From a virus, in IMG/VR virus record IMGVR_UViG_3300037826_000058, positions 55,095 to 119,094 of that record: a stretch of 64,000 bases of DNA, one strand, 5' to 3'. The notes below the pieces were generated by a model, which had not been told where the DNA came from, did not search any database, and saw nothing but the letters and a program-made list of their open reading frames with translations. Both the position numbers and the translations under genes were made by a program. Positions 1 to 64,000 of the stretch are shown here, piece after piece (position 1 is the stretch's first letter; each line of letters opens with the position of its first letter).

Positions 1-3000
1 ATGTCGATGTATGGAGAATCTGCTGCATCACTGGTCATTTTGATGTACCCGCTTCCAGATTGACCATAATTGACAACGGCAGTACCACTAGGGAATGTAC
101 CAGCAGTGCCATCCATGCGCTCTACAACATAAGAATGGTAATCGTCTCCCCCAGATTCTACGCTATGAATCTTCAGCCAATTATCAAGCACGTTGGTTCC
201 ATCGAAAGCCTTCATACGCAGTATGTCACTGACCGCAAAAAGCTGTGCGCCAGAAACGGAGTCTTTCACGTCCATACGGAATTGCCCAGAAGCAAGCGTT
301 GTGGTGGTTGACGTGGTAGTTATGCTGGTCGTGGTCGTGGTGGTTGTGGTTGTTGTGGTAGTTGTGGTGCCTGTTGCCACTGGCCCAATGGCGTCACCGT
401 CGTCGTTGGCCCTGATCTCGTCAACGGAGACAGTACCGTTGAAACGCCGGGCGTTTTCTGGTCCTACTACGAAGACATCGGTGCTCTCAAATAGGTTATA
501 ATTCTCCAGCCCAGTAAGGCTCTCCTGAAGCACGTCGTGAATGTAGAAATCCACCTGTCCGTCACTAGCACCGTCAGAACTTTCACGCTGAATATAAATC
601 TCTACGAATTCTTCAACATCAGTGTCGGTCTGATACGATGATGATGATACTGATGAAAGCCCACCATCTTGGTAAGCTGTGACTCTGAGCTTGGTGATTC
701 CAGTGCCTTCGTCTGACGAAGCAAAGATAAAAAATCTCAACAGCAGGTTGACGACCCCACCACTACCATCCCCCTCACCCACCCATATTGGGAAGGACTC
801 GACCAACTGATAATCGCGTATCGTGTCGTGCGGGTGGAAATAGAGCCTGAATCTGAGATCGGCAGAGGGGTTAATGTCCTTCCATACTCGGCAGTCTGTT
901 CCACCATCACCATCACCTAATATTTCCAGTCCATAATTAGTCCCTGCTAGGGCTGAAGAAGCATTTATGCTGATGTCACTACCGGCAGACCCATCCCACC
1001 AATCTGAAACGTTGCCATATTCGTGAGTGATGTTAAAGAGCTCGCCAGATGCAAGGGTTGTTGTTGTGCTGGTGGTTGATGTGCTGGTAGTTGTTGTCGT
1101 TGTAGTTGAGGTTGTGGTGGTTGACGTGGTGGTTGTGGTCGTAGTAGTTGTTGTTGTCGTTGTGGTCGTAGTAAGAGGCCCAATCTCTGTACCAGTAGTG
1201 TTTCCTACGACCTCATCCATATAGAGTGTACCAGATGTTCCCGCGTCGATGCCCCAGATTGGGCCAACCCAGATACCATCAATAACACCAAAAGCATCAT
1301 AGTTGTCGAGATTGGAAATCGTATCTTCAAGTGACCCGTCAACCCACATGCGCAACCTGCCATCGCCAGCAGTGCTATTTGATGCTCTTTCTAAGTGAAT
1401 CTCTACATAGTGTGAAGCATCGGTAATCGTGACCCAGCTTCCGTAATGCTCGGTGTAATCATCTTCTTCAGCATAGGTTCTAATCTGGTAGTCAGAACCA
1501 TTGTAACCCAGTGTTATATCAGCAATCTCGTGTGGAGCTGAGCTACAATGCACCTGGAATGTCCAGAACCATTCATCGGTTCCGAAGGTCATCGAGTTGG
1601 GGTCAATATAGAATCGGATACGCAGGTCGGTTGATGGAGCGGAAAAGTTCTTTATCCCATAGATATTATCTGTGTTGTCTATGAGTATGTTCAATCCATA
1701 ATTTGTACCCGCAAGCGCGGCGGCTGCTGCGACTGTTAGGTCACCCCCACCCGTTTCTGTAACGTCATAATCTGATAAATCACCCTCTTCGTGATCTATG
1801 CAGAATATCGTGCTTGTTGTCGTGGTGGTCGTAGATGTTGTTGTGGTTGTTGTAGTGGTGGTCAGGCTAGTGGTCGTTGTGGAGGTGGTTGTGCTAGTTG
1901 TGCTTGTTGTCGTGGTAGTTGTAGTCGTTGTCGTGGTCGTGGTGGTTGTCGTGGTCGTCGTGGTCGTGGTAGCCTCTCCAATGGAATCACCGCTACTGTT
2001 GGCATATATTTCGTCAAAGTAGTAGCTTCCATATTCGTCCATCGCGCCAGAGCCAGGCTTGCCAAACTTGGCGCTTACCAGAGATGAGCTGCTGTTGCTC
2101 AGGCTTGTTAGGCTTAAATCAGGGCTACCGCTCACGTCATCAACCCAGAGCTTCATAAACCCATCGCCATCACCAGCGTACCAATCTATCTCAATCCAGT
2201 GGGGTTCATCTGTTATATTATGCCAGTATGCCCACCCTCCGGCGCTTTCGTAGATTGCCAAACGATGTGTTGAGGAAGCATAGTCTATTTGCATCCTGAC
2301 AATGCCCGTTCCACCAGAGTTTTCCATTTGGAAAACAGTGTTCTCGTCAAAGTCAATGCTGTTGGGGTCTAGGTAGAAGCGTAATCTGACTCGTGTTTGA
2401 CTGCTGAAATCCACCTGTCCAAACACAACACCCGACCCCGACGGTGCGACATCCATACCATAATCTGTGCTTGCCATGGCTGCCGTGGCATTTGCCGCAA
2501 GCGTACCGTCTGTGGTGTCAGTGGAGTCAAATTCTGAGAGATCACCCTCCTCAAAATCAATATCGAAAAGGGATGCTAGGGTTGTTGTGGTCGTGGTGCT
2601 CGTGGTGGTGGTGCTTGTTGTTGTTGTCGTCGTTGTGGTAGTTGTCGTCGTTGTAGTTGTAGTGCTTGTGGTAGTCGTCGTCGTACTTGTTGTGGTCGTA
2701 GTGGTTGTTGTCGTGGTTGTGGTGGTTGTCGTGGTCGTCGTGGTCGTAGCGATACCTATCTCATCCCCGCTATCATTTGCCTCGAATTCGTCCATGTAGA
2801 ACGTACCAGATGTACCCGTGTCGATACCCCACGAAGGGCCAAAGTTCATCCAGGTAATACCCTCGAATCCAGCGTAGTTGTCTAGGCTGCTTATGCTATA
2901 ATGGAAAATACCATCTACATATAGTCTTACTTCACCGTCTTCTGAGCTAGACGTACCAGCTCTTGAGACCCATACTTCTACATAGTGTGACGCATCACTG

Positions 3001-4616
3001 ATGTTTCTCCAGCTACTGGTGTGATAAGTACCATCATCTTCTTTGGTTCTTGTTGCTATGCTATGTGAACCACTACCACTACTATCGTAGCTCATCAAAA
3101 CCTCTACGAAGTCGTGGTTGTTCGCGTTGGATGAACGAACGAGCACAATGGTAAAGTATTCTCCGTCAGCCATAGTCAAGCTGTTGGGGTCAACATAAAT
3201 TCTGAACCGCAAGTTTTGCGTGTCTACGGTGACATTTTTGCGACCATACATTGTTTCTTGGTCATCAATGACATATTGAACACCGTAATTTGTACCACCT
3301 AGCGCGGCCCCAGCAGCAACGGACATATCACCGCTCGCCGTATCGGCGCTGTCATATTCGCTTAGATCATTACCTTCGTGGGTAATGACAAAGAGTCGTC
3401 CTGTTGGAGCTAGGGTAGTTGTTGAAGTAGTGGTTGTACTGGTGGTTGTTGTCGTGGTGCTGGTGGTCGTTGTACTTGTCGTGCTGACTGTAGTAGTGCT
3501 GGTGGTGCTAACCGTAGTCGTGCTAGTGGTTGTTGTCGTGGTGGTTGTTGTTGTAGTTGTCGTTGTGCTAGTACCGCTTACATACTCATAGGCCCCAATA
3601 TCATAAGCGTACCCTTGGGGGCGAGAATAGTCGTCGTAATCATCCGTTACTTCGGCTATGGTATCACCGCTGTCAATAGCAGGAGAACTAGACTGCAAAT
3701 GATAATCGCTACCCACACTTACAAACTGAGGATTGATGTATTGTGAGTGATCGCCATTGCTGGTGTTGGCAACATATTGAGATACGCTGTAGTAGCTGCC
3801 ACCCCAGTAAATGGGGCTACTCACACCATAATAAATGTTGTAGTCGCTACTGACCTGACCCGTGCTGTGCGAGCCGACCTTCAATCCAATCTGTCCACCC
3901 GTTAGATAAAAAATGTTGTTCTTGATGGTGGCATTGGTCACACCATCGATGCCTGACCCGGCTTCGTAGAAATCAATCGCCACATCGCAATCATAGAAAG
4001 TGTTATTATAAATCTCGATGTCTTGGGCACCATCCGTCATGATCACGCCCCAATGTCCACCTTCGATGATGTTATTGTAAACCTTCAGCCCGTTGACATT
4101 GGTGTCGTGCCAACCGTGGATACTACCAGCGGTCGTGTTCCAAAAGTGGCAGCCCCGGATAGTCACATCGCCTACGTTGTTGCCCCCGGTGTAGATATGG
4201 TGGTCTTGATTGGTGTCGCTTCCGTTGTCGTGCATATCGAGGTCTTCGAGAATGATATGCCATGCACCGTTGTTGAGCAGGATTGCCCCGTTGCCCCACT
4301 GGTCATCGTAGTTCCTAATTGTAAGACCAATGATGTGCAAATAATTCGACTGTAAGTATAGACACTCTCCTATGGAGTTTTGTCCATCGAAGATTGGTGT
4401 TTCACCGGGATAATTACGGAAGGTGATATAAGCACCACTTGTACCATCACCGCTTGACCAATCAGTTCCTCCTTGTCCATAGTACACACCCCCACGCGCA
4501 TATAGAGTGTCACCTGGGCTAAGATATGTTGAGGCGTGCCCAAAGGTTCTCCATGGGTCATTGATTGTCCCGCTTCCACCGTCGTTCCCGCTAGGGGATA
4601 TGTAATAATTAGCCAT
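1..4616 (-). CDS. Giant tail fibre/adhesin, beta-helix plus lectin-like domains on poly-Thr linkers (partial, C-terminus outside window)
   Basis: A single minus-strand frame stays open from the ATG at 4616 to the window edge (about 1538 codons). AGAGG precedes the ATG. Residues 1-347 form a right-handed beta-helix-type domain ending in SRPQGYAYDIGAYEY, typical of choice-of-anchor-Q/pectate-lyase-like proteins. Five Thr-rich linkers follow (about residues 349-402, 623-680, 881-937, 1148-1188 and 1414-1439), mostly runs of Thr with an occasional Ser. They separate domains of about 200-225 residues that resemble concanavalin/LamG-like lectin folds (e.g. DFEEGDLSEFDS, GTSGTFYMDEFEANDSGDEIG). The module period is about 775-825 bp. 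It lies at the distal end of the tail operon, next to three glycosyltransferases, so a receptor-binding fibre is likely. The lectin assignment is from fold-like sequence features only. Confidence 0.85.
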   Translation of the reverse strand, partial: MANYYISPSGNDGGSGTINDPWRTFGHASTYLSPGDTLYARGGVYYGQGGTDWSSGDGTSGAYITFRNYPGETPIFDGQNSIGECLYLQSNYLHIIGLTIRNYDDQWGNGAILLNNGAWHIILEDLDMHDNGSDTNQDHHIYTGGNNVGDVTIRGCHFWNTTAGSIHGWHDTNVNGLKVYNNIIEGGHWGVIMTDGAQDIEIYNNTFYDCDVAIDFYEAGSGIDGVTNATIKNNIFYLTGGQIGLKVGSHSTGQVSSDYNIYYGVSSPIYWGGSYYSVSQYVANTSNGDHSQYINPQFVSVGSDYHLQSSSPAIDSGDTIAEVTDDYDDYSRPQGYAYDIGAYEYVSGTSTTTTTTTTTTTTTTSTTTVSTTSTTTVSTTSTTTTSTTTTTTSTTTTSTTTLAPTGRLFVITHEGNDLSEYDSADTASGDMSVAAGAALGGTNYGVQYVIDDQETMYGRKNVTVDTQNLRFRIYVDPNSLTMADGEYFTIVLVRSSNANNHDFVEVLMSYDSSGSGSHSIATRTKEDDGTYHTSSWRNISDASHYVEVWVSRAGTSSSEDGEVRLYVDGIFHYSISSLDNYAGFEGITWMNFGPSWGIDTGTSGTFYMDEFEANDSGDEIGIATTTTTTTTTTTTTTTTTTTTSTTTTTTSTTTTTTTTTTTTTTTTSTTTTSTTTTTTLASLFDIDFEEGDLSEFDSTDTTDGTLAANATAAMASTDYGMDVAPSGSGVVFGQVDFSSQTRVRLRFYLDPNSIDFDENTVFQMENSGGTGIVRMQIDYASSTHRLAIYESAGGWAYWHNITDEPHWIEIDWYAGDGDGFMKLWVDDVSGSPDLSLTSLSNSSSSLVSAKFGKPGSGAMDEYGSYYFDEIYANSSGDSIGEATTTTTTTTTTTTTTTTTTTTTTSTTSTTTSTTTTSLTTTTTTTTTSTTTTTTSTIFCIDHEEGDLSDYDVTETGGGDLTVAAAAALAGTNYGLNILIDNTDNIYGIKNFSAPSTDLRIRFYIDPNSMTFGTDEWFWTFQVHCSSAPHEIADITLGYNGSDYQIRTYAEEDDYTEHYGSWVTITDASHYVEIHLERASNSTAGDGRLRMWVDGSLEDTISNLDNYDAFGVIDGIWVGPIWGIDAGTSGTLYMDEVVGNTTGTEIGPLTTTTTTTTTTTTTTTTSTTTTSTTTTTTTSTSTTSTTTTLASGELFNITHEYGNVSDWWDGSAGSDISINASSALAGTNYGLEILGDGDGGTDCRVWKDINPSADLRFRLYFHPHDTIRDYQLVESFPIWVGEGDGSGGVVNLLLRFFIFASSDEGTGITKLRVTAYQDGGLSSVSSSSYQTDTDVEEFVEIYIQRESSDGASDGQVDFYIHDVLQESLTGLENYNLFESTDVFVVGPENARRFNGTVSVDEIRANDDGDAIGPVATGTTTTTTTTTTTTTTSITTTSTTTTLASGQFRMDVKDSVSGAQLFAVSDILRMKAFDGTNVLDNWLKIHSVESGGDDYHSYVVERMDGTAGTFPSGTAVVNYGQSGSGYIKMTSDAADSPYID

Positions 4617-4628
4617 ACTTGCCTCTTT

Positions 4629-5312
4629 TTAGTTAGTAGGTCTTAATGTTTCCCAGTTTGTAGGGAGAATAGAAGGGCGCCCTTTATATATTCCCCCTGT
4701 GAGAACGGAGTTTTCTCCGAAATGATAGCAATATACACCTTTGATGTATCCCACCTGGTATCCTAAACGCCTAGCCCAACTGCACATTGTCATTTGCGGA
4801 GCTGTTCCTAAATCATGGCGGTGAGGGGTGCTCATCTGCCTACTGCATTTGCGTCTGATGAAGCTAAAGGTTCCCCCCACCACCTGACACACAACAACAT
4901 CACCACGATCTTCCTTTGTCACACGCTTGGCCCCAGGGTGGTCGAGGGCCATAATGCCTAAATCTTTGTGTTTTCTAATGGTTTGAATACCCTGTGATAA
5001 CCAGTCCGGTTCGACATTAGGGCATAACATGTCATCATCAACATGTACGTAAACTGGTGATGCCCCAATGCGTGACTCTTGCATCAGGTTGTTCATCTGC
5101 CCCTGTTGTTCCTGATGCAACGTGATTGTTTCGAGCACCCCCTGTTGAAACAGACTAATTACATATTCTGTTGTACCGTCGCTTGATGCGTCATCAATAA
5201 TGTGTAGCTTGTACGGTGACTTTGTGCAACGCCTTATGCGATTGAGTGTTCGTTTGAGATAGTCTATACGATTGGTTGTAGTGACAATGATGTCAATTGG
5301 TTCTACACCCAT
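4629..5312 (-). CDS. Family 2 glycosyltransferase
   Basis: A 227-residue protein with the GT-A layout: N-terminal IDIIVTTTNR, the nucleotide-binding IIDDASSDGTTEYV (about residue 38) and the metal-binding HVDDDM (about residue 94). A later WARRLGYQVGYIKG/YHFGE segment fits an acceptor side. It should transfer a sugar from a nucleotide-sugar donor in the host cytoplasm; donor and acceptor cannot be read from sequence. The start overlaps the end of the next glycosyltransferase by 10 bp, and the stop is 12 bp before the giant fibre start. This places it in the tail operon rather than a sugar operon, so the fibre is a candidate acceptor (inference). Confidence 0.85.
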   Translation of the reverse strand: MGVEPIDIIVTTTNRIDYLKRTLNRIRRCTKSPYKLHIIDDASSDGTTEYVISLFQQGVLETITLHQEQQGQMNNLMQESRIGASPVYVHVDDDMLCPNVEPDWLSQGIQTIRKHKDLGIMALDHPGAKRVTKEDRGDVVVCQVVGGTFSFIRRKCSRQMSTPHRHDLGTAPQMTMCSWARRLGYQVGYIKGVYCYHFGENSVLTGGIYKGRPSILPTNWETLRPTN

Positions 5313-5947
5313 CTGCTTTCAAACAACTGTTTGTTATGCACATATATTTCGTGTTGCCCCTTCAACTTCCCCCAGCTGGCGTTACCGACATGATTGACAT
5401 GCCCCACCTTCCGAAAGCGATATCCAGCTTGTTCGATGCGCTCCCACAAATCACGATCTTCAAACATACCCATCTGGTATCTTTCGTCTAGGATACCCAC
5501 ACGATTGATAACTTCACGCCTAGTCATCCACAGGGCTCCGAACATATGCCCCTTGGGGGCCTCCTCAATTCCCACCCTCCGCTTGGGGTCATGGTCTAGC
5601 AGATGCGAACTGATAGCACCAATACCGTCAATCCAAGCATGCTGTGCTTGTTCTATCCAATTATCTAGTATCTCGATGTCGTTGTTGGAAACTACTATCC
5701 AGTGAGAGGAAGATGCTTCTATGCCTTGATTAACCGCTGGCCCATATCCCCTGTTGGTTTTGTTTCTGATGTAAAAATCACTTACCGCTTTCATATAGGA
5801 TATGCCTATAGTGGATGCGTTGTCAACAATGATAATATTGTGCTGGGGGCAATATTCTCTGAAACTGTCAACGCATCGCTTGGTATAACCTAGCAACTCC
5901 CTGTCTATAATCCAGCATGGGATTATGATGTCAGCTCGGTTGTCCAT
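5303..5947 (-). CDS. Family 2 glycosyltransferase (rhamnosyltransferase-like)
   Basis: GT-A protein with IIIVDNAST, a GYGPAVNQGI segment and VVSNNDIEI as the DXD-equivalent, ending in FEDRDLWERIEQAGYRFRKVGHVNHVGNASWG. This arrangement is typical of rhamnosyltransferase-like GT2 enzymes. I place the start at the ATG at 5947 (MDNRADIIIPC), which has GAGGGGG four bases upstream. An in-frame start at 5992 adds 15 residues lacking family character and increases the overlap with the upstream gene. The second of three consecutive glycosyltransferase genes between tail-tip genes and the giant fibre, with overlapping ends that suggest co-translation. Confidence 0.85.
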   Translation of the reverse strand: MDNRADIIIPCWIIDRELLGYTKRCVDSFREYCPQHNIIIVDNASTIGISYMKAVSDFYIRNKTNRGYGPAVNQGIEASSSHWIVVSNNDIEILDNWIEQAQHAWIDGIGAISSHLLDHDPKRRVGIEEAPKGHMFGALWMTRREVINRVGILDERYQMGMFEDRDLWERIEQAGYRFRKVGHVNHVGNASWGKLKGQHEIYVHNKQLFESRWV

Positions 5948-7199
5948 GAACCCCCTCGATAGCGGAATGTAAGTTGTGTCGCCACACCGCATCTAGGCTG
6001 CGTGTAAGCCTTGCCCTTTGATGCGCTTTCATTATGGGGCTGTGTTCCATTTGTCGTTTAATGCACAACGCTACCCAATGCATATAGTCATTGCGGTTGC
6101 CGTACTCGGTTATTGTATCCCCTGGCATACCGTTGTTCAAATTGATGGATGAGCTGAATTTTGCCATTTGTGCATATCCTGCGTATTGATGGAATACAGA
6201 TAGGTCGTAGTTGAGCATCAACCCCATACGTTTCCACATAGCCTCATGCAATATCAAGGGGTCGCTCTCGCTACGCGAGGGGTGTACCATTACGTCACCT
6301 ACTTCCATCAAGTCCATGACTACCCTGTGAGGTACGCTGTATCCTTTGTGGTCAGAGGTAAACAATACAATGTCTCCATAGTCCTCCTTGATTTTTTCAC
6401 GGTAGCGCTTCTTGTCGCCCGCCGTGCTGTGAAAGTCACATATTACCACCTTTACACGCGCCCCCATTTGTTTAAGATGTTCAAATATTTCACAGATAAT
6501 ATGAGGTTGCTTGCCCCGATCTAGTCTACAGGGATAAACAGCGATAATGTCCATTTGCATCAGATCACTATCGTGTACAATTTCTTGTGAAAGGGGGTGC
6601 ATCTCTCCCAAAAAATCAATTGGGTTTGGAATCACCAATACTTGGTCGCGTTCATATCCATACAATTGGCGCTTTCGCTCTATTTCCTCAGCATGCATCG
6701 CCACTAGATAAGAATACGGAAATTGCCCTACCAGCTCTTGCCCTAGTGTTTTGTCTAGTTGCATAACGCGGTCGGGTGTGCCCATGTTGGTTGCGCTGTG
6801 TACCCAATGCAACCAGCGCATATCGGGTCGCTTCTTGGCTATTCTTCTTGCTGCTATATGGTGTTTCCACATATCTGGCTGATAAATCAGGTCGTGCGTC
6901 AAGACTACATTAACATTAGATAGCGCATTCCCCATTTGCTCTTCGATGATGTCTATCTCCTTTTCGCTTTGTTGTGATATAACCTCAACACGGTTTTTAC
7001 CAAAGCGACCAGATTCTATTTTGACAACCTCGGCACCGGGATAGTGTTTTGCATCATTATCGTTGAAATGCTCTCTTACCAGTAATTTATATTGATATCC
7101 TGCACGGTGGAGCATCTTTCCTTGGTCTCGTACCACTCGACACAGCGAGTAAGCGTTATCAAAATTAACGAAATCAGTTACTATTGCTACCTTTTTCAT
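5931..7199 (-). CDS. Family 4-type (GT-B) glycosyltransferase
   Basis: A 422-residue protein with two Rossmann-like halves. N-terminal VAIVTDFVNFDNAYSLCRVV and the mid LVIPNPIDFL linker are visible. The C-terminal half has IIAVYPCRLDRGKQP, then VMVHPSRSESDPLILHEAM, the EX7E-like donor-binding region of GT4 enzymes. It probably transfers sugar from a nucleotide donor. Its stop overlaps the next glycosyltransferase start by 17 bp and its start overlaps the upstream tail gene by 4 bp, so it belongs to the tail operon. Acceptor unknown; the threonine-rich fibre encoded two genes later is an attractive candidate (inference). Confidence 0.85.
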   Translation of the reverse strand: MKKVAIVTDFVNFDNAYSLCRVVRDQGKMLHRAGYQYKLLVREHFNDNDAKHYPGAEVVKIESGRFGKNRVEVISQQSEKEIDIIEEQMGNALSNVNVVLTHDLIYQPDMWKHHIAARRIAKKRPDMRWLHWVHSATNMGTPDRVMQLDKTLGQELVGQFPYSYLVAMHAEEIERKRQLYGYERDQVLVIPNPIDFLGEMHPLSQEIVHDSDLMQMDIIAVYPCRLDRGKQPHIICEIFEHLKQMGARVKVVICDFHSTAGDKKRYREKIKEDYGDIVLFTSDHKGYSVPHRVVMDLMEVGDVMVHPSRSESDPLILHEAMWKRMGLMLNYDLSVFHQYAGYAQMAKFSSSINLNNGMPGDTITEYGNRNDYMHWVALCIKRQMEHSPIMKAHQRARLTRSLDAVWRHNLHSAIEGVHGQPS

Positions 7200-8056
7200 A
7201 TAGTAGTTACCTCATTTTCTAATACCCCAGCCTCAAGTACCATAAACGTTCCTCCAGCCGCGTGTATCTCTTCCTTGACAAAAATGGACGCTCGAAGCTC
7301 GCCCCTGATGGTTACATCATGCAACTCGGCTGTTCCATCAGCGTTGATGCGCATTCCCTTCAAACCACTTGTGAAGTTGCTTGATTGAATACGCTTGTTG
7401 GGGCCATCTATCTGTATCACCGGGGAACCTGTTCCCACAGTTACCACACCATCGACATCCAGTGTGCCTATGTGTCCAGCATTGGCGTCGATAGTACCTG
7501 TTATGTTCGCATTTGTTGCAGTAAAAGCTCCTCCTTTGGTTACTCTAAACGGTGCCGAACCCGCTGTGCTGTGTCCAACCCAGATGCGATATGTGGCATC
7601 TTGAGCGTCTAACCTCACAATATCTGTACCGCTACCAAGCTCTAAATACCCGTCGGAATGTAGCGTGGCATTGTTCTTTGCTAGGTTGTCAGAGTTGATT
7701 GTCCACCCACCGATTGCACCGGCGGTTGCGGTAATTGTACCTGTAATCGTTGCACTTGATGCTACCAGGTTCCCGTCGCTATCTACACGGAAGGGAGCTG
7801 ACGCGCGGGTGGCGTTACCTGCCCAGAACCTCCAATCTGTACCCGCTGTGACCTCGGAATTTAGGCCAACCTGTCCGTTATCTGAAATCAGAGTGTAGAC
7901 GCCAATCTCAAAGCCACCAACATGCCCCCCTAGCAGATTGTTACGACCGCTTCCAGTAACAGCGGTGTAACCACCCGTCTTAGAGCGTGAAGCTACATAG
8001 GGTCGCAATGCATCTACGTCCCCCCTGACATTCCTTTTGTGTGGTCTAAGTGTCAT
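7196..8056 (-). CDS. Tail tip/fibre protein with repeated beta-structured motifs
   Basis: A 286-residue protein with repeats of the type W-G-(x)n-SAPFRV-x-G...ATITGTITATAGAIGG, seen at about residues 75-125 and 150-195. This pattern is common in phage central fibre and minor tail proteins that form trimeric beta-structures. The C-terminal FVKEEIHAAGGTFMVLEAG segment is less repetitive. It starts inside the last codons of the upstream tail-hub gene (4-bp overlap) and precedes the glycosyltransferase block. Probably part of the tail tip or a fibre attachment protein; no enzymatic motif is seen. Confidence 0.7.
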   Translation of the reverse strand: MTLRPHKRNVRGDVDALRPYVASRSKTGGYTAVTGSGRNNLLGGHVGGFEIGVYTLISDNGQVGLNSEVTAGTDWRFWAGNATRASAPFRVDSDGNLVASSATITGTITATAGAIGGWTINSDNLAKNNATLHSDGYLELGSGTDIVRLDAQDATYRIWVGHSTAGSAPFRVTKGGAFTATNANITGTIDANAGHIGTLDVDGVVTVGTGSPVIQIDGPNKRIQSSNFTSGLKGMRINADGTAELHDVTIRGELRASIFVKEEIHAAGGTFMVLEAGVLENEVTTI

Positions 8057-10029
8057 CGTAAATCACTCATTCGTGCTACTAATGCGTCCAACGAGTCATC
8101 CTCTAGATCAAGAACTATTCTGAGTTGATTATTGGTAGAACTATACTCCATAGAAGTCGCTTGTGAGCACTGCAATCTATCCCAACTTGAAGTTAATAAA
8201 TCGGCTGTCGGTATTAAGTCTGAAATCTTGAAATAGCTTTTTGAATACTTTATAGGTGACCACAAGGGATAACGTTTATTGTAACTATCGAGAATATAAC
8301 CTGACGACAAAACTATACTCTTAGATAAAAGTGGGTTACTGAATTTTTCCCGATACAGCTCTGCGTAGTTTTCAGCAATAGCTCTTGTTGCGTCGCCTGC
8401 AGACACGATAATTTCTCTTCGCCAGTAATCCGATATACTGGTTGTATCTGTGAGATAAGATATTTGCGGTTCTATGCTTATCACCCCATCATTTTCCATG
8501 TCTCTATAAATGACTTTAACCGCATTCCTCATTTCTTGCACTGAACGCTCCATTACTCTAGAACTTGGTGCTAGCATGGAACGGTAGATACTCCAATCAT
8601 ACGTACCATCATTGACCTGTGCTTTGAAATATGGTATTGGTTTCTGAGGGCTTGTACCATCAAATGCGGCGTTTTTCAACCAATAATTCCACTGATTATT
8701 TGAACTGTCGCTCCATGATGATAGCTTGTCAATCAATTCCCCTGGATACATTCCACCCTGTTCAATAGGTGGTTCCCAAAACCCCACTACGGTGTTTGTC
8801 TCATCTATGTTGCTCTGATTGTCGCTAGCAAAGGGAACGTCATTTGTTAGAGCCTCTTTAATAACTTCGCTGGTGGTTTTATAGGCGTAGTTCTTTAGCG
8901 CTTGGTACGAGTAAGGAGTTAGGTCTGAGAAATCTGTGTCACCGAGCCAGCCCTGTGTGTCATCATCGCATTCCCAATTGCGATACACTTTTATATAGGT
9001 ATTCCCCCCCGTCCCCACATCTCCCATAAAACCCCAAGTTATAGACCCAACGTTACTTGTATAGATGCTGAACGTCATGCTATGTCCTGATCCCACACTA
9101 GTCCAATTGGTGCTAGCGTCAGCATCGTATTTGAACATAACATTGGCTTCCTCGCTACGACCATCAGAATCGGAACCTATGACAACCTCTGTTACTCCAT
9201 TACTGTAAGTATAACCGCTTGTTTTTATGACTAAAAAGTAATCAGTATTTGCGTCAAGTGTGGGGCCATTGCTAGCCCATGTAAAAGATATGTCACTGTA
9301 ACTTGTTCCTAAACTACTATTTATATTCAGAGACTGAGAGGCATTACCAACAATCTCTCCGGGCCTTCCTTGAGACTCTGTATAAACACTGGCGGTCATA
9401 GTCCCCGCTGGTGTGCCAACCTTTTTCATCTCCACGTCTGCTCTTACGATTTGGCTATTGATGTCTACTCTAAATCGTTCAGCATACCACTCACGGTCAG
9501 CGTTTCCATCAGATGACGTTAGATGATTGTCGGTATCAGTTACATTGCTATACTTTGTATCCGGTTGTCCTGTGTTAAAAACCTCTATTTTGTATTGTGC
9601 ATCACCGCTTCCCGTGTTCCAATCGCTAAAGTCTTGTCCTGTATCCCTAAAGACCCCCCCGGATTCATAGCTTAGTGTACCCTGCTGATAATCCTGTGCT
9701 GTGGTGTCGAAAGCATATAACTGATCGAAATGCCTAAACCATGCCCCGCTAGCTAGTATTTGTATCCCTGTGGGGGTCATGGCAAGTCCAGTAATAAACC
9801 CGTCTGCAACAGGTCTGTCACAAAATTGGTCAACAACAATTACACGATACCCAATGTATCTTCGGTAAAACGTGTATGCTTTTTGCCAGTGACCAATCCA
9901 ATCCATTTCTATGGATTGTAGTCCTCCATTTAATTCCCATAACAAACGTATGTTACCAGTTGGCATGAGTATGTTTGTTATCGGTGATGGAGATGATAGA
10001 TTGTTATCGTATAGATATGCTCTTAGCAT
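8053..10029 (-). CDS. Tail hub/tail-associated protein with an inserted beta-sandwich domain
   Basis: A 658-residue protein immediately after the distal-tail-like gene, the usual position of the Tal/hub protein. The N-terminus (about 1-120) has the WELNGGLQSIEMDW and FCDRPVADGFITGL segments of siphophage hub proteins. Residues about 195-330 form a carbohydrate-binding-like domain (AERFRVDINSQIVRADVEMKKVG ... TDYFLVIKTSG), of the kind called choice-of-anchor R. The same domain opens the 19109-20146 protein. The C-terminal third resumes tail-hub-like sequence. An inserted lectin-like domain in a hub suggests accessory surface binding. The one-base junction with the upstream gene suggests coupling. 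Confidence 0.7.
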   Translation of the reverse strand: MLRAYLYDNNLSSPSPITNILMPTGNIRLLWELNGGLQSIEMDWIGHWQKAYTFYRRYIGYRVIVVDQFCDRPVADGFITGLAMTPTGIQILASGAWFRHFDQLYAFDTTAQDYQQGTLSYESGGVFRDTGQDFSDWNTGSGDAQYKIEVFNTGQPDTKYSNVTDTDNHLTSSDGNADREWYAERFRVDINSQIVRADVEMKKVGTPAGTMTASVYTESQGRPGEIVGNASQSLNINSSLGTSYSDISFTWASNGPTLDANTDYFLVIKTSGYTYSNGVTEVVIGSDSDGRSEEANVMFKYDADASTNWTSVGSGHSMTFSIYTSNVGSITWGFMGDVGTGGNTYIKVYRNWECDDDTQGWLGDTDFSDLTPYSYQALKNYAYKTTSEVIKEALTNDVPFASDNQSNIDETNTVVGFWEPPIEQGGMYPGELIDKLSSWSDSSNNQWNYWLKNAAFDGTSPQKPIPYFKAQVNDGTYDWSIYRSMLAPSSRVMERSVQEMRNAVKVIYRDMENDGVISIEPQISYLTDTTSISDYWRREIIVSAGDATRAIAENYAELYREKFSNPLLSKSIVLSSGYILDSYNKRYPLWSPIKYSKSYFKISDLIPTADLLTSSWDRLQCSQATSMEYSSTNNQLRIVLDLEDDSLDALVARMSDLR

Positions 10030-11909
10030 TAACTGGTTCCTAATAAGAACTCGGTTCTTGGTCGAGCCTTAATATACACCTTTACTGAACCTTGTGAAAA
10101 ACCATCATCACTATTTGTGCTTGTTATCACAAACCGTTGCATAATATCTGGTTCTATTTGAGGCACTTGTCCTAGTATTGCATAGTGTCCAATGTATCCC
10201 TCAGCCCCGTCTGCTTTCAAGACCATATTCATGGGTACACCGTTTCTTTCATGTATAAAGCATGTTGCATAGTCATCTGGGGCGTTGAATATTGTGTATT
10301 CTTCATCTACGCTTACTAGCAAGAAGAAGTCTGCAGTTACTGTAGCGGCGCTTTCTAAGTTTACTAATACCCTAATGTTTTCTTGATAGTCCACTGCATA
10401 GTCTCCCCCAGGCCATCCCGCTCCCTCTGGAATTAAAGAAACATGGTCGTCTGGATTCATGCCAAAGTAAATAGGCCCAATTGCAATCATTTGGGAGGTT
10501 GTGGAAAGCGATATATTTACTACCTCTGTACTGGCGCTGTCAGTTTCGTCGTAAAAAGCAAAATCATAGTAGGGGCCACTTGTTAAGACCTTTGCTTTTC
10601 CATCTACAGACCCAGACGAAATGCTCATAGGGGCCAAGAGCATGTATGTACCGGGGTACATATCTGGTTGGTTTACAATGGTGGTTTGGTGTGCTTTTAC
10701 TGTTTCCCATGTATTAGGCGAAACGCTAATATCAGTTGCTCCGCTTATATGATAATCGTAACAGTTGTAGTCATTGGCATTTTCTGTAACGCGATAGGAG
10801 AACTTGCCTATATGGTATTCTGTAAAAGTATTGCCTTCTATTACCCAATGTGTTTCCATAGGAGCATCACCTGGAGCACCGTGAACATCGATATATGCTA
10901 CAGCACCACTATCACCGTCGTAGTTTGATATATTGCTTTGACTACACCACGTTGTGTGGCTGTTGCTTATCGCTGTTGAGTTGAATTGCAGATAGCATTT
11001 GTTTACATATACTGTCATGCCAGAAGTAGCCGTTATTCGCAACCTTACATCTTTTTCAGCTGGGACATTTGCACTCAAAGACAGCTTTACACCTTCATCT
11101 GTGGTGCTTGTTGTATCGCTAGTAATATCTGTACCGTCTGTATGGTTTCGCAGGGTCGCAGTGATTGTTCCGCTGTCTGTTGTATAGACATAGGCATAGG
11201 CTACGCACGCTTTTTCAATATCATTGGATGAAATTGTATCACTCTCGATTCCTTCACCGTCTGCATCTGTAGTGAAAAGACCGGCAGTACCGTTGACAAA
11301 AGACGATATTGCTCCAACACCGCTAGTTGTTCTCTCGAATTCTGTGGGGCTGCCCACTTCGTTCCAACCATAGGTGTTTTTGTAGAAATCCGGATTTGTT
11401 AGCTCGTTGTAAATATATTGCCATGCTCCATACCCTAGAGGCTCGGTAATTAAATCAAAGCTTATAGCATCACCAAATTTTACATCTTGGGTTTGCCTGT
11501 TGAAATATTCAAATAGATCAACACCCCCGAAATTAGCATCTATTACAGTGTACCTTGTCCAATTAGTGGCACCCTCTAACTGTATCTCTAAGTAAACCTC
11601 GCTTTCATCTTGGTGGGTTTGATGTCTTCTAGCTCTCTTGATAAGTCGGTTGAGAGTTATCAACTGGTTTGCAATAGCGTCGTCAGAAGAATTGCTTTTG
11701 AGTGCAACCTTCATAGGCCATGTTCGGTTGCCCAACTTCTCTCTAATGATTCTCTCACCATCTTGCCAATCCGATTGGTGATACAAGTGTTGGTGTTCAG
11801 GTAACCCTAAGGAGGCCCCAGAGGCCAGCATCTGAAACCCAGCTCCGGAAGCATCAAAGGAAAGATCAACAGAATCTGTTCCATTGGATATTTTTATTAC
11901 ATCTGTCAT
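10029..11909 (-). CDS. Distal tail (Dit)-like protein with carbohydrate-binding-type insertions
   Basis: A 626-residue protein directly downstream of the tape measure, where siphophages encode Dit. The N-terminal about 170 residues (VDLSFDASGAGFQML ... WPMKVALKSNSSDD ... RYTVIDANFGGVD) fit a Dit-like ring domain. Residues about 190-480 contain jelly-roll-like segments (YNELTNPDFYKNTYGW; TATLRNHTDGTDITSD) resembling carbohydrate-binding modules. The C-terminus (QRFVITSTNSDDGFSQGSVKVYIKAR) returns to a tail-tip type. Dit proteins this large often carry lectin modules for initial adsorption. Family assignment rests on gene order plus weak motifs. Confidence 0.65.
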   Translation of the reverse strand: MTDVIKISNGTDSVDLSFDASGAGFQMLASGASLGLPEHQHLYHQSDWQDGERIIREKLGNRTWPMKVALKSNSSDDAIANQLITLNRLIKRARRHQTHQDESEVYLEIQLEGATNWTRYTVIDANFGGVDLFEYFNRQTQDVKFGDAISFDLITEPLGYGAWQYIYNELTNPDFYKNTYGWNEVGSPTEFERTTSGVGAISSFVNGTAGLFTTDADGEGIESDTISSNDIEKACVAYAYVYTTDSGTITATLRNHTDGTDITSDTTSTTDEGVKLSLSANVPAEKDVRLRITATSGMTVYVNKCYLQFNSTAISNSHTTWCSQSNISNYDGDSGAVAYIDVHGAPGDAPMETHWVIEGNTFTEYHIGKFSYRVTENANDYNCYDYHISGATDISVSPNTWETVKAHQTTIVNQPDMYPGTYMLLAPMSISSGSVDGKAKVLTSGPYYDFAFYDETDSASTEVVNISLSTTSQMIAIGPIYFGMNPDDHVSLIPEGAGWPGGDYAVDYQENIRVLVNLESAATVTADFFLLVSVDEEYTIFNAPDDYATCFIHERNGVPMNMVLKADGAEGYIGHYAILGQVPQIEPDIMQRFVITSTNSDDGFSQGSVKVYIKARPRTEFLLGTS

Positions 11910-14900
11910 GCCGGTTGCCTCCTAGCGTTAATCATGTTGCCAATCTCAACTGATAAATCCTTAGCAAATTGTCTACCAACTTGCATGTTTGGTACTACCA
12001 ACGTACCTACCAGCGATTCATTAAATTGAACTGTGCTGGGAGCGTCGGCTGGTGCTGGTGTAGAAGATGCAACGGGTGCTCCTATTGGTCGTGATGTTCC
12101 CACGCTACGCATCAATTGCCCCATTTCCCGCAACTCATCATTGACCATCGAAACAGCCGTTGCTAACGGTGGGGGCGAGTGCATCTCTAGGTTTTCAGGA
12201 ATGCTACCTGATTGTTGCACCTGAATTCTAATAGTCACCTTGTTTTCATCAGCCCACTTCTTGAGTTCCTTGACCTTCTTTAAGATTTTGGCAAGGGTGT
12301 CTTTTACCCCGTTTAGGGCTGCGCACGTCTCGGCGGCAAATTCCCTAAATAAGTTAAGCAAGTCACCTAGTCTTTCTTCAGCAATCTCTTCAAAGTCGTC
12401 AAACATTACTGGTACAATGCCACTGTCACCTAATAGCTCCTGGCTTAGCGCTTCAAATTGTTGTTGTGTACCAGAAGACCAAGATGCAGTATCTCCCTTT
12501 ATAGTGTCATACGTTTGATTGAATTGCTGTGTTGTTTCTGTTCCCCATTGTGCGGTTGCTTCCCCCGTTGAAGCATACGTACCCCCCAGCTCGCTTTCTA
12601 TGCTACTTGCCATCTGAGGTACAATCTCTTCTGAAATGCGCGTGCTCATTCCAGACATTTGTGCTTCCATACCAACACCGAAATCATCAGTTTCGGTAAG
12701 CCATCTGTTTAGGGTTGCTGACCACCCGCTAAGTGCTTCATCTGTACCTTGGGTTACGTTGGATGTGCTTGCTCCAATATCCTCAAAATGCTTGCTAGCA
12801 ACATCACTTGCTTCACCTAAATATCTGTCAGCCTGAAGCGCATATCGTTGTGCCGCAGCCCCCATTTCGTTTTGCTTTCTGATGTTTTCATCGGCAGCCT
12901 CGGCTACATTGTTGATGTTTAATTCAAAGTCATCTGCCCATTTATTGTACTCTCTGCGAGTTTCCAACATTGTGTCAATCACAAGGTCGTTACTTTTTTC
13001 AAATGACCTGGCAAACTCTTCAAGACCGCTTCCTTGGCCGCCGATCTTTCCCAACCAGTCCGCCACTGATTGAAAACCCTGTGCCATCTTTATAACCGGT
13101 ATGGCAACCAACCCGTGAACTGCCCCTCGTAAGTCAATTATGACATCGCGTGCCCACTCCGCTATCCGCCCCATAACAAGCAAGCCTCTTTGTACAGGGC
13201 TTAATGCGGCATGTAGGTGGGGCCACTTATTCCTGGATTGGTCATCAACCGTTTTGCCCAACAAGGTCATCATGGCTAAAGCAAGCCCCGCCTTGGCACC
13301 AAATAGAGCGGTTGCCCCAGCACCTACAAGCAATACAGTGTTGTATTCCGAAAAGAAGTCTGGGATATTGCTTTTATTTAAGGTCTCGGAGAGATCATTC
13401 CATGCATCCATCATCATAGCAACGTTAGTGTTGAATGATTCCCGTACACGGTTGAAAGGTTCCTGCAATATTTCGCGCACTGTTTGCGCAAATCCCCCCA
13501 TCTTTTTCTTGAGACCCTTGATGACTGATGGGCCACCAGCTGGGAAGTCAAAACCTCGTGTAATCTCTCCTAATTTCTTGGCAGCCCCACCAGCAGCCTT
13601 GGCTGCTTTTTTCATCTTGTCAGCTGTGCTACCAATACCTTCATCAACCTCGTCTATCATACGGTTGAGCATTCGGAACAGCTCTAGCTGTTCTTGGATA
13701 GCACTCTTGCGATTTTCTAGTACATTAACCTGTCTCTCTTGCTCTTTGACCGCCGCTCTAGTGGCTTGTACCTGTTGCAGCTGACCACGAATGGCATCCT
13801 CATCTTTGCCCAATACCTGCATTTCAAATAGAGCTGTCTCTTCCCCTTTGAGCTTGCCTTCCATACGCTCTAAAGCCTTGCGAGCGTCTTCCAGCTTCAT
13901 CTCTACTTGCTTTTCCAGTAATTCAAGGTCAAAGATGCTTAATCCCTTGGCCCAAGATGCAATGGCCGAAACCCCCCATTCCATTAATTGCTTCTTGGGT
14001 TTGGCTTCAAACTGCTTCTTTAGCTTCTGAAGCACACCGCTGAATTGGGGGTCATATTCCTCCATAGCGCCATACCATTCGGCAATGGCATCCATACCCC
14101 AATTGATAATATCTGGTGCAACACGAGGAGGAGACCCAGGGGCCAACCAGTTTTCCAAAATGGCACTGATTGTGTTCATCACGGTGACAATCGCGTATGT
14201 GAAGCCCTCTAGGATACCAACAGCTAAACTACTACCAATATTAGCACCCCAAGACGCTGCGTTTACAGCCCATTCTCCTGCCCTTGTTCCCATTCGCTGG
14301 GCACCATTAGCAACAGCGCTTTCTGCTCCTAAGACACCCTTGGACATACTGTGAGGTAACTCATCGCTTACTTTGTAAAACACATTCATAAAGGATTCTG
14401 CAAAGACACTGGCAAGAGGAATGGTTTTTGTTACAAATTCTCTGACGTAGCCCATCGCGACCGTAAGGGCTGGGCCAAGGGCCATCAATATGTTGTCTTT
14501 GAGATCAACAAAACTAGCCTTAACGGCTCCTGTTTGAAAAGCCAGCAATGCCTCTGTATCACCCATTGCGGCGACTAGGGCTTCACCCTGTCTTAATGCC
14601 TCGTTTAACAACGCTACGGACTTTTGTTGGCGTGACATCTCCTGTGTAGTAATGCCCAATTGCTCAGCGTATTTTTCTTGGGCGTAGTTGAGATCAACCA
14701 TCAAGCCCAGCTGGGCGAAGTACCTGGTATATAGACGCCCAGCACCCATGACGAGAGAGCTTACCATTTTCTCCACGTCTTTACCCATGATGTTGGCAGC
14801 GGCAGTAGCAACCTCAAATACACGGGGTAGTTTAGTTCCCACCTCGGCCCCCATCAAGGCAAAGGCATGGTTAGCCGCCTCTGCCATATCGGTATAGGAC

Positions 14901-15349
14901 ATCATACCCCTAGAAGCGACACGAAGCTTGTTCACAAAGACATCTATATTGGGGGCCATTTCAGCAAAGGCTTGATTGCCGCGTCGTGCAGCCTCTACAA
15001 AACCCTCAAATACAACACGTTTGTTCTGTATAGCACCAATGCTTTCAGATAGTTTATAGAATCCAAACGACAACCCAGCAACAGTGGCGGTTAAACCAAC
15101 CGCTGCTTTCCCGATGGTTTTAAGAGCACCTAGTACGCCCCCAATCAACCCTCGCGTGAGTTTGGTTGCAGCTTGGGCTGCTGTGTTAAAAACCTTGTCG
15201 AATACTGGTCTTAACCCAGCACCTGCTTTACCTATTTTGCTTGCCGCTTTAACTATTTTCTTTAATTGTCTTTTCAATCGTTCAAGATGCTTACTGAAAC
15301 CATCTTTAACGTTGATAGCAATTTGTCGTGCTATTTCACCCTGAGCCAT
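11906..15349 (-). CDS. Tape measure protein
   Basis: A 1147-residue protein between the tail chaperones and Dit, the canonical tape-measure position. It is Ala/Lys/Gly-rich with helical stretches: an N-terminal basic coil (about 1-60), hydrophobic segments near 70-100, a long coiled coil at about 480-560 (EKQVEMKLEDARKALERMEG) and further hydrophobic stretches around 690-760. It sets tail length and is extruded at infection; by the usual length relation it predicts a long flexible tail. No lytic transglycosylase or peptidase motif is obvious. AAGAGG lies upstream of the ATG and the gene overlaps the chaperone GT frame by 14 bp. Confidence 0.9.
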   Translation of the reverse strand: MAQGEIARQIAINVKDGFSKHLERLKRQLKKIVKAASKIGKAGAGLRPVFDKVFNTAAQAATKLTRGLIGGVLGALKTIGKAAVGLTATVAGLSFGFYKLSESIGAIQNKRVVFEGFVEAARRGNQAFAEMAPNIDVFVNKLRVASRGMMSYTDMAEAANHAFALMGAEVGTKLPRVFEVATAAANIMGKDVEKMVSSLVMGAGRLYTRYFAQLGLMVDLNYAQEKYAEQLGITTQEMSRQQKSVALLNEALRQGEALVAAMGDTEALLAFQTGAVKASFVDLKDNILMALGPALTVAMGYVREFVTKTIPLASVFAESFMNVFYKVSDELPHSMSKGVLGAESAVANGAQRMGTRAGEWAVNAASWGANIGSSLAVGILEGFTYAIVTVMNTISAILENWLAPGSPPRVAPDIINWGMDAIAEWYGAMEEYDPQFSGVLQKLKKQFEAKPKKQLMEWGVSAIASWAKGLSIFDLELLEKQVEMKLEDARKALERMEGKLKGEETALFEMQVLGKDEDAIRGQLQQVQATRAAVKEQERQVNVLENRKSAIQEQLELFRMLNRMIDEVDEGIGSTADKMKKAAKAAGGAAKKLGEITRGFDFPAGGPSVIKGLKKKMGGFAQTVREILQEPFNRVRESFNTNVAMMMDAWNDLSETLNKSNIPDFFSEYNTVLLVGAGATALFGAKAGLALAMMTLLGKTVDDQSRNKWPHLHAALSPVQRGLLVMGRIAEWARDVIIDLRGAVHGLVAIPVIKMAQGFQSVADWLGKIGGQGSGLEEFARSFEKSNDLVIDTMLETRREYNKWADDFELNINNVAEAADENIRKQNEMGAAAQRYALQADRYLGEASDVASKHFEDIGASTSNVTQGTDEALSGWSATLNRWLTETDDFGVGMEAQMSGMSTRISEEIVPQMASSIESELGGTYASTGEATAQWGTETTQQFNQTYDTIKGDTASWSSGTQQQFEALSQELLGDSGIVPVMFDDFEEIAEERLGDLLNLFREFAAETCAALNGVKDTLAKILKKVKELKKWADENKVTIRIQVQQSGSIPENLEMHSPPPLATAVSMVNDELREMGQLMRSVGTSRPIGAPVASSTPAPADAPSTVQFNESLVGTLVVPNMQVGRQFAKDLSVEIGNMINARRQPA

Positions 15350-15704
15350 CCTTAGCCTCTTTGTTTACCTGCTTCATAAATTCTGCTACTTTTTCAGTTT
15401 GACTTTGCGGTTCAACCTCCATATGCAGGGCGTCCATCTTCCCCGACATTAGCAATCGTAACCTCATACGGTCTTCTCGCGACACGTTGTGAGGGTCTTC
15501 ACGGAAGTTTTGTGCTACGTTTCGCCAGCGACGTAAATTGTACATTCTCATGCATACCCATCCATCTTCTTCCTGCAACTCGGATGGGCGACAATGAAAC
15601 ATCTCGCATAACGAAAGCTCAACAGCCTCTATGGGAACTGGGGGTATATCAACGCCACGGCTCCCGCCTAATATATTTAGGACGAGAGCCGTAGCTGCAT
15701 CTAG
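15336..15704 (-). CDS. Tail assembly chaperone, T extension of the G-T fusion (read by -1 frameshift)
   Basis: This frame is open from the slippery site at the end of the G gene down to 15336, giving LDAATALVLNILGG ... ELSLCEMFHCRPSELQEEDGWVCMRMYNLRRW. That is the usual content of siphophage T extensions. Read after a -1 shift it adds 122 residues to the 131-residue G protein (about 253 in all). An internal ATG at 15602 could give an 88-residue product, but the conserved part begins upstream of it, so translation by frameshift is the better reading. It overlaps the tape-measure start by 14 bp, as in other siphophages. It binds the tape measure during tail assembly. Confidence 0.8.
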   Translation of the reverse strand, partial: LDAATALVLNILGGSRGVDIPPVPIEAVELSLCEMFHCRPSELQEEDGWVCMRMYNLRRWRNVAQNFREDPHNVSREDRMRLRLLMSGKMDALHMEVEPQSQTEKVAEFMKQVNKEAKDGSG

Positions 15705-16096
15705 TTTCCCTCTTCTGGCAACGCTTCTGGTGCTGTTCCCTCAAGCCACTTTTCTAGCAAGTATTGTAGCTCTGTAAATGCATCTAACTCCCTCAACGTA
15801 TCAGCACTTGGAGGGTTGTCTAGTTCTTCCCCAGTGTATGGATCAGTCCAGTCCCACCGGATGATAGCCCGCGCCAATATAGGGCAGACATCATCGTAGT
15901 AAAAGCGAGCCATCTTTCCTTCATCGTCGCCTTCCTGTAGCTTAGTAGCCTTCGCTACGACCATCATATCGCGTGGACTGATACGCTTGCGGAAGGATAC
16001 TTCTTCGCCCTCATGAGGGTGATATTTTTCCCCCCCACTTTCTATCACTAAATCATCTGACTTAACAACTATCACTGGGGCGCGTCGCTTACTCAT
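15701..16096 (-). CDS. Tail assembly chaperone G
   Basis: A 131-residue acidic protein (SKRRAPVIVVKSDDLVIE ... FTELQYLLEKWLEGTAPEALPEEGN) between the tail tube gene and the tape measure. Size, position and the slippery GGGAAAC heptamer just before the stop identify it as the G half of the siphophage tail chaperone pair. It coats or chaperones the tape measure before tube polymerisation; most ribosomes stop here and a minority shift to make the G-T fusion. Confidence 0.85.
   Translation of the reverse strand: MSKRRAPVIVVKSDDLVIESGGEKYHPHEGEEVSFRKRISPRDMMVVAKATKLQEGDDEGKMARFYYDDVCPILARAIIRWDWTDPYTGEELDNPPSADTLRELDAFTELQYLLEKWLEGTAPEALPEEGN
15704..15710 (-). other. Programmed -1 ribosomal frameshift site
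   Basis: The last sense codons of the chaperone G gene read GAG GGA AAC followed by TAG. The heptamer G GGA AAC fits the X XXY YYZ slippery rule. A -1 slip bypasses TAG and enters the open T frame. Position, direction and gene pair match the conserved tail-chaperone frameshift of siphophages. Confidence 0.85.
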
Positions 16097-16146
16097 TTAT
16101 GTACCTCCTCGCCTCCGCCCGTTTGGGTAGGAGAGGCCAGATTGTG

Positions 16147-16163
16147 TGTAACATCATGTTACA
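16147..16163. promoter_or_regulatory. Perfect inverted repeat TGTAACATcATGTTACA
   Basis: A 17-bp palindrome (8-bp arms, one central base) directly after the tail tube stop codon, between tail tube and chaperone genes. The same palindrome occurs at 44371-44391 and 55230-55246. It looks like a binding site for a dimeric regulator. Confidence 0.6.
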
Positions 16164-16550
16164 TTAGCTAAAACCGGTTGATGTCAAGGCTCCATCTATG
16201 ATTCCACTGAAGTCGATTGTCCAGAAGCCATCGGCAGGCCCATCCACTGACCAGCTTGTGAAATAACCCGTGAAGCTCCAGTAATCAGACGTTGCGTTCG
16301 TTGGGTAGATTGCTACGGTGTGCGATGAACCAGTGGTTGTGTAATCGATCAATGTGCTTTCTGTGTCGTCTGCTACTCCCCCACCTGAGAACTCACCTGA
16401 GTAAGGCCCTACAGCTTTCTCGGTGTAGTTCTGTCCTTGGATTAAGACCTCCGCTACCGATCTATCCAGGGATATTGACAGCGTGGTTGAAGACGAATAG
16501 TGGGAACCATCGACGTACATCATACCATTCAAACCATCTAAACTTGCCAT
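16164..16550 (-). CDS. Major tail (tube) protein
   Basis: A 128-residue beta-rich protein (SLDGLNGMMYVDGSHYSSSTTLSISLDR ... SFTGYFTSWSVDGPADGFWTIDFSGI) upstream of the chaperone pair and tape measure. Length, Ser/Thr/Gly-rich beta content and position match siphophage tail tube proteins, which polymerise into the hollow tail. TAGGAGGTACATAAC precedes the ATG, a strong ribosome-binding site fitting a high-copy structural protein. A regulatory palindrome lies just after its stop. Confidence 0.8.
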   Translation of the reverse strand: MASLDGLNGMMYVDGSHYSSSTTLSISLDRSVAEVLIQGQNYTEKAVGPYSGEFSGGGVADDTESTLIDYTTTGSSHTVAIYPTNATSDYWSFTGYFTSWSVDGPADGFWTIDFSGIIDGALTSTGFS

Positions 16551-16590
16551 GTTATGTACCTCCTATCGTGAATTTTAGAATTCATCATTA

Positions 16591-17613
16591 TCAGTTGTCA
16601 ATAATGCTCAATTTCCTCAACAGGTATTGAGCGCGGTGGAGGTACGAGTGATTAGCTACAGCGCTTCTCGCGCCTCGACCTATGAGCATTCTATCGTTAC
16701 GTTTTTCATCTCGTATCCATTTTCTCAAGATGCCTTCTAATTCGTTTGGCGTTGCAAAGGGCAAATAGTTTTCCCCAAGCAAATCGCTCAGCTCCGGTAT
16801 TGTATCTTGTGAAGCAATCGTTGCCCCACAAGCCGCTGCCTCGTAAATACGTGGGCCAACAGATTCTCTTCCTGGTATAGTCTCCTGACCTTGAAAATCT
16901 ACGCTTACCCGATCTAAGTTAAGAACTATTTTGGCCCCGTTATAATACTGCGCTGCTTCATCATTCCTCAATACAACATCATCTTGGTTAAAAAATTTCT
17001 TTAATGGACTATCATCTAGTTTCCAGTATCCAAATAACTTGAAGTCGATACCACTCCAATCTACTTGTTCTAGAAAGTGTTGTCTTTCTGGAAAACCACT
17101 CCCTACGAATACCACGTCGCTTCTGTACTTGCTGGATACAATCATAGGGTGATGTATCTCTTGACTGTATGCCAATGGTAGAAAATCTATTCCCATTACT
17201 TCCGCGCTACTAAGGTCATTGGCGAACGTGTGTGTTGCTCTCTCGACTATGTACGAGTTTGTTTTATCTCTATAAGGACACTCCGTAAGTATTGCTACTG
17301 TGGGTATATTCAATCTATGCATCCAGTCCCAAAATATATCGTGAATAGACGTTCCGTCCACGATGAACACAATATCTGGCTGACATTCTACGACCTTAAA
17401 CACTACATCAGCTGTGGCTCGCTCGTATGTTGTTGCCGTGTTGAGACTGGTAGACTGAATGACCTTCTCCCATTGCTCCCAAATTTCTTCATAGTGAATG
17501 TTGGTGCAATGGACGTTGAGCTGTTGAAAGGCTCTAGAATATCCTACAGCACAGTCCCTTGTACTCGCTGCATGTGGTGGAAAGATCAGAGCTACGTGTT
17601 TATTTTGATGCAC
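16591..17613 (-). CDS. CgeB-like glycosyltransferase
   Basis: A 340-residue GT-B protein. It has PDIVFIVDGTSIHDIFWDWM and IPTVAILTECPY in the N-half. The C-half has SDVVFVGSGFPERQHFLEQVDW, KIVLNLDRVSVD and the typical GPRIYEAAACGATIASQ segment followed by LLGENYLPFATPNELEGIL, the pattern of CgeB/spore-maturation glycosyltransferases. It sits alone between tail-completion genes and the tail tube gene, a foreign enzyme inside a structural operon. Likely acceptor is a virion protein or the host surface (inference). Confidence 0.85.
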   Translation of the reverse strand: MHQNKHVALIFPPHAASTRDCAVGYSRAFQQLNVHCTNIHYEEIWEQWEKVIQSTSLNTATTYERATADVVFKVVECQPDIVFIVDGTSIHDIFWDWMHRLNIPTVAILTECPYRDKTNSYIVERATHTFANDLSSAEVMGIDFLPLAYSQEIHHPMIVSSKYRSDVVFVGSGFPERQHFLEQVDWSGIDFKLFGYWKLDDSPLKKFFNQDDVVLRNDEAAQYYNGAKIVLNLDRVSVDFQGQETIPGRESVGPRIYEAAACGATIASQDTIPELSDLLGENYLPFATPNELEGILRKWIRDEKRNDRMLIGRGARSAVANHSYLHRAQYLLRKLSIIDN

Positions 17614-17917
17614 CGACGATACCCGCGATAAGTGCTCCTAGGAAATTAACGATGTCGATAGTGTTGCTTTTATCTCGCAAGCTTTTTATTGCCCCCTCGA
17701 TGTTTTCCATCTTAGCTTGCGTGCTGGATTCCCGACGCTCTAATTCCCTTACTCTTCTGTCTAACTTATCATGTGTTGCTTCTACTTTACCGGTAAGAGA
17801 TTGAATTTGCTCACCTAGATCGTTACGGGTTCGCCTCATCTCCTCGGTAAGTGCCTCTACATCTCTGCAGAGCACTGCTACTACCATATCACCATCATTC
17901 TTCTTCGCCCCTGTCAT
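17600..17917 (-). CDS. Small coiled-coil protein with C-terminal hydrophobic segment
   Basis: Residues about 15-80 are a heptad-rich coiled coil (DVEALTEEMRRTRNDLGEQIQ ... VRELERRESSTQAKMENIEGAIKSL), followed by IVNFLGALIAGIVGASK, a short possible membrane or hydrophobic segment. The layout resembles XhlA/haemolysin-type accessory proteins, but the position between tail genes also allows a tail accessory role. The ATG at 17917 is chosen for AGAGG upstream; a GTG lies just before it. Function unknown. Confidence 0.55.
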   Translation of the reverse strand: MTGAKKNDGDMVVAVLCRDVEALTEEMRRTRNDLGEQIQSLTGKVEATHDKLDRRVRELERRESSTQAKMENIEGAIKSLRDKSNTIDIVNFLGALIAGIVGASK

Positions 17918-18092
17918 CACCGTCCTCTTCTAATCTGGTTCCAATGTGTGGAATGTCTTCATAACCTACCAGAACCAGTCCCCCTCCCCACATCGCGAAG
18001 GCCACTTGCATGATTTCGTGTGTGTTGGAAAACTGCTCTAGCTTGTGGCACAACTCCTCTGGACTTCCTCCTCTAATCGATTCAAATTTCAT
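17895..18092 (-). CDS. Small acidic protein of unknown function
   Basis: 65 residues (KFESIRGGSPEELCHKLEQFSNTHEIMQVAFAMWGGGLVLVGYED ... RLEEDGDDRGEEE) with an acidic tail. It lies between the tail terminator and the coiled-coil protein, overlapping the latter by 23 bp. No family recognised; the packed context supports a real gene. Confidence 0.5.
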   Translation of the reverse strand: MKFESIRGGSPEELCHKLEQFSNTHEIMQVAFAMWGGGLVLVGYEDIPHIGTRLEEDGDDRGEEE

Positions 18093-18093
18093 C

Positions 18094-18528
18094 TTAAGTG
18101 CTAACCTCCTCTGTTACCTCTAACCTCAAGTCAAGTCGCATATAATACGGTTCGTCTACCCGCAACTCAATACCACTGGAACCTGTTACTACGGCTCGCC
18201 TAACCCCCGTGGCGCTGTCTAAATGGGGGTATGCATTTAGCTGTGCCATTACATTATCAACATCCGACAGCAAGTTTTCATACGTTGAGTTGCTATCCAT
18301 GCGGTGGTAAACGCCCACTGTAATAACGTGATCGCTCGCAAATCGACCATGCCCAGCTACTGGTATGTTTCCAGGGCCATGTGAACTCGGTTCGTATTCT
18401 AATATCACTGCCCTCGATAAACCTGTAGTTAATATCGACCAGTCACCAATCGACACGTTGCTAGCACTATAGTTGGCATGGTTAGTTATGACTGTTTCAG
18501 TTGCTTGTAATACCGATATAATACTCAC
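18094..18528 (-). CDS. Tail terminator-like protein
   Basis: A 144-residue protein (SIISVLQATETVITNHANYSASNVSIGDW ... HVITVGVYHRMDSNSTYENLLSDVDNVMAQLNAYPHLD ... MRLDLRLEVTEEVS). The size, the central ITVGVYH strand followed by a helix with paired Leu/Asp residues, and the place between the gp10-like neck protein and tail tube fit siphophage tail terminator (gpU/gp17-like) proteins. It caps the tube and joins it to the head. The start overlaps the previous stop by one base. Confidence 0.6.
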   Translation of the reverse strand: MSIISVLQATETVITNHANYSASNVSIGDWSILTTGLSRAVILEYEPSSHGPGNIPVAGHGRFASDHVITVGVYHRMDSNSTYENLLSDVDNVMAQLNAYPHLDSATGVRRAVVTGSSGIELRVDEPYYMRLDLRLEVTEEVST

Positions 18529-19109
18529 TATTCACCTGGTAACCCTAATCGTTGGCTGGGTGAATGCCATCCAGACCCGTCACCCGCTAACTGCATAATA
18601 ATATTAACCGCCAGTTCAGAAGCTGTTCCTTCCAATACATCTTTGGTCATTTCGTCTTTAGCAACACGGTCAACAAATGGGTTCTCACCATGTGTTCCCC
18701 AACCCTGTCTTGTTGCCCAAACAGACGTACCGCGAAGCCTGATACCATGCCAAATCTGCCACGCCTCTCCCTCTGTGACACCAAGCTTGCTCTTAGCCCA
18801 CATATAGATTGGTATAAACGGTGGGGTGTGTGGGTCTGTACCATCCAACACATAGTTTACATTGTCGGCCTTGCTTGGGTCGGGGCCTACGACAAATCCT
18901 TTTTTGTGTTCTTCTAGTATTCTCACAGAGTCTGCTAAAACCCCGCGCCATCGTACAAGGTTGGCCTCGTATTGCAACCGTTTGGTGAAATAGGCTTTGA
19001 GCTTTTTGAGCGCTGTCTCAAGTACGTGCATTCCCCCACTCTTCGCTACCTTAGCGGCACGCTCGGAAAGCTCTGTTATATCTTTAGTCTTTACTTCAAT
19101 AGTCAACAT
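18528..19109 (-). CDS. Neck/tail completion protein, HK97 gp10-like
   Basis: About 193 residues (MLTIEVKTKDITELSERAAKVAKSGG ... ALKKLKAYFTKRLQYEANLVRWRGVLADSVRI ... NPFVDRVAKDEMTKDVLEG). The opening pattern, the mid-protein surface segment and the C-terminal NPF..R.. motif are typical of HK97 gp10-family proteins, which help join head and tail. I use the ATG at 19109, part of a TAATG stop/start junction with the upstream gene. An in-frame ATG at 19124 lacks a ribosome-binding site. Confidence 0.65.
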   Translation of the reverse strand: MLTIEVKTKDITELSERAAKVAKSGGMHVLETALKKLKAYFTKRLQYEANLVRWRGVLADSVRILEEHKKGFVVGPDPSKADNVNYVLDGTDPHTPPFIPIYMWAKSKLGVTEGEAWQIWHGIRLRGTSVWATRQGWGTHGENPFVDRVAKDEMTKDVLEGTASELAVNIIMQLAGDGSGWHSPSQRLGLPGE

Positions 19110-20146
19110 TATTCGTTGTCCCACATATCGCGTGTGAATCGGGGCTTAATTAGTGTGTCGTCGTCATCCCAGCTATCCCTATCACTATCCTCTACTCCAC
19201 CAGCCGTTAATCCCCTTGCTGATTTTATTGTATCCTCCTTTGCAATACCCAGCGTCACGAATGCATCTACAATCTCACCACCTTCTCTAAGTTGCTCTTG
19301 TAGCGATTCGTACAAAGTACGGAACGCCCCCATACGAGTACCAGCTCCCTGTGCTCCTCGGAAACTGGCGGTATTGCTGGTCAGCTCACACCACATTGCT
19401 GTCCCCGCATCAGCATATGGTCTTAGCATGCGCTTTGCCATAGTGTCAGTGATAGGTGTCTCAAACCCAGCTCCTTGCAACCATAGGTCTATCTGGTCTG
19501 AAACTTGGTCAGCGTAGTCATAAACCTCTGTCGGTGATAGTTTGGAATCAGCGCTATAGTCAATTGTACCGCTGTTGGTATGTTGCTTGACTGCGTGAGC
19601 TACGCTTCTTATCGATGGATAGGATACATCTGTTCGCTCACCAGTGTATATTTGAAAGCAAAAGTCGGTGTCGGTGCCGATGTCTGACCATATGGTTCCG
19701 TTATACGTTTCCCCTTCCCCGTCAACAAAGTGGGGGGAAGATTGATCTGCACCCCAAGCAATCTCTGTGGTTCCATCAGTATAAGAATATGATGACGATG
19801 CCAACAATACTAGGTGATATGTCGTTGAAGCATCCATTTCCGGTCGCCCATCCATGTCGTAAGTAAAATCAACATACCCCCAAGATGTATCTACAGACGC
19901 CATTGGCAACCCATTAGAATCTCCGTTGGTCAAAGGGGTATCTGGTAACCCAGCGCCATCGTCGGCTCGAATACTGACCTGTAGATACCCAAGTGGTGCA
20001 CCAATTTTCCTGAGGTATAACCGCACGGTGCCCACAGTCCCAGATTGCTTTAATTGAAACGACTGTGCTAACATCTGATTAGCACCACTGCTGGTCAAAT
20101 CGACAGCTGTAGACCTGTTATCGCTGGCGTATTCTAGTATCTTCAC
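19109..20146 (-). CDS. Head-tail connector fused to an N-terminal carbohydrate-binding-like domain
   Basis: 345 residues. The first about 175 (NQMLAQSFQLKQSGTVGTVRLYLRKIG ... TTYHLVLLASSSYSYTDGTTEIAWG ... DFCFQIYTGERTD) form the beta-sandwich domain also inserted in the tail hub at 8053-10029. The C-terminal part (YPSIRSVAHAVKQHT ... SPTEVYDYADQVSDQIDLWLQGAGFETPI ... GAFRTLYESLQEQLREGG) resembles small head-completion/connector proteins. The fusion suggests a decorated neck carrying a lectin-like whisker. The connector assignment rests on position and weak similarity. Confidence 0.55.
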   Translation of the reverse strand: MKILEYASDNRSTAVDLTSSGANQMLAQSFQLKQSGTVGTVRLYLRKIGAPLGYLQVSIRADDGAGLPDTPLTNGDSNGLPMASVDTSWGYVDFTYDMDGRPEMDASTTYHLVLLASSSYSYTDGTTEIAWGADQSSPHFVDGEGETYNGTIWSDIGTDTDFCFQIYTGERTDVSYPSIRSVAHAVKQHTNSGTIDYSADSKLSPTEVYDYADQVSDQIDLWLQGAGFETPITDTMAKRMLRPYADAGTAMWCELTSNTASFRGAQGAGTRMGAFRTLYESLQEQLREGGEIVDAFVTLGIAKEDTIKSARGLTAGGVEDSDRDSWDDDDTLIKPRFTRDMWDNE

Positions 20147-20505
20147 TATGACCTCAACACAAACACCAAGGTTCTCTCTGCCCCCTGTGTCGTTGCCCCT
20201 CCGCTAGTACCAGAGCGTACCTTGAGGTAAGGAAACGCCGACAATGCTTCCATACCTACAGTCGTAAACCCAATAGCGCGTGAAGCCGCAGCAGATACCT
20301 GAACCTCATTTCCCTGACTGTCATATACATTATTGTATGTACCACCTGTTTCATGGGCAGCCTGGAAGGTTAAATCAGCGGTAGTCCAACCCGCAGGCAT
20401 AATCATGCCCCGAACAGACATTCCCTCGGTATCTACTTCGTCAGAAAGCGATGCTCCTGCGTCAATGGTGGCTTCTTTACCATGAAACTTCTTGGTTGTT
20501 CTCAT
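20146..20505 (-). CDS. Small beta-rich virion-associated protein
   Basis: About 119 residues from the second of two adjacent ATGs (20508/20505), which have AAAGAGG upstream. The N-terminal extension to 20550 has no ribosome-binding site. The sequence (KKFHGKEATIDAGASLSDEVDTEGMSVRGMIMPAGWTTADLTFQA ... SAAASRAIGFTTVGMEALSAFPYLKVRSG) resembles small phage beta-sandwich proteins of head decoration or neck type. It lies between a glycosyltransferase and the connector. Exact role unknown. Confidence 0.55.
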   Translation of the reverse strand: MRTTKKFHGKEATIDAGASLSDEVDTEGMSVRGMIMPAGWTTADLTFQAAHETGGTYNNVYDSQGNEVQVSAAASRAIGFTTVGMEALSAFPYLKVRSGTSGGATTQGAERTLVFVLRS

Positions 20506-21202
20506 CATAAACCTCTTTCCATTCTTTCGTGCGCCTGAAATCCGCCGCACCTATAGCATACGTCGTTAGATGCCCCAGTTGTACCCTGAAGTCCGCGTGT
20601 ATCTTGAACCTGTGCTTGCGTGCCTTGCGGCAAAAGATGATGTCTGAAGTCATCCCATACACACCTTGCCCTGTCCAAAACCACGGTGAGGGTATAACCT
20701 CAAAGACCTCTCGTTTTACCATCAGGCATCCAGTACCAACCTCATCTACCTCGAAAACAGATTCATCGTCGGGTATCCCGCTTAGCACTTGTGGTTGATA
20801 AAATGTTGGTATGTTTTGTTTATCGAACCACGCTTGCACCTCCTTCGCCATAGGGAAGTGTAGCTCGTTATTTTGGGGTGCCAGCTTGTAAACACACGGT
20901 GCGAACGGGCGCTCACGTTGATATACAACACCACTCACAATATCGAGGTCAAGGTTGTAAAGGTGCTTTGCGGTATGAGGATGAAATACCTCGTCACTAT
21001 CTATAAAGAACAGGTGGGAGGCCCCTTCGATTTTTAGAAACTTCTCAGCAATGTTCTGACGCCCTTTGAAGATATTTGTGCATCGTTGACCTATCACCAG
21101 ATTGGGAATGTCGTTTTGTGCTAAATGAATGCGCATGTTGTCCAACGCATCCTTAAATTCCCATTGACCAAACCTTTCTCTCAAAACCCCTATTACAATC
21201 AT
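20477..21202 (-). CDS. Glycosyltransferase-like protein (GT-A, IDSDE motif)
   Basis: 241 residues: IPNLVIGQRCTNIFKGRQNIAEKFL, then HLFFIDSDEVFHPHTAKHL (about 70-90) as the DXD region, VSGVVYQRERPFAPCVY, and DEVGTGCLMVKREVF followed by GMTSDIIFCRKARKHRFKIHADF near the C-terminus. This order (DXD, acceptor loop, GTGC, H near the end) is typical of phage-encoded GT2-like proteins. A second enzyme of this pattern lies at 21422-22075. It overlaps the downstream structural gene by about 29 bp, so it is embedded in the capsid/neck operon. Confidence 0.75.
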   Translation of the reverse strand: MIVIGVLRERFGQWEFKDALDNMRIHLAQNDIPNLVIGQRCTNIFKGRQNIAEKFLKIEGASHLFFIDSDEVFHPHTAKHLYNLDLDIVSGVVYQRERPFAPCVYKLAPQNNELHFPMAKEVQAWFDKQNIPTFYQPQVLSGIPDDESVFEVDEVGTGCLMVKREVFEVIPSPWFWTGQGVYGMTSDIIFCRKARKHRFKIHADFRVQLGHLTTYAIGAADFRRTKEWKEVYDENNQEVSW

Positions 21203-21432
21203 TGGTCACTATCCGCCAAGGGGTCGGTGACAGGATTCCCACCTGCTGTTTCCGCGATTGCGTTAGCAATATGTTGTAGCTCTTTAATAGCACCATTGTG
21301 CCTCTCTCTAGCGGCAATAGCCTCGTCTATTTTCTCGTTCAATTGCATAATTGCCATTGTGAGGTTATTGACTTCTTGTTGGTGCCATTCTAAACGTGCT
21401 TTCAACTTGTTGAAAGATGCATCATTTTTCAT
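21199..21432 (-). CDS. Small coiled-coil protein
   Basis: 77 residues, mostly one amphipathic helix (FNKLKARLEWHQQEVNNLTMAIMQLNEKIDEAIAARERHNGAIKEL). It lies between two glycosyltransferases with 4- and 11-bp overlaps. Unknown function; it may oligomerise with a neighbour. Confidence 0.5.
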   Translation of the reverse strand: MKNDASFNKLKARLEWHQQEVNNLTMAIMQLNEKIDEAIAARERHNGAIKELQHIANAIAETAGGNPVTDPLADSDQ

Positions 21433-22075
21433 CTTTCTGTTCCTCCCATGCTCTTATTCCTTCTTCCCGATTTTCTACCCAGTCTCTTTCAGTGATGGAT
21501 TGTGGACGTATGTGTCCGCATTTGATACTGGTATCACACCAGATATTTACCTTTGCTTCTGTACGAGCCTTGAGACACAACCTTAAGTCGCTACCTACTA
21601 ATGGTTGGTCTCTAAACGGCCCCAACTGGCTCCATGGTCTTTCCATAGAAGCCAAAACGCTCCTGTGTATCAATAGACAACCATGCCCACAAGCGCCTAC
21701 TTTGATAAGCTGATTATCTGGATAGTAGAAATACCTTGTCTTGGGCCACTGGTCAATCGGTTCTGTCTGGAATATTGTAGGAAACGCCATGTCACCGCGT
21801 GAAAAGTACAAACCAGTGATAAACCTCTTTCGGTGACTAAGGAGTTTAGGCAAGGCATTGCTGGGTATCTCCATATCAGCATCGATGATAAATACAAAGT
21901 CAGAATCGCCACGCATAAACTCTTCAAGCAAAACCTCACGGGCGTACTCACTTCGCATTCCTACTCGCGCTAGAACGCGAGAGACCACTGGCTGATGAGT
22001 TACTGGCAACAATGTGCTTGTGACAAACCTTGATACGATAATATCAGGAAAGCACACTAAAACGTCAACCTTCAT
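21422..22075 (-). CDS. Glycosyltransferase-like protein (GT-A, IDADM motif)
   Basis: 217 residues: SRVLARVGMRSEYAREVLLEEFMRGDSDFVFIIDADMEIPSNALPKLL with the metal-binding DAD, then RFITGLYFSRGDMAFPTIF, VGACGHGCLLIHRSVL and a C-terminal LRLCLKARTEAKVNIWCDTSIKCGHI. This is the same domain order as the 20477-21202 enzyme, so the two are probably paralogues. Both lie between capsid and neck genes. Donor and acceptor unknown; modification of capsid or tail proteins is possible. Confidence 0.75.
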   Translation of the reverse strand: MKVDVLVCFPDIIVSRFVTSTLLPVTHQPVVSRVLARVGMRSEYAREVLLEEFMRGDSDFVFIIDADMEIPSNALPKLLSHRKRFITGLYFSRGDMAFPTIFQTEPIDQWPKTRYFYYPDNQLIKVGACGHGCLLIHRSVLASMERPWSQLGPFRDQPLVGSDLRLCLKARTEAKVNIWCDTSIKCGHIRPQSITERDWVENREEGIRAWEEQKDEK

Positions 22076-22128
22076 ATGTCCCCCTAGCTGGGGCTACTAT
22101 TCCCCAGCCCTGCGGCTGTAGCAACCTA

Positions 22129-22692
22129 CTAAGCTGTGGTTGTGGTTGAGAATTCGACGTATCTGTATGTACCAGAACCAGTGTGGATACCAATCCAGTA
22201 TTTGCTGTTTTGGTTTACTACTCGGATGGCACCTGTATCAGGTTCACCACTAAGGGCGCTTGTGGTGTACCCGATGTCGCACCAGTTGTTAGCATCAACA
22301 GCCAATGCCGCTGTAGCGTCCTGTTCTACGGTAAGAGCGGCCTGATCGTCGCTTGCGTTGTCCTGCTTGACCAGTACCACCGGGCTGTTGGTTGCCCCGC
22401 TTGTTAAGTTGCGAGCCACTTGAACTTGACCAGCCTCTGCGATGTTGACCAACAATTGAGAGTTACCACTATCCCAATCTACAATCACATCGGATGAGTC
22501 ACCAAATTCAAGTTGGTCATTATCCTTCAACCACAAGTCACAACCGTCGAAGTATAACTCATCTGCGCTTGCATCAAATTTGACAACAGCATTCGATGTA
22601 TCACCATACCATGTGCTATCAACGGGGTCGTCTTCTGTGCCGAACTTAGTTGGGCCTCGAAAGTGCTCTGTCATTCTCCATTTTCTTGTCAT
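22129..22692 (-). CDS. Beta-structured virion protein (possible head fibre or decoration)
   Basis: 187 residues. The N-terminus (TEHFRGPTKFGTEDDPVDSTWYGDTSNAVVKFDASADELYFDG) and the middle (KDNDQLEFGDSSDVIVDWDSGNSQLLVNI) are repeats of the hydrophilic-beta type seen in phage fibres, and the C-terminus ends in STTTTA. GGAGGAAGAC precedes the ATG. It lies between the capsid cluster and glycosyltransferases, directly downstream of a solitary insertion-element end that abuts its ribosome-binding site. Probably exposed on the capsid; exact role unknown. Confidence 0.55.
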   Translation of the reverse strand: MTRKWRMTEHFRGPTKFGTEDDPVDSTWYGDTSNAVVKFDASADELYFDGCDLWLKDNDQLEFGDSSDVIVDWDSGNSQLLVNIAEAGQVQVARNLTSGATNSPVVLVKQDNASDDQAALTVEQDATAALAVDANNWCDIGYTTSALSGEPDTGAIRVVNQNSKYWIGIHTGSGTYRYVEFSTTTTA

Positions 22693-22702
22693 GTCTTCCT
22701 CC

Positions 22703-22766
22703 GTGACTGTCCTCTCGCTTAAAGAGAGGGTTTGAGGTCTTTGCCCCTAGACGCCAGTCTGCGCCC
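22703..22766 (-). repeat. Solitary TnpB-element right end (omega-RNA-like)
   Basis: Starts GTGACTGTCCTCTCGCTTAA and contains a hairpin, a TTTGCCCC block and GACGCCAGTC. It aligns along its length with the right end of the tnpB element (32122-32200) and with 48919-48986, same orientation. No tnpB is attached. On the minus strand its terminus abuts the ribosome-binding site of the 22129-22692 gene. Confidence 0.75.
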
Positions 22767-22772
22767 AAGTAA

Positions 22773-22797
22773 TTAAAAACCCCCTTCGCAGGGGGTT
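22773..22797 (-). terminator. Rho-independent terminator after the capsid cluster
   Basis: On the minus strand AACCCCCTGCGAAGGGGGTT is followed by TTTAATT. It lies downstream of the zinc-finger gene that ends the protease-capsid cluster, and probably lowers expression of genes beyond it. Confidence 0.75.
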
Positions 22798-22872
22798 AGA
22801 ATAGGTACTCACCCCTATTAGGTATACGTAGGTACTGACCCCCACGTGGGTCTATATATATTTTTTAGGGGG

Positions 22873-23145
22873 CTATGGAGCTACAATCTCTGCTGGCTCC
22901 TCTTTTTCCCCAGCGTGCCTTTTTACACCGTGTACGGTGCGGGCATCTTCTGTGAGGAACTTTGCCCCACAGCGCCCGCACTCGTACAATTCGGTGTTTT
23001 CATCCGGCAATGGTTTGAACAACCCGTGCCGTAACAGTTTCTCATCGTTTCGTAAACCTTTCAGTTCAATGACTTGTCGCTGGTCTAATTGTTCACCAGC
23101 ATATCCAAACGACTTACTGGCATAGACCTTATCACCGATTGACAT
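22873..23145 (-). CDS. Small zinc-finger protein of the capsid cluster
   Basis: 90 residues with a C2H2-type finger near the C-terminus (YECGRCGAKFLTEDARTVHGVKRH). The N-terminal VYASKSFGYAGEQLDQRQVIELKGLRNDEKLLRHG resembles a small adaptor. It follows the major capsid gene, where phages often encode short structural or head-closure proteins. Exact function unknown; the zinc ligands are clear. Confidence 0.65.
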   Translation of the reverse strand: MSIGDKVYASKSFGYAGEQLDQRQVIELKGLRNDEKLLRHGLFKPLPDENTELYECGRCGAKFLTEDARTVHGVKRHAGEKEEPAEIVAP

Positions 23146-23165
23146 TGCTCCTCCTATTAGGTTGT

Positions 23166-24134
23166 TTATGCGTCTACTGCATCCTCAAGCCAAGCACCTG
23201 CGTTGGAAACCGTGGCTTTCTGGTCGTAGCAAGTTAGCCCCTCTACATAATCACCACGTTTCTCAGCGTCGTGATATTTACGTATCCATTGTGGGCCTGA
23301 ACCTGCCTCTGGGCCAGTCTTCCAAACAAAAGTATATCCTGCGCTTGGTGTGAACAGGGATGGGCGCTGTGCTACATAAAGCAACAGTGCGTCGTCATCC
23401 CAGTTAGCCGAATACGTCTGACTTGATGCTCCCTCATCGGCACTGGCGTAGATTGAACGCCCTACCAGTACACGCTCAAGGTCAAACAGTGCAGCTAGCA
23501 ACTCGGTGGTTGCAATGCCGCGCTCTGTGTACTTGATGCGGTCTAGTACATCGGGGTGATCCATTAGCTTGTCATAGGTCATATCACCTAAAACAAGGGT
23601 GTTGGGATCACGTCCAATCAATCGACGAACGGTTCGCTTATAGTCTCGAACGTCCGTGATAGGGTCAGAGCTACCAAAGCTCGACCATTTTACAAAGTCT
23701 ACACCACCGTCTTTATCTGTACCCCATACGGTATCGGTGCAGAATGAAGACACAAATGCTCGCTCTCGACGGATGAACAACTTCTCTGTCACAAGCATCG
23801 TTGCTTCACGATCAGCATCGAATGGGGTGTCCTGATTGGCTCGACGCTTATCAGAGATAAAGTGTCGCGCACCATATTCCTGACAGTAATACGTCGCTGA
23901 GGTATCAACCTCATAGCCGATGTCAGGTGCTACACCACCCTCTGGGATAAGCGAAGCGTCATCCCTGAACCAATAGTCCTGCGTATAGGCCGGGATGATG
24001 TCCGACTGCTTGTCTACCATCACGATAGGGAATACTTGGTCAGCGATATACTCCTCATTGCTGTATCCAATCGAGATGTTAGACAACATTTTATTAACAT
24101 GAACGTCTCCAGCTGTTGGGCTTAGAATAGGCAT
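23166..24134 (-). CDS. Major capsid protein (HK97 fold)
   Basis: 322 residues in the order protease, decoration protein, capsid. N-terminal NKMLSNISIGYSNEEYIADQVFPIVMVDKQSDIIPAYTQDYWFRDDA and the following YCQEYGARHFISDKRRANQD ... RRERAFVSSF are typical of the E-loop/spine region of HK97-fold capsid proteins. The RRLIGRDPNTLVLGDMTYDKLMDHPDVLDRIKYT segment is typical of the P/A-domain. Ends ...KATVSNAGAWLEDAVDA. It forms the shell after proteolytic maturation by the neighbouring protease. Confidence 0.9.
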   Translation of the reverse strand: MPILSPTAGDVHVNKMLSNISIGYSNEEYIADQVFPIVMVDKQSDIIPAYTQDYWFRDDASLIPEGGVAPDIGYEVDTSATYYCQEYGARHFISDKRRANQDTPFDADREATMLVTEKLFIRRERAFVSSFCTDTVWGTDKDGGVDFVKWSSFGSSDPITDVRDYKRTVRRLIGRDPNTLVLGDMTYDKLMDHPDVLDRIKYTERGIATTELLAALFDLERVLVGRSIYASADEGASSQTYSANWDDDALLLYVAQRPSLFTPSAGYTFVWKTGPEAGSGPQWIRKYHDAEKRGDYVEGLTCYDQKATVSNAGAWLEDAVDA

Positions 24135-24149
24135 TATTATCCTCCGTTA

Positions 24150-24539
24150 CTACGCTGCCCTGGCTGGGCCACCTAACAGAACCATCTCGGCGTTCTCGCC
24201 GCTATCGGCTCCGACTACCACGACACCAGCTACATAGGCTGTAGTGTCGCTACCGGGGGTGAGCGCTGTGGCTGACCCGCGTGCGTTTGGGCCTACCAGA
24301 TTGCCAGCCGTAAGTGTTTCTCCGGCTACCACCTTGGAATGACCCAATACTCTTACCAGTGCCGCCCTGCCTGACGATGCAGGCTTGTTTTGCAAAATAC
24401 CAAGTGCCTGGTCTGTAGCAGCGTTGCACCGACTGACCTGCTCGTTGGTGCTGTCCTGTTCTACAAAGTAGTATTGGTAATCGCTCAAATCTCCTGCGGC
24501 TTTGGCATTAACGTTAATTCCGTCCTGTTGTTTTGCCAT
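24150..24539 (-). CDS. Capsid decoration/stabilisation protein (DUF2190-like)
   Basis: 129 residues, Ala/Gly/Val-rich beta pattern: YYFVEQDSTNEQVSRCNAATDQALGILQNKPASSGRAALVRVLGHSKVVAGETLTAGNLVGPNARG ... GVVVVGADSGENAEMVLLGG. This matches DUF2190-type phage proteins encoded between protease/scaffold and capsid genes. It probably caps the outer capsid surface. It starts three bases after the protease-scaffold stop. Confidence 0.75.
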   Translation of the reverse strand: MAKQQDGINVNAKAAGDLSDYQYYFVEQDSTNEQVSRCNAATDQALGILQNKPASSGRAALVRVLGHSKVVAGETLTAGNLVGPNARGSATALTPGSDTTAYVAGVVVVGADSGENAEMVLLGGPARAA

Positions 24540-24541
24540 TA

Positions 24542-26158
24542 TTAGTCCTCCTGCTTAGGCGAACCGTTGCGGGTAACAGCCGCGTCATACTCGGCGTAGA
24601 TTTCTGGGTGGGCTTCTGCTACAGCCACCGTCGCCTCTGAAACGCTTGCCCCATGCTCTTTTTGGTGTTTCTCAACCAGTGCCTCAAACTTGACCACAGG
24701 GTCAGTTGGGGCGGGGCCACCACTACCCATCTCATCGAACAAACGACCCGTCTCATCAATATTTCCCATAGCTTCTAACAGAGACTCCAGCTCAGCATAG
24801 CGAGCCTTGTCTTCCGTGTCATCCGCGTCGTGGAAATACATCAACAGATCGCCACCATTCTCAACCGGCAGCCCAAGCTCCTCTGCCTTATCTGAGAATT
24901 CTTTTGCCCTTCTTTTGCGCTCAACCATCTTAATCTCTTCCGCGAACTTAGCCGCTTCAGCCTCAGCCTTTTCTTTCTCTTCTCGCAATGCGGCTACTTC
25001 TTCTTCCAGTTCTGTTACCTTGGCCTCGAAGTTGAATACACCGCTTTTAAGCTGCTCAGATAAGGCTTCAACATCAATCGACTGTTCGGGAAAGCGCTCA
25101 GATAGATGGTCAGCGATATTTTGGGCTAACTCTTCTACCTTGATGTCACTCATATCATCTTTCTCCCGATATTCTCCTACTTTGAATTTTTTCTTAGCGT
25201 CTTCGATACGTTTCTCGACAACGTTTTTACCTTTGTATGAAAAGTCTTCCTGTGCAAAGCGCGAGGATGCGTTTTGGACATGAGACTTGTCATGAATGGG
25301 ATAACGATAATTCACCGGGTCGGCAAACTGATCGTCGCTGAGGTCTTCCCACTTGGCGGGCTTGGTTAAATGCCCGTGTTCAAGAATGGCGATATTGTAT
25401 TTCTCAGAGCGAGTCTTCTGTGCTTCGTGCTTTTCCTCTGATTCATTGTTGCCAAACATATCTGAAAGGCGCTCGTAAGCGCGTCTTAACAAATCTATTG
25501 CTTTATCTTCTTCCCCTGTTTCCCACCCTTGATCGTCAGAGAAAATTGCTGTTGCACGCCCCAGACGCGGGCGAGGGGTAAGCGCAATACCAAGTGCTAC
25601 GTTGTCGTAGTAATCTCCATCCAGTGCCTGGTATCTTCTCAATCGTACTTCCGGTGAGGCGTAACGATAACCCTTGTCTTTAATCTCCTCGATTTTTTCT
25701 TCTCTGAAATGGGGTTTCCACTGAACCTCGTTTCCCGTGAACCTTAAGTCATCTATATATCCATAGACACCATATTCGTCACGGTGTAGGATATTAACCG
25801 GCAGGTCATAGTCGGGAATGTTATGCACCTGAAAGTTTGTTACCATCTCTTGCGCGTCTTTCTGTGTAAACTCTATCTTTTTCCCGTAGTGATAGACGGT
25901 TCCTACTGGAAAGTACAGATACCAACCGTCTTCACGCTCAGAGAATGGGACAAAATAAGTTACATCTTCAGCCTTTACCCACTTACCATCCTCTTTCTTG
26001 TAATTTTTCTTGATGACGCCCCACGCTTTCTTGAAAGCCTTTTCCTCACTATCGCCACTGTCTAATGCGCTGTTGACGACTTTAAGAAATTGCTTTTGTG
26101 CAGCTGTAGGAAGTGTTTTTACCCTATCGGGTAATTCAGAAATTTTAGAATATGGCAT
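24542..26158 (-). CDS. Multi-domain prohead protease-scaffold with N-terminal ChaB domain
   Basis: 538 residues. About 1-60 is a ChaB-like domain (PYSKISELPDRVKTLPTAAQKQFLKVVNSAL ... AFKKAWGVIKKNYKK). About 65-205 resembles Mu gpI-type prohead protease: YRYASPEVRLRRY and NVALGIALTPRPRLGRATA (the G-ALT-P-L motif). About 250-330 matches a DUF6582-like segment (ILEHGHLTKPAKWEDLSDDQFADPVNYRYPIHDKSHVQNASSRF). About 375-445 is a scaffold-like coiled coil rich in Glu/Ala/Lys. The protease should cleave the scaffold during capsid maturation. GGAGGATAGATT precedes the ATG. The four-part fusion is unusual. Confidence 0.8.
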   Translation of the reverse strand: MPYSKISELPDRVKTLPTAAQKQFLKVVNSALDSGDSEEKAFKKAWGVIKKNYKKEDGKWVKAEDVTYFVPFSEREDGWYLYFPVGTVYHYGKKIEFTQKDAQEMVTNFQVHNIPDYDLPVNILHRDEYGVYGYIDDLRFTGNEVQWKPHFREEKIEEIKDKGYRYASPEVRLRRYQALDGDYYDNVALGIALTPRPRLGRATAIFSDDQGWETGEEDKAIDLLRRAYERLSDMFGNNESEEKHEAQKTRSEKYNIAILEHGHLTKPAKWEDLSDDQFADPVNYRYPIHDKSHVQNASSRFAQEDFSYKGKNVVEKRIEDAKKKFKVGEYREKDDMSDIKVEELAQNIADHLSERFPEQSIDVEALSEQLKSGVFNFEAKVTELEEEVAALREEKEKAEAEAAKFAEEIKMVERKRRAKEFSDKAEELGLPVENGGDLLMYFHDADDTEDKARYAELESLLEAMGNIDETGRLFDEMGSGGPAPTDPVVKFEALVEKHQKEHGASVSEATVAVAEAHPEIYAEYDAAVTRNGSPKQED

Positions 26159-26177
26159 AATCTATCCTCCGACAACA

Positions 26178-26215
26178 AAAAACGGGTGCGAGATTTGTAA
26201 TCTCACACCCGCTTA
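26178..26215 (-). terminator. Terminator-like hairpin in the leader of the virion operon
   Basis: On the minus strand a 12-bp stem (GCGGGTGTGAGAT with its complement, one mismatch) is followed by TTTTTTG. It lies 20 bp upstream of the protease-scaffold start, downstream of the likely promoter. A second hairpin (CGCGG/CCGCG) lies upstream at about 26252-26269. The layout suggests attenuation or antitermination control of the late operon. Confidence 0.65.
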
Positions 26216-26291
26216 GATTCAGGTGAGCTTAGTTATATCATATCATTTGCATCGCGGCGTAGTTTCCGCGAGCTAAGAATTGTACGTTAGA

Positions 26292-26321
26292 AGTTTACTT
26301 TGGTGAGGTATCAATTGTCAA
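26292..26321 (-). promoter_or_regulatory. Possible sigma70-type promoter of the virion operon
   Basis: Minus strand: TTGACA (26321-26316), 18-bp spacer, TAAACT (26297-26292). The -35 is perfect and the -10 weak. It is the best candidate in the divergent region to start the virion transcript. Confidence 0.45.
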
Positions 26322-26361
26322 GGTTGGCGGTGATTGCACATAAAGATGACTAACGAATCGC

Positions 26362-26390
26362 TTGACAAACCTAGGTATATGGTGTATAAT
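26362..26390 (+). promoter_or_regulatory. Consensus sigma70 promoter giving a leaderless transcript
   Basis: TTGACA (26362-26367), 17-bp spacer, TATAAT (26385-26390). The expected start point is about 26397, which is the A of the ATG of the following methylase gene, so the mRNA would have essentially no 5' leader. Confidence 0.85.
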
Positions 26391-26396
26391 TGCTGT

Positions 26397-26969
26397 ATGA
26401 AAAACCAAAAAGCCCATGTTCTGGCATTTAGTAGCGAAAGCGTTGAGTATTATACTCCCTCAGAAATCATCGAGGCTGCGCGGTCTTTGATGGGGGGAAT
26501 AGACCTCGACCCCGCCTCCTGTGTGGAGGCACAAGAGACTGTTAGGGCCAGAACGTTTTATACCCAACAGGACGATGGCCTTAAACAGCAATGGGAGGGG
26601 CGAGTCTGGCTTAATCCTCCTTATGGGAAGATTGGGAACGAATCATCTCAGGGGTATTGGGCCGAAAGGCTCATCGTAGAATATGATATGGGGAATGTTG
26701 GGGCGGCGTGTCTCTTGACGCGCTCCGCCTTGGGCTACGAATGGTACGAATCCCTGCTAGATCGACTACCTGTTTGCTTGTTTCGCAAACGAGTTGAGTT
26801 TGTCATCCCAGGGGGAGGCACCAAAGGCCCCAGTAAACAAGGGGTGTCGGTTTTCTATCTGGGAGAGAACAGAGCTGGCTTTGTAGAGCACTTCGGGGAA
26901 TTCGGAAGAATCATTTTCCCTGAGGATTATAAGGGGGGCAAGGATGTATGGCAAGCTAACCTTTGGTAA
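26397..26969 (+). CDS. dam: Phage-type DNA N6-adenine methyltransferase (Dam-like)
   Basis: 190 residues. FSSESVEYYTPSEIIEAARSLMGGIDLDPASC opens the fold, WLNPPYGKI carries the catalytic NPPY (about residue 73), and GVSVFYLG follows near the C-terminus. This is the pattern of phage DNA N-6-adenine-methyltransferases. It probably protects phage DNA from restriction or marks it. I use the ATG at 26397, directly at the predicted start point of a consensus promoter. A longer in-frame reading from 26334 would run through the promoter. First gene of a short plus-strand operon. Confidence 0.85.
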   Translation: MKNQKAHVLAFSSESVEYYTPSEIIEAARSLMGGIDLDPASCVEAQETVRARTFYTQQDDGLKQQWEGRVWLNPPYGKIGNESSQGYWAERLIVEYDMGNVGAACLLTRSALGYEWYESLLDRLPVCLFRKRVEFVIPGGGTKGPSKQGVSVFYLGENRAGFVEHFGEFGRIIFPEDYKGGKDVWQANLW

Positions 26970-27213
26970 GGTTGGTGCTGTTATTATGGTGGTGCTGTTA
27001 ACGATTTTCATCATAGGGGTATCAAATGTTTTCAGGGTACGAAGCCAAAGAGGAAAATGGCGCGTCGTAGTAATAGACAGCCAGGTGGTCTATTATTGTC
27101 AGAAACGAGAAAGCAAGACTGTTTTCAGAGATTGCCAGCAAGGGTTAACTTCTTACAAGTGGATAGATTTTGATAAGGATAGTGTCAACATCATGTTAGA
27201 GGGGGGGCAATGA
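26944..27213 (+). CDS. Small single-pass membrane protein
   Basis: 89 residues. VGAVIMVVLLTIFIIGV (about 9-25) is a membrane segment with an N-terminal Lys-containing stretch; the rest (RSQRGKWRVVVIDSQVVYYCQKRES ...) is soluble. GGGGGGCAAGG precedes the ATG, and the gene overlaps the methylase by 26 bp and the next gene by 4 bp. Function unknown. Confidence 0.6.
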   Translation: MYGKLTFGKVGAVIMVVLLTIFIIGVSNVFRVRSQRGKWRVVVIDSQVVYYCQKRESKTVFRDCQQGLTSYKWIDFDKDSVNIMLEGGQ

Positions 27214-27581
27214 GCAACACGCTATTTGATACCGCGCTGGAAATTGCCAGCAAATACCGCGATACCCAAGAAAAGCTCATCGCGTTAGAAATGGATATGG
27301 TAACCCTGAGAGTAAAAGCTGAAAAATTCCAAACACGCGCAGTTAGCAATGGGTATCGAACTGGGTTGATTAACGACCGAAACTCGGACACCCGTGCAGC
27401 GGGGGAATCGTTGGTTTTGCAGAACGACCAAGCATACCAAACAGTGCTTGAACGTAAGGCTGGATTAGAAAGCGAGATAAAGAAAACAAAAGCCCTTTTG
27501 GACTACTGGCACAACGTGTTGATGATTCACCGGTCTGTTTTGTCACCAGATACATGGAGGGCAAAAAATGAACATAGCTGA
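27210..27581 (+). CDS. Small helical protein of unknown function
   Basis: 123 residues, mostly helical (TLFDTALEIASKYRDTQEKLIALEMDMVTLRVKAEKF ... DQAYQTVLERKAGLESEIKKTKALLDYWHNVLMIHRS). Two coiled-coil stretches flank an Asn/Asp/Arg-rich middle. AGGGGGGGCA precedes the ATG within the end of the upstream gene. Possibly a small DNA- or protein-binding protein; no family recognised. Confidence 0.55.
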   Translation: MSNTLFDTALEIASKYRDTQEKLIALEMDMVTLRVKAEKFQTRAVSNGYRTGLINDRNSDTRAAGESLVLQNDQAYQTVLERKAGLESEIKKTKALLDYWHNVLMIHRSVLSPDTWRAKNEHS

Positions 27582-27882
27582 CTACGCCCTTTCACACCAT
27601 CTCCACAGGTTGTCTGACTCTCTCTATTTGCCGTATGTGGAGAGAGCAATAGAAGACCCGCACACGGGGGCCTGTCGATGTTCTAGGTGTGAAGGTATAG
27701 TATATGGTCTTAAATACCTAGTGTGGTATAACAACGGTACAGGGTGGTACGACTGCGCGTCGGCTCACCCCAGTCTAGAAGATGCTATACAAGCAGCTAG
27801 GAAACAAGGATGCTCTCGCATAACTCGTGTGGGGAAGGATGGGAACGACAGTGATGGTGTAATCTGGAGGAAAAATGAATAA
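27568..27882 (+). CDS. Small protein with a CxCxxC motif
   Basis: 104 residues. GACRCSRCEGIVYGLKYLVWYNNGTGWYDCASAHPSLEDAIQAARKQGC has a cysteine cluster that may hold zinc, then an alpha-beta segment. It overlaps the upstream gene by 14 bp and the following membrane peptide by 8 bp. Unknown function. Confidence 0.55.
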   Translation: MNIADYALSHHLHRLSDSLYLPYVERAIEDPHTGACRCSRCEGIVYGLKYLVWYNNGTGWYDCASAHPSLEDAIQAARKQGCSRITRVGKDGNDSDGVIWRKNE

Positions 27883-28018
27883 TGATGACAAGGTGTTTAG
27901 GGTGTTGTTTGTGGCGTTTGTTCTAATCTTTTTGTGCGCCCTAGTCAGTACAGTAGTCACATATGGCGGCGGGGCGTATGTTCTCGTTCGCGTTCTTAGT
28001 AATCTAGGACTTTGGTAA
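27875..28018 (+). CDS. Short membrane peptide
   Basis: A 47-residue reading frame starting at the ATG at 27875 with GGAGG five bases upstream, ending at TAA two bases before the sliding-clamp start. The sequence MNNDDKVFRVLFVAFVLIFL continues into CALVSTVV, a clear membrane helix, followed by a Gly-rich and basic tail. Overlap with the previous gene and tight spacing to the next support it. Function unknown. Confidence 0.6.
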   Translation: MNNDDKVFRVLFVAFVLIFLCALVSTVVTYGGGAYVLVRVLSNLGLW

Positions 28019-28019
28019 C

Positions 28020-29108
28020 ATGATTAAAGTTGAAAGAGAGAAACTGTATTCAGCGGTAGAAATGCTTAAGGACGTAGTGTCAAAACGTCCTATCGTACCC
28101 ATTTACGGGCATATCTTAATCAGGGTCGAGGAAGGAGAGATGCGCCTCACCGCAGCCTCAGGGACAATGGGAGCGCATTTCTGGATTGATGATATAGAAA
28201 CAGATGGTGAAGAAGTAGAAGCAACGGTGCCAGTCAAAGAGGTTCACGACTGGCTTAACACACAACAATCTTCGGAATTTGTTACTGTCATTATAGAAGG
28301 TGATAGGGTCACACTAAGCACTGACAAAGCACAGGCGAATTTGCAATCTATGAACACCGAGCATTTCCCCAACGTATCAACAAAACCAGATGGGGAAGAC
28401 ATCGTTATTGGAGAGGAGGATTTCAAACGAGCAGTTGGTCAAACCATCTTCGCTACAGTTGACGATATTGCCCGCCCTATGTTGTCAAGCATCTTGGTTC
28501 AATCGACAGATAACGGGAAGCTGTGTTTCCAGGGTGCGGACGGTAATAGACTTTCCGCGACTTACATCGAATATCACGGAGGCGACTTTCGTGCCTTAGT
28601 ACCCAGAGAGACAATCAGGGTTGTAAGCCGTGCTTGTATGGGTACGGTTCGGATAGGATGGGCTGGTGGTAACATAGTATTTACGTCTGGTGATTGGGTG
28701 CTAAGCTCGCAAACTACAGAGCAGAAATATCCAGACTTTTCACCCTTCACAGAACGCAAGGAGGAAGACGTAAACACCATAGTGGAAATAGGAAAAGGTG
28801 CAAAAAACCAGTCAAGGGCTGTAATGGTCTTCGCAAAGCAGAACGACAATCTACTCAAGGTGAAGATAACTGCAGACCAAATAATCCTGTCGTCGTATGT
28901 AGAAGTGGGTTCGGGAGAGGCTAGCTTTCCTTGTTTCATTCACAAGGGGGATGAGTTAGAGTTCATGATAAACGGAGCGTATTTTGTTGACGCTCTCAAG
29001 GCAGGAGACAACCTGTCGCTCTGGATAGTTGACGAAACAGAAGCGGTTCAGTTTGTGAATGAAGACCAGACATTTGTTCATTTCATTATGCCGATGCAAC
29101 TCAGATAG
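28020..29108 (+). CDS. dnaN: DNA polymerase sliding clamp (beta-subunit type)
   Basis: 362 residues with the three-domain plan of bacterial beta clamps. N-domain: IKVEREKLYSAVEMLKDVVSKRPIVPIYGHILIRVEEGEMRLTAASGTMGA. Middle domain starts at about 123: EEDFKRAVGQTIFATVDDIARPMLSSILVQ ... FQGADGNRLSATYIEY. The C-terminal domain ends FVHFIMPMQLR, close to the MPMRL ending of the family. It forms a DNA ring that raises polymerase processivity, so the phage probably encodes its own polymerase outside the window. Confidence 0.9.
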   Translation: MIKVEREKLYSAVEMLKDVVSKRPIVPIYGHILIRVEEGEMRLTAASGTMGAHFWIDDIETDGEEVEATVPVKEVHDWLNTQQSSEFVTVIIEGDRVTLSTDKAQANLQSMNTEHFPNVSTKPDGEDIVIGEEDFKRAVGQTIFATVDDIARPMLSSILVQSTDNGKLCFQGADGNRLSATYIEYHGGDFRALVPRETIRVVSRACMGTVRIGWAGGNIVFTSGDWVLSSQTTEQKYPDFSPFTERKEEDVNTIVEIGKGAKNQSRAVMVFAKQNDNLLKVKITADQIILSSYVEVGSGEASFPCFIHKGDELEFMINGAYFVDALKAGDNLSLWIVDETEAVQFVNEDQTFVHFIMPMQLR

Positions 29109-29118
29109 GGAGGGGGGT

Positions 29119-29670
29119 ATGTTTAAGCGCGTGTTGATGTTGGTATTGCTGTTGTGGGTTGTTTCCTGCGTCCCCGAAAAAGAACCAGTTGAGAGGGCAA
29201 GCGCGGGGGTAGAGGGTGAAGTCCTGGTATCACCCGAAACAGACAACGAGCATGGGTGGAGCGTAGGGTCAAAAGTCCGAGTGAGTACCGAAACATATAC
29301 TTTAGAGGTGAAGATGATAGACTCTATGGCTTCCCACTCTGAAACAGAAGCGAGTGGTTCTGTTTACGGGTGGGGTAGCGGGGGATATGGTTCCTACCGC
29401 ATGGAACAAAACGGAAAGGGGATTATGCCTGTGGAAGTCAAGAGCGTCTCACCGGATTTCCACAACGTCGAGGTTGGTGACTTGATTATCATCAAGGTTA
29501 CTGACCTTAAGGCTATGGCTATTCCAACAGGAGCAGTTTTCACAGTGGTGTGTAACGAGGACGTAGAAGTGGTTAGTCCTAATGTGTCTGGGCAGGTCTT
29601 GACCACGGACAGGCTCACATACGAACTAGACGATTGTAGGTTAAAGTCACCGGAATTTAAGTTGGAGTGA
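29119..29670 (+). CDS. Putative lipoprotein
   Basis: 183 residues from the ATG at 29119, preceded by GGGAGGGGGG. The N-terminus FKRVLMLVLLLWVVSCVPEKE is a signal peptide with a lipobox-like VVSC. The mature part is beta-rich, with VEVKSVSPDFHNVEVGDLIIIKVTDLKAMAIPTG. Probably membrane-anchored outside the cytoplasm; a role in superinfection exclusion or envelope change is possible but not shown. Last gene before a bidirectional terminator. Confidence 0.7.
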   Translation: MFKRVLMLVLLLWVVSCVPEKEPVERASAGVEGEVLVSPETDNEHGWSVGSKVRVSTETYTLEVKMIDSMASHSETEASGSVYGWGSGGYGSYRMEQNGKGIMPVEVKSVSPDFHNVEVGDLIIIKVTDLKAMAIPTGAVFTVVCNEDVEVVSPNVSGQVLTTDRLTYELDDCRLKSPEFKLE

Positions 29671-29675
29671 ACCAC

Positions 29676-29729
29676 GGCAAGCAAAAAAAGAGGGAGGGGG
29701 TGTCATACCCTCTCCCTTTTTGCTTGTCA
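29676..29729. terminator. Bidirectional rho-independent terminator
   Basis: Long inverted repeat: GCAAGCAAAAAAAGAGGGAG on one side and CTCTCCCTTTTTGCTTG on the other, around a short loop, with A/T runs at both ends. It separates the converging plus-strand operon and minus-strand genes. Confidence 0.85.
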
Positions 29730-29745
29730 GTCAGATCAGTGCCAT

Positions 29746-30030
29746 TTACTTGTCGCTCCCCCTTGCTTTACGGATAGCAGCCTCTACTTTGTCGTTGCAC
29801 GAATATACACCGTCTGACCACTCACGTTCTTCAAAGAACCATTCGGGCAGATTGCAGGCGAGGGCTGCAATAACCTCACAAACCTCCAGTAAATCAGGTG
29901 CCGCAGCTTGTAATCGTGCATTTGCTTCCGTTTTGGGCAAGGGGTTATTGCTCCTGGATGGATAGACAACCCAGCTATCGAGCGCGTTGTCGTTACTCGC
30001 CCGCCACGGCCCCCTTGTGTGTTTACTCAC
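29746..30030 (-). CDS. Small phage protein (ANARLxAAAPDLLE family)
   Basis: 94 residues. SKHTRGPWRASND and the signature TEANARLQAAAPDLLEVCEVI, followed by a Trp/Glu segment and a C-terminal helix (DKVEAAIRKARG), form a very common phage accessory family of unknown function. Last gene of the minus-strand set before the bidirectional terminator. Confidence 0.7.
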   Translation of the reverse strand: MSKHTRGPWRASNDNALDSWVVYPSRSNNPLPKTEANARLQAAAPDLLEVCEVIAALACNLPEWFFEEREWSDGVYSCNDKVEAAIRKARGSDK

Positions 30031-30050
30031 TTGCCACCTCCTTTACTTAA

Positions 30051-30908
30051 TCAAATCAACACCATTTGTCTTGCGTCTTTCTCATCTTTTGCTTTGTCCC
30101 GATGCATGGCTCGCATAATCGCTGGCCTCGACCAGCACCTTGCTAGGTTTTTCCATTTCCGTGAATATTCTATAAAGTGATCTGGGGGCTGATAAAGCTG
30201 TGCGAATGGTAATCCACCCAGCTCCCATACCTGTTCTAGTCTAGACTCGGCCTCATTGATAGTCTCATCACCATATGCTATCAGGACATACACACGCAGC
30301 TTGTTCCGTCCCAAAGCCGATAATTTATCAAGTGCCTTTTCCAATGGATGCAGGGCCGCTTCTGTGTCAGCGGCTAGGAATAATTCTTTAACGGTGATGC
30401 TCTGTAACTGTTCAACAATCCAGTCATCAACCAACCTTGCGTCTATGCCCCCAGCGAATACTGCCGCCTTTTGCGTTTTGAGCATTTCAATCACGCCACG
30501 AATATGTGATTGACTTGCCTGCAGAAGATTGTTGTCCTGTATAATATACCCTGGTGTAAAATCCTTAATCTCCCGTAATTTGCCTTCACGTTTTGGTACA
30601 AAGCACCATGGGCAATTATTGTTACACCCCCTAGTGGTGAACGTGACTCCGTGTTTTACATACAAACCAGGGGTGAAATTATGGCAGGGGCTATCGAAAG
30701 CAGGCCCGCCTATAAGCACATCTATGTCATTATAGGCATTGCTCCATGCTTGATATAGGCGTTTTGCCCTATCAATATCCCAGGTGAATGTTGCTGATAT
30801 ATGCACCTGGTCTACTTCTGGTGGTAATAGAGGGGGGTAATCGTCAAAAACCAAGGGGTCTTGAGGGGTCATCGACGTTACTCTAGGGAAAACTCTTGCT
30901 ATTTTCAT
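30051..30908 (-). CDS. Radical SAM family protein
   Basis: About 285 residues. An N-terminal Rossmann-like part (DQVHISATFTWDIDRAKRLYQAWSN ... DVLIGGPAF) resembles B12-binding/radical SAM leader regions. It is followed by TTRGCNNNCPWCFVPKREG with the CxxxCxxC cluster motif (about residue 105), then ELFLAADTEAALHPLEKALDKL. The iron-sulfur cluster should cleave S-adenosylmethionine to start a radical reaction; the substrate is unknown. I use the ATG at 30908; an upstream TTG at 30935 is possible. DNA or tRNA modification is plausible given the neighbours (inference). Confidence 0.75.
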   Translation of the reverse strand: MKIARVFPRVTSMTPQDPLVFDDYPPLLPPEVDQVHISATFTWDIDRAKRLYQAWSNAYNDIDVLIGGPAFDSPCHNFTPGLYVKHGVTFTTRGCNNNCPWCFVPKREGKLREIKDFTPGYIIQDNNLLQASQSHIRGVIEMLKTQKAAVFAGGIDARLVDDWIVEQLQSITVKELFLAADTEAALHPLEKALDKLSALGRNKLRVYVLIAYGDETINEAESRLEQVWELGGLPFAQLYQPPDHFIEYSRKWKNLARCWSRPAIMRAMHRDKAKDEKDARQMVLI

Positions 30909-30921
30909 GGTTGCAATTTCA

Positions 30922-32115
30922 CTACATACAATCAAACAGGCTTTTCTGAACTGGTTTTTCGTAGTGATGCTTCAGCCTCGCCTCGCCAATCAGGACGTAG
31001 CTCGGTTCTAATTCAATCCCTATGAAATCACGGTTCTCTTGGATGCACGCTACTCCTGTAGAGGCACTACCAGCAAAGGGGTCTAGCACAACACCACCGC
31101 TTGGCGTTTTGGTGAGACGTACCAAATACCTCAAAATGGCAACCGGCTTGACCGTGGGGTGAATGTTTCCCCTTGCTTTCTTCTCGTCTGTTTCTAGCCA
31201 TTCCTCTCTAGTTGCTGGTCGCCACTCTATAGAAGTGTCTTCGTCTTTAATCCAGTAAAGGTGGTCGCACCCCTCATTCCTCTCTGATGAAGATGCCTTA
31301 GGTGTGTAGAAGAAGCGTGCGGCGGTGCCTGTGTCGCCGTGATACTTGCTGTTTTCAGGCTTTCCTTTTGCCCATCCGCCATATCCCCCACTGCTGTCAT
31401 TCTTGTTGCCCTTGGGTGACCACGGCCCAGGTCTCTCCCCACTCTGCTCTGCCAAAACCTTAACGGGACAATCGGGGTAGCAGTCCCAATCGGCTACAGT
31501 TTCTTTGCCATCGCTATCCACAAAGCTGGGCTCCCAGGCGTCGGGTCTTACTTCTTGCCCTCTACTCTCTTGGTCGGTATAGTGCATCGACTTACCCCCA
31601 GGCCCATTCGGGTATCCGCTATGCCCCTCAACCTTTCGTGTCCCACGCCTCTGGCATCCTGGTATCACCCCGTCCCCACCACAGTATGGGCATTCGGGCC
31701 AATCACCGCCGCAGAAGCAGGGCTGGTCTAGAACGTGACTTAGGATAAGGTTCGCGGGCCATCGACCTTCCGGTTTAAGCTCCAATACGTCTTGGTGCCG
31801 CCCAGCCTGTTGATATTTTCCGCCTCCACTCATAACGTCTTTATCATCTTGGGCACGCATCATTTTACACTCTTCGTTGTGTGCAATCCTCCCCCCATCA
31901 ATCCATAGTCCAGAAACCCCCCACTTGAGCGCATTGTTGACGAACGTCCCGTCACGCGGGTTCACCGCCACGATGATTGGCTCCCACGCTGGCTTGAGGG
32001 CAACATTGAATCCCTCTAGTTGCTTGAGAATATCCGGCTTGATGAACTTGCCATCATCGCGTCGCTCAATCTCTATCGTCTGACCCGCCACTTCAACTTG
32101 TATTTTTTCTGTCAT
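30922..32115 (-). CDS. C-terminal half of a split DNA methyltransferase (SAM-binding part)
   Basis: 397 residues. ALKPAWEPIIVAVNP, RWPANLILSH, FFYTPKASSSERNEG, IHPTVKPVAILRYLVRLTKTPSGGVVLDPFAGSASTGVA and FIGIELEPSYV are the second half of phage beta-class N4/N6 methyltransferases (TRD, motif X and SAM-binding motif I). The catalytic DPPY motif is absent here and present in 34156-34650. A Cys-rich insert (CFCGGDWPECPYCGGDGVIPGC) may bind zinc. The missing half lies 2 kb upstream, beyond a TnpB element and an HNH gene. Confidence 0.75.
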   Translation of the reverse strand: MTEKIQVEVAGQTIEIERRDDGKFIKPDILKQLEGFNVALKPAWEPIIVAVNPRDGTFVNNALKWGVSGLWIDGGRIAHNEECKMMRAQDDKDVMSGGGKYQQAGRHQDVLELKPEGRWPANLILSHVLDQPCFCGGDWPECPYCGGDGVIPGCQRRGTRKVEGHSGYPNGPGGKSMHYTDQESRGQEVRPDAWEPSFVDSDGKETVADWDCYPDCPVKVLAEQSGERPGPWSPKGNKNDSSGGYGGWAKGKPENSKYHGDTGTAARFFYTPKASSSERNEGCDHLYWIKDEDTSIEWRPATREEWLETDEKKARGNIHPTVKPVAILRYLVRLTKTPSGGVVLDPFAGSASTGVACIQENRDFIGIELEPSYVLIGEARLKHHYEKPVQKSLFDCM

Positions 32116-32137
32116 CGTGTTGTGACTACTCCCCTCG

Positions 32138-33265
32138 CTAAAGCAGGGGGCTTCTAGGGCTTTTGCCCAGGGACGATAGCCCTCGTCCCAAAATGTTTAG
32201 ACTAGCATTAAGATCACGATCAATCTCAAGACCACAATGAGGACACTTATGGACACGTTCGGACAGAGGCTTTTTGACAATCTTGCCACAACCAGAACAC
32301 ATCTGCGACGTGTTACGTGGGTCAACAGTGACGACCGTCCGCCCGGCCCATTCTGCCTTGGCTTGGGTCAATCTCACCAGTTGTCCCCACGCAGCGTCGG
32401 AGATGCTCTTGTTCAAGCTGCGCCAATTGCCTTCCTGTATGTCCTGAATGTCCAATGCCTCAAATGCAATGAATTGAAATTCGTTCACCAGTCGCCTACT
32501 CAGCTTGTGCGCGAAGTCTTTGCGACGATTAGCGATGCGTTGGTGAATGTGCTCTACCACCCGCTTCTGCTTGCGATACTCAGGCGTGCCTTTGTCACAC
32601 TCCGAGAGCTTGCGTTGTGCTTTAGCAAGGGCTTTCTCGTCTTTGCGGAAGAAGCGGGGGTTGTCAATCTGCGTACCGTCGCTGAGGGTAGCGAAGTGCT
32701 TACAGCCGAGGTCAATGCCAACTGTCTTGTGCGTGGGTTCAAGCAGTTCTGGTTCAAACTCTACCACGAAGCAAGCCCACCAATTGCCGAGGGCGTCTCG
32801 CTTAATATGAAGACGCTTGACCTCTCCCTCGATGGGGCGGTGAAGCACAATCTTAACATTGCCAATCTTGGAGAGGTAAAGTCTATCATCGCTAACTATC
32901 TTGAACCCGCTTTGCGGGAACGTAAACGACTTATACCAATTACCCTTGAAGCGCGGATACCCTGGATTCTCACCACCATCCTTACAACGTCGAAAGAAAT
33001 GCTGAAAAGCCAAGTCAACCCGTGTGCAAGCATCCTGCAAGACTTGAGAGTGTGCTTGTTTCAACCAAGGGTGCTCTGCTTTCCAACCAGGAAGCATATT
33101 GATTGTATCGTACAGCGAAAGCGATTCTTCTCGTTCTTCCCAGGCTTCCTTGCGCACTTCAAGCGTTTTGTTGTAGACCCATCGGCAAGCATCTAAGACG
33201 CTCTGCATAGCTGTGCGCTGTGCAGAACTAGGATAGAGCCGATACTTCATTGTCTTGGTAGCCAT
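32138..33265 (-). CDS. tnpB: TnpB RNA-guided nuclease (IS605 OrfB family)
   Basis: About 375 residues from the ATG at 33265 (MATKTMKYRLYP). RuvC motifs are present: VGIDLGCKHFATLSDG with Asp, FEALDIQDI with Glu, and DRDLNASLNI with Asp. The zinc ribbon CSGCGKIV ... CPHC is intact. TnpB cleaves DNA beside a TAM using an omega RNA from the element's right end. A TTGACA/TATAAT promoter starts transcription at about the ATG. The intact catalytic set suggests an active nuclease. An in-frame start at 33316 would lie within the promoter and left-end region. Confidence 0.9.
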   Translation of the reverse strand: MATKTMKYRLYPSSAQRTAMQSVLDACRWVYNKTLEVRKEAWEEREESLSLYDTINMLPGWKAEHPWLKQAHSQVLQDACTRVDLAFQHFFRRCKDGGENPGYPRFKGNWYKSFTFPQSGFKIVSDDRLYLSKIGNVKIVLHRPIEGEVKRLHIKRDALGNWWACFVVEFEPELLEPTHKTVGIDLGCKHFATLSDGTQIDNPRFFRKDEKALAKAQRKLSECDKGTPEYRKQKRVVEHIHQRIANRRKDFAHKLSRRLVNEFQFIAFEALDIQDIQEGNWRSLNKSISDAAWGQLVRLTQAKAEWAGRTVVTVDPRNTSQMCSGCGKIVKKPLSERVHKCPHCGLEIDRDLNASLNILGRGLSSLGKSPRSPLL

Positions 33266-33272
33266 ATTAAAT

Positions 33273-33300
33273 ATTATACCACGTTTTATGTGTCTGTCAA
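33273..33300 (-). promoter_or_regulatory. tnpB promoter
   Basis: Minus strand TTGACA (33300-33295), 16-bp spacer, TATAAT (33278-33273). Transcription would begin within a few bases of the tnpB ATG (33265), so the message is nearly leaderless. Confidence 0.7.
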
Positions 33301-33398
33301 GTACATAAAACGCCATTCATCTCCTCGCTAAAGCAAGGAGTTTTCTGGCTTAACCTCTATAATTAGGATGATTGAGACACAGTGCTAAAGGGTTGTCG

Positions 33399-34178
33399 AT
33401 GCTTGAAAAGACCAAACTTGAAGAACTTTACATTGAGCAACAGATGACTGGTACAGAGATTGCCACCCTTGTTGGTGTCAAGTCCTCTCAAACCATCTAC
33501 AACTGGCTCGACAAGTATGGAATACCACGCCGCCAAGGACGCAGGGCGCAACGCCCTGTCACCCCCAGCAAGGAAACCTTGCAAGAACTTTATGTGGAAC
33601 AGAAATTGAGCATAGACCAGATTTGGCGAATGCTCGGTTCGTCTGAGTCCAGTGTCTCCAAGTTGCTTGACCAGTACGGTATCCCTAAACGCGCACGATG
33701 GGAGCAAATGGCTGGATGGAACAAGGGGCAGCCACTTCCCGAAGAGCAACGCCAGCATCTTAGCGAGATTGCCAAGCAACGTACTGGCCCAGACAGTTCG
33801 CGCTATGGCGTCGAGCTTTCGGATGAAACCAGACAGAAAATCTCCGATAGTCTCAAAGGGCGATACCGTGGCCCCGACAATCCGCAATGGAATGGCGGTA
33901 GTAGCGATGAGCGCCACAAGTGGCATAGCCGCTATGAGTACAAGGAATGGCGTGATGCAGTGTTCAAACGTGACGGATACGCCTGCCAGATGTGCGGTAA
34001 GCCCAGCGAGGGCGATATAGAAGCTCACCATATCTATCCCTGGTGCGACTATCCCAGCAAGCGATTTGACGCTGGCAATGGAATTACACTTTGTCAAGAA
34101 TGCCACCTCTCAATCAAAGGCATAGAGCTTGAGTACGCAGAGCAATTCTTGAGTATCATTCGTCAACCCACTCCGTGA
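33399..34178 (+). CDS. HNH homing endonuclease with helix-turn-helix repeats
   Basis: About 259 residues. Two N-terminal helix-turn-helix repeats (LEELYIEQQMTGTEIATLVGVKSSQTIYNWLDKYGIPRR; LQELYVEQKLSIDQIWRMLGSSESSVSKLLDQYGIPKR) are followed by a NUMOD3-like RQKISDSLKGRYRGPDNPQW. The HNH domain is WRDAVFKRDGYACQMCGK ... EAHHIYPW ... NGITLCQECH. AAAGGG precedes the ATG at 33399. Typical phage homing endonuclease. It runs opposite to the methylase halves it separates and overlaps the 3' end of the N-terminal half by 23 bp. Confidence 0.85.
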   Translation: MLEKTKLEELYIEQQMTGTEIATLVGVKSSQTIYNWLDKYGIPRRQGRRAQRPVTPSKETLQELYVEQKLSIDQIWRMLGSSESSVSKLLDQYGIPKRARWEQMAGWNKGQPLPEEQRQHLSEIAKQRTGPDSSRYGVELSDETRQKISDSLKGRYRGPDNPQWNGGSSDERHKWHSRYEYKEWRDAVFKRDGYACQMCGKPSEGDIEAHHIYPWCDYPSKRFDAGNGITLCQECHLSIKGIELEYAEQFLSIIRQPTP

Positions 34179-34650
34179 ACTCATAGCCCTGCTCTTCTAT
34201 CGCTGTCTCTAGCTTCTTGCGCAACCCCTTCTCTAGGCTATACCCCTTCGGAAACCCCTGGCCCTGCACCCAAGCCATCACACACCCTGGATAGTGCAAA
34301 TCCAGATAAGCCCTCTTTTGCTCTGCATCTAAACTGTCTAAAAATGCACTTCGCTGAAAGTCACCGCTATGCAAATGAGTTATCGTGTCCCGAATCTCCC
34401 ACCCCGCGTCCTCAATCGCCACCATTAGACGGTGGTGTGTACGCGTCCCACCGAAGGCTAGTAAGAACGCTCCCGGCTTGGCAACCCTGCGAACCTCTTC
34501 CCAGAAGGCAACCCCTGGAACACCGTGATCCCAATCCCTCCCCATAAAATGTAATCCGTATGGGGGATCAGTGATAACGGTGTCTACGCTGTTTTCTTCC
34601 ATCTCTGAAAGAACGTGTAAGCAATTCCCTGTATGTAGTTTGTATTCCAT
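34156..34650 (-). CDS. N-terminal half of a split DNA methyltransferase (catalytic part)
   Basis: 164 residues. YKLHTGNCLHVLSEMEENSVDTVITDPPYGLHFMGRDWDHGVPG, then FWEEVRRVAKPGAFLLAFGGTRTHHRLMVAIEDAGWEIRDTI and GQGFPKGYSLEKGL, are the first half of the phage beta-class methyltransferases whose second half is encoded at 30922-32115. It ends EFTEWVDE at a TGA overlapped by the HNH gene. SAM-binding motif I is missing, so it can only work with the other half. Confidence 0.75.
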   Translation of the reverse strand: MEYKLHTGNCLHVLSEMEENSVDTVITDPPYGLHFMGRDWDHGVPGVAFWEEVRRVAKPGAFLLAFGGTRTHHRLMVAIEDAGWEIRDTITHLHSGDFQRSAFLDSLDAEQKRAYLDLHYPGCVMAWVQGQGFPKGYSLEKGLRKKLETAIEEQGYEFTEWVDE

Positions 34651-34866
34651 CTATCTATCGGTAGACACTCTCTCTAACAAGTCGAAAAAGTAAACAACTT
34701 CTCCGTGTGGGGCGTCCTCAGCACACACCCAGTTGTTTCCGACAACATAGGCTTCATCGTATCCCAGAACCTTACAGGCTCGGTTTGCCAGCACCAGTTG
34801 CCCCATTGCAGCGCCAAGCAATATTAGGGAACCTACAAATATGACCAACAACATGATTTCAGGCAT
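34651..34866 (-). CDS. Small membrane protein
   Basis: 71 residues with one membrane helix (EIMLLVIFVGSLILLGAAMGQLVLA) and a short outside domain containing two Cys (ACKVLGYDEAYVVGNNWVCAEDAP). The ATG at 34866 follows the upstream stop as TAAAATG; an in-frame ATG at 34896 has no better ribosome-binding site. Unknown function. Confidence 0.5.
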   Translation of the reverse strand: MPEIMLLVIFVGSLILLGAAMGQLVLANRACKVLGYDEAYVVGNNWVCAEDAPHGEVVYFFDLLERVSTDR

Positions 34867-34867
34867 T

Positions 34868-35419
34868 TTATTCTTCAAAGTAAATCCTCCATTCATCTGG
34901 ATATTCTACCACAACCACTCTACCCCTGGGCTTTTTAGGTTCAAACCTAAGAGACATACCAGCCTCATGGGGCATACGGTTTCCTTTACGGTTGTTACAA
35001 TACCTGCAACAACATGCTACGTTCCCCCAGTTGGTCTTACCGCCTCGGCTCTGGGGAATGATGTGCTCTATAGTAAAATCAGAATGGCGAAGGGGGCGAC
35101 CGTCATCATCCAGATCACCCACCCGCCTTCCACAGTAAACGCATTGCCATTTGTCTCTGCGGAAAACGTTTCGCCTTGTAAACGGTACTGATTGCTGGGG
35201 GGCGTCGTGGTAAACACTTAGCATCAATACGCTCGGTACTTCATACACATCATCAACGGTATTTAGTTTTGCAGCCACACCGTCGATTGCAAGCACAGGC
35301 ACGTTGCCTTCATCGTCCTCTCGCATCATTATCTCGATAGCATCTCTTACGGTGATGATGCGAAAAGGGCGTCCTGTCCTGTCGAGCAATAAAACTTTAC
35401 GGTTTAACTTTTCAGTCAT
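34868..35419 (-). CDS. HNH endonuclease (HNH_5-like)
   Basis: 183 residues from the ATG at 35419, which follows GGGGGGGAGTAAGC. The N-terminal KVLLLDRTGRPFRIITVRDAIEIM and PSVLMLSVY segments precede the nuclease domain FRRDKWQCVYCGRRV ... FTIEHIIPQSRGGKTNWGNVACCCRYCNNRKGN. This is the pattern of a widespread phage/bacterial HNH family. A longer reading to 35473 would enter a tRNA gene and is rejected. Likely a homing or packaging-associated nuclease. Confidence 0.8.
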   Translation of the reverse strand: MTEKLNRKVLLLDRTGRPFRIITVRDAIEIMMREDDEGNVPVLAIDGVAAKLNTVDDVYEVPSVLMLSVYHDAPQQSVPFTRRNVFRRDKWQCVYCGRRVGDLDDDGRPLRHSDFTIEHIIPQSRGGKTNWGNVACCCRYCNNRKGNRMPHEAGMSLRFEPKKPRGRVVVVEYPDEWRIYFEE

Positions 35420-35446
35420 GCTTACTCCCCCCCCAAAAAAAATGAA

Positions 35447-35518
35447 TACCCCCAGCTGGACTCGAACCAGCATCTACGGTTTAGGAAACCGTGGCTCTTT
35501 CCATTGAGCTATGGGGGC
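35447..35518 (-). tRNA. tRNA-Arg(CCT)
   Basis: Minus-strand cloverleaf: GCCCCCA/TGGGGGT acceptor, anticodon loop TTCCTAA, T-arm GCTGG-TTCGAGT-CCAGC. Isolated, 4 kb away from the main tRNA array. Confidence 0.9.
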
Positions 35519-35524
35519 ACTGCA

Positions 35525-35800
35525 TCACGAATACAAAGGATTAAGTTCCTCTTCCTCTTCCTCTGCAACCCATACCGCAAACCTCATTGTTTTGTTGAGG
35601 TTACGGAAGGAAACATCACCGTCATACGGCGCGGTGTCTCGTTCCCATCTCCCTTGTGCGTTCACCAGCACAACACATCTCATGTCGTACTTGGTGATAT
35701 ACTCTAGGGCGTCCTGTGGCGTCCTAAATACCAACGACCCTTCCTTTTTGATGATGGTCTCGTGGTCACCCACAGCGTCGGAACAGTAACTTGCTAGCAT
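35525..35800 (-). CDS. Small acidic protein of unknown function
   Basis: 91 residues (LASYCSDAVGDHETIIKKEGSLVFRTPQDALEYITKYDMRCVVLVNAQGRWERDTAPYDG ... VWVAEEEEEELNP). It starts in a TAATG junction with the ThyA-like gene and has GGGGGAATA upstream. No recognised family. Confidence 0.55.
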   Translation of the reverse strand: MLASYCSDAVGDHETIIKKEGSLVFRTPQDALEYITKYDMRCVVLVNAQGRWERDTAPYDGDVSFRNLNKTMRFAVWVAEEEEEELNPLYS

Positions 35801-36645
35801 TATTCCCCCTTATACTTCTTGGCCTTCTCCAGGATACTTGGAATGGCTTCTTCCATATACGGTTTCATTTTGTCGTAACGATAGGTTCTATCGGTAAATC
35901 TTCTGTTTGTTATTGCCTTGAGGAATACATTATTTACCTCTTCCATGTAGGAGCCATAGATGTGGTAGCTATCGGCCTGATGAACATAGCGCCCCACGCG
36001 AACCTCACGCCCAGCATGCTCGCTGACTCGATCAGCGATTTTTTCCTGTAACTTCACAAATGCGAACATATTCATAAAAGCGGCTTTGTAGGCATCGTTT
36101 GAACGCATTCGGACGTTGGTGTTCAAATACCACACCCCATCCGTATCAGGGAGAATACGACACCAGATGCTTTGTAAGCACGCTGGGTCGTGGCAAAACG
36201 GGTCTTCCCAAGGTTTCCAGGTAATCGCCTGGGCGCGACGCGTGTAGGGAGCTTGGGCTAGCTTGCACGCCATTACTTCTATTTGATTGTAAAGCTCATC
36301 AATCCCCGGTACAGAGTATGTAAACAAGCGCTCGTGGTACGTATACTCCCACCGAGTATCGTTAGGGTCATCAGGGTCGCGAACCCAGTGGTCTTTAATG
36401 CCATCCCTGACTTCCATTGTGTACTCTTGTAGGTCTTGTAATCCGCATGGTATCATGCGGCTTATCATGGGTTCAGCTAGGGGGCTGTCTACCACGATAG
36501 TCATTGTAGCGTCTAGCGATGGGGGGTCTTCAGGTTTATCATACTCCGTTTGGATTGGGGTTCCGCTATGATAAACCTTTAAGACAGACTTCTCCCAAGC
36601 AGAAGGAAGATTACTCCCCTGAACGCGAAGAACTGGTATATACAT
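35800..36645 (-). CDS. Thymidylate synthase superfamily enzyme (ThyA-like)
   Basis: About 281 residues. The C-terminal half carries ThyA features: DPACLQSIWCRI with the candidate catalytic Cys (Leu replaces the usual His after it), NVRMRSNDAYKAAFMNMFAF with the phosphate-binding RS-D and Asn, and ADSYHIYGSYMEEV with the H-x-Y pair. It should act on dUMP or dCMP, either methylating or hydroxymethylating C5. The altered PAC-L site resembles phage pyrimidine hydroxymethylases more than housekeeping ThyA (inference). Start at 36645, in a TAATATTAATG junction. Confidence 0.6.
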   Translation of the reverse strand: MYIPVLRVQGSNLPSAWEKSVLKVYHSGTPIQTEYDKPEDPPSLDATMTIVVDSPLAEPMISRMIPCGLQDLQEYTMEVRDGIKDHWVRDPDDPNDTRWEYTYHERLFTYSVPGIDELYNQIEVMACKLAQAPYTRRAQAITWKPWEDPFCHDPACLQSIWCRILPDTDGVWYLNTNVRMRSNDAYKAAFMNMFAFVKLQEKIADRVSEHAGREVRVGRYVHQADSYHIYGSYMEEVNNVFLKAITNRRFTDRTYRYDKMKPYMEEAIPSILEKAKKYKGE

Positions 36646-36650
36646 TAATA

Positions 36651-37838
36651 TTATTTCCCCTTGTAGTGATTGCATCCCATTTCAGGGTAAACTACCCTGT
36701 GAATAGTAGGAACACCCCATCCAAATGTATTGTCCTTTCCTGGTTCTCCTAGGTCACAAGCACTGTCTTTAAGCGCATCGTAAACCTCGTCAGGGGAGAA
36801 CTCTGGATATAAAGACTTGATTACTCCAGCCGCCGCAGAAACGTGTGGGGTCGCCATTGATGTTCCCGATTTATACCACGTTTCCGCGGGGGACGTGTAG
36901 GCATACACACAAAACGAAGGTGCTACAAAATCTAATTTCTCACCGTAATTACTGAAGTATGCGAGGTCTAAGTCTTCATCGATCCCGCCTACCGATACGA
37001 CACTATCAAATCCAGCGGGATATACTAATACATCAATATGATGATTACCAGCCGCCGCCACTGGTAACACACCATTTTCCCTTGCACGCTTCAGTGCGTT
37101 TTCCACCATTGACCACGCTTCGCTTTGAGGGTCTCCATATCCCCCAAACGACATAGACATTACATCTACGTCGTTCTCGGTACACCAATCGATTGCCAAA
37201 ATGATTGCCCTGAGGGAGCACCTTCCTCCCTCACAGACTTTTAGATGTACCCCCTCACAGTGCGGGCAAATCCCTGCAATTCCCGTCTCATTATGAGGGG
37301 CGGCACTAATGCTTTGCACATGGTAACCATGTGTATCATCGTCAGTGGTGTCAGCATTCCCCGTGAAATAGTTCCAGCCCGTAATGTCATTGGTGGGCTG
37401 GTCTTCAATTGGTGACCAACCACTGTCCAGAAACGCAATACGGGCCACTTGGGTATAGGAACGCGTGTAAACAGACGGAACTTCTTCTACCCCCATCATC
37501 TGAGGCCCGTACTGGAGCTCTATGTGTTCGTCGTTTAGCGTAGGCCTTGGTGTGGGGGTAGGAGTAGGACGTGTTGGTACAGGAATAATCTCACTTGCTT
37601 TGAAAACCAACGGGAGGTAGTGGTAGTAACGCCCTTCTTGCTGAGTATAGATTTCTGGCAAGGGAAAACATTCTTGTAAGCGAATAACTTCCTTCTTTTC
37701 AACAAACCGATACCCATACCGAGCATTGCTGTCTTCAACCAACACATAATCGTCATCGATAAACCCTCCATCCGCCTTAACAGGGGTAAAAATCAAGAGG
37801 GTTACTAAGACAGCCAAAACCAAAGATAACCTGCGCAT
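36651..37838 (-). CDS. Secreted subtilisin-like serine protease (S8)
   Basis: 395 residues from the ATG at 37838 (GGAGGCGTAAT upstream). Signal peptide RRLSLVLAVLVTLLIFTPVKA, a Pro/Thr-rich linker (IPVPTRPTPTPTPRP), then a complete S8 domain: IAFLDSGW (Asp), THGYHVQSISAA (His), PVAAAGNH (oxyanion Asn) and SGTSMATPHVSAAAG (Ser). Extra Cys pairs (CPHCEG, CEGGRC) suggest disulfides. It is probably exported from the host, where it could cleave host surface or competing proteins. Rare for a phage genome. Confidence 0.85.
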   Translation of the reverse strand: MRRLSLVLAVLVTLLIFTPVKADGGFIDDDYVLVEDSNARYGYRFVEKKEVIRLQECFPLPEIYTQQEGRYYHYLPLVFKASEIIPVPTRPTPTPTPRPTLNDEHIELQYGPQMMGVEEVPSVYTRSYTQVARIAFLDSGWSPIEDQPTNDITGWNYFTGNADTTDDDTHGYHVQSISAAPHNETGIAGICPHCEGVHLKVCEGGRCSLRAIILAIDWCTENDVDVMSMSFGGYGDPQSEAWSMVENALKRARENGVLPVAAAGNHHIDVLVYPAGFDSVVSVGGIDEDLDLAYFSNYGEKLDFVAPSFCVYAYTSPAETWYKSGTSMATPHVSAAAGVIKSLYPEFSPDEVYDALKDSACDLGEPGKDNTFGWGVPTIHRVVYPEMGCNHYKGK

Positions 37839-38122
37839 ATTACGCCTCCCCAGATAGCAACCGTCAACAGTTGAATGAATAAAGCTACAGACGCGGTAAC
37901 CCACCACCCCCACAAAATATCAGGGTAGCGTCGCTTTATTAGCTTCCCCAGCCCATAAAGAACCACGGGAATAATAACCTTAACAGCCACGAGGGGAAGA
38001 TACCCATAAGATTGCCAAACCGAGACAGCAAGGGGGTTAGCCTCAGCACCAACCCCCCACGCGTAGGTGACAATTAAGTCAACTGCTTGCAAGAACAAGT
38101 ATAATAGAGTTAATCCCACCAT
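37805..38122 (-). CDS. Small multi-pass membrane protein (DUF5658-like)
   Basis: 105 residues with about three membrane helices (LTLLYLFLQAVDLIVTYAW; YLPLVAVKVIIPVVLYGL; WVTASVALFIQLLTVAIW). AEANPL after the first helix is characteristic of DUF5658-type proteins. It precedes the secreted protease gene and overlaps its start. Unknown function. Confidence 0.6.
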   Translation of the reverse strand: MVGLTLLYLFLQAVDLIVTYAWGVGAEANPLAVSVWQSYGYLPLVAVKVIIPVVLYGLGKLIKRRYPDILWGWWVTASVALFIQLLTVAIWGGVICAGYLWFWLS

Positions 38123-38589
38123 TGCTCGAACCCCTTCAACAGGCTAATAATCCTCTCTTTGTCTTCTTGCCTCTTTATCTCCGAAATGTACCGTGCTATG
38201 CGGTATACACGCTCGGCGGCTTCTTGCCTTCCTGGGCTGTTGACCTTGGAGAATTCTGGCCCAGTATATTGGTATAGCCCGTTCTCTATCGGCTCGAACC
38301 CCATAGAAATATCCCCAAAATGCTCCTCGAAGGATATAGACCTCAATGTTTCGTCTAGGTAATCGTCTGCTATGTATCTATCGATAGCATCAGCCAGCTC
38401 TTCAAGTTCGTTGGCAATATCGTCGGCTGATGTTGATAAACCGCTTTCCCTGAAAGAACGAGCCATCTTTCGAGACTTAAAGGATATAATCTCGAAAAGA
38501 TAAGCCCAATCCCAGTCTCTGTCTCCCCAGATAACAGGAGCCCAAGCGATTAGGTTCTTTATCCCTCTAAATATCTTATCAAACAACAT
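38110..38589 (-). CDS. Hypothetical protein
   Basis: 159 residues from the ATG at 38589, which follows GGAGGCCA. Sequence LFDKIFRGIKNLIAWAPVIWGDRDWDWAYLFEIISFKSRKMARSF ... ERVYRIARYISEIKRQEDKERIISLLKGFEQWW is helical and rich in charged and aromatic residues. Similar proteins occur in phages without known function. A longer reading to 38688 lies inside the upstream gene. Confidence 0.6.
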   Translation of the reverse strand: MLFDKIFRGIKNLIAWAPVIWGDRDWDWAYLFEIISFKSRKMARSFRESGLSTSADDIANELEELADAIDRYIADDYLDETLRSISFEEHFGDISMGFEPIENGLYQYTGPEFSKVNSPGRQEAAERVYRIARYISEIKRQEDKERIISLLKGFEQWWD

Positions 38590-38794
38590 TGGCCTCCGAG
38601 TTATCACCAACGACGTTTCCGTCTCCGGTGATACTAACATTGCGAGGTTGTGCGAGCGCAAGCGCGGAATTCTTGGGGTATAGTTCACCGCACTTGGGGC
38701 AAGCCGTGGGCTTTTTCATAACAGCATATCCATTCCCCTCTTCAGCATGACTTGCATAGAACTTGGCTTTACATTTGTCGCATACAACAATCAT
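38579..38794 (-). CDS. Small zinc-ribbon protein
   Basis: 71 residues from the ATG at 38794 (AGGAGGGTCTGAA upstream). VVCDKCKAKFYASHA and ACPKCGELYP form a CxxC...CxxC zinc ribbon; the tail NVSITGDGNVVGDNSEANV is low-complexity. May be a regulatory or nucleic-acid binding adaptor. Confidence 0.6.
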   Translation of the reverse strand: MIVVCDKCKAKFYASHAEEGNGYAVMKKPTACPKCGELYPKNSALALAQPRNVSITGDGNVVGDNSEANVV

Positions 38795-38805
38795 TTCAGA
38801 CCCTC

Positions 38806-39354
38806 CTAGCTTGTCCAATTAGCGTCTTCTTTAACGCGTTTATCCCAACACTTCTCACAGTAAATACCAGCAAAGTGTCGCCGGTTCTGTGCTTCACTAG
38901 CATCTATAAGCTTACCACAGGTGCTACAATGCACCTGACCTTCTCGCCACTTCTGCGTGGCATCGAGAATACGGTTTACAGTCTCTTTTGGCATTTTCTC
39001 GTCAGGGTCAGATAGAAATCTGACTCCCACCAACTTTGTCTGTGTAGGTGACCACAGCGTCAGTCCCCACAAATTGGTATAGACGTATCTTGACTTGGGC
39101 TTATCCCCCAGCATCTCAAACCCATCGAATTCCTCCGACAAACGATGCTCTTCCGTCTTTCCTGGTATGACCATCTTCTGGGTCACCATCAGGGGGTATT
39201 CCCTATGCCCATCCCTAAACCTTAATCTAGGATTATCATAGGGGTCTCCAATAGCGGCCCTCAATCTTCTTTCCACCTTGGGCAGTTCTTCGGTGAACCA
39301 CTCCATATCCAATCGGTGAAGGTCGTTTCTATCAATAATAACCTTAGCGTCCAT
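38806..39354 (-). CDS. Hypothetical protein with C-terminal zinc finger
   Basis: 182 residues from the ATG at 39354 with GAGGAGGTGATT upstream. The N-terminal body (RNDLHRLDMEWFTEELPKVERRLRAAIGDPYDNPRLRFRDG) ends in a Cys4 finger (VHCSTCGKLI ... YCEKCWDKR). First gene after a perfect sigma70 promoter. Unknown function; nucleic acid binding is possible. Confidence 0.6.
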   Translation of the reverse strand: MDAKVIIDRNDLHRLDMEWFTEELPKVERRLRAAIGDPYDNPRLRFRDGHREYPLMVTQKMVIPGKTEEHRLSEEFDGFEMLGDKPKSRYVYTNLWGLTLWSPTQTKLVGVRFLSDPDEKMPKETVNRILDATQKWREGQVHCSTCGKLIDASEAQNRRHFAGIYCEKCWDKRVKEDANWTS

Positions 39355-39377
39355 AATCACCTCCTCACTCATTGCCA

Positions 39378-39406
39378 ATTATACACCAAAACCCCCTGGC
39401 TGTCAA
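39378..39406 (-). promoter_or_regulatory. Consensus sigma70 promoter
   Basis: Minus strand TTGACA (39406-39401), 17-bp spacer, TATAAT (39383-39378). It drives the operon beginning with the zinc-finger gene at 39354. Confidence 0.85.
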
Positions 39407-39422
39407 GGGGGTTCAAAAAAAA

Positions 39423-39596
39423 TTAAGAGGGTTTTTGCTTTTCTCTAACCGCCTCTTCAAGAGTACGATCATTCAGACAGTCATTACATACGTCACACCC
39501 TGCTTGGATAGGTTTAACTTTATCACATCTAGAACACCGTTTTTCTATGTACGATGCTCTATAAATCCCTTCAATTGTATGGTATTTTCTTTTCAC
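39423..39596 (-). CDS. Small zinc-ribbon peptide (GTG start)
   Basis: A 57-residue frame starting at GTG (39596) after GGGGGGAGT, ending at TAA at 39423. Sequence KRKYHTIEGIYRASYIEKRCSRC and then CDVCNDC gives two CxxC pairs, a zinc ribbon, followed by LNDRTLEEAVREKQKPS. It lies between tRNA-Phe and the promoter at 39378-39406. Too short and GTG-initiated, so easily missed. Confidence 0.6.
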   Translation of the reverse strand: MKRKYHTIEGIYRASYIEKRCSRCDKVKPIQAGCDVCNDCLNDRTLEEAVREKQKPS

Positions 39597-39624
39597 ACTC
39601 CCCCCTGTTTTCTTAACCTACAGA

Positions 39625-39697
39625 TATGCCCAGCGGGGATCGAACCCGCGACCTCTGGCTCTTCAGGCCAGCGCTCTACCAACTGAGCTACAGGCAT
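39625..39697 (-). tRNA. tRNA-Phe(GAA)
   Basis: Anticodon loop CTGAAGA on stem CTGGC/GCCAG; T-arm GCGGG-TTCGATC-CCCGC; acceptor ATGCCTG/TGGGCAT. Last tRNA of the main array in transcription order. Confidence 0.9.
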
Positions 39698-39707
39698 ACG
39701 TCACCGA

Positions 39708-39781
39708 TGACCGTGGTGGGAGTCGAACCCACAACATCTCGGTTTTGAACCGAGCCTCTCTGCCAATTGGAGCACACGGTC
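39708..39781 (-). tRNA. tRNA-Leu(CAA), short variable loop
   Basis: Anticodon loop TTCAAAA on CTCGG/CCGAG; acceptor GACCGTG/CACGGTC. Variable region only about five bases, unlike the long arm of bacterial tRNA-Leu. Confidence 0.8.
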
Positions 39782-39782
39782 A

Positions 39783-39853
39783 AGCTCTGAGCAGGATTTG
39801 AACCTGCGTCTTCGGTGTACGAAACCGATGTACTTCCACTGTACTATCAGAGC
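39783..39853 (-). tRNA. tRNA-Thr(CGT)
   Basis: Anticodon loop TTCGTAC on TCGGT/ACCGA; acceptor GCTCTGA/TCAGAGC; T-arm GCAGG-TTCAAAT-CCTGC. First of three consecutive tRNA-Thr genes by coordinate. Confidence 0.88.
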
Positions 39854-39856
39854 AAA

Positions 39857-39929
39857 AGCCCCTAGATGGAATCGAACCATCGACCTCACCCTTACCACGG
39901 GTGCGCTCTGCCAACTGAGCTATAAGGGC
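39857..39929 (-). tRNA. tRNA-Thr(GGT)
   Basis: Anticodon loop GTGGTAA on CACCC/GGGTG; acceptor GCCCTTA/TAGGGGC; T-arm GATGG-TTCGATT-CCATC. Confidence 0.88.
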
Positions 39930-39932
39930 ACA

Positions 39933-40004
39933 AGCCCCTACCTGGAATCGAACCAGGGTAACCACTTTACAAGAGTGGTGGTTTGCCGATTAACCTATAG
40001 GGGC
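39933..40004 (-). tRNA. tRNA-Thr(TGT)
   Basis: Anticodon loop CTTGTAA on CCACT/AGTGG; acceptor GCCCCTA/TAGGGGC; T-arm CCTGG-TTCGATT-CCAGG. With the two neighbours it allows reading of all four ACN codons. Confidence 0.9.
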
Positions 40005-40008
40005 AAAA

Positions 40009-40080
40009 AGACTTGGGCGGGATTTGAACCCGCATACAAGGGTTTTGCAGACCCCCGCCTATCCATTCGGCCACCAAGTC
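40009..40080 (-). tRNA. tRNA-Cys(GCA)
   Basis: Anticodon loop CTGCAAA; acceptor GACTTGG/CCAAGTC; T-arm GCGGG-TTCAAAT-CCCGC. Its 5' end abuts a solitary insertion-element left end. Confidence 0.9.
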
Positions 40081-40122
40081 ATAGAATTTAGCGCAGGATA
40101 CTCCCCCGCTTTAGCGGGGAGA
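40079..40122 (+). repeat. Solitary TnpB-element left end, 44-bp exact repeat (copy 1)
   Basis: 44 bases identical to 63837-63880, containing the hairpin CTCCCCCGCTTTAGCGGGGAG preceded by AGCGCAGGATA. It resembles the left end of the tnpB element. It supplies the stop codon region of the lipoprotein gene ending at 40111. Confidence 0.8.
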
Positions 40123-40422
40123 AGTTGACCGTTCTTCACAATCAAAAAATACGGGGATGGTCTGTGGGCCATCTACTGTTTCGATGTATTCTCCATCCTC
40201 GTAGATGTCTACGTACTCTTCCTCTGGTACATACCACCCTACAGCACTCGTGTAAGCACCGCTCACACGCCACTCTCTATCCGTGATGCTGTTGTAGCAT
40301 ACCAAAGCAACCTTTTCGCTGGGCCTAGGCCAAGGTGTGCTTGTAGGAGGTTGAGTGACACTATACTCTGGACTAGAGCAAGACGTGAAGATCAAAAAAA
40401 GCAATACAATTAGTTTTTTCAT
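40111..40422 (-). CDS. Putative lipoprotein, 3' end formed by a repeat
   Basis: About 103 residues: signal peptide KKLIVLLFLIFTSCSS with a lipobox (FTSC), then a Pro/Thr-rich stretch (TQPPTSTPWPRPS) and a short beta domain (WRVSGAYTSAVGWYVPEEEYVDIYEDGEYIETVDG). Start at the second of two ATGs after AAGGAG. The last codons and stop are supplied by the inserted left-end repeat, so the native C-terminus may be lost. Confidence 0.65.
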   Translation of the reverse strand: MKKLIVLLFLIFTSCSSPEYSVTQPPTSTPWPRPSEKVALVCYNSITDREWRVSGAYTSAVGWYVPEEEYVDIYEDGEYIETVDGPQTIPVFFDCEERSTSPR

Positions 40423-40437
40423 CATTCTCCTTATTAG

Positions 40438-40522
40438 CGGGGCCGGTGAGACTTGAACTCACAACACCGAAAGGTGCAACGCCTTAGCAGGGCGCTCCAA
40501 TGCCAATTATGGTTACGGCCCC
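40438..40522 (-). tRNA. tRNA-Ser(GCT)
   Basis: Class II: anticodon loop CTGCTAA, long variable arm (GCACC-TTTC-GGTGT), T-arm GTGAG-TTCAAGT-CTCAC, G73 discriminator. Confidence 0.9.
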
Positions 40523-40527
40523 CAATC

Positions 40528-40746
40528 TTAAATTTTGAACTCATCTGGCAACTTTTCTCCTTTCAACCGCTCGACTAGTCGCCAGCACATCAAGGCAGTC
40601 TCTCTGTTTCTGATTTCTATGTAGTCGGGCCACCCCCCTCCCTCGTTTAGCGTATACAGTGCTTCGTTAAGGTCAAGATCAACGCTGGGTTCTTCATCGC
40701 CCAACCATTTTATTAAATTACTTGCTTTTTCGCTTGCAGTTGCCAT
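40528..40746 (-). CDS. Small hypothetical protein
   Basis: 72 residues from the ATG at 40746 with AAAGGAGGCAGT upstream (TASEKASNLIKWLGDEEPSVDLDLNEALYTLNEGGGWPDYIEIRNRETALMCWRLVERLKG). The reading frame stays open to 40902 but that part has no ribosome-binding site. Unknown function. Confidence 0.6.
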   Translation of the reverse strand: MATASEKASNLIKWLGDEEPSVDLDLNEALYTLNEGGGWPDYIEIRNRETALMCWRLVERLKGEKLPDEFKI

Positions 40747-40855
40747 ACTGCCTCCTTTACTATTGCAGCTCTGAAAATCAAAATCAGGGGTGCTGATTCT
40801 GATGAACGCATCCACCATTTTCTTGCCGCCCAAGACAACCTTAGTCATCGTGACT

Positions 40856-41074
40856 TTAGTATAGTTTTCTGCGACACTGTTTACAGCATCGCCAAACCCC
40901 AATTTGGAAAGTTAAATGGCGTTGAATAATGTACCCTGGTGCTTGTGGTTCCCCGACGAAAATCATAGATTTTACCGAGCGCCCACACAGCGCTTCTTGG
41001 TCGTCGTAACTCAGGTGATATACTTCGTGTGTCCACTCTGGCTCTGCTATAAACGCACCCAATTTTTTACTCAA
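40856..41074 (-). CDS. Small Cys-containing protein (TTG start)
   Basis: 72 residues (SKKLGAFIAEPEWTHEVYHLSYDDQEALCGRSVKS ... VWRCCKQCRRKLY). The CCxxC ending with an earlier Cys may bind zinc. The start is a TTG at 41074 without a strong ribosome-binding site, just after tRNA-Glu. Plausible but uncertain. Confidence 0.45.
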   Translation of the reverse strand: MSKKLGAFIAEPEWTHEVYHLSYDDQEALCGRSVKSMIFVGEPQAPGYIIQRHLTFQIGVWRCCKQCRRKLY

Positions 41075-41081
41075 ACTTCAG

Positions 41082-41153
41082 TACCCCCAGCAGGATTTGA
41101 ACCCGCGTCTTCTGATCGAAAGTCAGATGTCCTATCCCCTAGACGATGGGGGC
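41082..41153 (-). tRNA. tRNA-Glu(TTC)
   Basis: Anticodon loop CTTTCGA on TCTGA/TCAGA; acceptor GCCCCCA/TGGGGGT; T-arm GCGGG-TTCAAAT-CCTGC. Its 5' end overlaps the last codons of the cytosine methylase gene. Confidence 0.9.
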
Positions 41154-42541
41154 CCCTGCTCCACGGTTACAATTTGATTACCCAACCACTCGGCAACATT
41201 AACTGTCACAGCATTACCGAGTTGTTTGTAACGCTGGGTATCACTAAGAAGCCTTTTTACCTGATGGTCACTCAATTCTTCACCATATATTCTATGATAA
41301 TGGTAACGCAAATAGTCAATATCCTCTCGACCCAAGCTTTTTGTGCGTTTTTCCATTACCGCTGTCCACATATCGGGGAACCCCTGTAACCGCTCGTATT
41401 CAAGTGGTGTTAAACGACGAATTCCTACACAGGGATGCCTTTGTCCCCCTTGAGACGAATCCAAGGTTGGACAAATATCATGAATACGATGTGTACCATC
41501 TTGGCTACGCGGGCTCCACAAAACATAATCTTTTTGCCCGCTACTCCTAGTCATAGAGCAAGACAGTTGTTCTTCCCCAACCTCTAAATTAACACTCCCC
41601 TTTCTACTTCTCATAGACACCCCTCTAACCACCAAATCAGTTTCTCCTTTGTAGTCACGATGCGATACCGTCGATGCAATATTGTCTTTTTGGTAAGCGT
41701 CAGAGCGCAATTGCCTGTAGCTAACAACCAATTTACCCTCTCCCACAAACTGATTTCCCACTCCTTTTCTATCTCTGCTTTGAAGGGTACTCACTGTCTC
41801 GTTACAAACTGTTACTGCATCCCCACCTGTAGCGTCTAGCGTGTGCGTTAATTGTCTTTGAACTCCCCACCCATTACTACCTGTTTGAGCGCGTCGGCAA
41901 GCATAGGTGGTAGTTCCTTTCCCCCTTCCTTGGCACGTCGGAGTATTCCATTCGCCGCCCGTTTGCTCAAATAATACTTTGGTGGCACTGCTATCTCTAA
42001 GACATCCGACAATAAGGACTCTTCTCCGTCTTTGGGGTACTCCAAAAAATTGTGAATCGACAACGCGATATACCACTTTGTAGATGGGTCCCTTGGCTGC
42101 TCCCGCATTCCCCCAGCCCCTCTTAGGAACTTCTGGTATGATTCCGGTAAGCCCTCCCAACAAGATTGCAAAGTCTCTCCCGTTATTGGAGTTGAGAAGC
42201 CCACAGACGTTTTCGACAACAACCCATCTTGGGCGAACTTCTGTGATAATTCTATGGAACTCAAACCACAATCCCGACCGATTTCCAGCCAGTCCCCTAC
42301 GCTTTCCAGCGATGGATAGGTCTTGACATGGAAACCCTCCGGTAATAATGTCAACTGAATCGAGCTCTCTTCCTGTGATGTTTTTGACATCAGAATACCT
42401 CTCTACATTAGGCCAGTGTGTTCTCAAAACCCTTTGACAATACGGGTCTTTTTCAACCTGCCAAGCACATTCTATACCAGCACGAGAGAACCCCAAATCA
42501 AATCCCCCTATACCAGTAAAAAGGCTACCATGAGATAACAT
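41132..42541 (-). CDS. DNA cytosine-5 methyltransferase
   Basis: 469 residues from the ATG at 42541 (ACAGGAGGATAT upstream). Motif I HGSLFTGIGGFDLGF, motif IV GGFPCQDLS (catalytic Cys), motif VI VVVENVCGLL, motif VIII SQFFGVPQRRRRVLIVG, and the C-terminal motifs IX-X RRLTPLEYERLQGFPDMW ... QLGNAVTVNVAEWLG. The target-recognition region (about residues 215-360) is long and Ser/Arg-rich. It modifies cytosine in phage or host DNA. The last 22 bases overlap tRNA-Glu, and a 180-residue frame is nested inside it. Confidence 0.9.
   Translation of the reverse strand: MLSHGSLFTGIGGFDLGFSRAGIECAWQVEKDPYCQRVLRTHWPNVERYSDVKNITGRELDSVDIITGGFPCQDLSIAGKRRGLAGNRSGLWFEFHRIITEVRPRWVVVENVCGLLNSNNGRDFAILLGGLTGIIPEVPKRGWGNAGAAKGPIYKVVYRVVDSQFFGVPQRRRRVLIVGCLRDSSATKVLFEQTGGEWNTPTCQGRGKGTTTYACRRAQTGSNGWGVQRQLTHTLDATGGDAVTVCNETVSTLQSRDRKGVGNQFVGEGKLVVSYRQLRSDAYQKDNIASTVSHRDYKGETDLVVRGVSMRSRKGSVNLEVGEEQLSCSMTRSSGQKDYVLWSPRSQDGTHRIHDICPTLDSSQGGQRHPCVGIRRLTPLEYERLQGFPDMWTAVMEKRTKSLGREDIDYLRYHYHRIYGEELSDHQVKRLLSDTQRYKQLGNAVTVNVAEWLGNQIVTVEQGPPSSRG
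41848..42390 (-). CDS. Nested reading frame within the cytosine methylase gene
   Basis: A 180-residue frame on the same strand, in another phase inside the methylase gene. It contains AQDGLLSKTSVGFSTPI and VPPKYYLSKRAANGILRRAKEGGKELPPMLADALKQV. I recognise these as signatures of a phage hypothetical protein family usually seen beside or overlapping dcm genes. Either the region is dual-coding, or this frame is conserved only because the methylase is. No ribosome-binding site was verified. Confidence 0.4.
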   Translation of the reverse strand: MSKTSQEESSIQLTLLPEGFHVKTYPSLESVGDWLEIGRDCGLSSIELSQKFAQDGLLSKTSVGFSTPITGETLQSCWEGLPESYQKFLRGAGGMREQPRDPSTKWYIALSIHNFLEYPKDGEESLLSDVLEIAVPPKYYLSKRAANGILRRAKEGGKELPPMLADALKQVVMGGEFKDN

Positions 42542-42552
42542 ATATCCTCCTG

Positions 42553-42626
42553 TGACGCGGGTGGGAATCGAACCCACGACCTTGGGCTTAAAAGGCCCCT
42601 GCTCTACCTATATGAGCTACCGCGCC
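42553..42626 (-). tRNA. tRNA-Lys(TTT)
   Basis: Anticodon loop CTTTTAA; acceptor GGCGCGG/CCGCGTC; T-arm GTGGG-TTCGATT-CCCAC. Confidence 0.88.
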
Positions 42627-42678
42627 CTGTGTATTATATAGCCGATGCTATAGGTGAGATTAACACTAGAAAAATCAG

Positions 42679-42757
42679 TATCGTCGGCAGGAGTTGAACC
42701 TGCACACCGTTTGGTTGATCAAACCAGTGGTGTTTTCCCCAGTTACCCTCCACTGAT
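42679..42757 (-). tRNA. Degenerate tRNA-Ile(GAT)-like gene
   Basis: The 3' half is normal: anticodon loop TTGATCA, T-arm GCAGG-TTCAACT-CCTGC. The 5' half is poor: the acceptor ATCAGTG/CGACGAT has two mismatches and the D-arm pairs weakly. Possibly a decaying tRNA; a second Ile(GAT) gene lies at 48759-48833. Confidence 0.45.
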
Positions 42758-42781
42758 CAGGTGGTCGCTAACCGGATTTGT

Positions 42782-42816
42782 GACGGTTTATCACCGTCGC
42801 GTGGAGCCGCCCACGC
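42782..42816 (-). other. Two hairpins between tRNA genes
   Basis: GACGGT/ACCGTC (42782-42787 with 42793-42798) and GCGTGG/CCACGC (42799-42804 with 42811-42816) stand side by side in a tRNA-gene gap. They may be processing signals or a small RNA. Confidence 0.4.
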
Positions 42817-42838
42817 CTCAACGACTTGTTCGGGTTAA

Positions 42839-42912
42839 TGACCCTAGCAGGAATCGAACCTGCAACCTATCGGTTAAGAGCCGAGTGCTCTACCTAGTTG
42901 AGCTATAGGGCC
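42839..42912 (-). tRNA. tRNA-Lys(CTT)
   Basis: Anticodon loop CTCTTAA; acceptor GGCCCTA/TAGGGTC; T-arm GCAGG-TTCGATT-CCTGC. Confidence 0.88.
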
Positions 42913-43118
42913 TGGTCCTTTAACTCGGCAACAATCCAGTCTGCACGACGTACCAAACAGTACAGACAGATTATGTCTGCCAATACTACAACGATAAACG
43001 GTGTTATAGCACCCCCACCCACCAACCAACGACTGAGAAAAAAGCCGGTAGCCCATCCAGTCGGGATAATCGGAAATCCCCCCAAGAAAATTCCCACACA
43101 CCTCAGCTTCCTGCGCAT
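42903..43118 (-). CDS. Small membrane protein
   Basis: 71 residues from the ATG at 43118 with GGGGGAAGGAA upstream. Two hydrophobic helices (CVGIFLGGFPIIPTGWATGFFL; GGAITPFIVVVLADIICLYCLV) with short charged ends. The stop overlaps tRNA-Lys(CTT) by 10 bp. A longer frame in another phase has no ribosome-binding site. Unknown function. Confidence 0.5.
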   Translation of the reverse strand: MRRKLRCVGIFLGGFPIIPTGWATGFFLSRWLVGGGAITPFIVVVLADIICLYCLVRRADWIVAELKDQAL

Positions 43119-43163
43119 TTCCTTCCCCCCGAAAATGCCCCCCAATACAGTTAGTCAAGATAG

Positions 43164-43237
43164 TGGATGAGGCGGGACTCGAACCCGCATACCCACCGGT
43201 TATGAGCCGGTCGCTCCACCAATTGAGCTACTCATCC
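43164..43237 (-). tRNA. tRNA-Met(CAT)
   Basis: Anticodon loop CTCATAA on ACCGG/CCGGT; acceptor GGATGAG/CTCATCC; T-arm GCGGG-TTCGAGT-CCCGC. Elongator Met or Ile2 (lysidine type) cannot be distinguished here. Confidence 0.88.
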
Positions 43238-43241
43238 AAGA

Positions 43242-43313
43242 AGCGGACAGCGGGACTCGAACCCGCAACAACAGGTTGGAAGCCTGTTGTGATACCAGTT
43301 TCACCATGCCCGC
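43242..43313 (-). tRNA. tRNA-Gly(TCC)
   Basis: Anticodon loop CTTCCAA on ACAGG/CCTGT; acceptor GCGGGCA/TGTCCGC; T-arm GCGGG-TTCGAGT-CCCGC. Confidence 0.9.
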
Positions 43314-43338
43314 ATTGCACGTTCGGTTACCTTGCTAA

Positions 43339-43917
43339 TTATACACGAGGCGGAACAGGATTGCCACGTGATGCCAACGGGCGCGGTTCATCATACCCGC
43401 GCTCTCTAGATACCAAGCGTAGATTGATGGTAGTGGCTCGGCTGTGGTCTAGATTCATATGCTGTGCTCTTCCGTATCGCTGGTCGCTGTGACCCGATAG
43501 TCCAGTACCACCCGCCGCCAAGCTCTGAGTCTCATACGAAACAGGGTGACCGCGCACACCCTTGACACCCTTGATGGGGGGCCAATCAATCATGTTTTTC
43601 TCCGGGGTGAAAGTCACGGACACCAGCCCTAGGTCATCATTATCTCTGAGCTGGGCTTGTCGTGCCTCTCGTGTTCCCAGTTTGTAAAAAGTGAAACACC
43701 CTTGGTCGTCCACGGGGTGCTCAATCGTTGCGCTCTGGTAAGCCCCCAGGCGGAAGGTTCCTACATGCTCACCGTCTACCACCACTCGCGCATCACAGCG
43801 GGTAGAGTTGCTGTTCCGCAACCTGATTTGGTATTTCTGCCCATTCTGCATTTCCACATATCCCCCGGCAACTTCTTTGCCGGGTACAATTACTACACTA
43901 TAGTCGTTAATTCTCAT
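43339..43917 (-). CDS. Hypothetical protein with a conserved beta domain
   Basis: 192 residues, CAGGAGAAAAAG before the ATG. The N-terminal domain (YVEMQNGQKYQIRLRNSNSTRCDARVVVDGEHVGTFRLGAYQSATIEHPVDDQGCFTFYKLG) belongs to a widespread family of unknown function found in phages and bacteria. The tail (LAAGGTGLSGHSDQRYG ... RLVSRERG) is Gly/Arg-rich. Possibly virion- or surface-associated. Confidence 0.6.
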   Translation of the reverse strand: MRINDYSVVIVPGKEVAGGYVEMQNGQKYQIRLRNSNSTRCDARVVVDGEHVGTFRLGAYQSATIEHPVDDQGCFTFYKLGTREARQAQLRDNDDLGLVSVTFTPEKNMIDWPPIKGVKGVRGHPVSYETQSLAAGGTGLSGHSDQRYGRAQHMNLDHSRATTINLRLVSRERGYDEPRPLASRGNPVPPRV

Positions 43918-43970
43918 CTTTTTCTCCTGACCTGTTTAAGTCGTAGGAATATTTTTTCCCGAACGCGCAA

Positions 43971-44044
43971 TACCCCCGACAGGATTTGAACCCGTACTCT
44001 CTTGGCTCGCAACCAAGCGCCCTTTCCAATTAGACCACGAGGGC
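43971..44044 (-). tRNA. tRNA-Arg(GCG)
   Basis: Anticodon loop TTGCGAG on CTTGG/CCAAG; acceptor GCCCTCG/CGGGGGT; T-arm ACGGG-TTCAAAT-CCTGT. A GCG anticodon is uncommon in bacteria, which usually use ACG. Confidence 0.85.
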
Positions 44045-44047
44045 GAG

Positions 44048-44122
44048 TGGGCCACGCAGGACTTGAACCTACAGCCTCCTCCTTGTAAGGGAGGCGCTCT
44101 GACCAAGTTGAGCTAGTGGCCC
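44048..44122 (-). tRNA. tRNA-Val(TAC)
   Basis: Anticodon loop CTTACAA on CCTCC/GGAGG; acceptor GGGCCAC/GTGGCCC; T-arm GTAGG-TTCAAGT-CCTGC. Confidence 0.9.
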
Positions 44123-44125
44123 TGA

Positions 44126-44201
44126 TGCCCCAGGTGGGAGTCGAACCCACAAGCCTTTTGATTTTAAGTCAAACGCCTCTGCCTAGTTGGGCTACTGGGG
44201 C
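44126..44201 (-). tRNA. tRNA-Leu(TAA), short variable loop
   Basis: Anticodon loop CTTAAAA on TTTGA/TCAAA; acceptor GCCCCAG/CTGGGGC; variable region about six bases, no long arm. Confidence 0.82.
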
Positions 44202-44245
44202 TTTCTTTAGACTCACTCCTGTTACCTATCTTGGTCATCTAACCC

Positions 44246-44274
44246 AGTATATCACAAACGACAGCCGGTGTCAA
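44246..44274 (-). promoter_or_regulatory. Promoter of a tRNA subcluster
   Basis: Minus strand TTGACA (44274-44269), 17-bp spacer, extended -10 TGaTATACT (44251-44246). It drives tRNA-Leu(TAA) and downstream genes. Confidence 0.75.
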
Positions 44275-44296
44275 GAAGAAAAACCCTAAAATTAGG

Positions 44297-44368
44297 TGGC
44301 CCTGCTGGGAGTCGAACCCAGACTAACACATTCTAAGTGTGTCCCTCTGCCAATTGCGGTACAGGGCC
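44297..44368 (-). tRNA. tRNA-Leu(TAG), short variable loop
   Basis: Anticodon loop CTTAGAA on ACACA/TGTGT; acceptor GGCCCTG/CAGGGCC; T-arm CTGGG-TTCGACT-CCCAG; short variable region. Confidence 0.82.
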
Positions 44369-44370
44369 AT

Positions 44371-44391
44371 ATTGTAACATCATGTTACAAT
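44371..44391. promoter_or_regulatory. Perfect 21-bp inverted repeat with TGTAACATcATGTTACA core
   Basis: Ten-base arms around one central C, lying between tRNA-Leu(TAG) and tRNA-His. Same core as at 16147-16163 and 55230-55246. Confidence 0.6.
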
Positions 44392-44395
44392 ACAA

Positions 44396-44468
44396 GGGCG
44401 AGGAAAGGGAATCGAACCCTCACACTGCGTTCCACAAACGCATGTTCTGCCGTTAAACTATCCCCGCC
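44396..44468 (-). tRNA. tRNA-His(GTG)
   Basis: Anticodon loop TTGTGGA on TGCGT/ACGCA; acceptor GGCGGGG/CCTCGCC with C73, typical of tRNA-His. Confidence 0.9.
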
Positions 44469-44473
44469 AAGAG

Positions 44474-44562
44474 CGGAAGGTACTGGGGTCGAACCAGTAA
44501 GGCCCAAGAGGCTCGTCACTTTTCAAAAGTGATGCAGTCGCCAGCTTTCTGCTTGACCTTCC
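44474..44562 (-). tRNA. tRNA-Ser(TGA)
   Basis: Class II with long variable arm; anticodon loop TTTGAAA on TCACT/AGTGA; acceptor GGAAGGT/ACCTTCC, G73. Confidence 0.9.
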
Positions 44563-44596
44563 ATTTCGGGAGCTACCCTAGACTGTCTCTCACCAT

Positions 44597-45109
44597 CTAT
44601 CGGTTTGTCCTTCCCATTTCGGCAAAAACAAGATCGTGTTCTAGCATATCATAACAAAACCACGACGTGTTTTGCCAATTGCTTCCCTTACCAGTGTAGT
44701 CCACTCTTCTGTCCAAAACCAGCACTTGGATACCATGCTCCCGAAACATCTTACCCCGTCTTACTCCCTCTAGAGTTGTTAGGGGTAAAAGCAACGCGAA
44801 CGGAGTGTTGTACCCATAACACTTTTCCAACACATCGTCTTTTCTAGAGAAAGGGGGGTTGGTAATGATAAAATCAAAATCAAACGGTGGGGTGTCGAGT
44901 AGAAAGTCCATATTCGGTAAACCGGTCTCGATAACTTCAAAGCCCCTCTCGGAGAAAACCTTACTGATATTGCTACCGTTTCCCCCGCAACACTCCCATA
45001 TCACCCCCTCATTGAAGACGATGTTCTCAACAAGAGGATGCACAGCATATTTAGGTGTGTACAGATCATCGTAGACCTGCGCTTGTGCTAACCCGTTTTG
45101 TATGCTCAT
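44597..45109 (-). CDS. N6-adenine methyltransferase-like protein
   Basis: 170 residues. TPKYAVHPLVENI, the SAM-binding VIWECCGGNGSNISKVFSERGFEVIETG and the catalytic FIITNPPFSRKDDVLEKC (NPPF, about residue 82) are class I amino-methyltransferase motifs; ALLLPLTTLEGVRRG follows. Short phage enzymes of this type methylate adenine in DNA. It lies alone between tRNA genes, with GGGAGAACA before the ATG. One of four DNA methylase systems in the window. Confidence 0.75.
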   Translation of the reverse strand: MSIQNGLAQAQVYDDLYTPKYAVHPLVENIVFNEGVIWECCGGNGSNISKVFSERGFEVIETGLPNMDFLLDTPPFDFDFIITNPPFSRKDDVLEKCYGYNTPFALLLPLTTLEGVRRGKMFREHGIQVLVLDRRVDYTGKGSNWQNTSWFCYDMLEHDLVFAEMGRTNR

Positions 45110-45122
45110 TGTTCTCCCAGGC

Positions 45123-45192
45123 TGGGGGAGAGGGACTTGAACCCCCGCTTACGGTTCCAGAGACCGCCGTTCTACCACTAGACTACCCCCCA
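45123..45192 (-). tRNA. tRNA-Gln(CTG)
   Basis: Anticodon loop CTCTGGA on GCGGT/ACCGT; acceptor TGGGGGG/TCCCCCA; T-arm GGGGG-TTCAAGT-CCCTC. Confidence 0.88.
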
Positions 45193-45196
45193 AAAG

Positions 45197-45269
45197 TGGG
45201 CCTAGAGGGATTTGAACCCCCAACTGCGCAGTTACAGTGCGGTGTGATTCCAGATTTCACCATAGACCC
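45197..45269 (-). tRNA. tRNA-Tyr(GTA), short variable loop
   Basis: Anticodon loop CTGTAAC on CCGCA/TGCGC (one mismatch); acceptor GGGTCTA/TAGGCCC. It lacks the long variable arm usual in bacterial tRNA-Tyr. Confidence 0.8.
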
Positions 45270-45272
45270 AAG

Positions 45273-45344
45273 CACCCCTGGTGGGATTTGAACCCACACA
45301 CCCTGGTTAGAAGCCAGGAATTCTTTCCATTAAACTACAGGGGC
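45273..45344 (-). tRNA. tRNA-Arg(TCT)
   Basis: Anticodon loop CTTCTAA on CCTGG/CCAGG; acceptor GCCCCTG/CAGGGGT; T-arm GTGGG-TTCAAAT-CCCAC. Confidence 0.9.
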
Positions 45345-45349
45345 TTGTC

Positions 45350-45421
45350 GGCAATCGGAGGCCAACCCCTTCTTAGCTAGCATTATTCAGGGTCAGCCAG
45401 CTTATTACTCGCCCGATTGCC
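45350..45421 (-). ncRNA. Candidate structured RNA A
   Basis: A 72-base element closed by the 9-bp stem GGCAATCGG/CCGATTGCC. Inside are GGC/GCC and ACCC/GGGT helices separated by symmetric CA/CA loops and a large AT-rich loop, so it is one long irregular hairpin. It lies downstream of the Ro60-like gene between two tRNA-Arg genes. Orientation inferred from the neighbours. Confidence 0.55.
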
Positions 45422-45449
45422 AGTCCGAGACTCCAGAAGCCTTACACTG

Positions 45450-45538
45450 TTAAGCAAGGCGGTCGGCGTGCGAGGTCATGAGCCACGTCTAACTGACAGG
45501 CGCACCAGTGCTTTCTTTAACCCTTTCACCTTGCTTAA
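45450..45538 (-). ncRNA. Candidate structured RNA B
   Basis: An 89-base element closed by the perfect 10-bp stem TTAAGCAAGG/CCTTGCTTAA. Inside are a GTGCG/CGCAC helix and small hairpins such as GTC-TAACT-GAC, giving a branched fold. It is 4 bases from tRNA-Arg(TCG) and immediately downstream of the Ro60-like gene. Not a canonical tRNA: no T-arm consensus. Confidence 0.55.
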
Positions 45539-45541
45539 GCA

Positions 45542-45613
45542 AACCCTCGGCGGGAGTTGAACCCGCATCAGCGGGGTCGAAGCCCACCGCTCTCTCCTTT
45601 GAGCTACGAGGGC
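45542..45613 (-). tRNA. tRNA-Arg(TCG)
   Basis: Anticodon loop CTTCGAC on GTGGG/CCCGC; acceptor GCCCTCG/CGAGGGT; T-arm GCGGG-TTCAACT-CCCGC. The 5' end overlaps the last codons of the Ro60-like gene by 10 bp. Confidence 0.88.
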
Positions 45614-47019
45614 ACAACCACTTTGTCGTAGCGTTCATCCATCAAAGTGTTTTCCATCACACTTTGTGGGTCAGCTACTCCGTTCATCACAGCCTGCATC
45701 AGCGAGGGCGAGAAGCCCGATAGCAACCCCACACCACTCTCCGACATCTTTGCGGGGATGCCACTGCTGCTTCTCACGTTCCAGAAAATGACCTGTGGGA
45801 ACGTGTATCCAGCTTCCTTGTACTGGCTTCTCATCATCTCTAAGGCGTTTTTGTCGCCATCCTCAATACAGCGGTCAAACTGCATGTCGCTGATGATTAG
45901 GATGTTTTTTGGCATCTCTTCGTCGGCAAGCTCGGCTCTTTTGGCCCGCATTAACATCAGGTCAAATACCGCCTCAAGGTTGGTGTTCATGTCCCAGTTC
46001 ATGTCCCTGATGGCACACATTTTCTCTTCTAACGTGCCACTAGGAACACGGAAAAACTTGGGTTTCTCTGAGAAGGTCACCACCACATTTTCAAATGGCC
46101 CCTGCAGTTGCTCAGCAAAGTACAGCGCCAATGACACTGACACTTGCATTGGTACACCATCACCGGTGTTCATGCTAGCTGATACATCAGCAACAACCAA
46201 CGTACCGTCTGGTGTGTCCTGCCGAGGCAGGGACTTCCACTGGGCATTCATTGCTCTCACGGTTGAGGGTGTAGCATAACCCAGTAACTTCCGAGCAATC
46301 TCATGCGGGTGAATTGCCCCAGCGTGAACGTCTTCCTCCCCGCTCTCAACACGTTCTAGGAATGCATTGAAGCGGTCGGGCTGGTGTCTGGCAAAAGCGT
46401 CTCGATACTTGGCAAAGGCTTGCGACGGAACGTGGGCAAAGTTGATTCTGTCCCACCTTCCTGCACACATGAGGTTCTCGACAACCTCGGTGTTTCGGGC
46501 AAGCAACTTGCGGTACTCTCGACGTGATAGACCAAACTTCTCCACCAGATAGACCGCGATTTCGTGTTCGCTCTTGCCTTCACGTGGCATCCACTTAGCA
46601 CATAGCTTATCACCTTCTGTCAGAGCTTCCCAAATGAAGGTCAAAGCGTCGTCTTCAACAGGTGTCCCCAAACACACATACAAAACATCATCCCATCGCC
46701 CATAGTGAGGAATGTTGTGTATATTTGCCTTGATGTACTCAGGATGTACCTGGGCCAACCAGCGGGCCGCCAGTCGAAACGAGCGTCGTTCTCCCATTCC
46801 ACCCCGCACGTCTCTAAGGCAAAACAAAGAGCGCATCGCCAGCTCATCGCTTTCCCCAAAAGCCGTGGCAAAGTGACCTACAATGGTATCAACACTCTGC
46901 CCTCGATACCCCCCCATTTTGAAAAACCAATCCAGCATGTGACTGCCAGACGTGGAGTGGGTTGGCATAAAATTCTCTGTTAGGGTGTCGTTCGTGGTCA
47001 TCGCGTCGAAGAAGTTCAT
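45604..47019 (-). CDS. Ro60-like TROVE/vWA protein (DUF2828 type)
   Basis: 471 residues. The N-terminal helical-repeat part (about 25-265: FFKMGGYRGQSVDTIVGHFATAFGESDELAMRSLFCLRDVRGGMGERRSFRLAARWLAQVHPEYI ... IPHYGRWDDVLYV) matches TROVE/DUF2828 proteins. The C-terminal vWA domain begins TLVVADVSASMN (DxSxS MIDAS, about 270), with TNLEAVF and IISDMQFD completing the metal site. Ro60 proteins bind Y RNAs and misfolded RNAs. Four related stem-loop RNAs lie just upstream and two more just downstream. AAGGAGGAGAGG precedes the ATG. Sited within the tRNA array. Confidence 0.8.
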   Translation of the reverse strand: MNFFDAMTTNDTLTENFMPTHSTSGSHMLDWFFKMGGYRGQSVDTIVGHFATAFGESDELAMRSLFCLRDVRGGMGERRSFRLAARWLAQVHPEYIKANIHNIPHYGRWDDVLYVCLGTPVEDDALTFIWEALTEGDKLCAKWMPREGKSEHEIAVYLVEKFGLSRREYRKLLARNTEVVENLMCAGRWDRINFAHVPSQAFAKYRDAFARHQPDRFNAFLERVESGEEDVHAGAIHPHEIARKLLGYATPSTVRAMNAQWKSLPRQDTPDGTLVVADVSASMNTGDGVPMQVSVSLALYFAEQLQGPFENVVVTFSEKPKFFRVPSGTLEEKMCAIRDMNWDMNTNLEAVFDLMLMRAKRAELADEEMPKNILIISDMQFDRCIEDGDKNALEMMRSQYKEAGYTFPQVIFWNVRSSSGIPAKMSESGVGLLSGFSPSLMQAVMNGVADPQSVMENTLMDERYDKVVVPS

Positions 47020-47042
47020 CCTCTCCTCCTTGTGTCATTATC

Positions 47043-47094
47043 AGCCTGCTTTTGTTTTGGTTTCAGGAACCATTTGAGTTGCTGTGAGCAGGCT
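47043..47094 (-). ncRNA. Y-like RNA candidate 1
   Basis: 52 bases, terminal stem AGCCTGCT/AGCAGGCT. On the minus strand the 5' strand is followed by cACAGCAActCAAATGG, then hairpin GGTT-CCTGA-AACC and an A-rich 3' strand. Shares the ACAGCAA motif and layout with the next three elements. 24 bases upstream of the Ro60-like start. Confidence 0.6.
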
Positions 47095-47111
47095 TAGACG
47101 ATTATTCCTAC

Positions 47112-47170
47112 AGGCTGCATTAGGGTGAAAGATTAAAGGTCTTTTTCATTTGAATTGCTGTAAGCAGCCT
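47112..47170 (-). ncRNA. Y-like RNA candidate 2
   Basis: 59 bases, terminal stem AGGCTGC/GCAGCCT. Minus-strand 5' part TTACAGCAATTCAAATGA matches candidate 1 closely. An inner A/T-rich hairpin (AAAGA/TCTTT) follows. Confidence 0.6.
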
Positions 47171-47183
47171 AAACAAGTCCGTC

Positions 47184-47245
47184 GGGCTACCATTTGGGTA
47201 AGGCCGGTATTCCGGTCTTTTGATTTGGTTTGCTGTTGGTAGCCC
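47184..47245 (-). ncRNA. Y-like RNA candidate 3
   Basis: 62 bases, terminal stem GGGCTACC/GGTAGCCC. Minus-strand 5' part AACAGCAAACCAAATC; inner hairpin CCGG-AATA-CCGG. Stem sequence differs from the other copies while pairing is kept, i.e. covariation. Confidence 0.6.
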
Positions 47246-47256
47246 AATTATTTCAC

Positions 47257-47349
47257 GGTCTGCTATTTTATATCCAGCGCCAGCTTTATGAGGGAGTCGA
47301 ACCCTCGGATACTCTTCTTTAGAGAGTTATTTTTTGCTGTAAGCAGACC
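47257..47349 (-). ncRNA. Y-like RNA candidate 4 with tRNA-like module
   Basis: 93 bases, terminal stem GGTCTGCT/AGCAGACC, then TTACAGCAAAAA. Inside lies a tRNA-like pair of arms: ACTCT-CTAAAGA-AGAGT (anticodon-arm-like) and GAGGG-TTCGACT-CCCTC (T-arm consensus), without tRNA acceptor or D-arm. Ends two bases from tRNA-Glu(CTC). This layout recalls bacterial YrlA RNAs, which carry a tRNA mimic. Confidence 0.6.
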
Positions 47350-47351
47350 AG

Positions 47352-47424
47352 TACCCCCAGGGAGATTTGAACTCCCGTTACTGGCTTGAGAGGCCAGCGT
47401 CCTTAACCGCTAGACGATGAGGGC
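47352..47424 (-). tRNA. tRNA-Glu(CTC)
   Basis: Anticodon loop CTCTCAA on CTGGC/GCCAG; acceptor GCCCTCA/TGGGGGT; T-arm GGGAG-TTCAAAT-CTCCC. Confidence 0.88.
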
Positions 47425-47427
47425 AAA

Positions 47428-47502
47428 AAGGCGTGGCAGGAATCGAACCTGCGTTCTTCGGATTCAAAGTCCAATGGGTATACCAACGTCCCCTACACGC
47501 CT
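47428..47502 (-). tRNA. tRNA-Gln(TTG)
   Basis: Anticodon loop CTTTGAA on TTGGA/TCCGA; acceptor AGGCGTG/CACGCCT; T-arm GCAGG-TTCGATT-CCTGC. Confidence 0.87.
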
Positions 47503-48196
47503 ATAACCAATACGCCCAGATGTCTTCTCTACCTGCCTTTTCCCATGTTGCCCCCCATTTTTCTAGGAGGCTCGTCACGTCACCTAGGGTAAAGCCCATC
47601 TGTCTCGTATTAACGTTATGGTGCTCCAAGAGCATCACAGGATGATGCTCCCTGATCGTTTGCTTTCCCCCTCTTAAAACCAATACTTCAGCACCTTCGG
47701 TGTCTATCTTGATGAAATCTGGTGGGGGAACCTCTATATCATCTAATCTTCTTGTCTCTATTTCAACGACCCTCTTTGCCTTAAAACGTAGAGGAGATTG
47801 AGATAGCGTCGCCAGCCCGCTAGCACCGATGTCTTTTGGAACACTCAATCTTGCCTTACCATCTTCATCATATAGAGCAATACAGTATGGTGTTACCCTG
47901 TCTTCTACACCATTGCGCTTTATGTTTTCTAAGAGTATTTCATAGACACTTGGGTTGGGTTCAAATGCAAACACTCTCATCCCAGGATGCAACGTGGTAA
48001 GAAGGCTATAAGAACCTGTGCTAGCCCCCACGTCAACCACTACTGGCTTTTCAAGTGCTACCGTTCTTTGGTAGAACTCTTTCAGGAGACCAGCGTCCCA
48101 AGCTCTTGTCTGGTTGTTTGCCGTGACAAACGACCCACGCACTTGTCTTGTCAATGGATGTACTTTTACTCTATGATTTCCAAAAAGATATGCCAT
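47501..48196 (-). CDS. FkbM-family methyltransferase
   Basis: 231 residues from the ATG at 48196. VVVDVGASTGSYSLLTTLHPGMRVFAFEPNPSVYEILLENIKRNG is the SAM-binding region, and ETRRLDDIEVPPPDFIKIDTEGAEVLVLRGG the conserved FkbM segment. FkbM enzymes O-methylate sugars and similar acceptors. The GGGGG serving as ribosome-binding site lies in the 3' acceptor strand of tRNA-Asp just upstream. Longer in-frame starts would run through that tRNA. It may modify glycans made by the phage glycosyltransferases. Confidence 0.85.
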   Translation of the reverse strand: MAYLFGNHRVKVHPLTRQVRGSFVTANNQTRAWDAGLLKEFYQRTVALEKPVVVDVGASTGSYSLLTTLHPGMRVFAFEPNPSVYEILLENIKRNGVEDRVTPYCIALYDEDGKARLSVPKDIGASGLATLSQSPLRFKAKRVVEIETRRLDDIEVPPPDFIKIDTEGAEVLVLRGGKQTIREHHPVMLLEHHNVNTRQMGFTLGDVTSLLEKWGATWEKAGREDIWAYWL

Positions 48197-48198
48197 AG

Positions 48199-48270
48199 CG
48201 CCCCCAGCGGGATTTGAACCCGCAACATCGGTTCGACAGACCGACATTTTGCCAATTAAACTATGAGGGC
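48199..48270 (-). tRNA. tRNA-Asp(GTC)
   Basis: Anticodon loop CTGTCGA on TCGGT/ACCGA; acceptor GCCCTCA/TGGGGGC with G73; T-arm GCGGG-TTCAAAT-CCCGC. Confidence 0.9.
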
Positions 48271-48273
48271 TTA

Positions 48274-48331
48274 TCCCCCTCGATGGCATCCCCTACATAC
48301 CCACATTCTCCAACTAGACCACCGAGGGGGC
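48274..48331 (-). other. Truncated tRNA-like element
   Basis: 58 bases closed by the perfect stem CCCCCTCG/CGAGGGGG. A D-arm-like GGTCTAGTTGGAGA follows the 5' strand, but there is no T-arm consensus and only a poor middle hairpin. It sits exactly where a tRNA gene would, between tRNA-Asp and tRNA-Met. Either a tRNA remnant or a minimal tRNA mimic. Confidence 0.5.
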
Positions 48332-48333
48332 AA

Positions 48334-48417
48334 GAGCGAGGGTCGGATTTGAACCGACGTTAGGCTTTCGCCTCTAGGTTATGAGCCTAGTGGGTTACCA
48401 GACTACCCTACCTCGCT
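48334..48417 (-). tRNA. Class II tRNA with CAT anticodon
   Basis: Anticodon loop CTCATAA on CTAGG/CCTAG, acceptor AGCGAGG/CCTCGCT, T-arm GTCGG-TTCAAAT-CCGAC. It has a 15-base variable arm with GGC-GAAA-GCC. A long arm on a CAT tRNA is unusual, since tRNA-Met and Ile2 are class I. Confidence 0.8.
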
Positions 48418-48421
48418 ATGT

Positions 48422-48493
48422 ACCCCCGTGAAACACGATCATGGTTCTCCGCACAGAAGAGAAGCATGCTCGTCTGTACTGTTTCACAAAGGG
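48422..48493 (-). ncRNA. Candidate structured RNA C
   Basis: A 72-base long hairpin between tRNA genes: GTGAAACA/TGTTTCAC with flanking CCC/GGG, and inner ACAGA/TCTGT and GCATGC elements. Not followed by a T-run, so not a simple terminator. Confidence 0.5.
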
Positions 48494-48496
48494 TAA

Positions 48497-48570
48497 TGGA
48501 TACGGCGGGATTTGAACCCGCAACCTCTACAGTGCAAATGTAGCGCTCTCCCCAATTGAGCTACGCACCC
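48497..48570 (-). tRNA. tRNA-Ala(TGC)
   Basis: Anticodon loop TTTGCAC on CTACA/TGTAG; acceptor GGGTGCG/CGTATCC; T-arm GCGGG-TTCAAAT-CCCGC. Confidence 0.9.
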
Positions 48571-48574
48571 TCAG

Positions 48575-48649
48575 TCGGGGAAGTGGGATTTGAACCCACG
48601 ATCTCGGCATCCCAAATGCCGCGTCCATTCCTGACTGGACTATTCCCCG
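48575..48649 (-). tRNA. tRNA-Pro(TGG)
   Basis: Anticodon loop TTTGGGA on CGGCA/TGCCG; acceptor CGGGGAA/TTCCCCG; T-arm GTGGG-TTCAAAT-CCCAC. Confidence 0.9.
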
Positions 48650-48651
48650 GT

Positions 48652-48758
48652 GCTGTCTATCGCTAGACAGCTGGGGTGATGTCTTGCCCCATCACCCCAG
48701 TAAGAAAGGACTTTTACCAGGTGTGCTAGAGGTGAAGAATTTGGTGGGCAAGCACCAA
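48652..48758 (-). other. Series of perfect hairpins between tRNA genes
   Basis: Three hairpins in 107 bases: GCTGTCTA/TAGACAGC, CTGGGGTGATG/CATCACCCCAG and TTGGTG/CACCAA. No coding frame is evident. They could be processing signals, terminators or small RNAs. Confidence 0.5.
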
Positions 48759-48833
48759 TAGGCCGAGCAGGATTTGAACCTGCGAATTACCACCTTATCG
48801 GAGTGGTGCCTTACCAGACTTGGCTATCGGCCT
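48759..48833 (-). tRNA. tRNA-Ile(GAT) with unusual loop
   Basis: Acceptor AGGCCGA/TCGGCCT and T-arm GCAGG-TTCAAAT-CCTGC are good. Anticodon loop CCGATAA has C instead of T at position 33; alternatively a perfect ACCAC/GTGGT stem leaves a 9-base loop. Confidence 0.75.
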
Positions 48834-48836
48834 CTG

Positions 48837-48918
48837 TGGAGGTGGCGGGACTCGAACCCGCGTCCCCACCAGTGCCCTTCGGCTTCAAGGTGGGTCGATT
48901 TCCCTTTTCGACACCCCC
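48837..48918 (-). other. tRNA-like element resembling a tmRNA tRNA-like domain
   Basis: Acceptor GGGGGTG/CACCTCC, D-like arm TCGA-AAAGGGAAA-TCGA and T-arm GCGGG-TTCGAGT-CCCGC preceded by GGAC, as at the 3' end of tmRNAs. Instead of an anticodon arm there is CCCACC ... GGTGGG with an 18-base loop. Too short for a full tmRNA. Its 5' end directly abuts the solitary right-end repeat at 48919. Confidence 0.55.
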
Positions 48919-48986
48919 GTGACTGTTCCCTCGCAAGGGCGAGGGCTTTTAGGGCTTTTGCCCACGGACGCCAGTCCACGTCCCCA
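48919..48986 (-). repeat. Solitary TnpB-element right end (omega-RNA-like)
   Basis: Aligns with the tnpB right end (32122-32200): GTGACTGTTCCCTCGC hairpin, GGGCTTTTGCCCA block and GGACGCCAGTCC. Lies exactly between tRNA-Gly(GCC) and the tRNA-like element; no tnpB attached. Confidence 0.75.
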
Positions 48987-48987
48987 G

Positions 48988-49060
48988 AGCGGAAGATGAG
49001 ATTTGAACTCACAACCTCCTGCTTGGCAAGCAGGCGTTCTACCAATTGAACTACTCCCGC
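48988..49060 (-). tRNA. tRNA-Gly(GCC)
   Basis: Anticodon loop TTGCCAA on CCTGC/GCAGG; acceptor GCGGGAG/CTTCCGC; T-arm GTGAG-TTCAAAT-CTCAT. Confidence 0.88.
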
Positions 49061-49064
49061 GAGG

Positions 49065-49138
49065 CACGCTAGGCAGGAATCGAACCCGCAACATACGGTT
49101 TTGGAGACCGCCGCTCTCCCTAATTGAGCTACTAGCGT
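49065..49138 (-). tRNA. tRNA-Trp(CCA)
   Basis: Anticodon loop CTCCAAA on GCGGT/ACCGT; acceptor ACGCTAG/CTAGCGT; G73 discriminator typical of Trp. Confidence 0.9.
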
Positions 49139-49141
49139 GCG

Positions 49142-49272
49142 TTGGGGCTGAAGCCTATCTCATTCAGCCCCAAGTGCGTCACCTTTTTACACTATGGGCC
49201 TCATTAATCCCATACCCCCGTCGCTTGGCCCTAACTTAGAGGATATAGCAGGAAACAATAGGCTTTTCCTGC
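49142..49272 (-). other. Hairpin-rich gap in the tRNA array
   Basis: Contains TTGGGGCTGAA/TTCAGCCCCAA (49142-49152 with 49163-49173) and GCAGGAAA/TTTCCTGC (49248-49255 with 49265-49272). No coding frame seen. Likely structured RNA or processing signals. Confidence 0.45.
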
Positions 49273-49281
49273 CTTGGGGAA

Positions 49282-49354
49282 TGGATTTGGCGGGACTCGA
49301 ACCCACGACCTCCACAATGCCATTGTGGCGCTCTCCCAACTGAGCTACAAACCC
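49282..49354 (-). tRNA. tRNA-Ala(GGC)
   Basis: Anticodon loop ATGGCAT on CCACA/TGTGG; acceptor GGGTTTG/CAAATCC; T-arm GTGGG-TTCGAGT-CCCGC. First tRNA after the 49395-49423 promoter. Confidence 0.88.
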
Positions 49355-49394
49355 ACGCTATAAGTTGTTAAAGTTCCTTGCTCAACTAACAGCA

Positions 49395-49423
49395 ATTATA
49401 TCACGATTGGGCCGGTTTGTCAA
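49395..49423 (-). promoter_or_regulatory. Consensus promoter of the tRNA array
   Basis: Minus strand TTGACA (49423-49418), 17-bp spacer, extended -10 TGaTATAAT (49400-49395). Drives tRNA-Ala(GGC) and the genes beyond. Confidence 0.88.
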
Positions 49424-49451
49424 GCGATTCGTCACTAGAAAACTCTTAAAA

Positions 49452-49524
49452 CTGACGGGGTGGGGGTCGAACCCACGACCTCCTGATTAACAGTCAGGCG
49501 CTCTACCAGCTGAGCTACCCGCCA
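49452..49524 (-). tRNA. tRNA-Asn(GTT)
   Basis: Anticodon loop CTGTTAA on CCTGA/TCAGG; acceptor TGGCGGG/CCCGTCA; T-arm GTGGG-TTCGACC-CCCAC. Confidence 0.9.
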
Positions 49525-49535
49525 AAATACGCACG

Positions 49536-49967
49536 TTACGCCAGAAGAATAATGAACAACCGACTTGCTGACCCCATCGCTACCGCCCATCCCAAAGGTA
49601 CGTGGGGGGCAAACCCTATGACTTGATGACCCCAAGCATATGTCAGAATGGTCACCACCAAGCCGGCGACCATCCCGCATGTTGCTCCTACATTACGAGA
49701 AAGGCTATCTCTGGGCTTTTCCTCCAAGAACCAAACAATTAAAAAGAGGATAATCAGCGCCAGTAAAGAACCAGTTGAAATGGCGACAAGCGAAATGAAA
49801 ACCTCGTATATTATGCTTGTCAGAAAGACCGACAAGAAAATACGTCCCGTCATTCCCATCTCTATATACTGTGGTTCGATGGGGTTAATGGTCACCGATG
49901 GTACAGCTAGTACGGCAACGCATAGTATGACCGCAACCACCAAGAAGCTAGCTAAAACCTTAAGCAC
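49536..49967 (-). CDS. Multi-pass membrane protein
   Basis: 143 residues with about four membrane helices (LKVLASFLVVAVILCVAVLAVP; FLSVFLTSIIYEVFISLVAI; LLALIILFLIVWFL; CGMVAGLVVTILTYAWG). N-terminal helix, then a loop ending in a Tyr/Gly-rich stretch, as in its neighbour 49960-50397, so the two are probably paralogues. Unknown function; superinfection exclusion or membrane remodelling is conceivable. Confidence 0.6.
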   Translation of the reverse strand: MLKVLASFLVVAVILCVAVLAVPSVTINPIEPQYIEMGMTGRIFLSVFLTSIIYEVFISLVAISTGSLLALIILFLIVWFLEEKPRDSLSRNVGATCGMVAGLVVTILTYAWGHQVIGFAPHVPLGWAVAMGSASRLFIILLA

Positions 49968-50397
49968 CTTTTTCCTCCACGTTTATACTCGCACTAAAAC
50001 CAAACAATATGCTTAAAACAGAACTTGCCAGAGATATTAGCACAGAGTTAACCCAACCCAGTTTGGGATAGAACGACACAAGCAACGGTAGAGTATTGTA
50101 CAGCACAATGTTAGCAAAGAAACCTGATGCAATAGCACTGACAATGACCAACACCAGAACCCCCTGAGCATCCTCAGCCAAAATTATGAACACGGAAGTT
50201 ATGGCCATGACTGTCCCCAAGGCAATGATGACGTTAAAGATAGTATGTATCACTGCCGAACCTACCAGACTTACCCAAAATTCCCCTTGGGAAGACATGC
50301 CCCTATAGTCATGGGGCGAGAACTCTACCCCAGGAAGCCAAGTCACTGCGACGGCCATCAAGGCGATGGTCACAACTATGCTTAGAAGCATTTTCAT
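49960..50397 (-). CDS. Multi-pass membrane protein (paralogue of downstream gene)
   Basis: 145 residues with about four helices (KMLLSIVVTIALMAVAVTWLPG; FWVSLVGSAVIHTIFNVIIALGTVMAI; VLVLVIVSAIASGFFANIVL; SVLISLASSVLSILFGF). Helix spacing and the post-helix-1 loop resemble the following gene, which it overlaps by 8 bp. First gene after a perfect promoter at 50435-50463. Confidence 0.6.
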   Translation of the reverse strand: MKMLLSIVVTIALMAVAVTWLPGVEFSPHDYRGMSSQGEFWVSLVGSAVIHTIFNVIIALGTVMAITSVFIILAEDAQGVLVLVIVSAIASGFFANIVLYNTLPLLVSFYPKLGWVNSVLISLASSVLSILFGFSASINVEEKGA

Positions 50398-50434
50398 TTG
50401 TCTCTCCTTTAATTACTATCCTCAACCACAAGCA

Positions 50435-50463
50435 ATTATATCACAATTGTTTCGCCCTGTCAA
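50435..50463 (-). promoter_or_regulatory. Consensus sigma70 promoter
   Basis: Minus strand TTGACA (50463-50458), 17-bp spacer, extended -10 TGaTATAAT (50440-50435). Drives the two membrane-protein genes and tRNA-Asn. Confidence 0.88.
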
Positions 50464-50490
50464 GGGGGTTTAGACTAGAAAAAGCCTAGA

Positions 50491-50527
50491 AAAAACAAAA
50501 AAGCGGTGTGAGTTTCCCCACACCGCT
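50491..50527 (-). terminator. Rho-independent terminator
   Basis: Minus strand AGCGGTGTG ... CACACCGCT followed by TTTTTTGTTTTTT. Ends the long minus-strand operon whose last gene is 50656-50943. Confidence 0.85.
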
Positions 50528-50655
50528 CTGCTTAATGTTAATGTGCTATTACATAGGTGGCGGTGTGTTGGCGTGGGGCCAGCTTTGGTGATAAGTTTTG
50601 ACAAATATTGTCGAGTTTAACATATCTCTAAGATACAAAGAGTATACAACAACTG

Positions 50656-50943
50656 TCAAGCATTTAATCCGTCTGGCAAGCCGACGAAGGCTATAGAGGC
50701 ATCATAGATGATACGTGCTCTTTCTACATCAGGTTGGTTGCGGGGTATATCAGCTATTTCCCATTCAGCCATCCATCTGCTCATCAATCTTCTGTACACC
50801 TTCCCGTTTCGATAGGTTATCTCCAACAATACGCTCTCCCCATGCCAATCGTGCTTGCTGGTTTCATCGGTTCCTTCTTGTATCTCTTCACCGATTTCTT
50901 CTAGTCGCTTTTCCGCATCTTCCGCCGGAACTTCCTTTCTCAT
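50656..50943 (-). CDS. Hypothetical protein
   Basis: 95 residues (RKEVPAEDAEKRLEEIGEEIQEGTDETSKHDWHGESVLLEITYRNGKVYRRLMSRWMAEWEIADI ...). An acidic helical N-terminus precedes a beta region. Overlaps the FkbM-type gene upstream by 4 bp. Last gene before the terminator at 50491-50527; the gap 50528-50655 holds no gene I can support. Confidence 0.5.
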   Translation of the reverse strand: MRKEVPAEDAEKRLEEIGEEIQEGTDETSKHDWHGESVLLEITYRNGKVYRRLMSRWMAEWEIADIPRNQPDVERARIIYDASIAFVGLPDGLNA

Positions 50944-51530
50944 GATTCCCTCACAAATGTTATATTTTCCTCTTGACCATGTGATTGTCTTCTTCGGCTT
51001 TCTATCTCAAACCCATGCCGTTCCATCCATGCAACTACAACTGATGCTTGGGGTTGTCCCTCATAGACACAGTGAGAAACAGTGGTGACTTCTAGAGTTG
51101 CTTTCTGAATGCGATCTATCAATCGACCCGCAGATTGTACCACTTGCAAGTCGAGACCCTGAGCATCAACCTTAAGGTAATCAACTTTCTCAATGCGTAC
51201 CTGTTCCATAAACGTGTCAAGACGAATTGAGGGCACCAAGACACGTTTAACCTGATGCAGTTTATCCCCACCAATCCATTGGCTTACCCCCCTTCGGCTC
51301 AGAGGAAGCACACTACTACTTGCCTCATATGCGTTGACATAGAACGGCACCACACCATTGGTCAACGTCACGGCGCATGGTAAAACGATGTAGTTTTTGC
51401 GTTGACTCGCAATCTGATTGGCAAAATGTATAAGTGGTTCAAAGGCATACACTATGCTGTCAGGGTTCCTTGCAGCGTGTGGCAATGATTTTTGCCCTCT
51501 ATGAGCACCTACATCAATCCATACTTCCAT
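50940..51530 (-). CDS. FkbM-family methyltransferase
   Basis: 196 residues from the ATG at 51530 (AAGGAG upstream). EVWIDVGAHRGQKSLPHAARNPDSIVYAFEPLIHFANQI is the SAM site, and VPSIRLDTFMEQVRIEKVDYLKVDAQGLDLQVVQSAG the conserved FkbM motif. It should O-methylate a small molecule or sugar. Second FkbM enzyme of the window, here directly beside a glycosyltransferase. Confidence 0.85.
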   Translation of the reverse strand: MEVWIDVGAHRGQKSLPHAARNPDSIVYAFEPLIHFANQIASQRKNYIVLPCAVTLTNGVVPFYVNAYEASSSVLPLSRRGVSQWIGGDKLHQVKRVLVPSIRLDTFMEQVRIEKVDYLKVDAQGLDLQVVQSAGRLIDRIQKATLEVTTVSHCVYEGQPQASVVVAWMERHGFEIESRRRQSHGQEENITFVRES

Positions 51531-51744
51531 CTCCCTGCTCCTTAGCATCTACCCTGAAATCTATTGGCGGCAAGACTTCCATCTGTCCCAATTGCCCCGC
51601 CTTGACAGCCCGTTTACCGTGCAACGCAATTACCATAGTTCCATACCCAGTTGTCTTGTTATCCAGGTATTCCATTAGCGAACCATATCTGTCCAACCAA
51701 TCTAAGACCTTTACAATCTTAATATCTCTTTGCTTCCTATTCAT
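51514..51744 (-). CDS. Small hypothetical protein
   Basis: 76 residues (NRKQRDIKIVKVLDWLDRYGSLMEYLDNKTTGYGTMVIALHGKRAVKAGQLGQMEVLPPIDFRVDAKEQ). Overlaps both neighbours (4 bp and 17 bp). No family recognised. Confidence 0.45.
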   Translation of the reverse strand: MNRKQRDIKIVKVLDWLDRYGSLMEYLDNKTTGYGTMVIALHGKRAVKAGQLGQMEVLPPIDFRVDAKEQGDGSMD

Positions 51745-52466
51745 TTTGCCTCCATCTTATACGTAGCATGGGCTACTCCAGCCAAGGGCTTACCCAACTT
51801 AGCGAACAAGGAACGATTGTGGTGTACCTCTTGCTTTCCCTCTTCCTCTCTGTTATAGTCTCTAGGATGGTTTTGATGCACAGCCAATACAACCTCAGTC
51901 ATATCAATAACCGGCACATCATTCTTAATAGCGGTCGCCACTAGCCAATTATCGTATGCGTATCGCCCTAAATAAAACCATGGTATCTCATCCCAAATGT
52001 GCCCCTTGACAACAAAATAGTCAATGCCCCAATGTTGATGTAAGCGTCCGTGGTTCTTGACACGAACCCAAAGGCGGTCTTCCCAACCATCACTGAAATC
52101 AACACGCTCTTTGATATTCATGTCAGTTCGCTGACCAATACCTAGACAGCAGTCGTACTTTCGATAGCATTCCTTAGCAGACCTGTAAAAACTAGGAAAC
52201 AGAATGATGTCTGAGTTGATAAAGACAAACTTATCCTCACTGTCTTTTTCAGCTGTCTTAAATATTGACGGAACCAGGGGAGTACCAATCGAGTTCGTCT
52301 CGACCTGCAAGCACCGCAACCCATGCTCACTCGCAAACTCTAACACGCTATCATCGTCACCCATTAACACAACTTCTACCGGTAGTTGCATCCAGCTCAT
52401 AATTGCGTTGTATTGAGTATCCTTGAAAAGACCCTCAAATGGGCGCGGGTATGTATAAATCCTCAC
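51741..52466 (-). CDS. Glycosyltransferase-like protein (GT-A)
   Basis: 241 residues. RIYTYPRPFEGLFKDTQYNAIMSWMQLPVEVVLMGDDDSVLEFASEHG opens a GT-A-like fold, KFVFINSDIILFPSFYRSAKEC holds the DXD-like NSD, and GIDYFVVKGHIWDEIPWFYLGRYAYDNWLVATAIKN plus AVHQNHPRD supply the acceptor and His elements. Many phage-encoded proteins of this type are called glycosyltransferases; donor unknown. Overlaps the next gene by 4 bp. Confidence 0.65.
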   Translation of the reverse strand: MRIYTYPRPFEGLFKDTQYNAIMSWMQLPVEVVLMGDDDSVLEFASEHGLRCLQVETNSIGTPLVPSIFKTAEKDSEDKFVFINSDIILFPSFYRSAKECYRKYDCCLGIGQRTDMNIKERVDFSDGWEDRLWVRVKNHGRLHQHWGIDYFVVKGHIWDEIPWFYLGRYAYDNWLVATAIKNDVPVIDMTEVVLAVHQNHPRDYNREEEGKQEVHHNRSLFAKLGKPLAGVAHATYKMEAK

Positions 52467-52467
52467 G

Positions 52468-52668
52468 TTAATCTCCTCCTATAACTACAGATATTCCTCG
52501 CCCTCCTTGAGAGGGATTAGGTGTCGGTGTCGGTGCAACTTGTGTTGACGGTAGCATTGACCAAGGGCTATAGTTGTATTCGCCCCTGCGGTACTCGAAG
52601 TGCAGGTGGGGATTTACTGAAGCCCCCTGTTTACTGGGCCCCTCCCCATCGGAAAATGTCAAGCGCAA
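52468..52668 (-). pseudogene. Relic of an M23 peptidase C-terminus
   Basis: The frame contains SKQGASVNPHLHFEYRRGEYNYSPWSML, nearly the same as the end of the M23 peptidase encoded at 53667-54257 (GKQGASVNPHLHFEYRKGEY...), then a Pro-rich tail (STQVAPTPTPNPSQGGRG). The signal peptide and the first zinc-ligand region are missing. It looks like the 3' remnant of a duplicated peptidase gene. Confidence 0.65.
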
Positions 52669-52810
52669 TCAAACCCAGATTGGAACAGAACCCACGCCTC
52701 GATAGTGACCTTACACACCCCCACCGCTCAGACCACTTCATCTTGCGGTGAGTGAGTAGCCCAATCAACACCTCCCATTCCCCCACGCGAAAATGCCAAA
52801 CGTGCTTCAT
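52631..52810 (-). CDS. Small hypothetical protein
   Basis: 59 residues from the ATG at 52810 (KHVWHFRVGEWEVLIGLLTHRKMKWSERWG ... GFCSNLGLIALDIFRWGG). It resembles a type of small Trp-rich phage protein of unknown function. Overlaps the peptidase relic by 38 bp; real status uncertain. Confidence 0.4.
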   Translation of the reverse strand: MKHVWHFRVGEWEVLIGLLTHRKMKWSERWGCVRSLSRRGFCSNLGLIALDIFRWGGAQ

Positions 52811-52857
52811 CCTAGTTTTGTCCCCCACCGTCTCCCTCCCTGCTGCAACAATTCTGT

Positions 52858-53595
52858 TTACTGAATTCTCTCGAACTCCACAACCCACACCCAGGGATTG
52901 TCTGCCCAACTTAACCCTGGGCTGGCATTGATGGAATTCCAAAGGCGCTTAAATCCGTCAATATAGTCAACAGTCATCGCGGTTCCCCACCCCTTGACCA
53001 TATGCCTCAACTGGGCCTCGGTCTGATACATTGGGCATTTACGCCAGTCAACACCCTCGGCTATAGCATCCTGCTTGCTAATCTCTTGTATCCGCTCTAC
53101 CCCCACGCTCGTGATCTCTAGCGTGAGGCGAGAAAATTCTCTGGGCATAAAAATCGAAGGCTTGAAACCTACCGTCTTCAATACTGCAAGATCGCGCTCA
53201 CACTTCACCCAACGAAGTGTGTCGTCTACCCTATATCGCACACGGAACTCTTTTAGCCCTGGCAACTGTGATCCATACGAACACAATTGCCACGCTTCCC
53301 GCACCCACAGCCGGTCGCCAGGGACGCCGTAGGGGCACGGGTCTTTGTACGGAGTCCGGGCCAATGCTGCTTGAAATTTGTTCTCGTCTGGGAATTCAGG
53401 CGCGGGCCAATTCTGACCTCCTATACCATCCTCGTTGTAGGTGTGAACGTACCCGCCTGGGTAAAACGTAGCCCACGGGAATATTATCTTCCCGCCTGAA
53501 ACATCTGGTTGCGGCGTAATCACCCGCCGCGTTTGCGTTTTTCTTCCGCCCAAAATGGCGCGAACGCTAAACGAGTTCATCAAAATTGGTTTCAT
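52858..53595 (-). CDS. ASCH-like domain phage protein
   Basis: 245 residues. PILMNSFSVRAILGGRKTQTRRVITPQP, CPYGVPGDRLWVREAWQ, and KPSIFMPREFSRLTLEITSVGVERIQEISKQDAIAEGVDW are the landmarks of a very common phage family with an ASCH-like (RNA-binding type) fold. Ends NPWVWVVEFERI. Role not established; a nucleic-acid or nucleotide function is often assumed. GAGGCAAGA precedes the ATG. Confidence 0.75.
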   Translation of the reverse strand: MKPILMNSFSVRAILGGRKTQTRRVITPQPDVSGGKIIFPWATFYPGGYVHTYNEDGIGGQNWPAPEFPDENKFQAALARTPYKDPCPYGVPGDRLWVREAWQLCSYGSQLPGLKEFRVRYRVDDTLRWVKCERDLAVLKTVGFKPSIFMPREFSRLTLEITSVGVERIQEISKQDAIAEGVDWRKCPMYQTEAQLRHMVKGWGTAMTVDYIDGFKRLWNSINASPGLSWADNPWVWVVEFERIQ

Positions 53596-53666
53596 TCTTG
53601 CCTCCAGTGCGAATAACGTGCATTACGTGCGCTGCGGTCGTCTGGGCCCGTTCGGGTTTTCATTTG

Positions 53667-54257
53667 TCACTGGGTAACTACAGACCCGCTACCGCTAGAG
53701 GGCTTCTCCGGCGCCTCTTCTCTGTCTTCCGGTTTATCCAACATCAACCACGGGCTGTAATTGTATTCGCCCTTTCGGTACTCAAAATGAAGATGCGGAT
53801 TTACAGAAGCGCCTTGTTTCCCTAACCTGTTATCAACTGTGGCTATAACTTGACCCTTTTGCACATATTCCCCACAACTTACATGCACCTCGCCTAAATG
53901 TGCATAGTAAGTCTGGCGGTGCCCGTGGTTTACAACTATTAAGTTACCATAACCCCACGTGCTGTACCCGGCCCAGTTGACCATGCCGCTGTCAACGGCA
54001 TATACAGGGTCACCGTTATTTACGATGATGTCAATTGCAGGGTGACTCCCGCTAAAGCCTCGCACATCGAGGACACGGCTGTCAGTGGGCCATACCCAGT
54101 TTCCGCTCCCACAACACCCCCAGCGCTGACGACACACGCCAGTGTCCCCCTCACACAGGTTACTGTATGGGTCAACATAGCGGTATGGTGGCCCACCCGA
54201 AAATCCTAATCCTAATAACAATAACACCAGCATCAAAAAGAGCAATGTCTTTTTCAC
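53667..54257 (-). CDS. Secreted M23-type peptidase
   Basis: 196 residues (GTG start). N-terminal hydrophobic signal KKTLLFLMLVLLLLGLGFSG, then a short Cys-rich part. The M23 domain has SHPAIDIIVNNGDPVYAVDSGMV (H...D zinc ligands), YGNLIVVNHGHRQTYYAHLGEV and PHLHFEYRKGEYNYSPW (HLH). These enzymes cut peptide cross-links in cell wall. It could serve lysis or entry, although it is not in a lysis cassette. A 3' duplicate of it lies at 52468-52650. Confidence 0.8.
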   Translation of the reverse strand: MKKTLLFLMLVLLLLGLGFSGGPPYRYVDPYSNLCEGDTGVCRQRWGCCGSGNWVWPTDSRVLDVRGFSGSHPAIDIIVNNGDPVYAVDSGMVNWAGYSTWGYGNLIVVNHGHRQTYYAHLGEVHVSCGEYVQKGQVIATVDNRLGKQGASVNPHLHFEYRKGEYNYSPWLMLDKPEDREEAPEKPSSGSGSVVTQ

Positions 54258-54266
54258 AAAAACCCC

Positions 54267-55214
54267 CTAGGTCAAGGGCAGGGTGTCTACAATTTCTTGT
54301 TGCTGTTTCAACCCTGCTGATAGAGTGCCAGATAATCTTATCACGTTTTCTTCTACCTCTTCTTGTTCAAGTGACAGTAATCCCCAATCTGATTCATTTC
54401 TTATCCTTCCATCGAAAACCCCCTCTAGAAAATCGTCACAGTTGTAAATATTTGATAACTTGGGCAACTCATTAGCGAACGATTTATTGTTGACCCACAA
54501 ATCATTGTGCTCTAAATGATAAACCCGATGGTTCCTATCAAAAACCCTTTGGTCTAACCCCAACCCCTTAGCGCGAATTAACCCCAGGCTATCAATGTGA
54601 ATTGACCAGATGGGCCATTCCATATACCCCCGCATTTCTTGCCAGTTTCCCTTCGTCATTAACGTAAAATCCCCGCAGGCGTTCGTGTGCAAACGATCTG
54701 GAGGAGCGTTCATTACCCTGATGATATTCATTCGGCACAACAGGGTTTGCTCATTAATGTTTATAGGCGGTAACTTACGTAACGATGTGTCGAATCTGAT
54801 GGCGCGGTAAAATGCATCCCTGTCTAACATATCCTCATGACAGGCAAGACGATGTGCTAAATTGTCGTTGAATACGACATCAATGTTGGTTGCCAGAACC
54901 CAATCACCACGCGCTTGGCGGATGCCAACATTCTTTCCAATCATCTGGTACAATGGGATAATATTGCTGTGTAGATATTGATTGTGAACGCTGGGGGGCA
55001 CAACCACGAATCGCATGGGCATATCATACACATTAGAAAATATCTCATGCAATTTGAGGCGCTTTTCTGGTGGGTTCCAGTCTACCACTACCACTTCCAT
55101 ATCCCAATCGTATTTTCGATAATACGCATCGAAAGCGGTAAAACAAGCTGACATACGATCTAGTAGCCCACCCCCATGATCATCATTCCTAGAAACAACT
55201 ACTATACTTAACAT
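54267..55214 (-). CDS. Glycosyltransferase family 2-like protein
   Basis: 315 residues from the ATG at 55214 (GAGGGAAAGAAGA upstream). LSIVVVSRNDDHGGGLLDRMSACFTAFDAY and MEVVVVDWNPP are the N-terminal GT-A strand and nucleotide loop; GKNVGIRQARGDWVLATNIDVVFND contains the DXD-equivalent NID. The rest (MRGYMEWPIWSIHIDSLGLIRAKGLG ... HRVYHLEHND) fits an acceptor domain with a late His. A palindromic regulatory site lies just upstream. Donor and acceptor unknown. Confidence 0.75.
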   Translation of the reverse strand: MLSIVVVSRNDDHGGGLLDRMSACFTAFDAYYRKYDWDMEVVVVDWNPPEKRLKLHEIFSNVYDMPMRFVVVPPSVHNQYLHSNIIPLYQMIGKNVGIRQARGDWVLATNIDVVFNDNLAHRLACHEDMLDRDAFYRAIRFDTSLRKLPPININEQTLLCRMNIIRVMNAPPDRLHTNACGDFTLMTKGNWQEMRGYMEWPIWSIHIDSLGLIRAKGLGLDQRVFDRNHRVYHLEHNDLWVNNKSFANELPKLSNIYNCDDFLEGVFDGRIRNESDWGLLSLEQEEVEENVIRLSGTLSAGLKQQQEIVDTLPLT

Positions 55215-55229
55215 TCTTCTTTCCCTCAA

Positions 55230-55246
55230 TGTAACATGATGTTACA
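55230..55246. promoter_or_regulatory. Perfect inverted repeat TGTAACATgATGTTACA
   Basis: Third copy of the 17-bp palindrome. It overlaps the stop of the SAM methyltransferase gene and lies 16 bp upstream of the glycosyltransferase start. Confidence 0.6.
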
Positions 55247-55973
55247 AAATCTCGAAATCAAACCAAGCGAAACGGTTGTTGTTAAACTTTCTCGTCATGA
55301 TTACTCGCACATCAACATCAAACAAAGAAAGAACCTTTTCTACATCGTACCATTCAGCCCACGGGGTATCTGCCCCATCGGTCATCTCCCCCCACTTGGA
55401 AAATGGGGGGCTGCCATCACGTATCCATCGTTCCTTGGGATATGCTAGTTGCAACCACCGCCCACCAGATATTAAATGGGGCAACAACAAACCTACTTCG
55501 CGCTTGACAAAATCGTATGGGGCATGATGCAGTGAACCCATTGCCAAGATAACATCGTACTCACCTAGTCTGTTGATGTCTTTCAATCTCTCAAGATAAA
55601 GATAATCTGCTTCAATCCCCTTGAAATCACACACGCGCTTAACAAGGTCAACATTATCTTGCACTATATCCACAAACGTCACACTGGCCCCGCGCTCAGC
55701 ATATGTCACCCCATCAATTCCTGCACCGCACCCGAAATCCAAGACGCGCTTGTCGGACAAATAATCCGAGTAATAAGCATGATACCATCCACGCTCTTCT
55801 ACTTCGCTAGTGTACCGGTGCCTCACGCTTTCCCAATATAGCGTAATACTAGTAGGGGGCATACGCAACAAATCTGACGATAGCACTCTAGTTTTGGGGC
55901 CAGAGGGAATCACGTTCCACTTCTCACGTAGATTCTGCAGGGTGACTAATGTGTCACTCGACTTAATATCCAT
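55242..55973 (-). CDS. Class I SAM-dependent methyltransferase
   Basis: 243 residues. RVLDFGCGAGIDGVTYAERGASVTFVDIVQDNVDLVKRV (about 76-115) is the SAM-binding region, and LGEYDVILAMGSLHHAPYDFVKREVGLLLPHLISGGRWLQLAYP the downstream motif region. Sugar or natural-product type methyltransferase; substrate unknown. It overlaps the epimerase gene by 28 bp and lies in the glycan-type operon. Confidence 0.75.
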   Translation of the reverse strand: MDIKSSDTLVTLQNLREKWNVIPSGPKTRVLSSDLLRMPPTSITLYWESVRHRYTSEVEERGWYHAYYSDYLSDKRVLDFGCGAGIDGVTYAERGASVTFVDIVQDNVDLVKRVCDFKGIEADYLYLERLKDINRLGEYDVILAMGSLHHAPYDFVKREVGLLLPHLISGGRWLQLAYPKERWIRDGSPPFSKWGEMTDGADTPWAEWYDVEKVLSLFDVDVRVIMTRKFNNNRFAWFDFEIL

Positions 55974-56911
55974 CGGTACAATATCTCCATTCCGTCCTTC
56001 AGAGAGTATTGAGGTTCTATCCCCAGAACCCTCCGCATCTGTGTAAGATCAGCGTTACGTCCTCTAACCCCTTGCGGTTTGGTCAAGTCGTGTTCTTTTT
56101 CTACCTCAATACCAGCAATATCGGCAATCAGGTCTACCAAATCATTGATGCTTACCATCTCATCCGTTCCGATATTTATTGGTTCCCGATAGTCAGACTG
56201 CATTAAGGCATACACCATGTCTAAGCAGTCATCAATGTAACAGAAAGAACGAGTCTGTTTCCCATCCCCCCAAACATTGACAGTGTGGTCACCAGACAGT
56301 TTGGCTTCAGCTACCTTTCTACACAGGGCGGCGGGAGCCTTTTCACGCCCATCATTCCACGAGCCTAACGTTCCGAAAATGTTGTAAAAACGCGCCACTC
56401 TAACCTCTACGTCAGTGTCTTGCCCGTATTGCAAACACATACGTTCGGTAAACAGTTTCTCCCATCCATACTCACTGTCAGGGAAAGCGGGGTAGGCATC
56501 GCCTTCAGCCAAATCAACATCATCTATAGTTTCCTGCAATGTTTGAGGATATATGCAAGCCGACGACGAAAAGAAATAACGCTCCACTTGGTTCAAGCGA
56601 GACGCATCCAACATCAAGGTGTTGATGAGTACATTGTCTCGCATAATATCTAAGTCATGCTCACCAGTGAAGACATATCCAGCACCGCCCATATTAGCAG
56701 CCAATTGGTAAACCTCATCAATACCCCTTGTAACCCGATAGCAAGTGTGCCATTGCCTCAAGTCCCCCACCACGAACTCATCAGCTGGAGGATTAAAGAA
56801 CTCATGCTCTTTAATATCAACACCCCTGACCCAGTATCCCTTGTCCTTAAGATAACGAACAAGATGCCCACCAATAAAGCCACCAGCACCAGCTACCAAA
56901 GCCCTTTTCAC
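55946..56911 (-). CDS. GDP-mannose 3,5-epimerase-like NAD-dependent epimerase
   Basis: 321 residues from GTG at 56911, in a GTGA junction with the previous gene and with GGAGG upstream. KRALVAGAGGFIGGHLVRYLKDKGYWVRGVD is the NAD-binding motif; AANMGGAGYV and SSSACIYP are landmarks of GDP-mannose-epimerase-like SDR proteins; SEYGWEKLFTERM supplies the Y-xxx-K. It should rearrange an activated sugar. Exact substrate needs a profile search. Confidence 0.8.
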   Translation of the reverse strand: MKRALVAGAGGFIGGHLVRYLKDKGYWVRGVDIKEHEFFNPPADEFVVGDLRQWHTCYRVTRGIDEVYQLAANMGGAGYVFTGEHDLDIMRDNVLINTLMLDASRLNQVERYFFSSSACIYPQTLQETIDDVDLAEGDAYPAFPDSEYGWEKLFTERMCLQYGQDTDVEVRVARFYNIFGTLGSWNDGREKAPAALCRKVAEAKLSGDHTVNVWGDGKQTRSFCYIDDCLDMVYALMQSDYREPINIGTDEMVSINDLVDLIADIAGIEVEKEHDLTKPQGVRGRNADLTQMRRVLGIEPQYSLKDGMEILYRWILSRVTH

Positions 56912-57357
56912 AATCCATCCTCCAGCTGCAATTCTACCCACACCCGTGTGTACGGGTGCAACATTATTTTGTCCTTGTTCTCCTCGTACCACGCTTGAGT
57001 GTCAGGCTTACCCAGAGCCATTCCAGCACCGTACCAATCAGCCAGCATTTCTTTACGTGCCCCGACGCTCATAGGGAAAATCTTTTCAGTACCACTATCC
57101 TTGCGCATGACCCACCATTGCCAATGGTGCCTTGCTCGCTTCTGATGTTGAAGCCATGCAAAATCAAACACCTCGTCTTCATCCCTGTCTACATTCTTGC
57201 CATAGAAGTGTTCAACATAAGGCCCCCACTCACTAGGCAGAAACTTGTGCCAATCGTGGATTATCCCGCGCAGGGGGATGCCGTATTCACAACACTTCTT
57301 GAACACATACCACTTATGGCGTATCAAATATCCCAGATACTGAATATGCTTATTCAA
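56908..57357 (-). CDS. DUF5662 family protein
   Basis: 149 residues from a TTG at 57357 in a TTGA junction. NKHIQYLGYLIRHKWYVFKKCCEYGIPLRGIIHDWHKFLPSEWGPYVEHFYGK is the DUF5662 signature (HK...C, HDWHKF). WLQHQKRARHHWQWWVMRKD follows. Unknown biochemical role; the His/Asp-rich motif could bind metal. Longer in-frame starts to 57387 lie within the sulfotransferase gene. Confidence 0.75.
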   Translation of the reverse strand: MNKHIQYLGYLIRHKWYVFKKCCEYGIPLRGIIHDWHKFLPSEWGPYVEHFYGKNVDRDEDEVFDFAWLQHQKRARHHWQWWVMRKDSGTEKIFPMSVGARKEMLADWYGAGMALGKPDTQAWYEENKDKIMLHPYTRVWVELQLEDGL

Positions 57358-58142
57358 TCTGCTTTCTCCAACCACCTCTGATACCACGCCTCACAACGCG
57401 TCAGTATAATATCTTTCTCCGCTTGAGTAAAAGTACCCCCGCGCCCCCTGTGAGACTTCTTTGTGTCTATCAGGTCAGCGGTAAGGGATACTCCAGTAAA
57501 CTCTACCACCCTGCCTATCTCAGTCACTGGGTTGTCCACCAGATTGTCTAGAGACACCACCAGATAGTTGGCTGGCTTACCGGCCTCACGGTAACTATTC
57601 CAAGCATCTTCCAAGATTCTACTGTAGTAGTTTGACGACTCCCAAACATCTCCACCACCCCAGCCTTGCCTCATCAGACTGTGAACCGTGTCAAGAGGAT
57701 TGCGAATCATGTGAATGTAGCGCATCCTCTGACCAAACATCTCGTAAAGGTAATGTACCCACCTGACAGTATGCGGGGTTTTCTCAACCCAGTTATCCCC
57801 CATCAACCCAAACAAACGTTCTGTAACTTGGACCGCGCACCTTACACGATTAACAGGGGCCAGCTCGGATAGAATTGCATTTATAACCTCAGAAGTATAG
57901 ACAGAATCATCATATCCATATTGCCTCAGATACCGACGCATGATAGGAATGAAGTGATTTTTCATCATCACCCTGCATTCTTCAGGCGGGGTCGTACCCT
58001 CGATGTAGGTCATCAGGCCCCCAGGGTCACATAAGAAACGTGGCTCGGAAAAGTAAACTATGTCTGGATTGGCATGAAACGTTTCAGCCATCACCGATGT
58101 TCCAGTACGCCCTACACCCCCGATGTGTATTGGGCCTGTCAT
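57354..58142 (-). CDS. Sulfotransferase
   Basis: 262 residues. IHIGGVGRTGTSVMAETF (5'-phosphosulfate-binding loop) at the N-terminus, NWVEKTPHTVRWVHYL, and MRYIHMIRNPLDTVHSLMRQGWGG (3'-phosphate-binding RNPLD..xS) are PAPS-dependent sulfotransferase landmarks. It should transfer sulfate to a hydroxyl or amino group, for example on a sugar. It sits between nucleotide-sugar genes, suggesting sulfated glycan as product (inference). Confidence 0.8.
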   Translation of the reverse strand: MTGPIHIGGVGRTGTSVMAETFHANPDIVYFSEPRFLCDPGGLMTYIEGTTPPEECRVMMKNHFIPIMRRYLRQYGYDDSVYTSEVINAILSELAPVNRVRCAVQVTERLFGLMGDNWVEKTPHTVRWVHYLYEMFGQRMRYIHMIRNPLDTVHSLMRQGWGGGDVWESSNYYSRILEDAWNSYREAGKPANYLVVSLDNLVDNPVTEIGRVVEFTGVSLTADLIDTKKSHRGRGGTFTQAEKDIILTRCEAWYQRWLEKAD

Positions 58143-58330
58143 TCGTCAACCTCTCTACCGTGAAACCCATAGTCCTCAATGACCCTAAAAATATCGCTCA
58201 CAGGGAACTTGTGGCTCTCTTCGTTGGCAGTATAGACACAATAGAACGGCCCCTTCGTATATGTGTTCTTGACTTCTTCGTACACGATTGGTTGAGACTG
58301 CTCCTTCAAATGCACAGACACTTGAATCAC
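58139..58330 (-). CDS. Small hypothetical protein
   Basis: 63 residues, GTG start in a GTGA junction with the sugar dehydrogenase (IQVSVHLKEQSQPIVYEEVKNTYTKGPFYCVYTANEESHKFPVSDIFRVIEDYG). Overlaps the sulfotransferase by 4 bp. Unknown function. Confidence 0.5.
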   Translation of the reverse strand: MIQVSVHLKEQSQPIVYEEVKNTYTKGPFYCVYTANEESHKFPVSDIFRVIEDYGFHGREVDE

Positions 58331-59637
58331 GCTGGATACACTCCTATTTGCACCAAACGGTTTCCCTCTGCAATCAAGTCTGGATTAAGTAAACGCCAAA
58401 CATCTATGATTGTCTGGTCTTTGAAAAACCCCTCGATGCCTTCAAATTCATGCCATCTAGTAGCAATGAGCAATGTGTCGCTTTGTTCTATGCAATCTAC
58501 CATATTATCACAGAATCTTATACGGTCATCGAAATGCGCTAATTCCCTCCTTGCATTGTCCATAGCAGCAGGGTCGTAAGCACAAATGTCATGCTCGCTA
58601 TAAAGGCTCTTTATCACCGCTATCGAAACCGATTCTTTTATTACATCAGTTTTCGGTTTATAAGATAGTCCCAACACACCCACCATTCCGCCTATCGGGG
58701 TATGCTTTCTCACTAATCTAACAAGCCGATACACCTCAGATTCGTTGCAATTATTTACCACGTTTGGCAACTTACCGGTATCATTTCCATAAGTACGAGC
58801 CAATGCCATGGTGGCCCGTACATCACGGGGTAAGCACGTCCCCCCTGTAGCGGTCGCCCCAGTGAGATATTTTCGGCCAATTCGAGTGTCAGCACCTACA
58901 GCATTGGTCACCACATCGACATGCGCACCAGGAAGAACCTCGCAAAATTTTGCCACTGTGTTAGCGAATGTAACCTTGGTTGTAAGATAGGTGTTAATCA
59001 TCAGCTTCGTCAACTCTGCATTGACGAAGTTCATGCGCTTTATCTCGGCCCTTGGGGATACATTCTCATAAATATCCTGCAACAATCTACCCGAATAAGC
59101 ATCAGATTCACCGATTAGCACAATATCTGGATTGCGAAAATCGCGAATGACACTTCCTAGAGCAACAAACTCTGGGTTATAACATAAGCCCCAATTTTGT
59201 CGCCCTGGGTCGCCCAGTGACAACAAGCGTGGCATAAACTCGGTGTTCATTGTTCCAGGCATCACCGTGCTGACCACGACTACTAGATGATAACTGTTTT
59301 TCTCCCTCAGAGCAGTAATGATTTCCCCCAGGGCATCGTGAACATAACAAGCATCAAACCAACCTGTATCCTGCGACGGGGTGGGAACGATGATAAACGT
59401 GACATCCGATTGCATTACCGCTTCGTAAGTAGAATCTACAACTCGCAACTTGCTTCCTGCTTTTTCGTACAAATCGTCTAGACCGGGTTCGCTAATATAG
59501 GCTACTCGATCCCGCACATATTCTCTTACCCTCTCCGATGCATCATAACCTATAGTTTCATACCCCGAAGCGGCAAACACCCCCGCCGTGGGTAAGCCCA
59601 GTTTCCCCAACCCTATTACTGACAATTTAGGATTCAC
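58327..59637 (-). CDS. UDP-glucose/GDP-mannose 6-dehydrogenase family enzyme
   Basis: 436 residues (GTG start, GGAGGAAG upstream). KLSVIGLGKLGLPTAGVFAASGYETIGYD is the NAD-binding motif; VMPGTMNTEFMPRLL and NPEFVALGSVIRDFRNPDIVLIG follow; the catalytic Cys lies in GATATGGTCLPRDVRAT, and VGVLGLSYKPKTDVIKESVSIAVIKSLY opens the C-terminal domain. It oxidises a nucleotide hexose to a uronate, so the phage can make acidic sugar precursors. Confidence 0.85.
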   Translation of the reverse strand: MNPKLSVIGLGKLGLPTAGVFAASGYETIGYDASERVREYVRDRVAYISEPGLDDLYEKAGSKLRVVDSTYEAVMQSDVTFIIVPTPSQDTGWFDACYVHDALGEIITALREKNSYHLVVVVSTVMPGTMNTEFMPRLLSLGDPGRQNWGLCYNPEFVALGSVIRDFRNPDIVLIGESDAYSGRLLQDIYENVSPRAEIKRMNFVNAELTKLMINTYLTTKVTFANTVAKFCEVLPGAHVDVVTNAVGADTRIGRKYLTGATATGGTCLPRDVRATMALARTYGNDTGKLPNVVNNCNESEVYRLVRLVRKHTPIGGMVGVLGLSYKPKTDVIKESVSIAVIKSLYSEHDICAYDPAAMDNARRELAHFDDRIRFCDNMVDCIEQSDTLLIATRWHEFEGIEGFFKDQTIIDVWRLLNPDLIAEGNRLVQIGVYPA

Positions 59638-59842
59638 AACAATCTTCCTCCTGAGGCACCCTGTTTTCGTACACTATATTAACGGGGCCGCCCGTTATTT
59701 TCAACAACCATTCACAGTTTGGGCAAAGCAACATTTTGTCATCACGTTCTAAGCCCCCTACACGATGTCCGCAGGCACACATAATGTGCCACCCGTCTTT
59801 ATCGTGATAATCCAATGGCTTACCGTCAGTATGTGTTTGCAT
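59627..59842 (-). CDS. Small zinc-ribbon protein
   Basis: 71 residues. GWHIMCACGHRVGGL and KMLLCPNCEWLLKI give a CxC...CxxC metal-binding pair. Starts in a TGATG junction with the sulfotransferase and overlaps the dehydrogenase by 11 bp. Unknown role. Confidence 0.55.
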   Translation of the reverse strand: MQTHTDGKPLDYHDKDGWHIMCACGHRVGGLERDDKMLLCPNCEWLLKITGGPVNIVYENRVPQEEDCCES

Positions 59843-60468
59843 CAGAAATGCTTTAACCTCTCATCTACAAAATCAACAGGTACGTCACCGTCAATCTCCA
59901 AAAAACCAGATAGGTCATCAATAGTTCCTACCGTGTCTTCTACCAATGCCTCGTAACTAACACGATGAAACGGACAATTGTAACGTTCCAACAATTTGTT
60001 AATACGATGGTAGTAATCAGACGCAAATTTTACCCCCTTCTTGACCGGCATATTATCACGTCTATTCAAGGACAACGCTATTGCATGTATCCCTCTTTCA
60101 ACCACAACAAAGTGTACGTTATCTAAATAGGGAGCATAAAGCGGATAGGTTGCCACTGTTCGAGGGTCTTTCCACCCCCACACACCAGATTTGGCAAAAC
60201 ACACATCTCTTATCTCATTGTCAAACCCCCCTACATTCTCTACACGCTTGAAAAATTCATTGCTGTGATACCACCATGCTCCACCAGCACCAGCAATGAT
60301 ACGCTGATTAAGTGTTACAAACACCATGTCCTCAAAATACCCCTTAGGGTTATCAGGTGAGGCGGGCATCAAATCGTCCCCCATATCCACACCCAAGTGG
60401 TGCATTATACCAGCCACCGCTGAAGAACCGCTACGGTGCATGGATAAAACAACATAAACGTCACTCAT
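59842..60468 (-). CDS. Sulfotransferase-like protein
   Basis: 208 residues. VYVVLSMHRSGSSAVAGIMHHLGVDMG is the PAPS-binding N-terminal loop (RSGSS), DNPKGYFEDM and VWGWKDPRTVATYPLYAPYL follow, and FVVVERGIHAIALSLNRRDNMPV fits the 3'-phosphate side. It resembles short phage/bacterial sulfotransferases. Second such gene in the region; target unknown. Confidence 0.75.
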   Translation of the reverse strand: MSDVYVVLSMHRSGSSAVAGIMHHLGVDMGDDLMPASPDNPKGYFEDMVFVTLNQRIIAGAGGAWWYHSNEFFKRVENVGGFDNEIRDVCFAKSGVWGWKDPRTVATYPLYAPYLDNVHFVVVERGIHAIALSLNRRDNMPVKKGVKFASDYYHRINKLLERYNCPFHRVSYEALVEDTVGTIDDLSGFLEIDGDVPVDFVDERLKHF

Positions 60469-60928
60469 AGGGTCTCCAATAAATGCGCTGAGACGTACCG
60501 TTCAGTGGCACAATCTTAGTCTTGAAAACACCGTCCTCGACAAGGCTGTTAAGATGACGGGCGGCTGTCTGTTCACTTACGCCAAGGTCTTCAGCAAATC
60601 CCTGTATACTGATCGCCTGTGACGGGACATGAGGGGATAAATCATCTACGAGGTTCTGATAGTCGCGCTCGAAGTTGTCGGTATCGTTGAACCAATAAAC
60701 ACGCTGGCGTGTATGGTCTACCACTCGCAAATCGGTATCCAACACGCCATTCTCCAAATATTCTTCTAGTCTGCGCCTTACAGTCGCGCAAGATAACGTG
60801 GTGTCACTCGCTATACCTTGCAAAGCAAACCCGTCATCTGGTATGCCAGACGCAAGGTTTTTTAGCAACTCTTCGTGAATCTCGGCGGTTGTAACACCCG
60901 ATATTTTTACATCCAATGTCTTGTCCAT
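60461..60928 (-). CDS. Tandem winged-helix transcriptional regulator
   Basis: 155 residues with two related winged-helix units: LQGIASDTTLSCATVRRRLEEYLENGVLDTDLRVVDHTRQRVYWF (about 37-81) and IQGFAEDLGVSEQTAARHLNSLVEDGVFKTKIVPLNGTSQRIYWRPYE. Both end in RxYW. Possible regulator of the glycan region, and a candidate ligand for the repeated palindrome. AGGGGGGCAGG precedes the ATG. Confidence 0.65.
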   Translation of the reverse strand: MDKTLDVKISGVTTAEIHEELLKNLASGIPDDGFALQGIASDTTLSCATVRRRLEEYLENGVLDTDLRVVDHTRQRVYWFNDTDNFERDYQNLVDDLSPHVPSQAISIQGFAEDLGVSEQTAARHLNSLVEDGVFKTKIVPLNGTSQRIYWRPYE

Positions 60929-60963
60929 CCTGCCCCCCTTGATTGAGTCAGGTAGGTTAAACC

Positions 60964-61776
60964 TTAAGCTCTTTGAAATCCTCGGCGTTCTGGTTTATAA
61001 CGTATCTTGTGTAAATCGTAGTCATTCTCATGAATGACAAAAATGTTTCCCCCAACTTGAGGAGTAGTAAAAGCCCGTCCACATCTAGCATCAAAGGCTG
61101 TGTGTAGCGCCCACGGGGTCAAGAACATCGCTCGAACAGGGTGATTATCATACGAATCCTCGTCATGATGCACATGCCCAAAGACCGCTACGTCTGGACG
61201 CTCATCATCTGAGTAATATGCATCCATTACCATTGCAGCGGCACGGTTAGCTGCGTTTCCCCTTGTCCACGGTCTCGTAGAATTGGTGCCTGGATGATGA
61301 GCAAACCCAAACCGCGTCCCTTCCACTTGTAACGGAAGCCAATACCACGAATGCGTCCCAGCCACTTCATCTGATTCAGCACCAATATTCTTAGCAAGTT
61401 GTTCTTCTAACCAGCTCACACCACCAGTATGAGCCTCTGTACCCCTGATAACATAGATGCTATCGGCGGTGTCCAACGCTGGAAGTAGAACAGTCTCTGT
61501 AGCATCCAGAATCTCGCTTGGATTAGGTGATATTAGCTGATACTTACTGTGTTTGTTAATATCCACTAAATCACCAACCAGTACGACAATGACCTTCTGA
61601 TTGGTTCTTTTCTTTATACGATAAACCCTTGTCCAAAAATCAAGCCAACAATCCCAAAGCCATTCTTGCGATTTGTTGGGATAATAAGCCCCCGTCCCGT
61701 CACGCTCGAAAATCGGTGGGCATAGCGCCGGAGTACCATTGACATGCAGGTCAGACACCGCAACGAGTATAGACAT
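60964..61776 (-). CDS. Metallophosphoesterase
   Basis: 270 residues. VSDLHVNG, VVLVGDLVDINKH, YVIRGTEAHTGG (GN/TExH-like), FAHHPG and VAVFGHVHHDE are the ordered metal-binding motifs of calcineurin-type phosphoesterases. Phages use such enzymes for nucleic-acid end processing or nucleotide hydrolysis. It lies just downstream of the portal gene, unusual for this family. GAGAGGGG precedes the ATG. Confidence 0.8.
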   Translation of the reverse strand: MSILVAVSDLHVNGTPALCPPIFERDGTGAYYPNKSQEWLWDCWLDFWTRVYRIKKRTNQKVIVVLVGDLVDINKHSKYQLISPNPSEILDATETVLLPALDTADSIYVIRGTEAHTGGVSWLEEQLAKNIGAESDEVAGTHSWYWLPLQVEGTRFGFAHHPGTNSTRPWTRGNAANRAAAMVMDAYYSDDERPDVAVFGHVHHDEDSYDNHPVRAMFLTPWALHTAFDARCGRAFTTPQVGGNIFVIHENDYDLHKIRYKPERRGFQRA

Positions 61777-61788
61777 AAACCCCTCTCT

Positions 61789-63840
61789 TTAATATATGCG
61801 GCCACGATATTTGTACTGAATCTCATGCCTACAGTTGCCATTGCACTCTAGACTTCCTATGAGTGGTATAATAGCGGGGTCTGTCCAACCACGCTCTACC
61901 CAGTATGCACAACCCTGACAATTCCTCTCATCACTAGGGCCGAAATATCGCGCCAGAACGCCCTCACCGACAATCTTGCCGGTGCTCCAGTCAAACTCTA
62001 CTTCGCCACGCCCCTCCATAGCCTCAAAGGCTGTCAGGGGTCGTGCATAATTCCCCCAAACCTTAAACACAGAACCGGCGTACATACCTACCCTGTATCT
62101 ATGTGCTGCTACTGCACCTATAATTGCAGTAATTATTACATCACGTTTGGCCCCCTTGTCTTTTAACTCCTGAGCCTTCCCCCCTATATCGTTTTCCAAA
62201 TCAGGGATTAGGCGACCTCTTACGAATTCTTCTTGATATTGCAACTCGTCGAGGATTGCTCTCAATCCTTGAACAGATGGAGAACGCCCTGTAGTTTTTC
62301 GCCACATATTCATCATGGCTTCTGTTAGCTCACTCACCATCTTACGAGCCAGCAATAATAAAGCCGCAGCCAGTACCTCGTCAAATTCGTCGTCGTCAGA
62401 CTCCACCAAGTCTTCAGCAACTTCCTCACCCCACTCGGTGTACATATCCATCAGGCTCGCCTGCAAGTCATCTGTATATTCTACTGCTGCACCGTGGGGT
62501 AAGTCTGAAAACTCAAAATCGTCGTCTGTTGTTTCTTCTTCCTCTTCTTCTTCGGTTTCTTCAGGCATATCAGACGCTTCGGGTTCATTGTACCCACTTG
62601 CCGATAGCGGTGCAAATTGTTTGAATGACACACCAGGCTCTTCGATTTCCTCTAGGCCAATCTCTCTCCTTACCTGGTTCTCTGTTTCCAAATCATATGA
62701 TAGCGCACCACTGTTGAACAAACCAGAGATGACTTGCGCGAAATCCCCAATGTCAATCTTGGTAATCGGGGTAAAATACATCTCAGGATAACCTGATATA
62801 CCAGGGAATACATTCATATCAAGCAACCTAGGAATGCCATGGCGATTGATGACATCCGCAATCTTGTCCATGTAAGCATTCAAGGATCGAATGTACAACT
62901 GGCTTTTGTCTTTATGCATTGCAAAGGAGCCTTGGTCACCCCCGCCCAGCATGATAAAGTCCATCACTAATGAACGAGCAATGTTACGACGATGACGCAT
63001 AATCACGTCACCTAGATTCATAATAGTACCATGCTGTGGAGTCGTGTAACGAAACTCGTACCCAAATGGAAGGGTTAAGCCCATATCCTCTGCAATCTTA
63101 ATATTGCGAACTAAACGTTGGGCACGCGACAAATCTGAGTTCGGGTCTGTTTCGTCAAGGTCTGCATTCTCAGGAAGAGTGATGACCGGTGTGCCACTCA
63201 TTCTTTCAGCTATAATACCCTCTTCAATCTCTAGATTCTTTGCAAAGAACCAAGAGCTGTAAGCCCCGTCGAGTATGCTAACTCCCTCTGGATTGTTTTT
63301 CCCCATGCCGCTGGTTGTGAAGTGCAGTAGTTTCTCAATGGGTAGTGTGGTGGTGTCATAATTTGGGGGTGCTCGTTGCACCATGGCAGATATGCCACCG
63401 TTCTCATCCATCTCCCACTTGTGAAGCGTAGACGGATGACGGGGTGCCCACTTGCGCCATCCTATACGATTGTCGTCATACTTGGATTTTGTACCATCCC
63501 GACGCCAGTACACAATCTCCATATCGAAAAAGCCATAAGGCAAAAACAATACAATGTCCGACATGACCTCTAACCATGATTTGGTCATGTCGAACATACA
63601 TTCTTCAATGAACTGGGCAGCGGCACGATCTGCCGCTGAATCACTGGCTGGCTTAACACGTGGTGTGCTACCCGACATAAACATCGACGTAGTTTTAATC
63701 ATAGTCGATGCTGTTGGGTCGAAGCGATAAATCTGATCGTAGACCTTAATGCGTTTCGAGTTGGTGTTTAATGCAGGTATCCAGTGCTCCTTAGTCTGAC
63801 CCGCATAATGTTCTAGTCCGGTTACACCTAGTTCACTCAT
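61789..63840 (-). CDS. Portal protein fused to a MuF-like domain
   Basis: 683 residues. About 1-420 is a DUF935/Mu gp29-type portal (YDQIYRFDPTASTMIKTTSMF; YGFFDMEIVYWRRDG; FTTSGMGKNNPEGVSILDGAYSSWFFAKNLEIEEGIIAERMSGTPVI; MLGGGDQGSFAMHKDKSQLYIRSL). An acidic linker (SDMPEETEEEEEEETTDDD) follows. About 480-683 is MuF-like, ending in a zinc-type NCQGCAYWVERGWTDPAIIPLIGSLECNGNC. The portal starts head assembly; MuF is a minor head protein. Its ATG lies at the edge of the inserted repeat and has no ribosome-binding site next to it. Confidence 0.85.
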   Translation of the reverse strand: MSELGVTGLEHYAGQTKEHWIPALNTNSKRIKVYDQIYRFDPTASTMIKTTSMFMSGSTPRVKPASDSAADRAAAQFIEECMFDMTKSWLEVMSDIVLFLPYGFFDMEIVYWRRDGTKSKYDDNRIGWRKWAPRHPSTLHKWEMDENGGISAMVQRAPPNYDTTTLPIEKLLHFTTSGMGKNNPEGVSILDGAYSSWFFAKNLEIEEGIIAERMSGTPVITLPENADLDETDPNSDLSRAQRLVRNIKIAEDMGLTLPFGYEFRYTTPQHGTIMNLGDVIMRHRRNIARSLVMDFIMLGGGDQGSFAMHKDKSQLYIRSLNAYMDKIADVINRHGIPRLLDMNVFPGISGYPEMYFTPITKIDIGDFAQVISGLFNSGALSYDLETENQVRREIGLEEIEEPGVSFKQFAPLSASGYNEPEASDMPEETEEEEEEETTDDDFEFSDLPHGAAVEYTDDLQASLMDMYTEWGEEVAEDLVESDDDEFDEVLAAALLLLARKMVSELTEAMMNMWRKTTGRSPSVQGLRAILDELQYQEEFVRGRLIPDLENDIGGKAQELKDKGAKRDVIITAIIGAVAAHRYRVGMYAGSVFKVWGNYARPLTAFEAMEGRGEVEFDWSTGKIVGEGVLARYFGPSDERNCQGCAYWVERGWTDPAIIPLIGSLECNGNCRHEIQYKYRGRIY

Positions 63841-63880
63841 AGAATTTAGCGCAGGATACTCCCCCGCTTTAGCGGGGAGA
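63837..63880 (+). repeat. Solitary TnpB-element left end, 44-bp exact repeat (copy 2)
   Basis: Identical to 40079-40122. It lies between the upstream gene's stop, which carries an AAAGGAGG ribosome-binding site, and the portal ATG, separating the two by about 52 bases with an intervening hairpin. Both copies follow TCAT. Confidence 0.8.
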
Positions 63881-63890
63881 GGAATGCGCC

Positions 63891-64000
63891 TTACCTCCTT
63901 TCAACTAAAATATTGGGTGAACGAGCAAGCAATTCAACTGTGGTGTATCCAGCTTGGCGAATACGCTTACCGTCTCCACCAACAAGACTTACGCTCTTAC
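63891..64000 (-). CDS. Unidentified gene, C-terminal end only
   Basis: An open frame enters from the right window edge and ends at TAA at 63891: KSVSLVGGDGKRIRQAGYTT, then VELLARSPNILVERR. Upstream of the portal, where terminase or another head gene is expected, but too short to identify. Confidence 0.55.
   Translation of the reverse strand, partial: KSVSLVGGDGKRIRQAGYTTVELLARSPNILVERR

Follow-up and report, generated by a model that had tools for sequence, protein, structure and literature searches.

A tandem array of four small structured RNAs beside a viral DUF2828 gene: probable members of a widespread family of candidate Y RNA analogues

The window analysed here, a stretch of 64,000 nucleotides, is part of a 119,094-base IMG/VR virus record. 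On its minus strand, within a cluster of 34 tRNAs, four small elements lie in tandem and occupy, as an earlier note on this DNA had claimed, the whole gap between a tRNA-Glu(CTC) gene and the ATG at 47019 of a gene for a DUF2828 protein. An AAGGAGG ribosome site lies immediately 5' of this ATG. Read 5' to 3' on the minus strand the elements come in the order 4, 3, 2, 1, and all share one layout: a stem strand is followed by ACAGCAA, an interior that differs from element to element, and the second stem strand. The features are listed below with their scores for the covariance model R1 (see below) and for the Rfam model RF01414.

45604..47019, minus strand: DUF2828/DUF7788 gene, Ro60 fold, 471 aa (Pfam; AlphaFold pLDDT 87; PDB fold matches)
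47043..47094, minus strand: element 1, core-only RNA; stem AGCCUGCU/AGCAGGCU, CACAGCAACUCAAAU; R1 30.5 bits, E 6e-6; RF01414 20.5 bits
47111..47170, minus strand: element 2, core-only RNA; stem AGGCUGC/GCAGCCU, UUACAGCAAUUCAAAU, 3' CUG; R1 34.2 bits, E 5.5e-7
47184..47245, minus strand: element 3, core and inner GC hairpin; 9-bp stem GGGCUACCA/UGGUAGCCC; R1 19.5 bits, E 0.0083
47256..47350, minus strand: element 4, core enclosing tRNA-like arms; 8-bp stem GGUCUGCU/AGCAGACC
47290..47306, minus strand: T-arm of element 4, GAGGG-UUCGACU-CCCUC (from the sequence)
47311..47327, minus strand: anticodon-arm-like hairpin of element 4, ACUCU-CUAAAGA-AGAGU (from the sequence)
47351..47424, minus strand: tRNA-Glu(CTC), upstream boundary of the array (ARAGORN)
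49395..49423, minus strand: sigma70-type promoter TTGACA-17-TATAAT, 12/12 consensus matches, heading this part of the tRNA cluster

The four tandem elements that the earlier note had observed are real. All four copies of ACAGCAA were found on the minus strand where it had placed them, and the CAAAT that it saw after three of them is present in elements 1 to 3. It had also described closing stems of 7 to 8 bp; four complementary stems do occur, with 8, 7, 9 and 8 Watson-Crick pairs in elements 1, 2, 3 and 4, so that the stem of element 3 exceeds this range. One further A-U or U-G pair can be added to the stems. The minus strand of the window holds 17 copies of ACAGCAA, and a stem of at least 7 pairs is found only at the four copies of the array; at random positions the chance of such a stem is 0.019 per site for at least 7 pairs, 0.0066 for at least 8 and 0.0014 for at least 9. 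In element 4, both the anticodon-arm-like hairpin and the perfect T-arm that had been described were recovered, and the element scores 17.2 bits with the Rfam tRNA model, below its threshold of 29.

Several other features of the window were recorded. The gap at 45345-45541 (minus strand), downstream of the DUF2828 gene and tRNA-Arg(TCG), contains two long closed stems without CAGCAA, UUAAGCAAGG/CCUUGCUUAA and GGCAAUCGG/CCGAUUGCC; it has no match in Rfam and folds no better than shuffled sequences (z -1.05). A tRNA at 48837-48918 (minus strand) is recognised by Rfam (35.4 bits) and missed by ARAGORN. Between tRNA-Asp and tRNA-Met, at 48275-48331 (minus strand), an acceptor-like stem CCCCCUCG/CGAGGGGG encloses tRNA-like sequence, which is not recognised as a tRNA by ARAGORN or by Rfam. 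At 41848-42390 (minus strand) an open frame of 180 aa is contained in that of a same-strand C5 DNA methylase gene (41132-42577), and is either an overlapping gene or an insertion.

The protein encoded next to the array was analysed by sequence and by predicted structure. Pfam recognised DUF2828 and DUF7788/VWA in the 471 residues, and the TROVE domain (PF05731) was not matched in this search. An AlphaFold model made with 40 relatives reached a pLDDT of 87 and has the helical-repeat ring and the VWA domain by which the Ro60 fold is defined. Its 12 best matches in the PDB were all Ro60, Rsr or TROVE structures (E 5e-9 to 4e-7), the Ro60 of Thermus phage phiLo among them, whereas a sequence-profile search of the PDB reached TROVE chains at E 0.03 only. 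We conclude that the protein has a Ro60 fold within a separate sequence family. Relatives of it are encoded in 682 phage records. Since a TROVE protein is present in only 1 of the 13 genomes that have element-bearing DUF2828 loci, the DUF2828 protein is usually the sole Ro60-type candidate partner.

Homologues of the elements were searched for at loci anchored on the protein, because an initial pattern search of viral contigs had been hard to use: those examined for their multiple copies (L071 and L027) turned out to hold coding-like repeats. The nearest tRNA-flanked IMG/VR relatives of the DUF2828 gene, with 49 and 45% identity (L002 and L004), carry such elements too, upstream of the gene and surrounded by tRNAs. 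A strict descriptor (5' G, stem of at least 6, NCAGCAA, stem, C-UG) was then run on 90 DUF2828 phage loci and gave 63 matches on the gene strand versus 2 on the opposite strand. Within 1 kb of the gene lay 47 of the 63, 37 of them downstream and 10 upstream. In a separate count over the same distance, 46 gene-strand matches stood against 0 on the opposite strand, and 59 scrambled motifs gave a mean of 0.95, mostly due to overlapping ACAGCA. At 28 of the 90 loci the descriptors detect nothing within 1 kb of the gene, and some genomes carry elements at distances of 10 kb or more. The common core combines a 5' G and a terminal stem of freely variable sequence with UACAGCAA immediately inside the stem, an A-rich interior and a 3' CUG. 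Rfam 15 has no entry for the family, and the papers located, which did not include the main ones on Y RNA, do not describe it. Two further associations were dropped: membership of an RtcB RNA-repair cassette, with RtcB in only 2 of 33 DUF2828 phages, and a motif GGTGAAAGGGT in common with a Felix-O1-type phage, seen at only two loci and consistent with chance.

The covariance model R1 was built from an alignment (A3) of 28 short elements, none taken from the window. Strong covariation is seen in the pair counts of A3, but its elements had been selected for pairing, so this evidence is not independent. In the window, R1 found elements 2, 1 and 3 as its only matches at E<=5; element 4 was missed by this model with its short interior. 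R1 had matches in 32 of 32 DUF2828 phage genomes, many of which had contributed no sequence to it. No match was found in T4 and T5, from both of which the DUF2828 gene is absent, and on 50 random viral contigs, none with a DUF2828 match, the top score was 19.4 bits. The earlier note had proposed such a model and had counted a lack of covariation or of homologues in related phages against its reading. That outcome did not arise: a model free of window sequence recovers three of the four elements and homologues in many phages; these are numerous, and their stems pair despite differing sequence.

On 80 DUF2828 loci of bacteria and archaea R1 gave 48 matches, all on the gene strand and most of them within a few hundred bases of the gene on its upstream side. 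The loci come from Chloroflexi, Clostridia, Spirochaetes, Endomicrobium and Gammaproteobacteria, and also from contigs binned as Woese- and Lokiarchaeota, where the binning may be wrong. The elements are mostly downstream of the gene in phages and upstream in bacteria, and they are not peculiar to phage tRNA clusters, since bacterial and a few archaeal-bin DUF2828 loci also have them. At 8 TROVE loci from 8 genomes, a small control, R1 found nothing.

The family combines the core with tRNA modules in several ways. The core occurs alone, around a permuted tRNA or, itself circularly permuted, in place of an anticodon arm. The DUF2828 gene of Klebsiella phage KP2025 is followed by five elements; two consist of the core only, and two others, which enclose a permuted tRNA, score 40.1 and 34.3 bits with the YrlA model (cut-off 69). 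The same arrangement is found in a Felix-O1-type phage, in Cronobacter phage S13 and in Blautia. In the opposite topology the acceptor, D and T arms of a tRNA are present and the anticodon arm is swapped for the permuted core (stem-UG-loop-stem-GCAGCAA). A descriptor for this form, run on 171 loci, gave 36 matches on the gene strand versus 4 on the opposite strand, and one Lachnospiraceae locus has four such elements in tandem, none called as tRNA by ARAGORN. Two genes of Cronobacter phage S13 that bear the annotations tRNA-Ser and tRNA-OTHER (L132 7890-8010 and 8020-8132) are tRNA bodies with the permuted core as anticodon arm. Element 4, which has a T-arm and an anticodon-like arm without an acceptor, looks by its sequence like a partial form of the tRNA-inside topology. 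A single RNA architecture is seen here in two circular arrangements, as a permuted tRNA in Y-like ends and as a permuted Y-like core in a tRNA body.

The earlier note had regarded the elements as Y-like RNAs beside a Ro60-like gene. They are structured and linked to the gene, and some relatives have YrlA-like tRNA modules, but their sequence is not that of Y RNA: the YrlA and Y RNA family models of Rfam have no match in the window. Like YrlA (RF02553), the family elements adjoin a Ro60-type gene, have paired 5' and 3' ends with a separate effector module and, in some relatives of the window elements, contain a modular, permuted tRNA-like domain. Unlike them, YrlA has an aligned consensus stem without CAGCAA, and the relatives of the elements score below the YrlA cut-off. 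RNA C and D of T4 and the stable tRNA-like RNAs of T5 are likewise small, stable and located in phage tRNA clusters; as family members they were rejected, R1 finding no match.

Expression was considered from promoter sequences and from published data on Listeria phage CKA15. In the window, the promoter at 49395-49423 likely drives the array, judging from its consensus sequence. A dedicated promoter for each element was dismissed, as one was seen for 1 of 63 elements, which does not exceed background; good ones occur in CKA15 and at the locus L353. In CKA15 this promoter precedes three tandem elements directly 5' of the DUF2828 gene, which score 42.2, 37.1 and 30.5 bits. The authors of the CKA15 study obtained very high read counts for three non-coding regions at most 2 kb upstream of the DUF2828 gene and suggest that these might be Y RNAs (PMC12282133). 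One of the three, 26,236-26,727, is the most transcribed region of CKA15 and is left unexplained by them (PMC12282133); it corresponds to L415 6461-7012 and is a ROOL-like RNA (RF03087, 90.1 bits, cut-off 99.1). They also detected the DUF2828 protein CKA15_055 (L415 7992-9512) in purified particles, with 20 peptides and 57% coverage (PMC12282133). From its presence there, the Ro60-like protein, perhaps with RNA, may accompany the DNA into the host.

Taken together, the four RNAs of the array quite probably belong to a widespread family whose small structured RNAs serve DUF2828 proteins as RNA partners and are functional analogues of Y RNAs. The strand and the position of the RNAs are strictly linked to the DUF2828 genes. 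Against this reading count the phage loci with nothing within 1 kb of the gene, the elements at large distances, the variable side of the gene on which they lie and the placement of the protein outside the TROVE family by sequence. Other explanations were weighed against this one. The array could be a cis-acting leader: its hairpins would be operators in the Ro60-like mRNA by which the protein turns down its own translation, and free RNAs would not be made. The array does lie directly upstream on the same strand in the window, in CKA15 and at the majority of bacterial loci, but most phages have their elements downstream of the gene and others kilobases away among tRNAs; moreover, every element is closed by a stem of its own, and many contain or stand in for parts of a tRNA body. 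We consider the leader unlikely.

It is still harder to credit that the elements are primarily tRNA decoys, baits for anticodon nucleases or host tRNA-modifying enzymes, which would be linked to DUF2828 through joint tRNA protection while the core is not bound by the protein. Their place in tRNA clusters and the intact tRNA arms of many copies would suit such a role, yet conservation peaks in the core, and the tRNA part is missing from most phage copies. The same location in a 34-tRNA cluster and the tRNA arms of element 4 could also be explained by decayed tRNAs or inter-tRNA spacers retained by chance. This is very improbable and already contradicted by the distribution, since phages and bacteria share the conserved core, which is confined to DUF2828 genomes and missing from the tRNA clusters of T4 and T5.

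If the RNAs are partners of the DUF2828 protein, the elements would be transcribed together with the tRNA array, perhaps from the promoter at 49395-49423, and excised from the transcript of the cluster by processing at the stem ends. The ring of the DUF2828 protein would grip the core, and the varied interiors, a hairpin, a T-arm or a tRNA body, would be adaptor or decoy modules. Through them one protein might engage tRNA-handling enzymes or gate its cavity, by analogy with Y RNAs and Ro60 or Rsr.

The core is not that of a Y RNA; with its stem, CAGCAA and CUG it instead closely resembles that of the Dictyostelium class I RNA. Of the Rfam models, elements 1 and 2 match RF01414, the model of this RNA built from amoebae, best, with 20.5 and 22.1 bits, and in the whole 119-kb record element 2 ranks first and element 1 second; the gathering score of 41.5 bits is not reached by any element, the phage maximum being 32. 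In 30 DUF2828 phage genomes, RF01414 gave E<0.01 in 17 (best 5.5e-6), nearly all matches coinciding with R1 or descriptor sites. One of 52 controls matched (T4, 24.3 bits), so the model is unspecific near 24 bits and is read jointly with R1. Class I RNAs have a 5' G, a paired variable stem, an 11-nt motif and a 3' CUGU in about 60 nt, are reported as dictyostelid-only, and have the RRM protein Rnp1A as demonstrated direct binder (PMC7919456). Both groups have the 5' G, a short terminal stem (6-bp in class I) kept in pairing and not in sequence, (U)UACAGCAA beside its 5' strand, an A/U-rich variable interior, a 3' CUG(U), a length of about 60 nt and many divergent copies. C6, C9, A10 and A11 of the class I motif are present in all four window elements, whereas T3 and the 3' CUG are found in elements 1 and 2 only, elements 3 and 4 ending in CCG. 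PMC7919456 describes neither tRNA modules nor a link to DUF2828 for class I RNAs. Because the motif is short, homology is unproven, and the resemblance has possibly arisen by convergence. That the DUF2828-linked RNAs and the amoeba class I RNAs are one ancient family, with protein partners of one type, is a tentative suggestion from sequence likeness, which we hold to be doubtful.

With these elements, the large DUF2828 family, comprising 682 phage records, hundreds of bacterial loci and plant proteins, gains a candidate RNA partner whose defined core is open to mutational testing. The similarity to RF01414 offers a lead on the function of the Dictyostelium class I RNAs, reported as dictyostelid-only. 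Should both groups indeed share an origin and a type of protein partner, these abundant RNAs of the amoebae would be the Y-like RNAs of a protein with the Ro60 fold, rather than something that arose with dictyostelid multicellularity.
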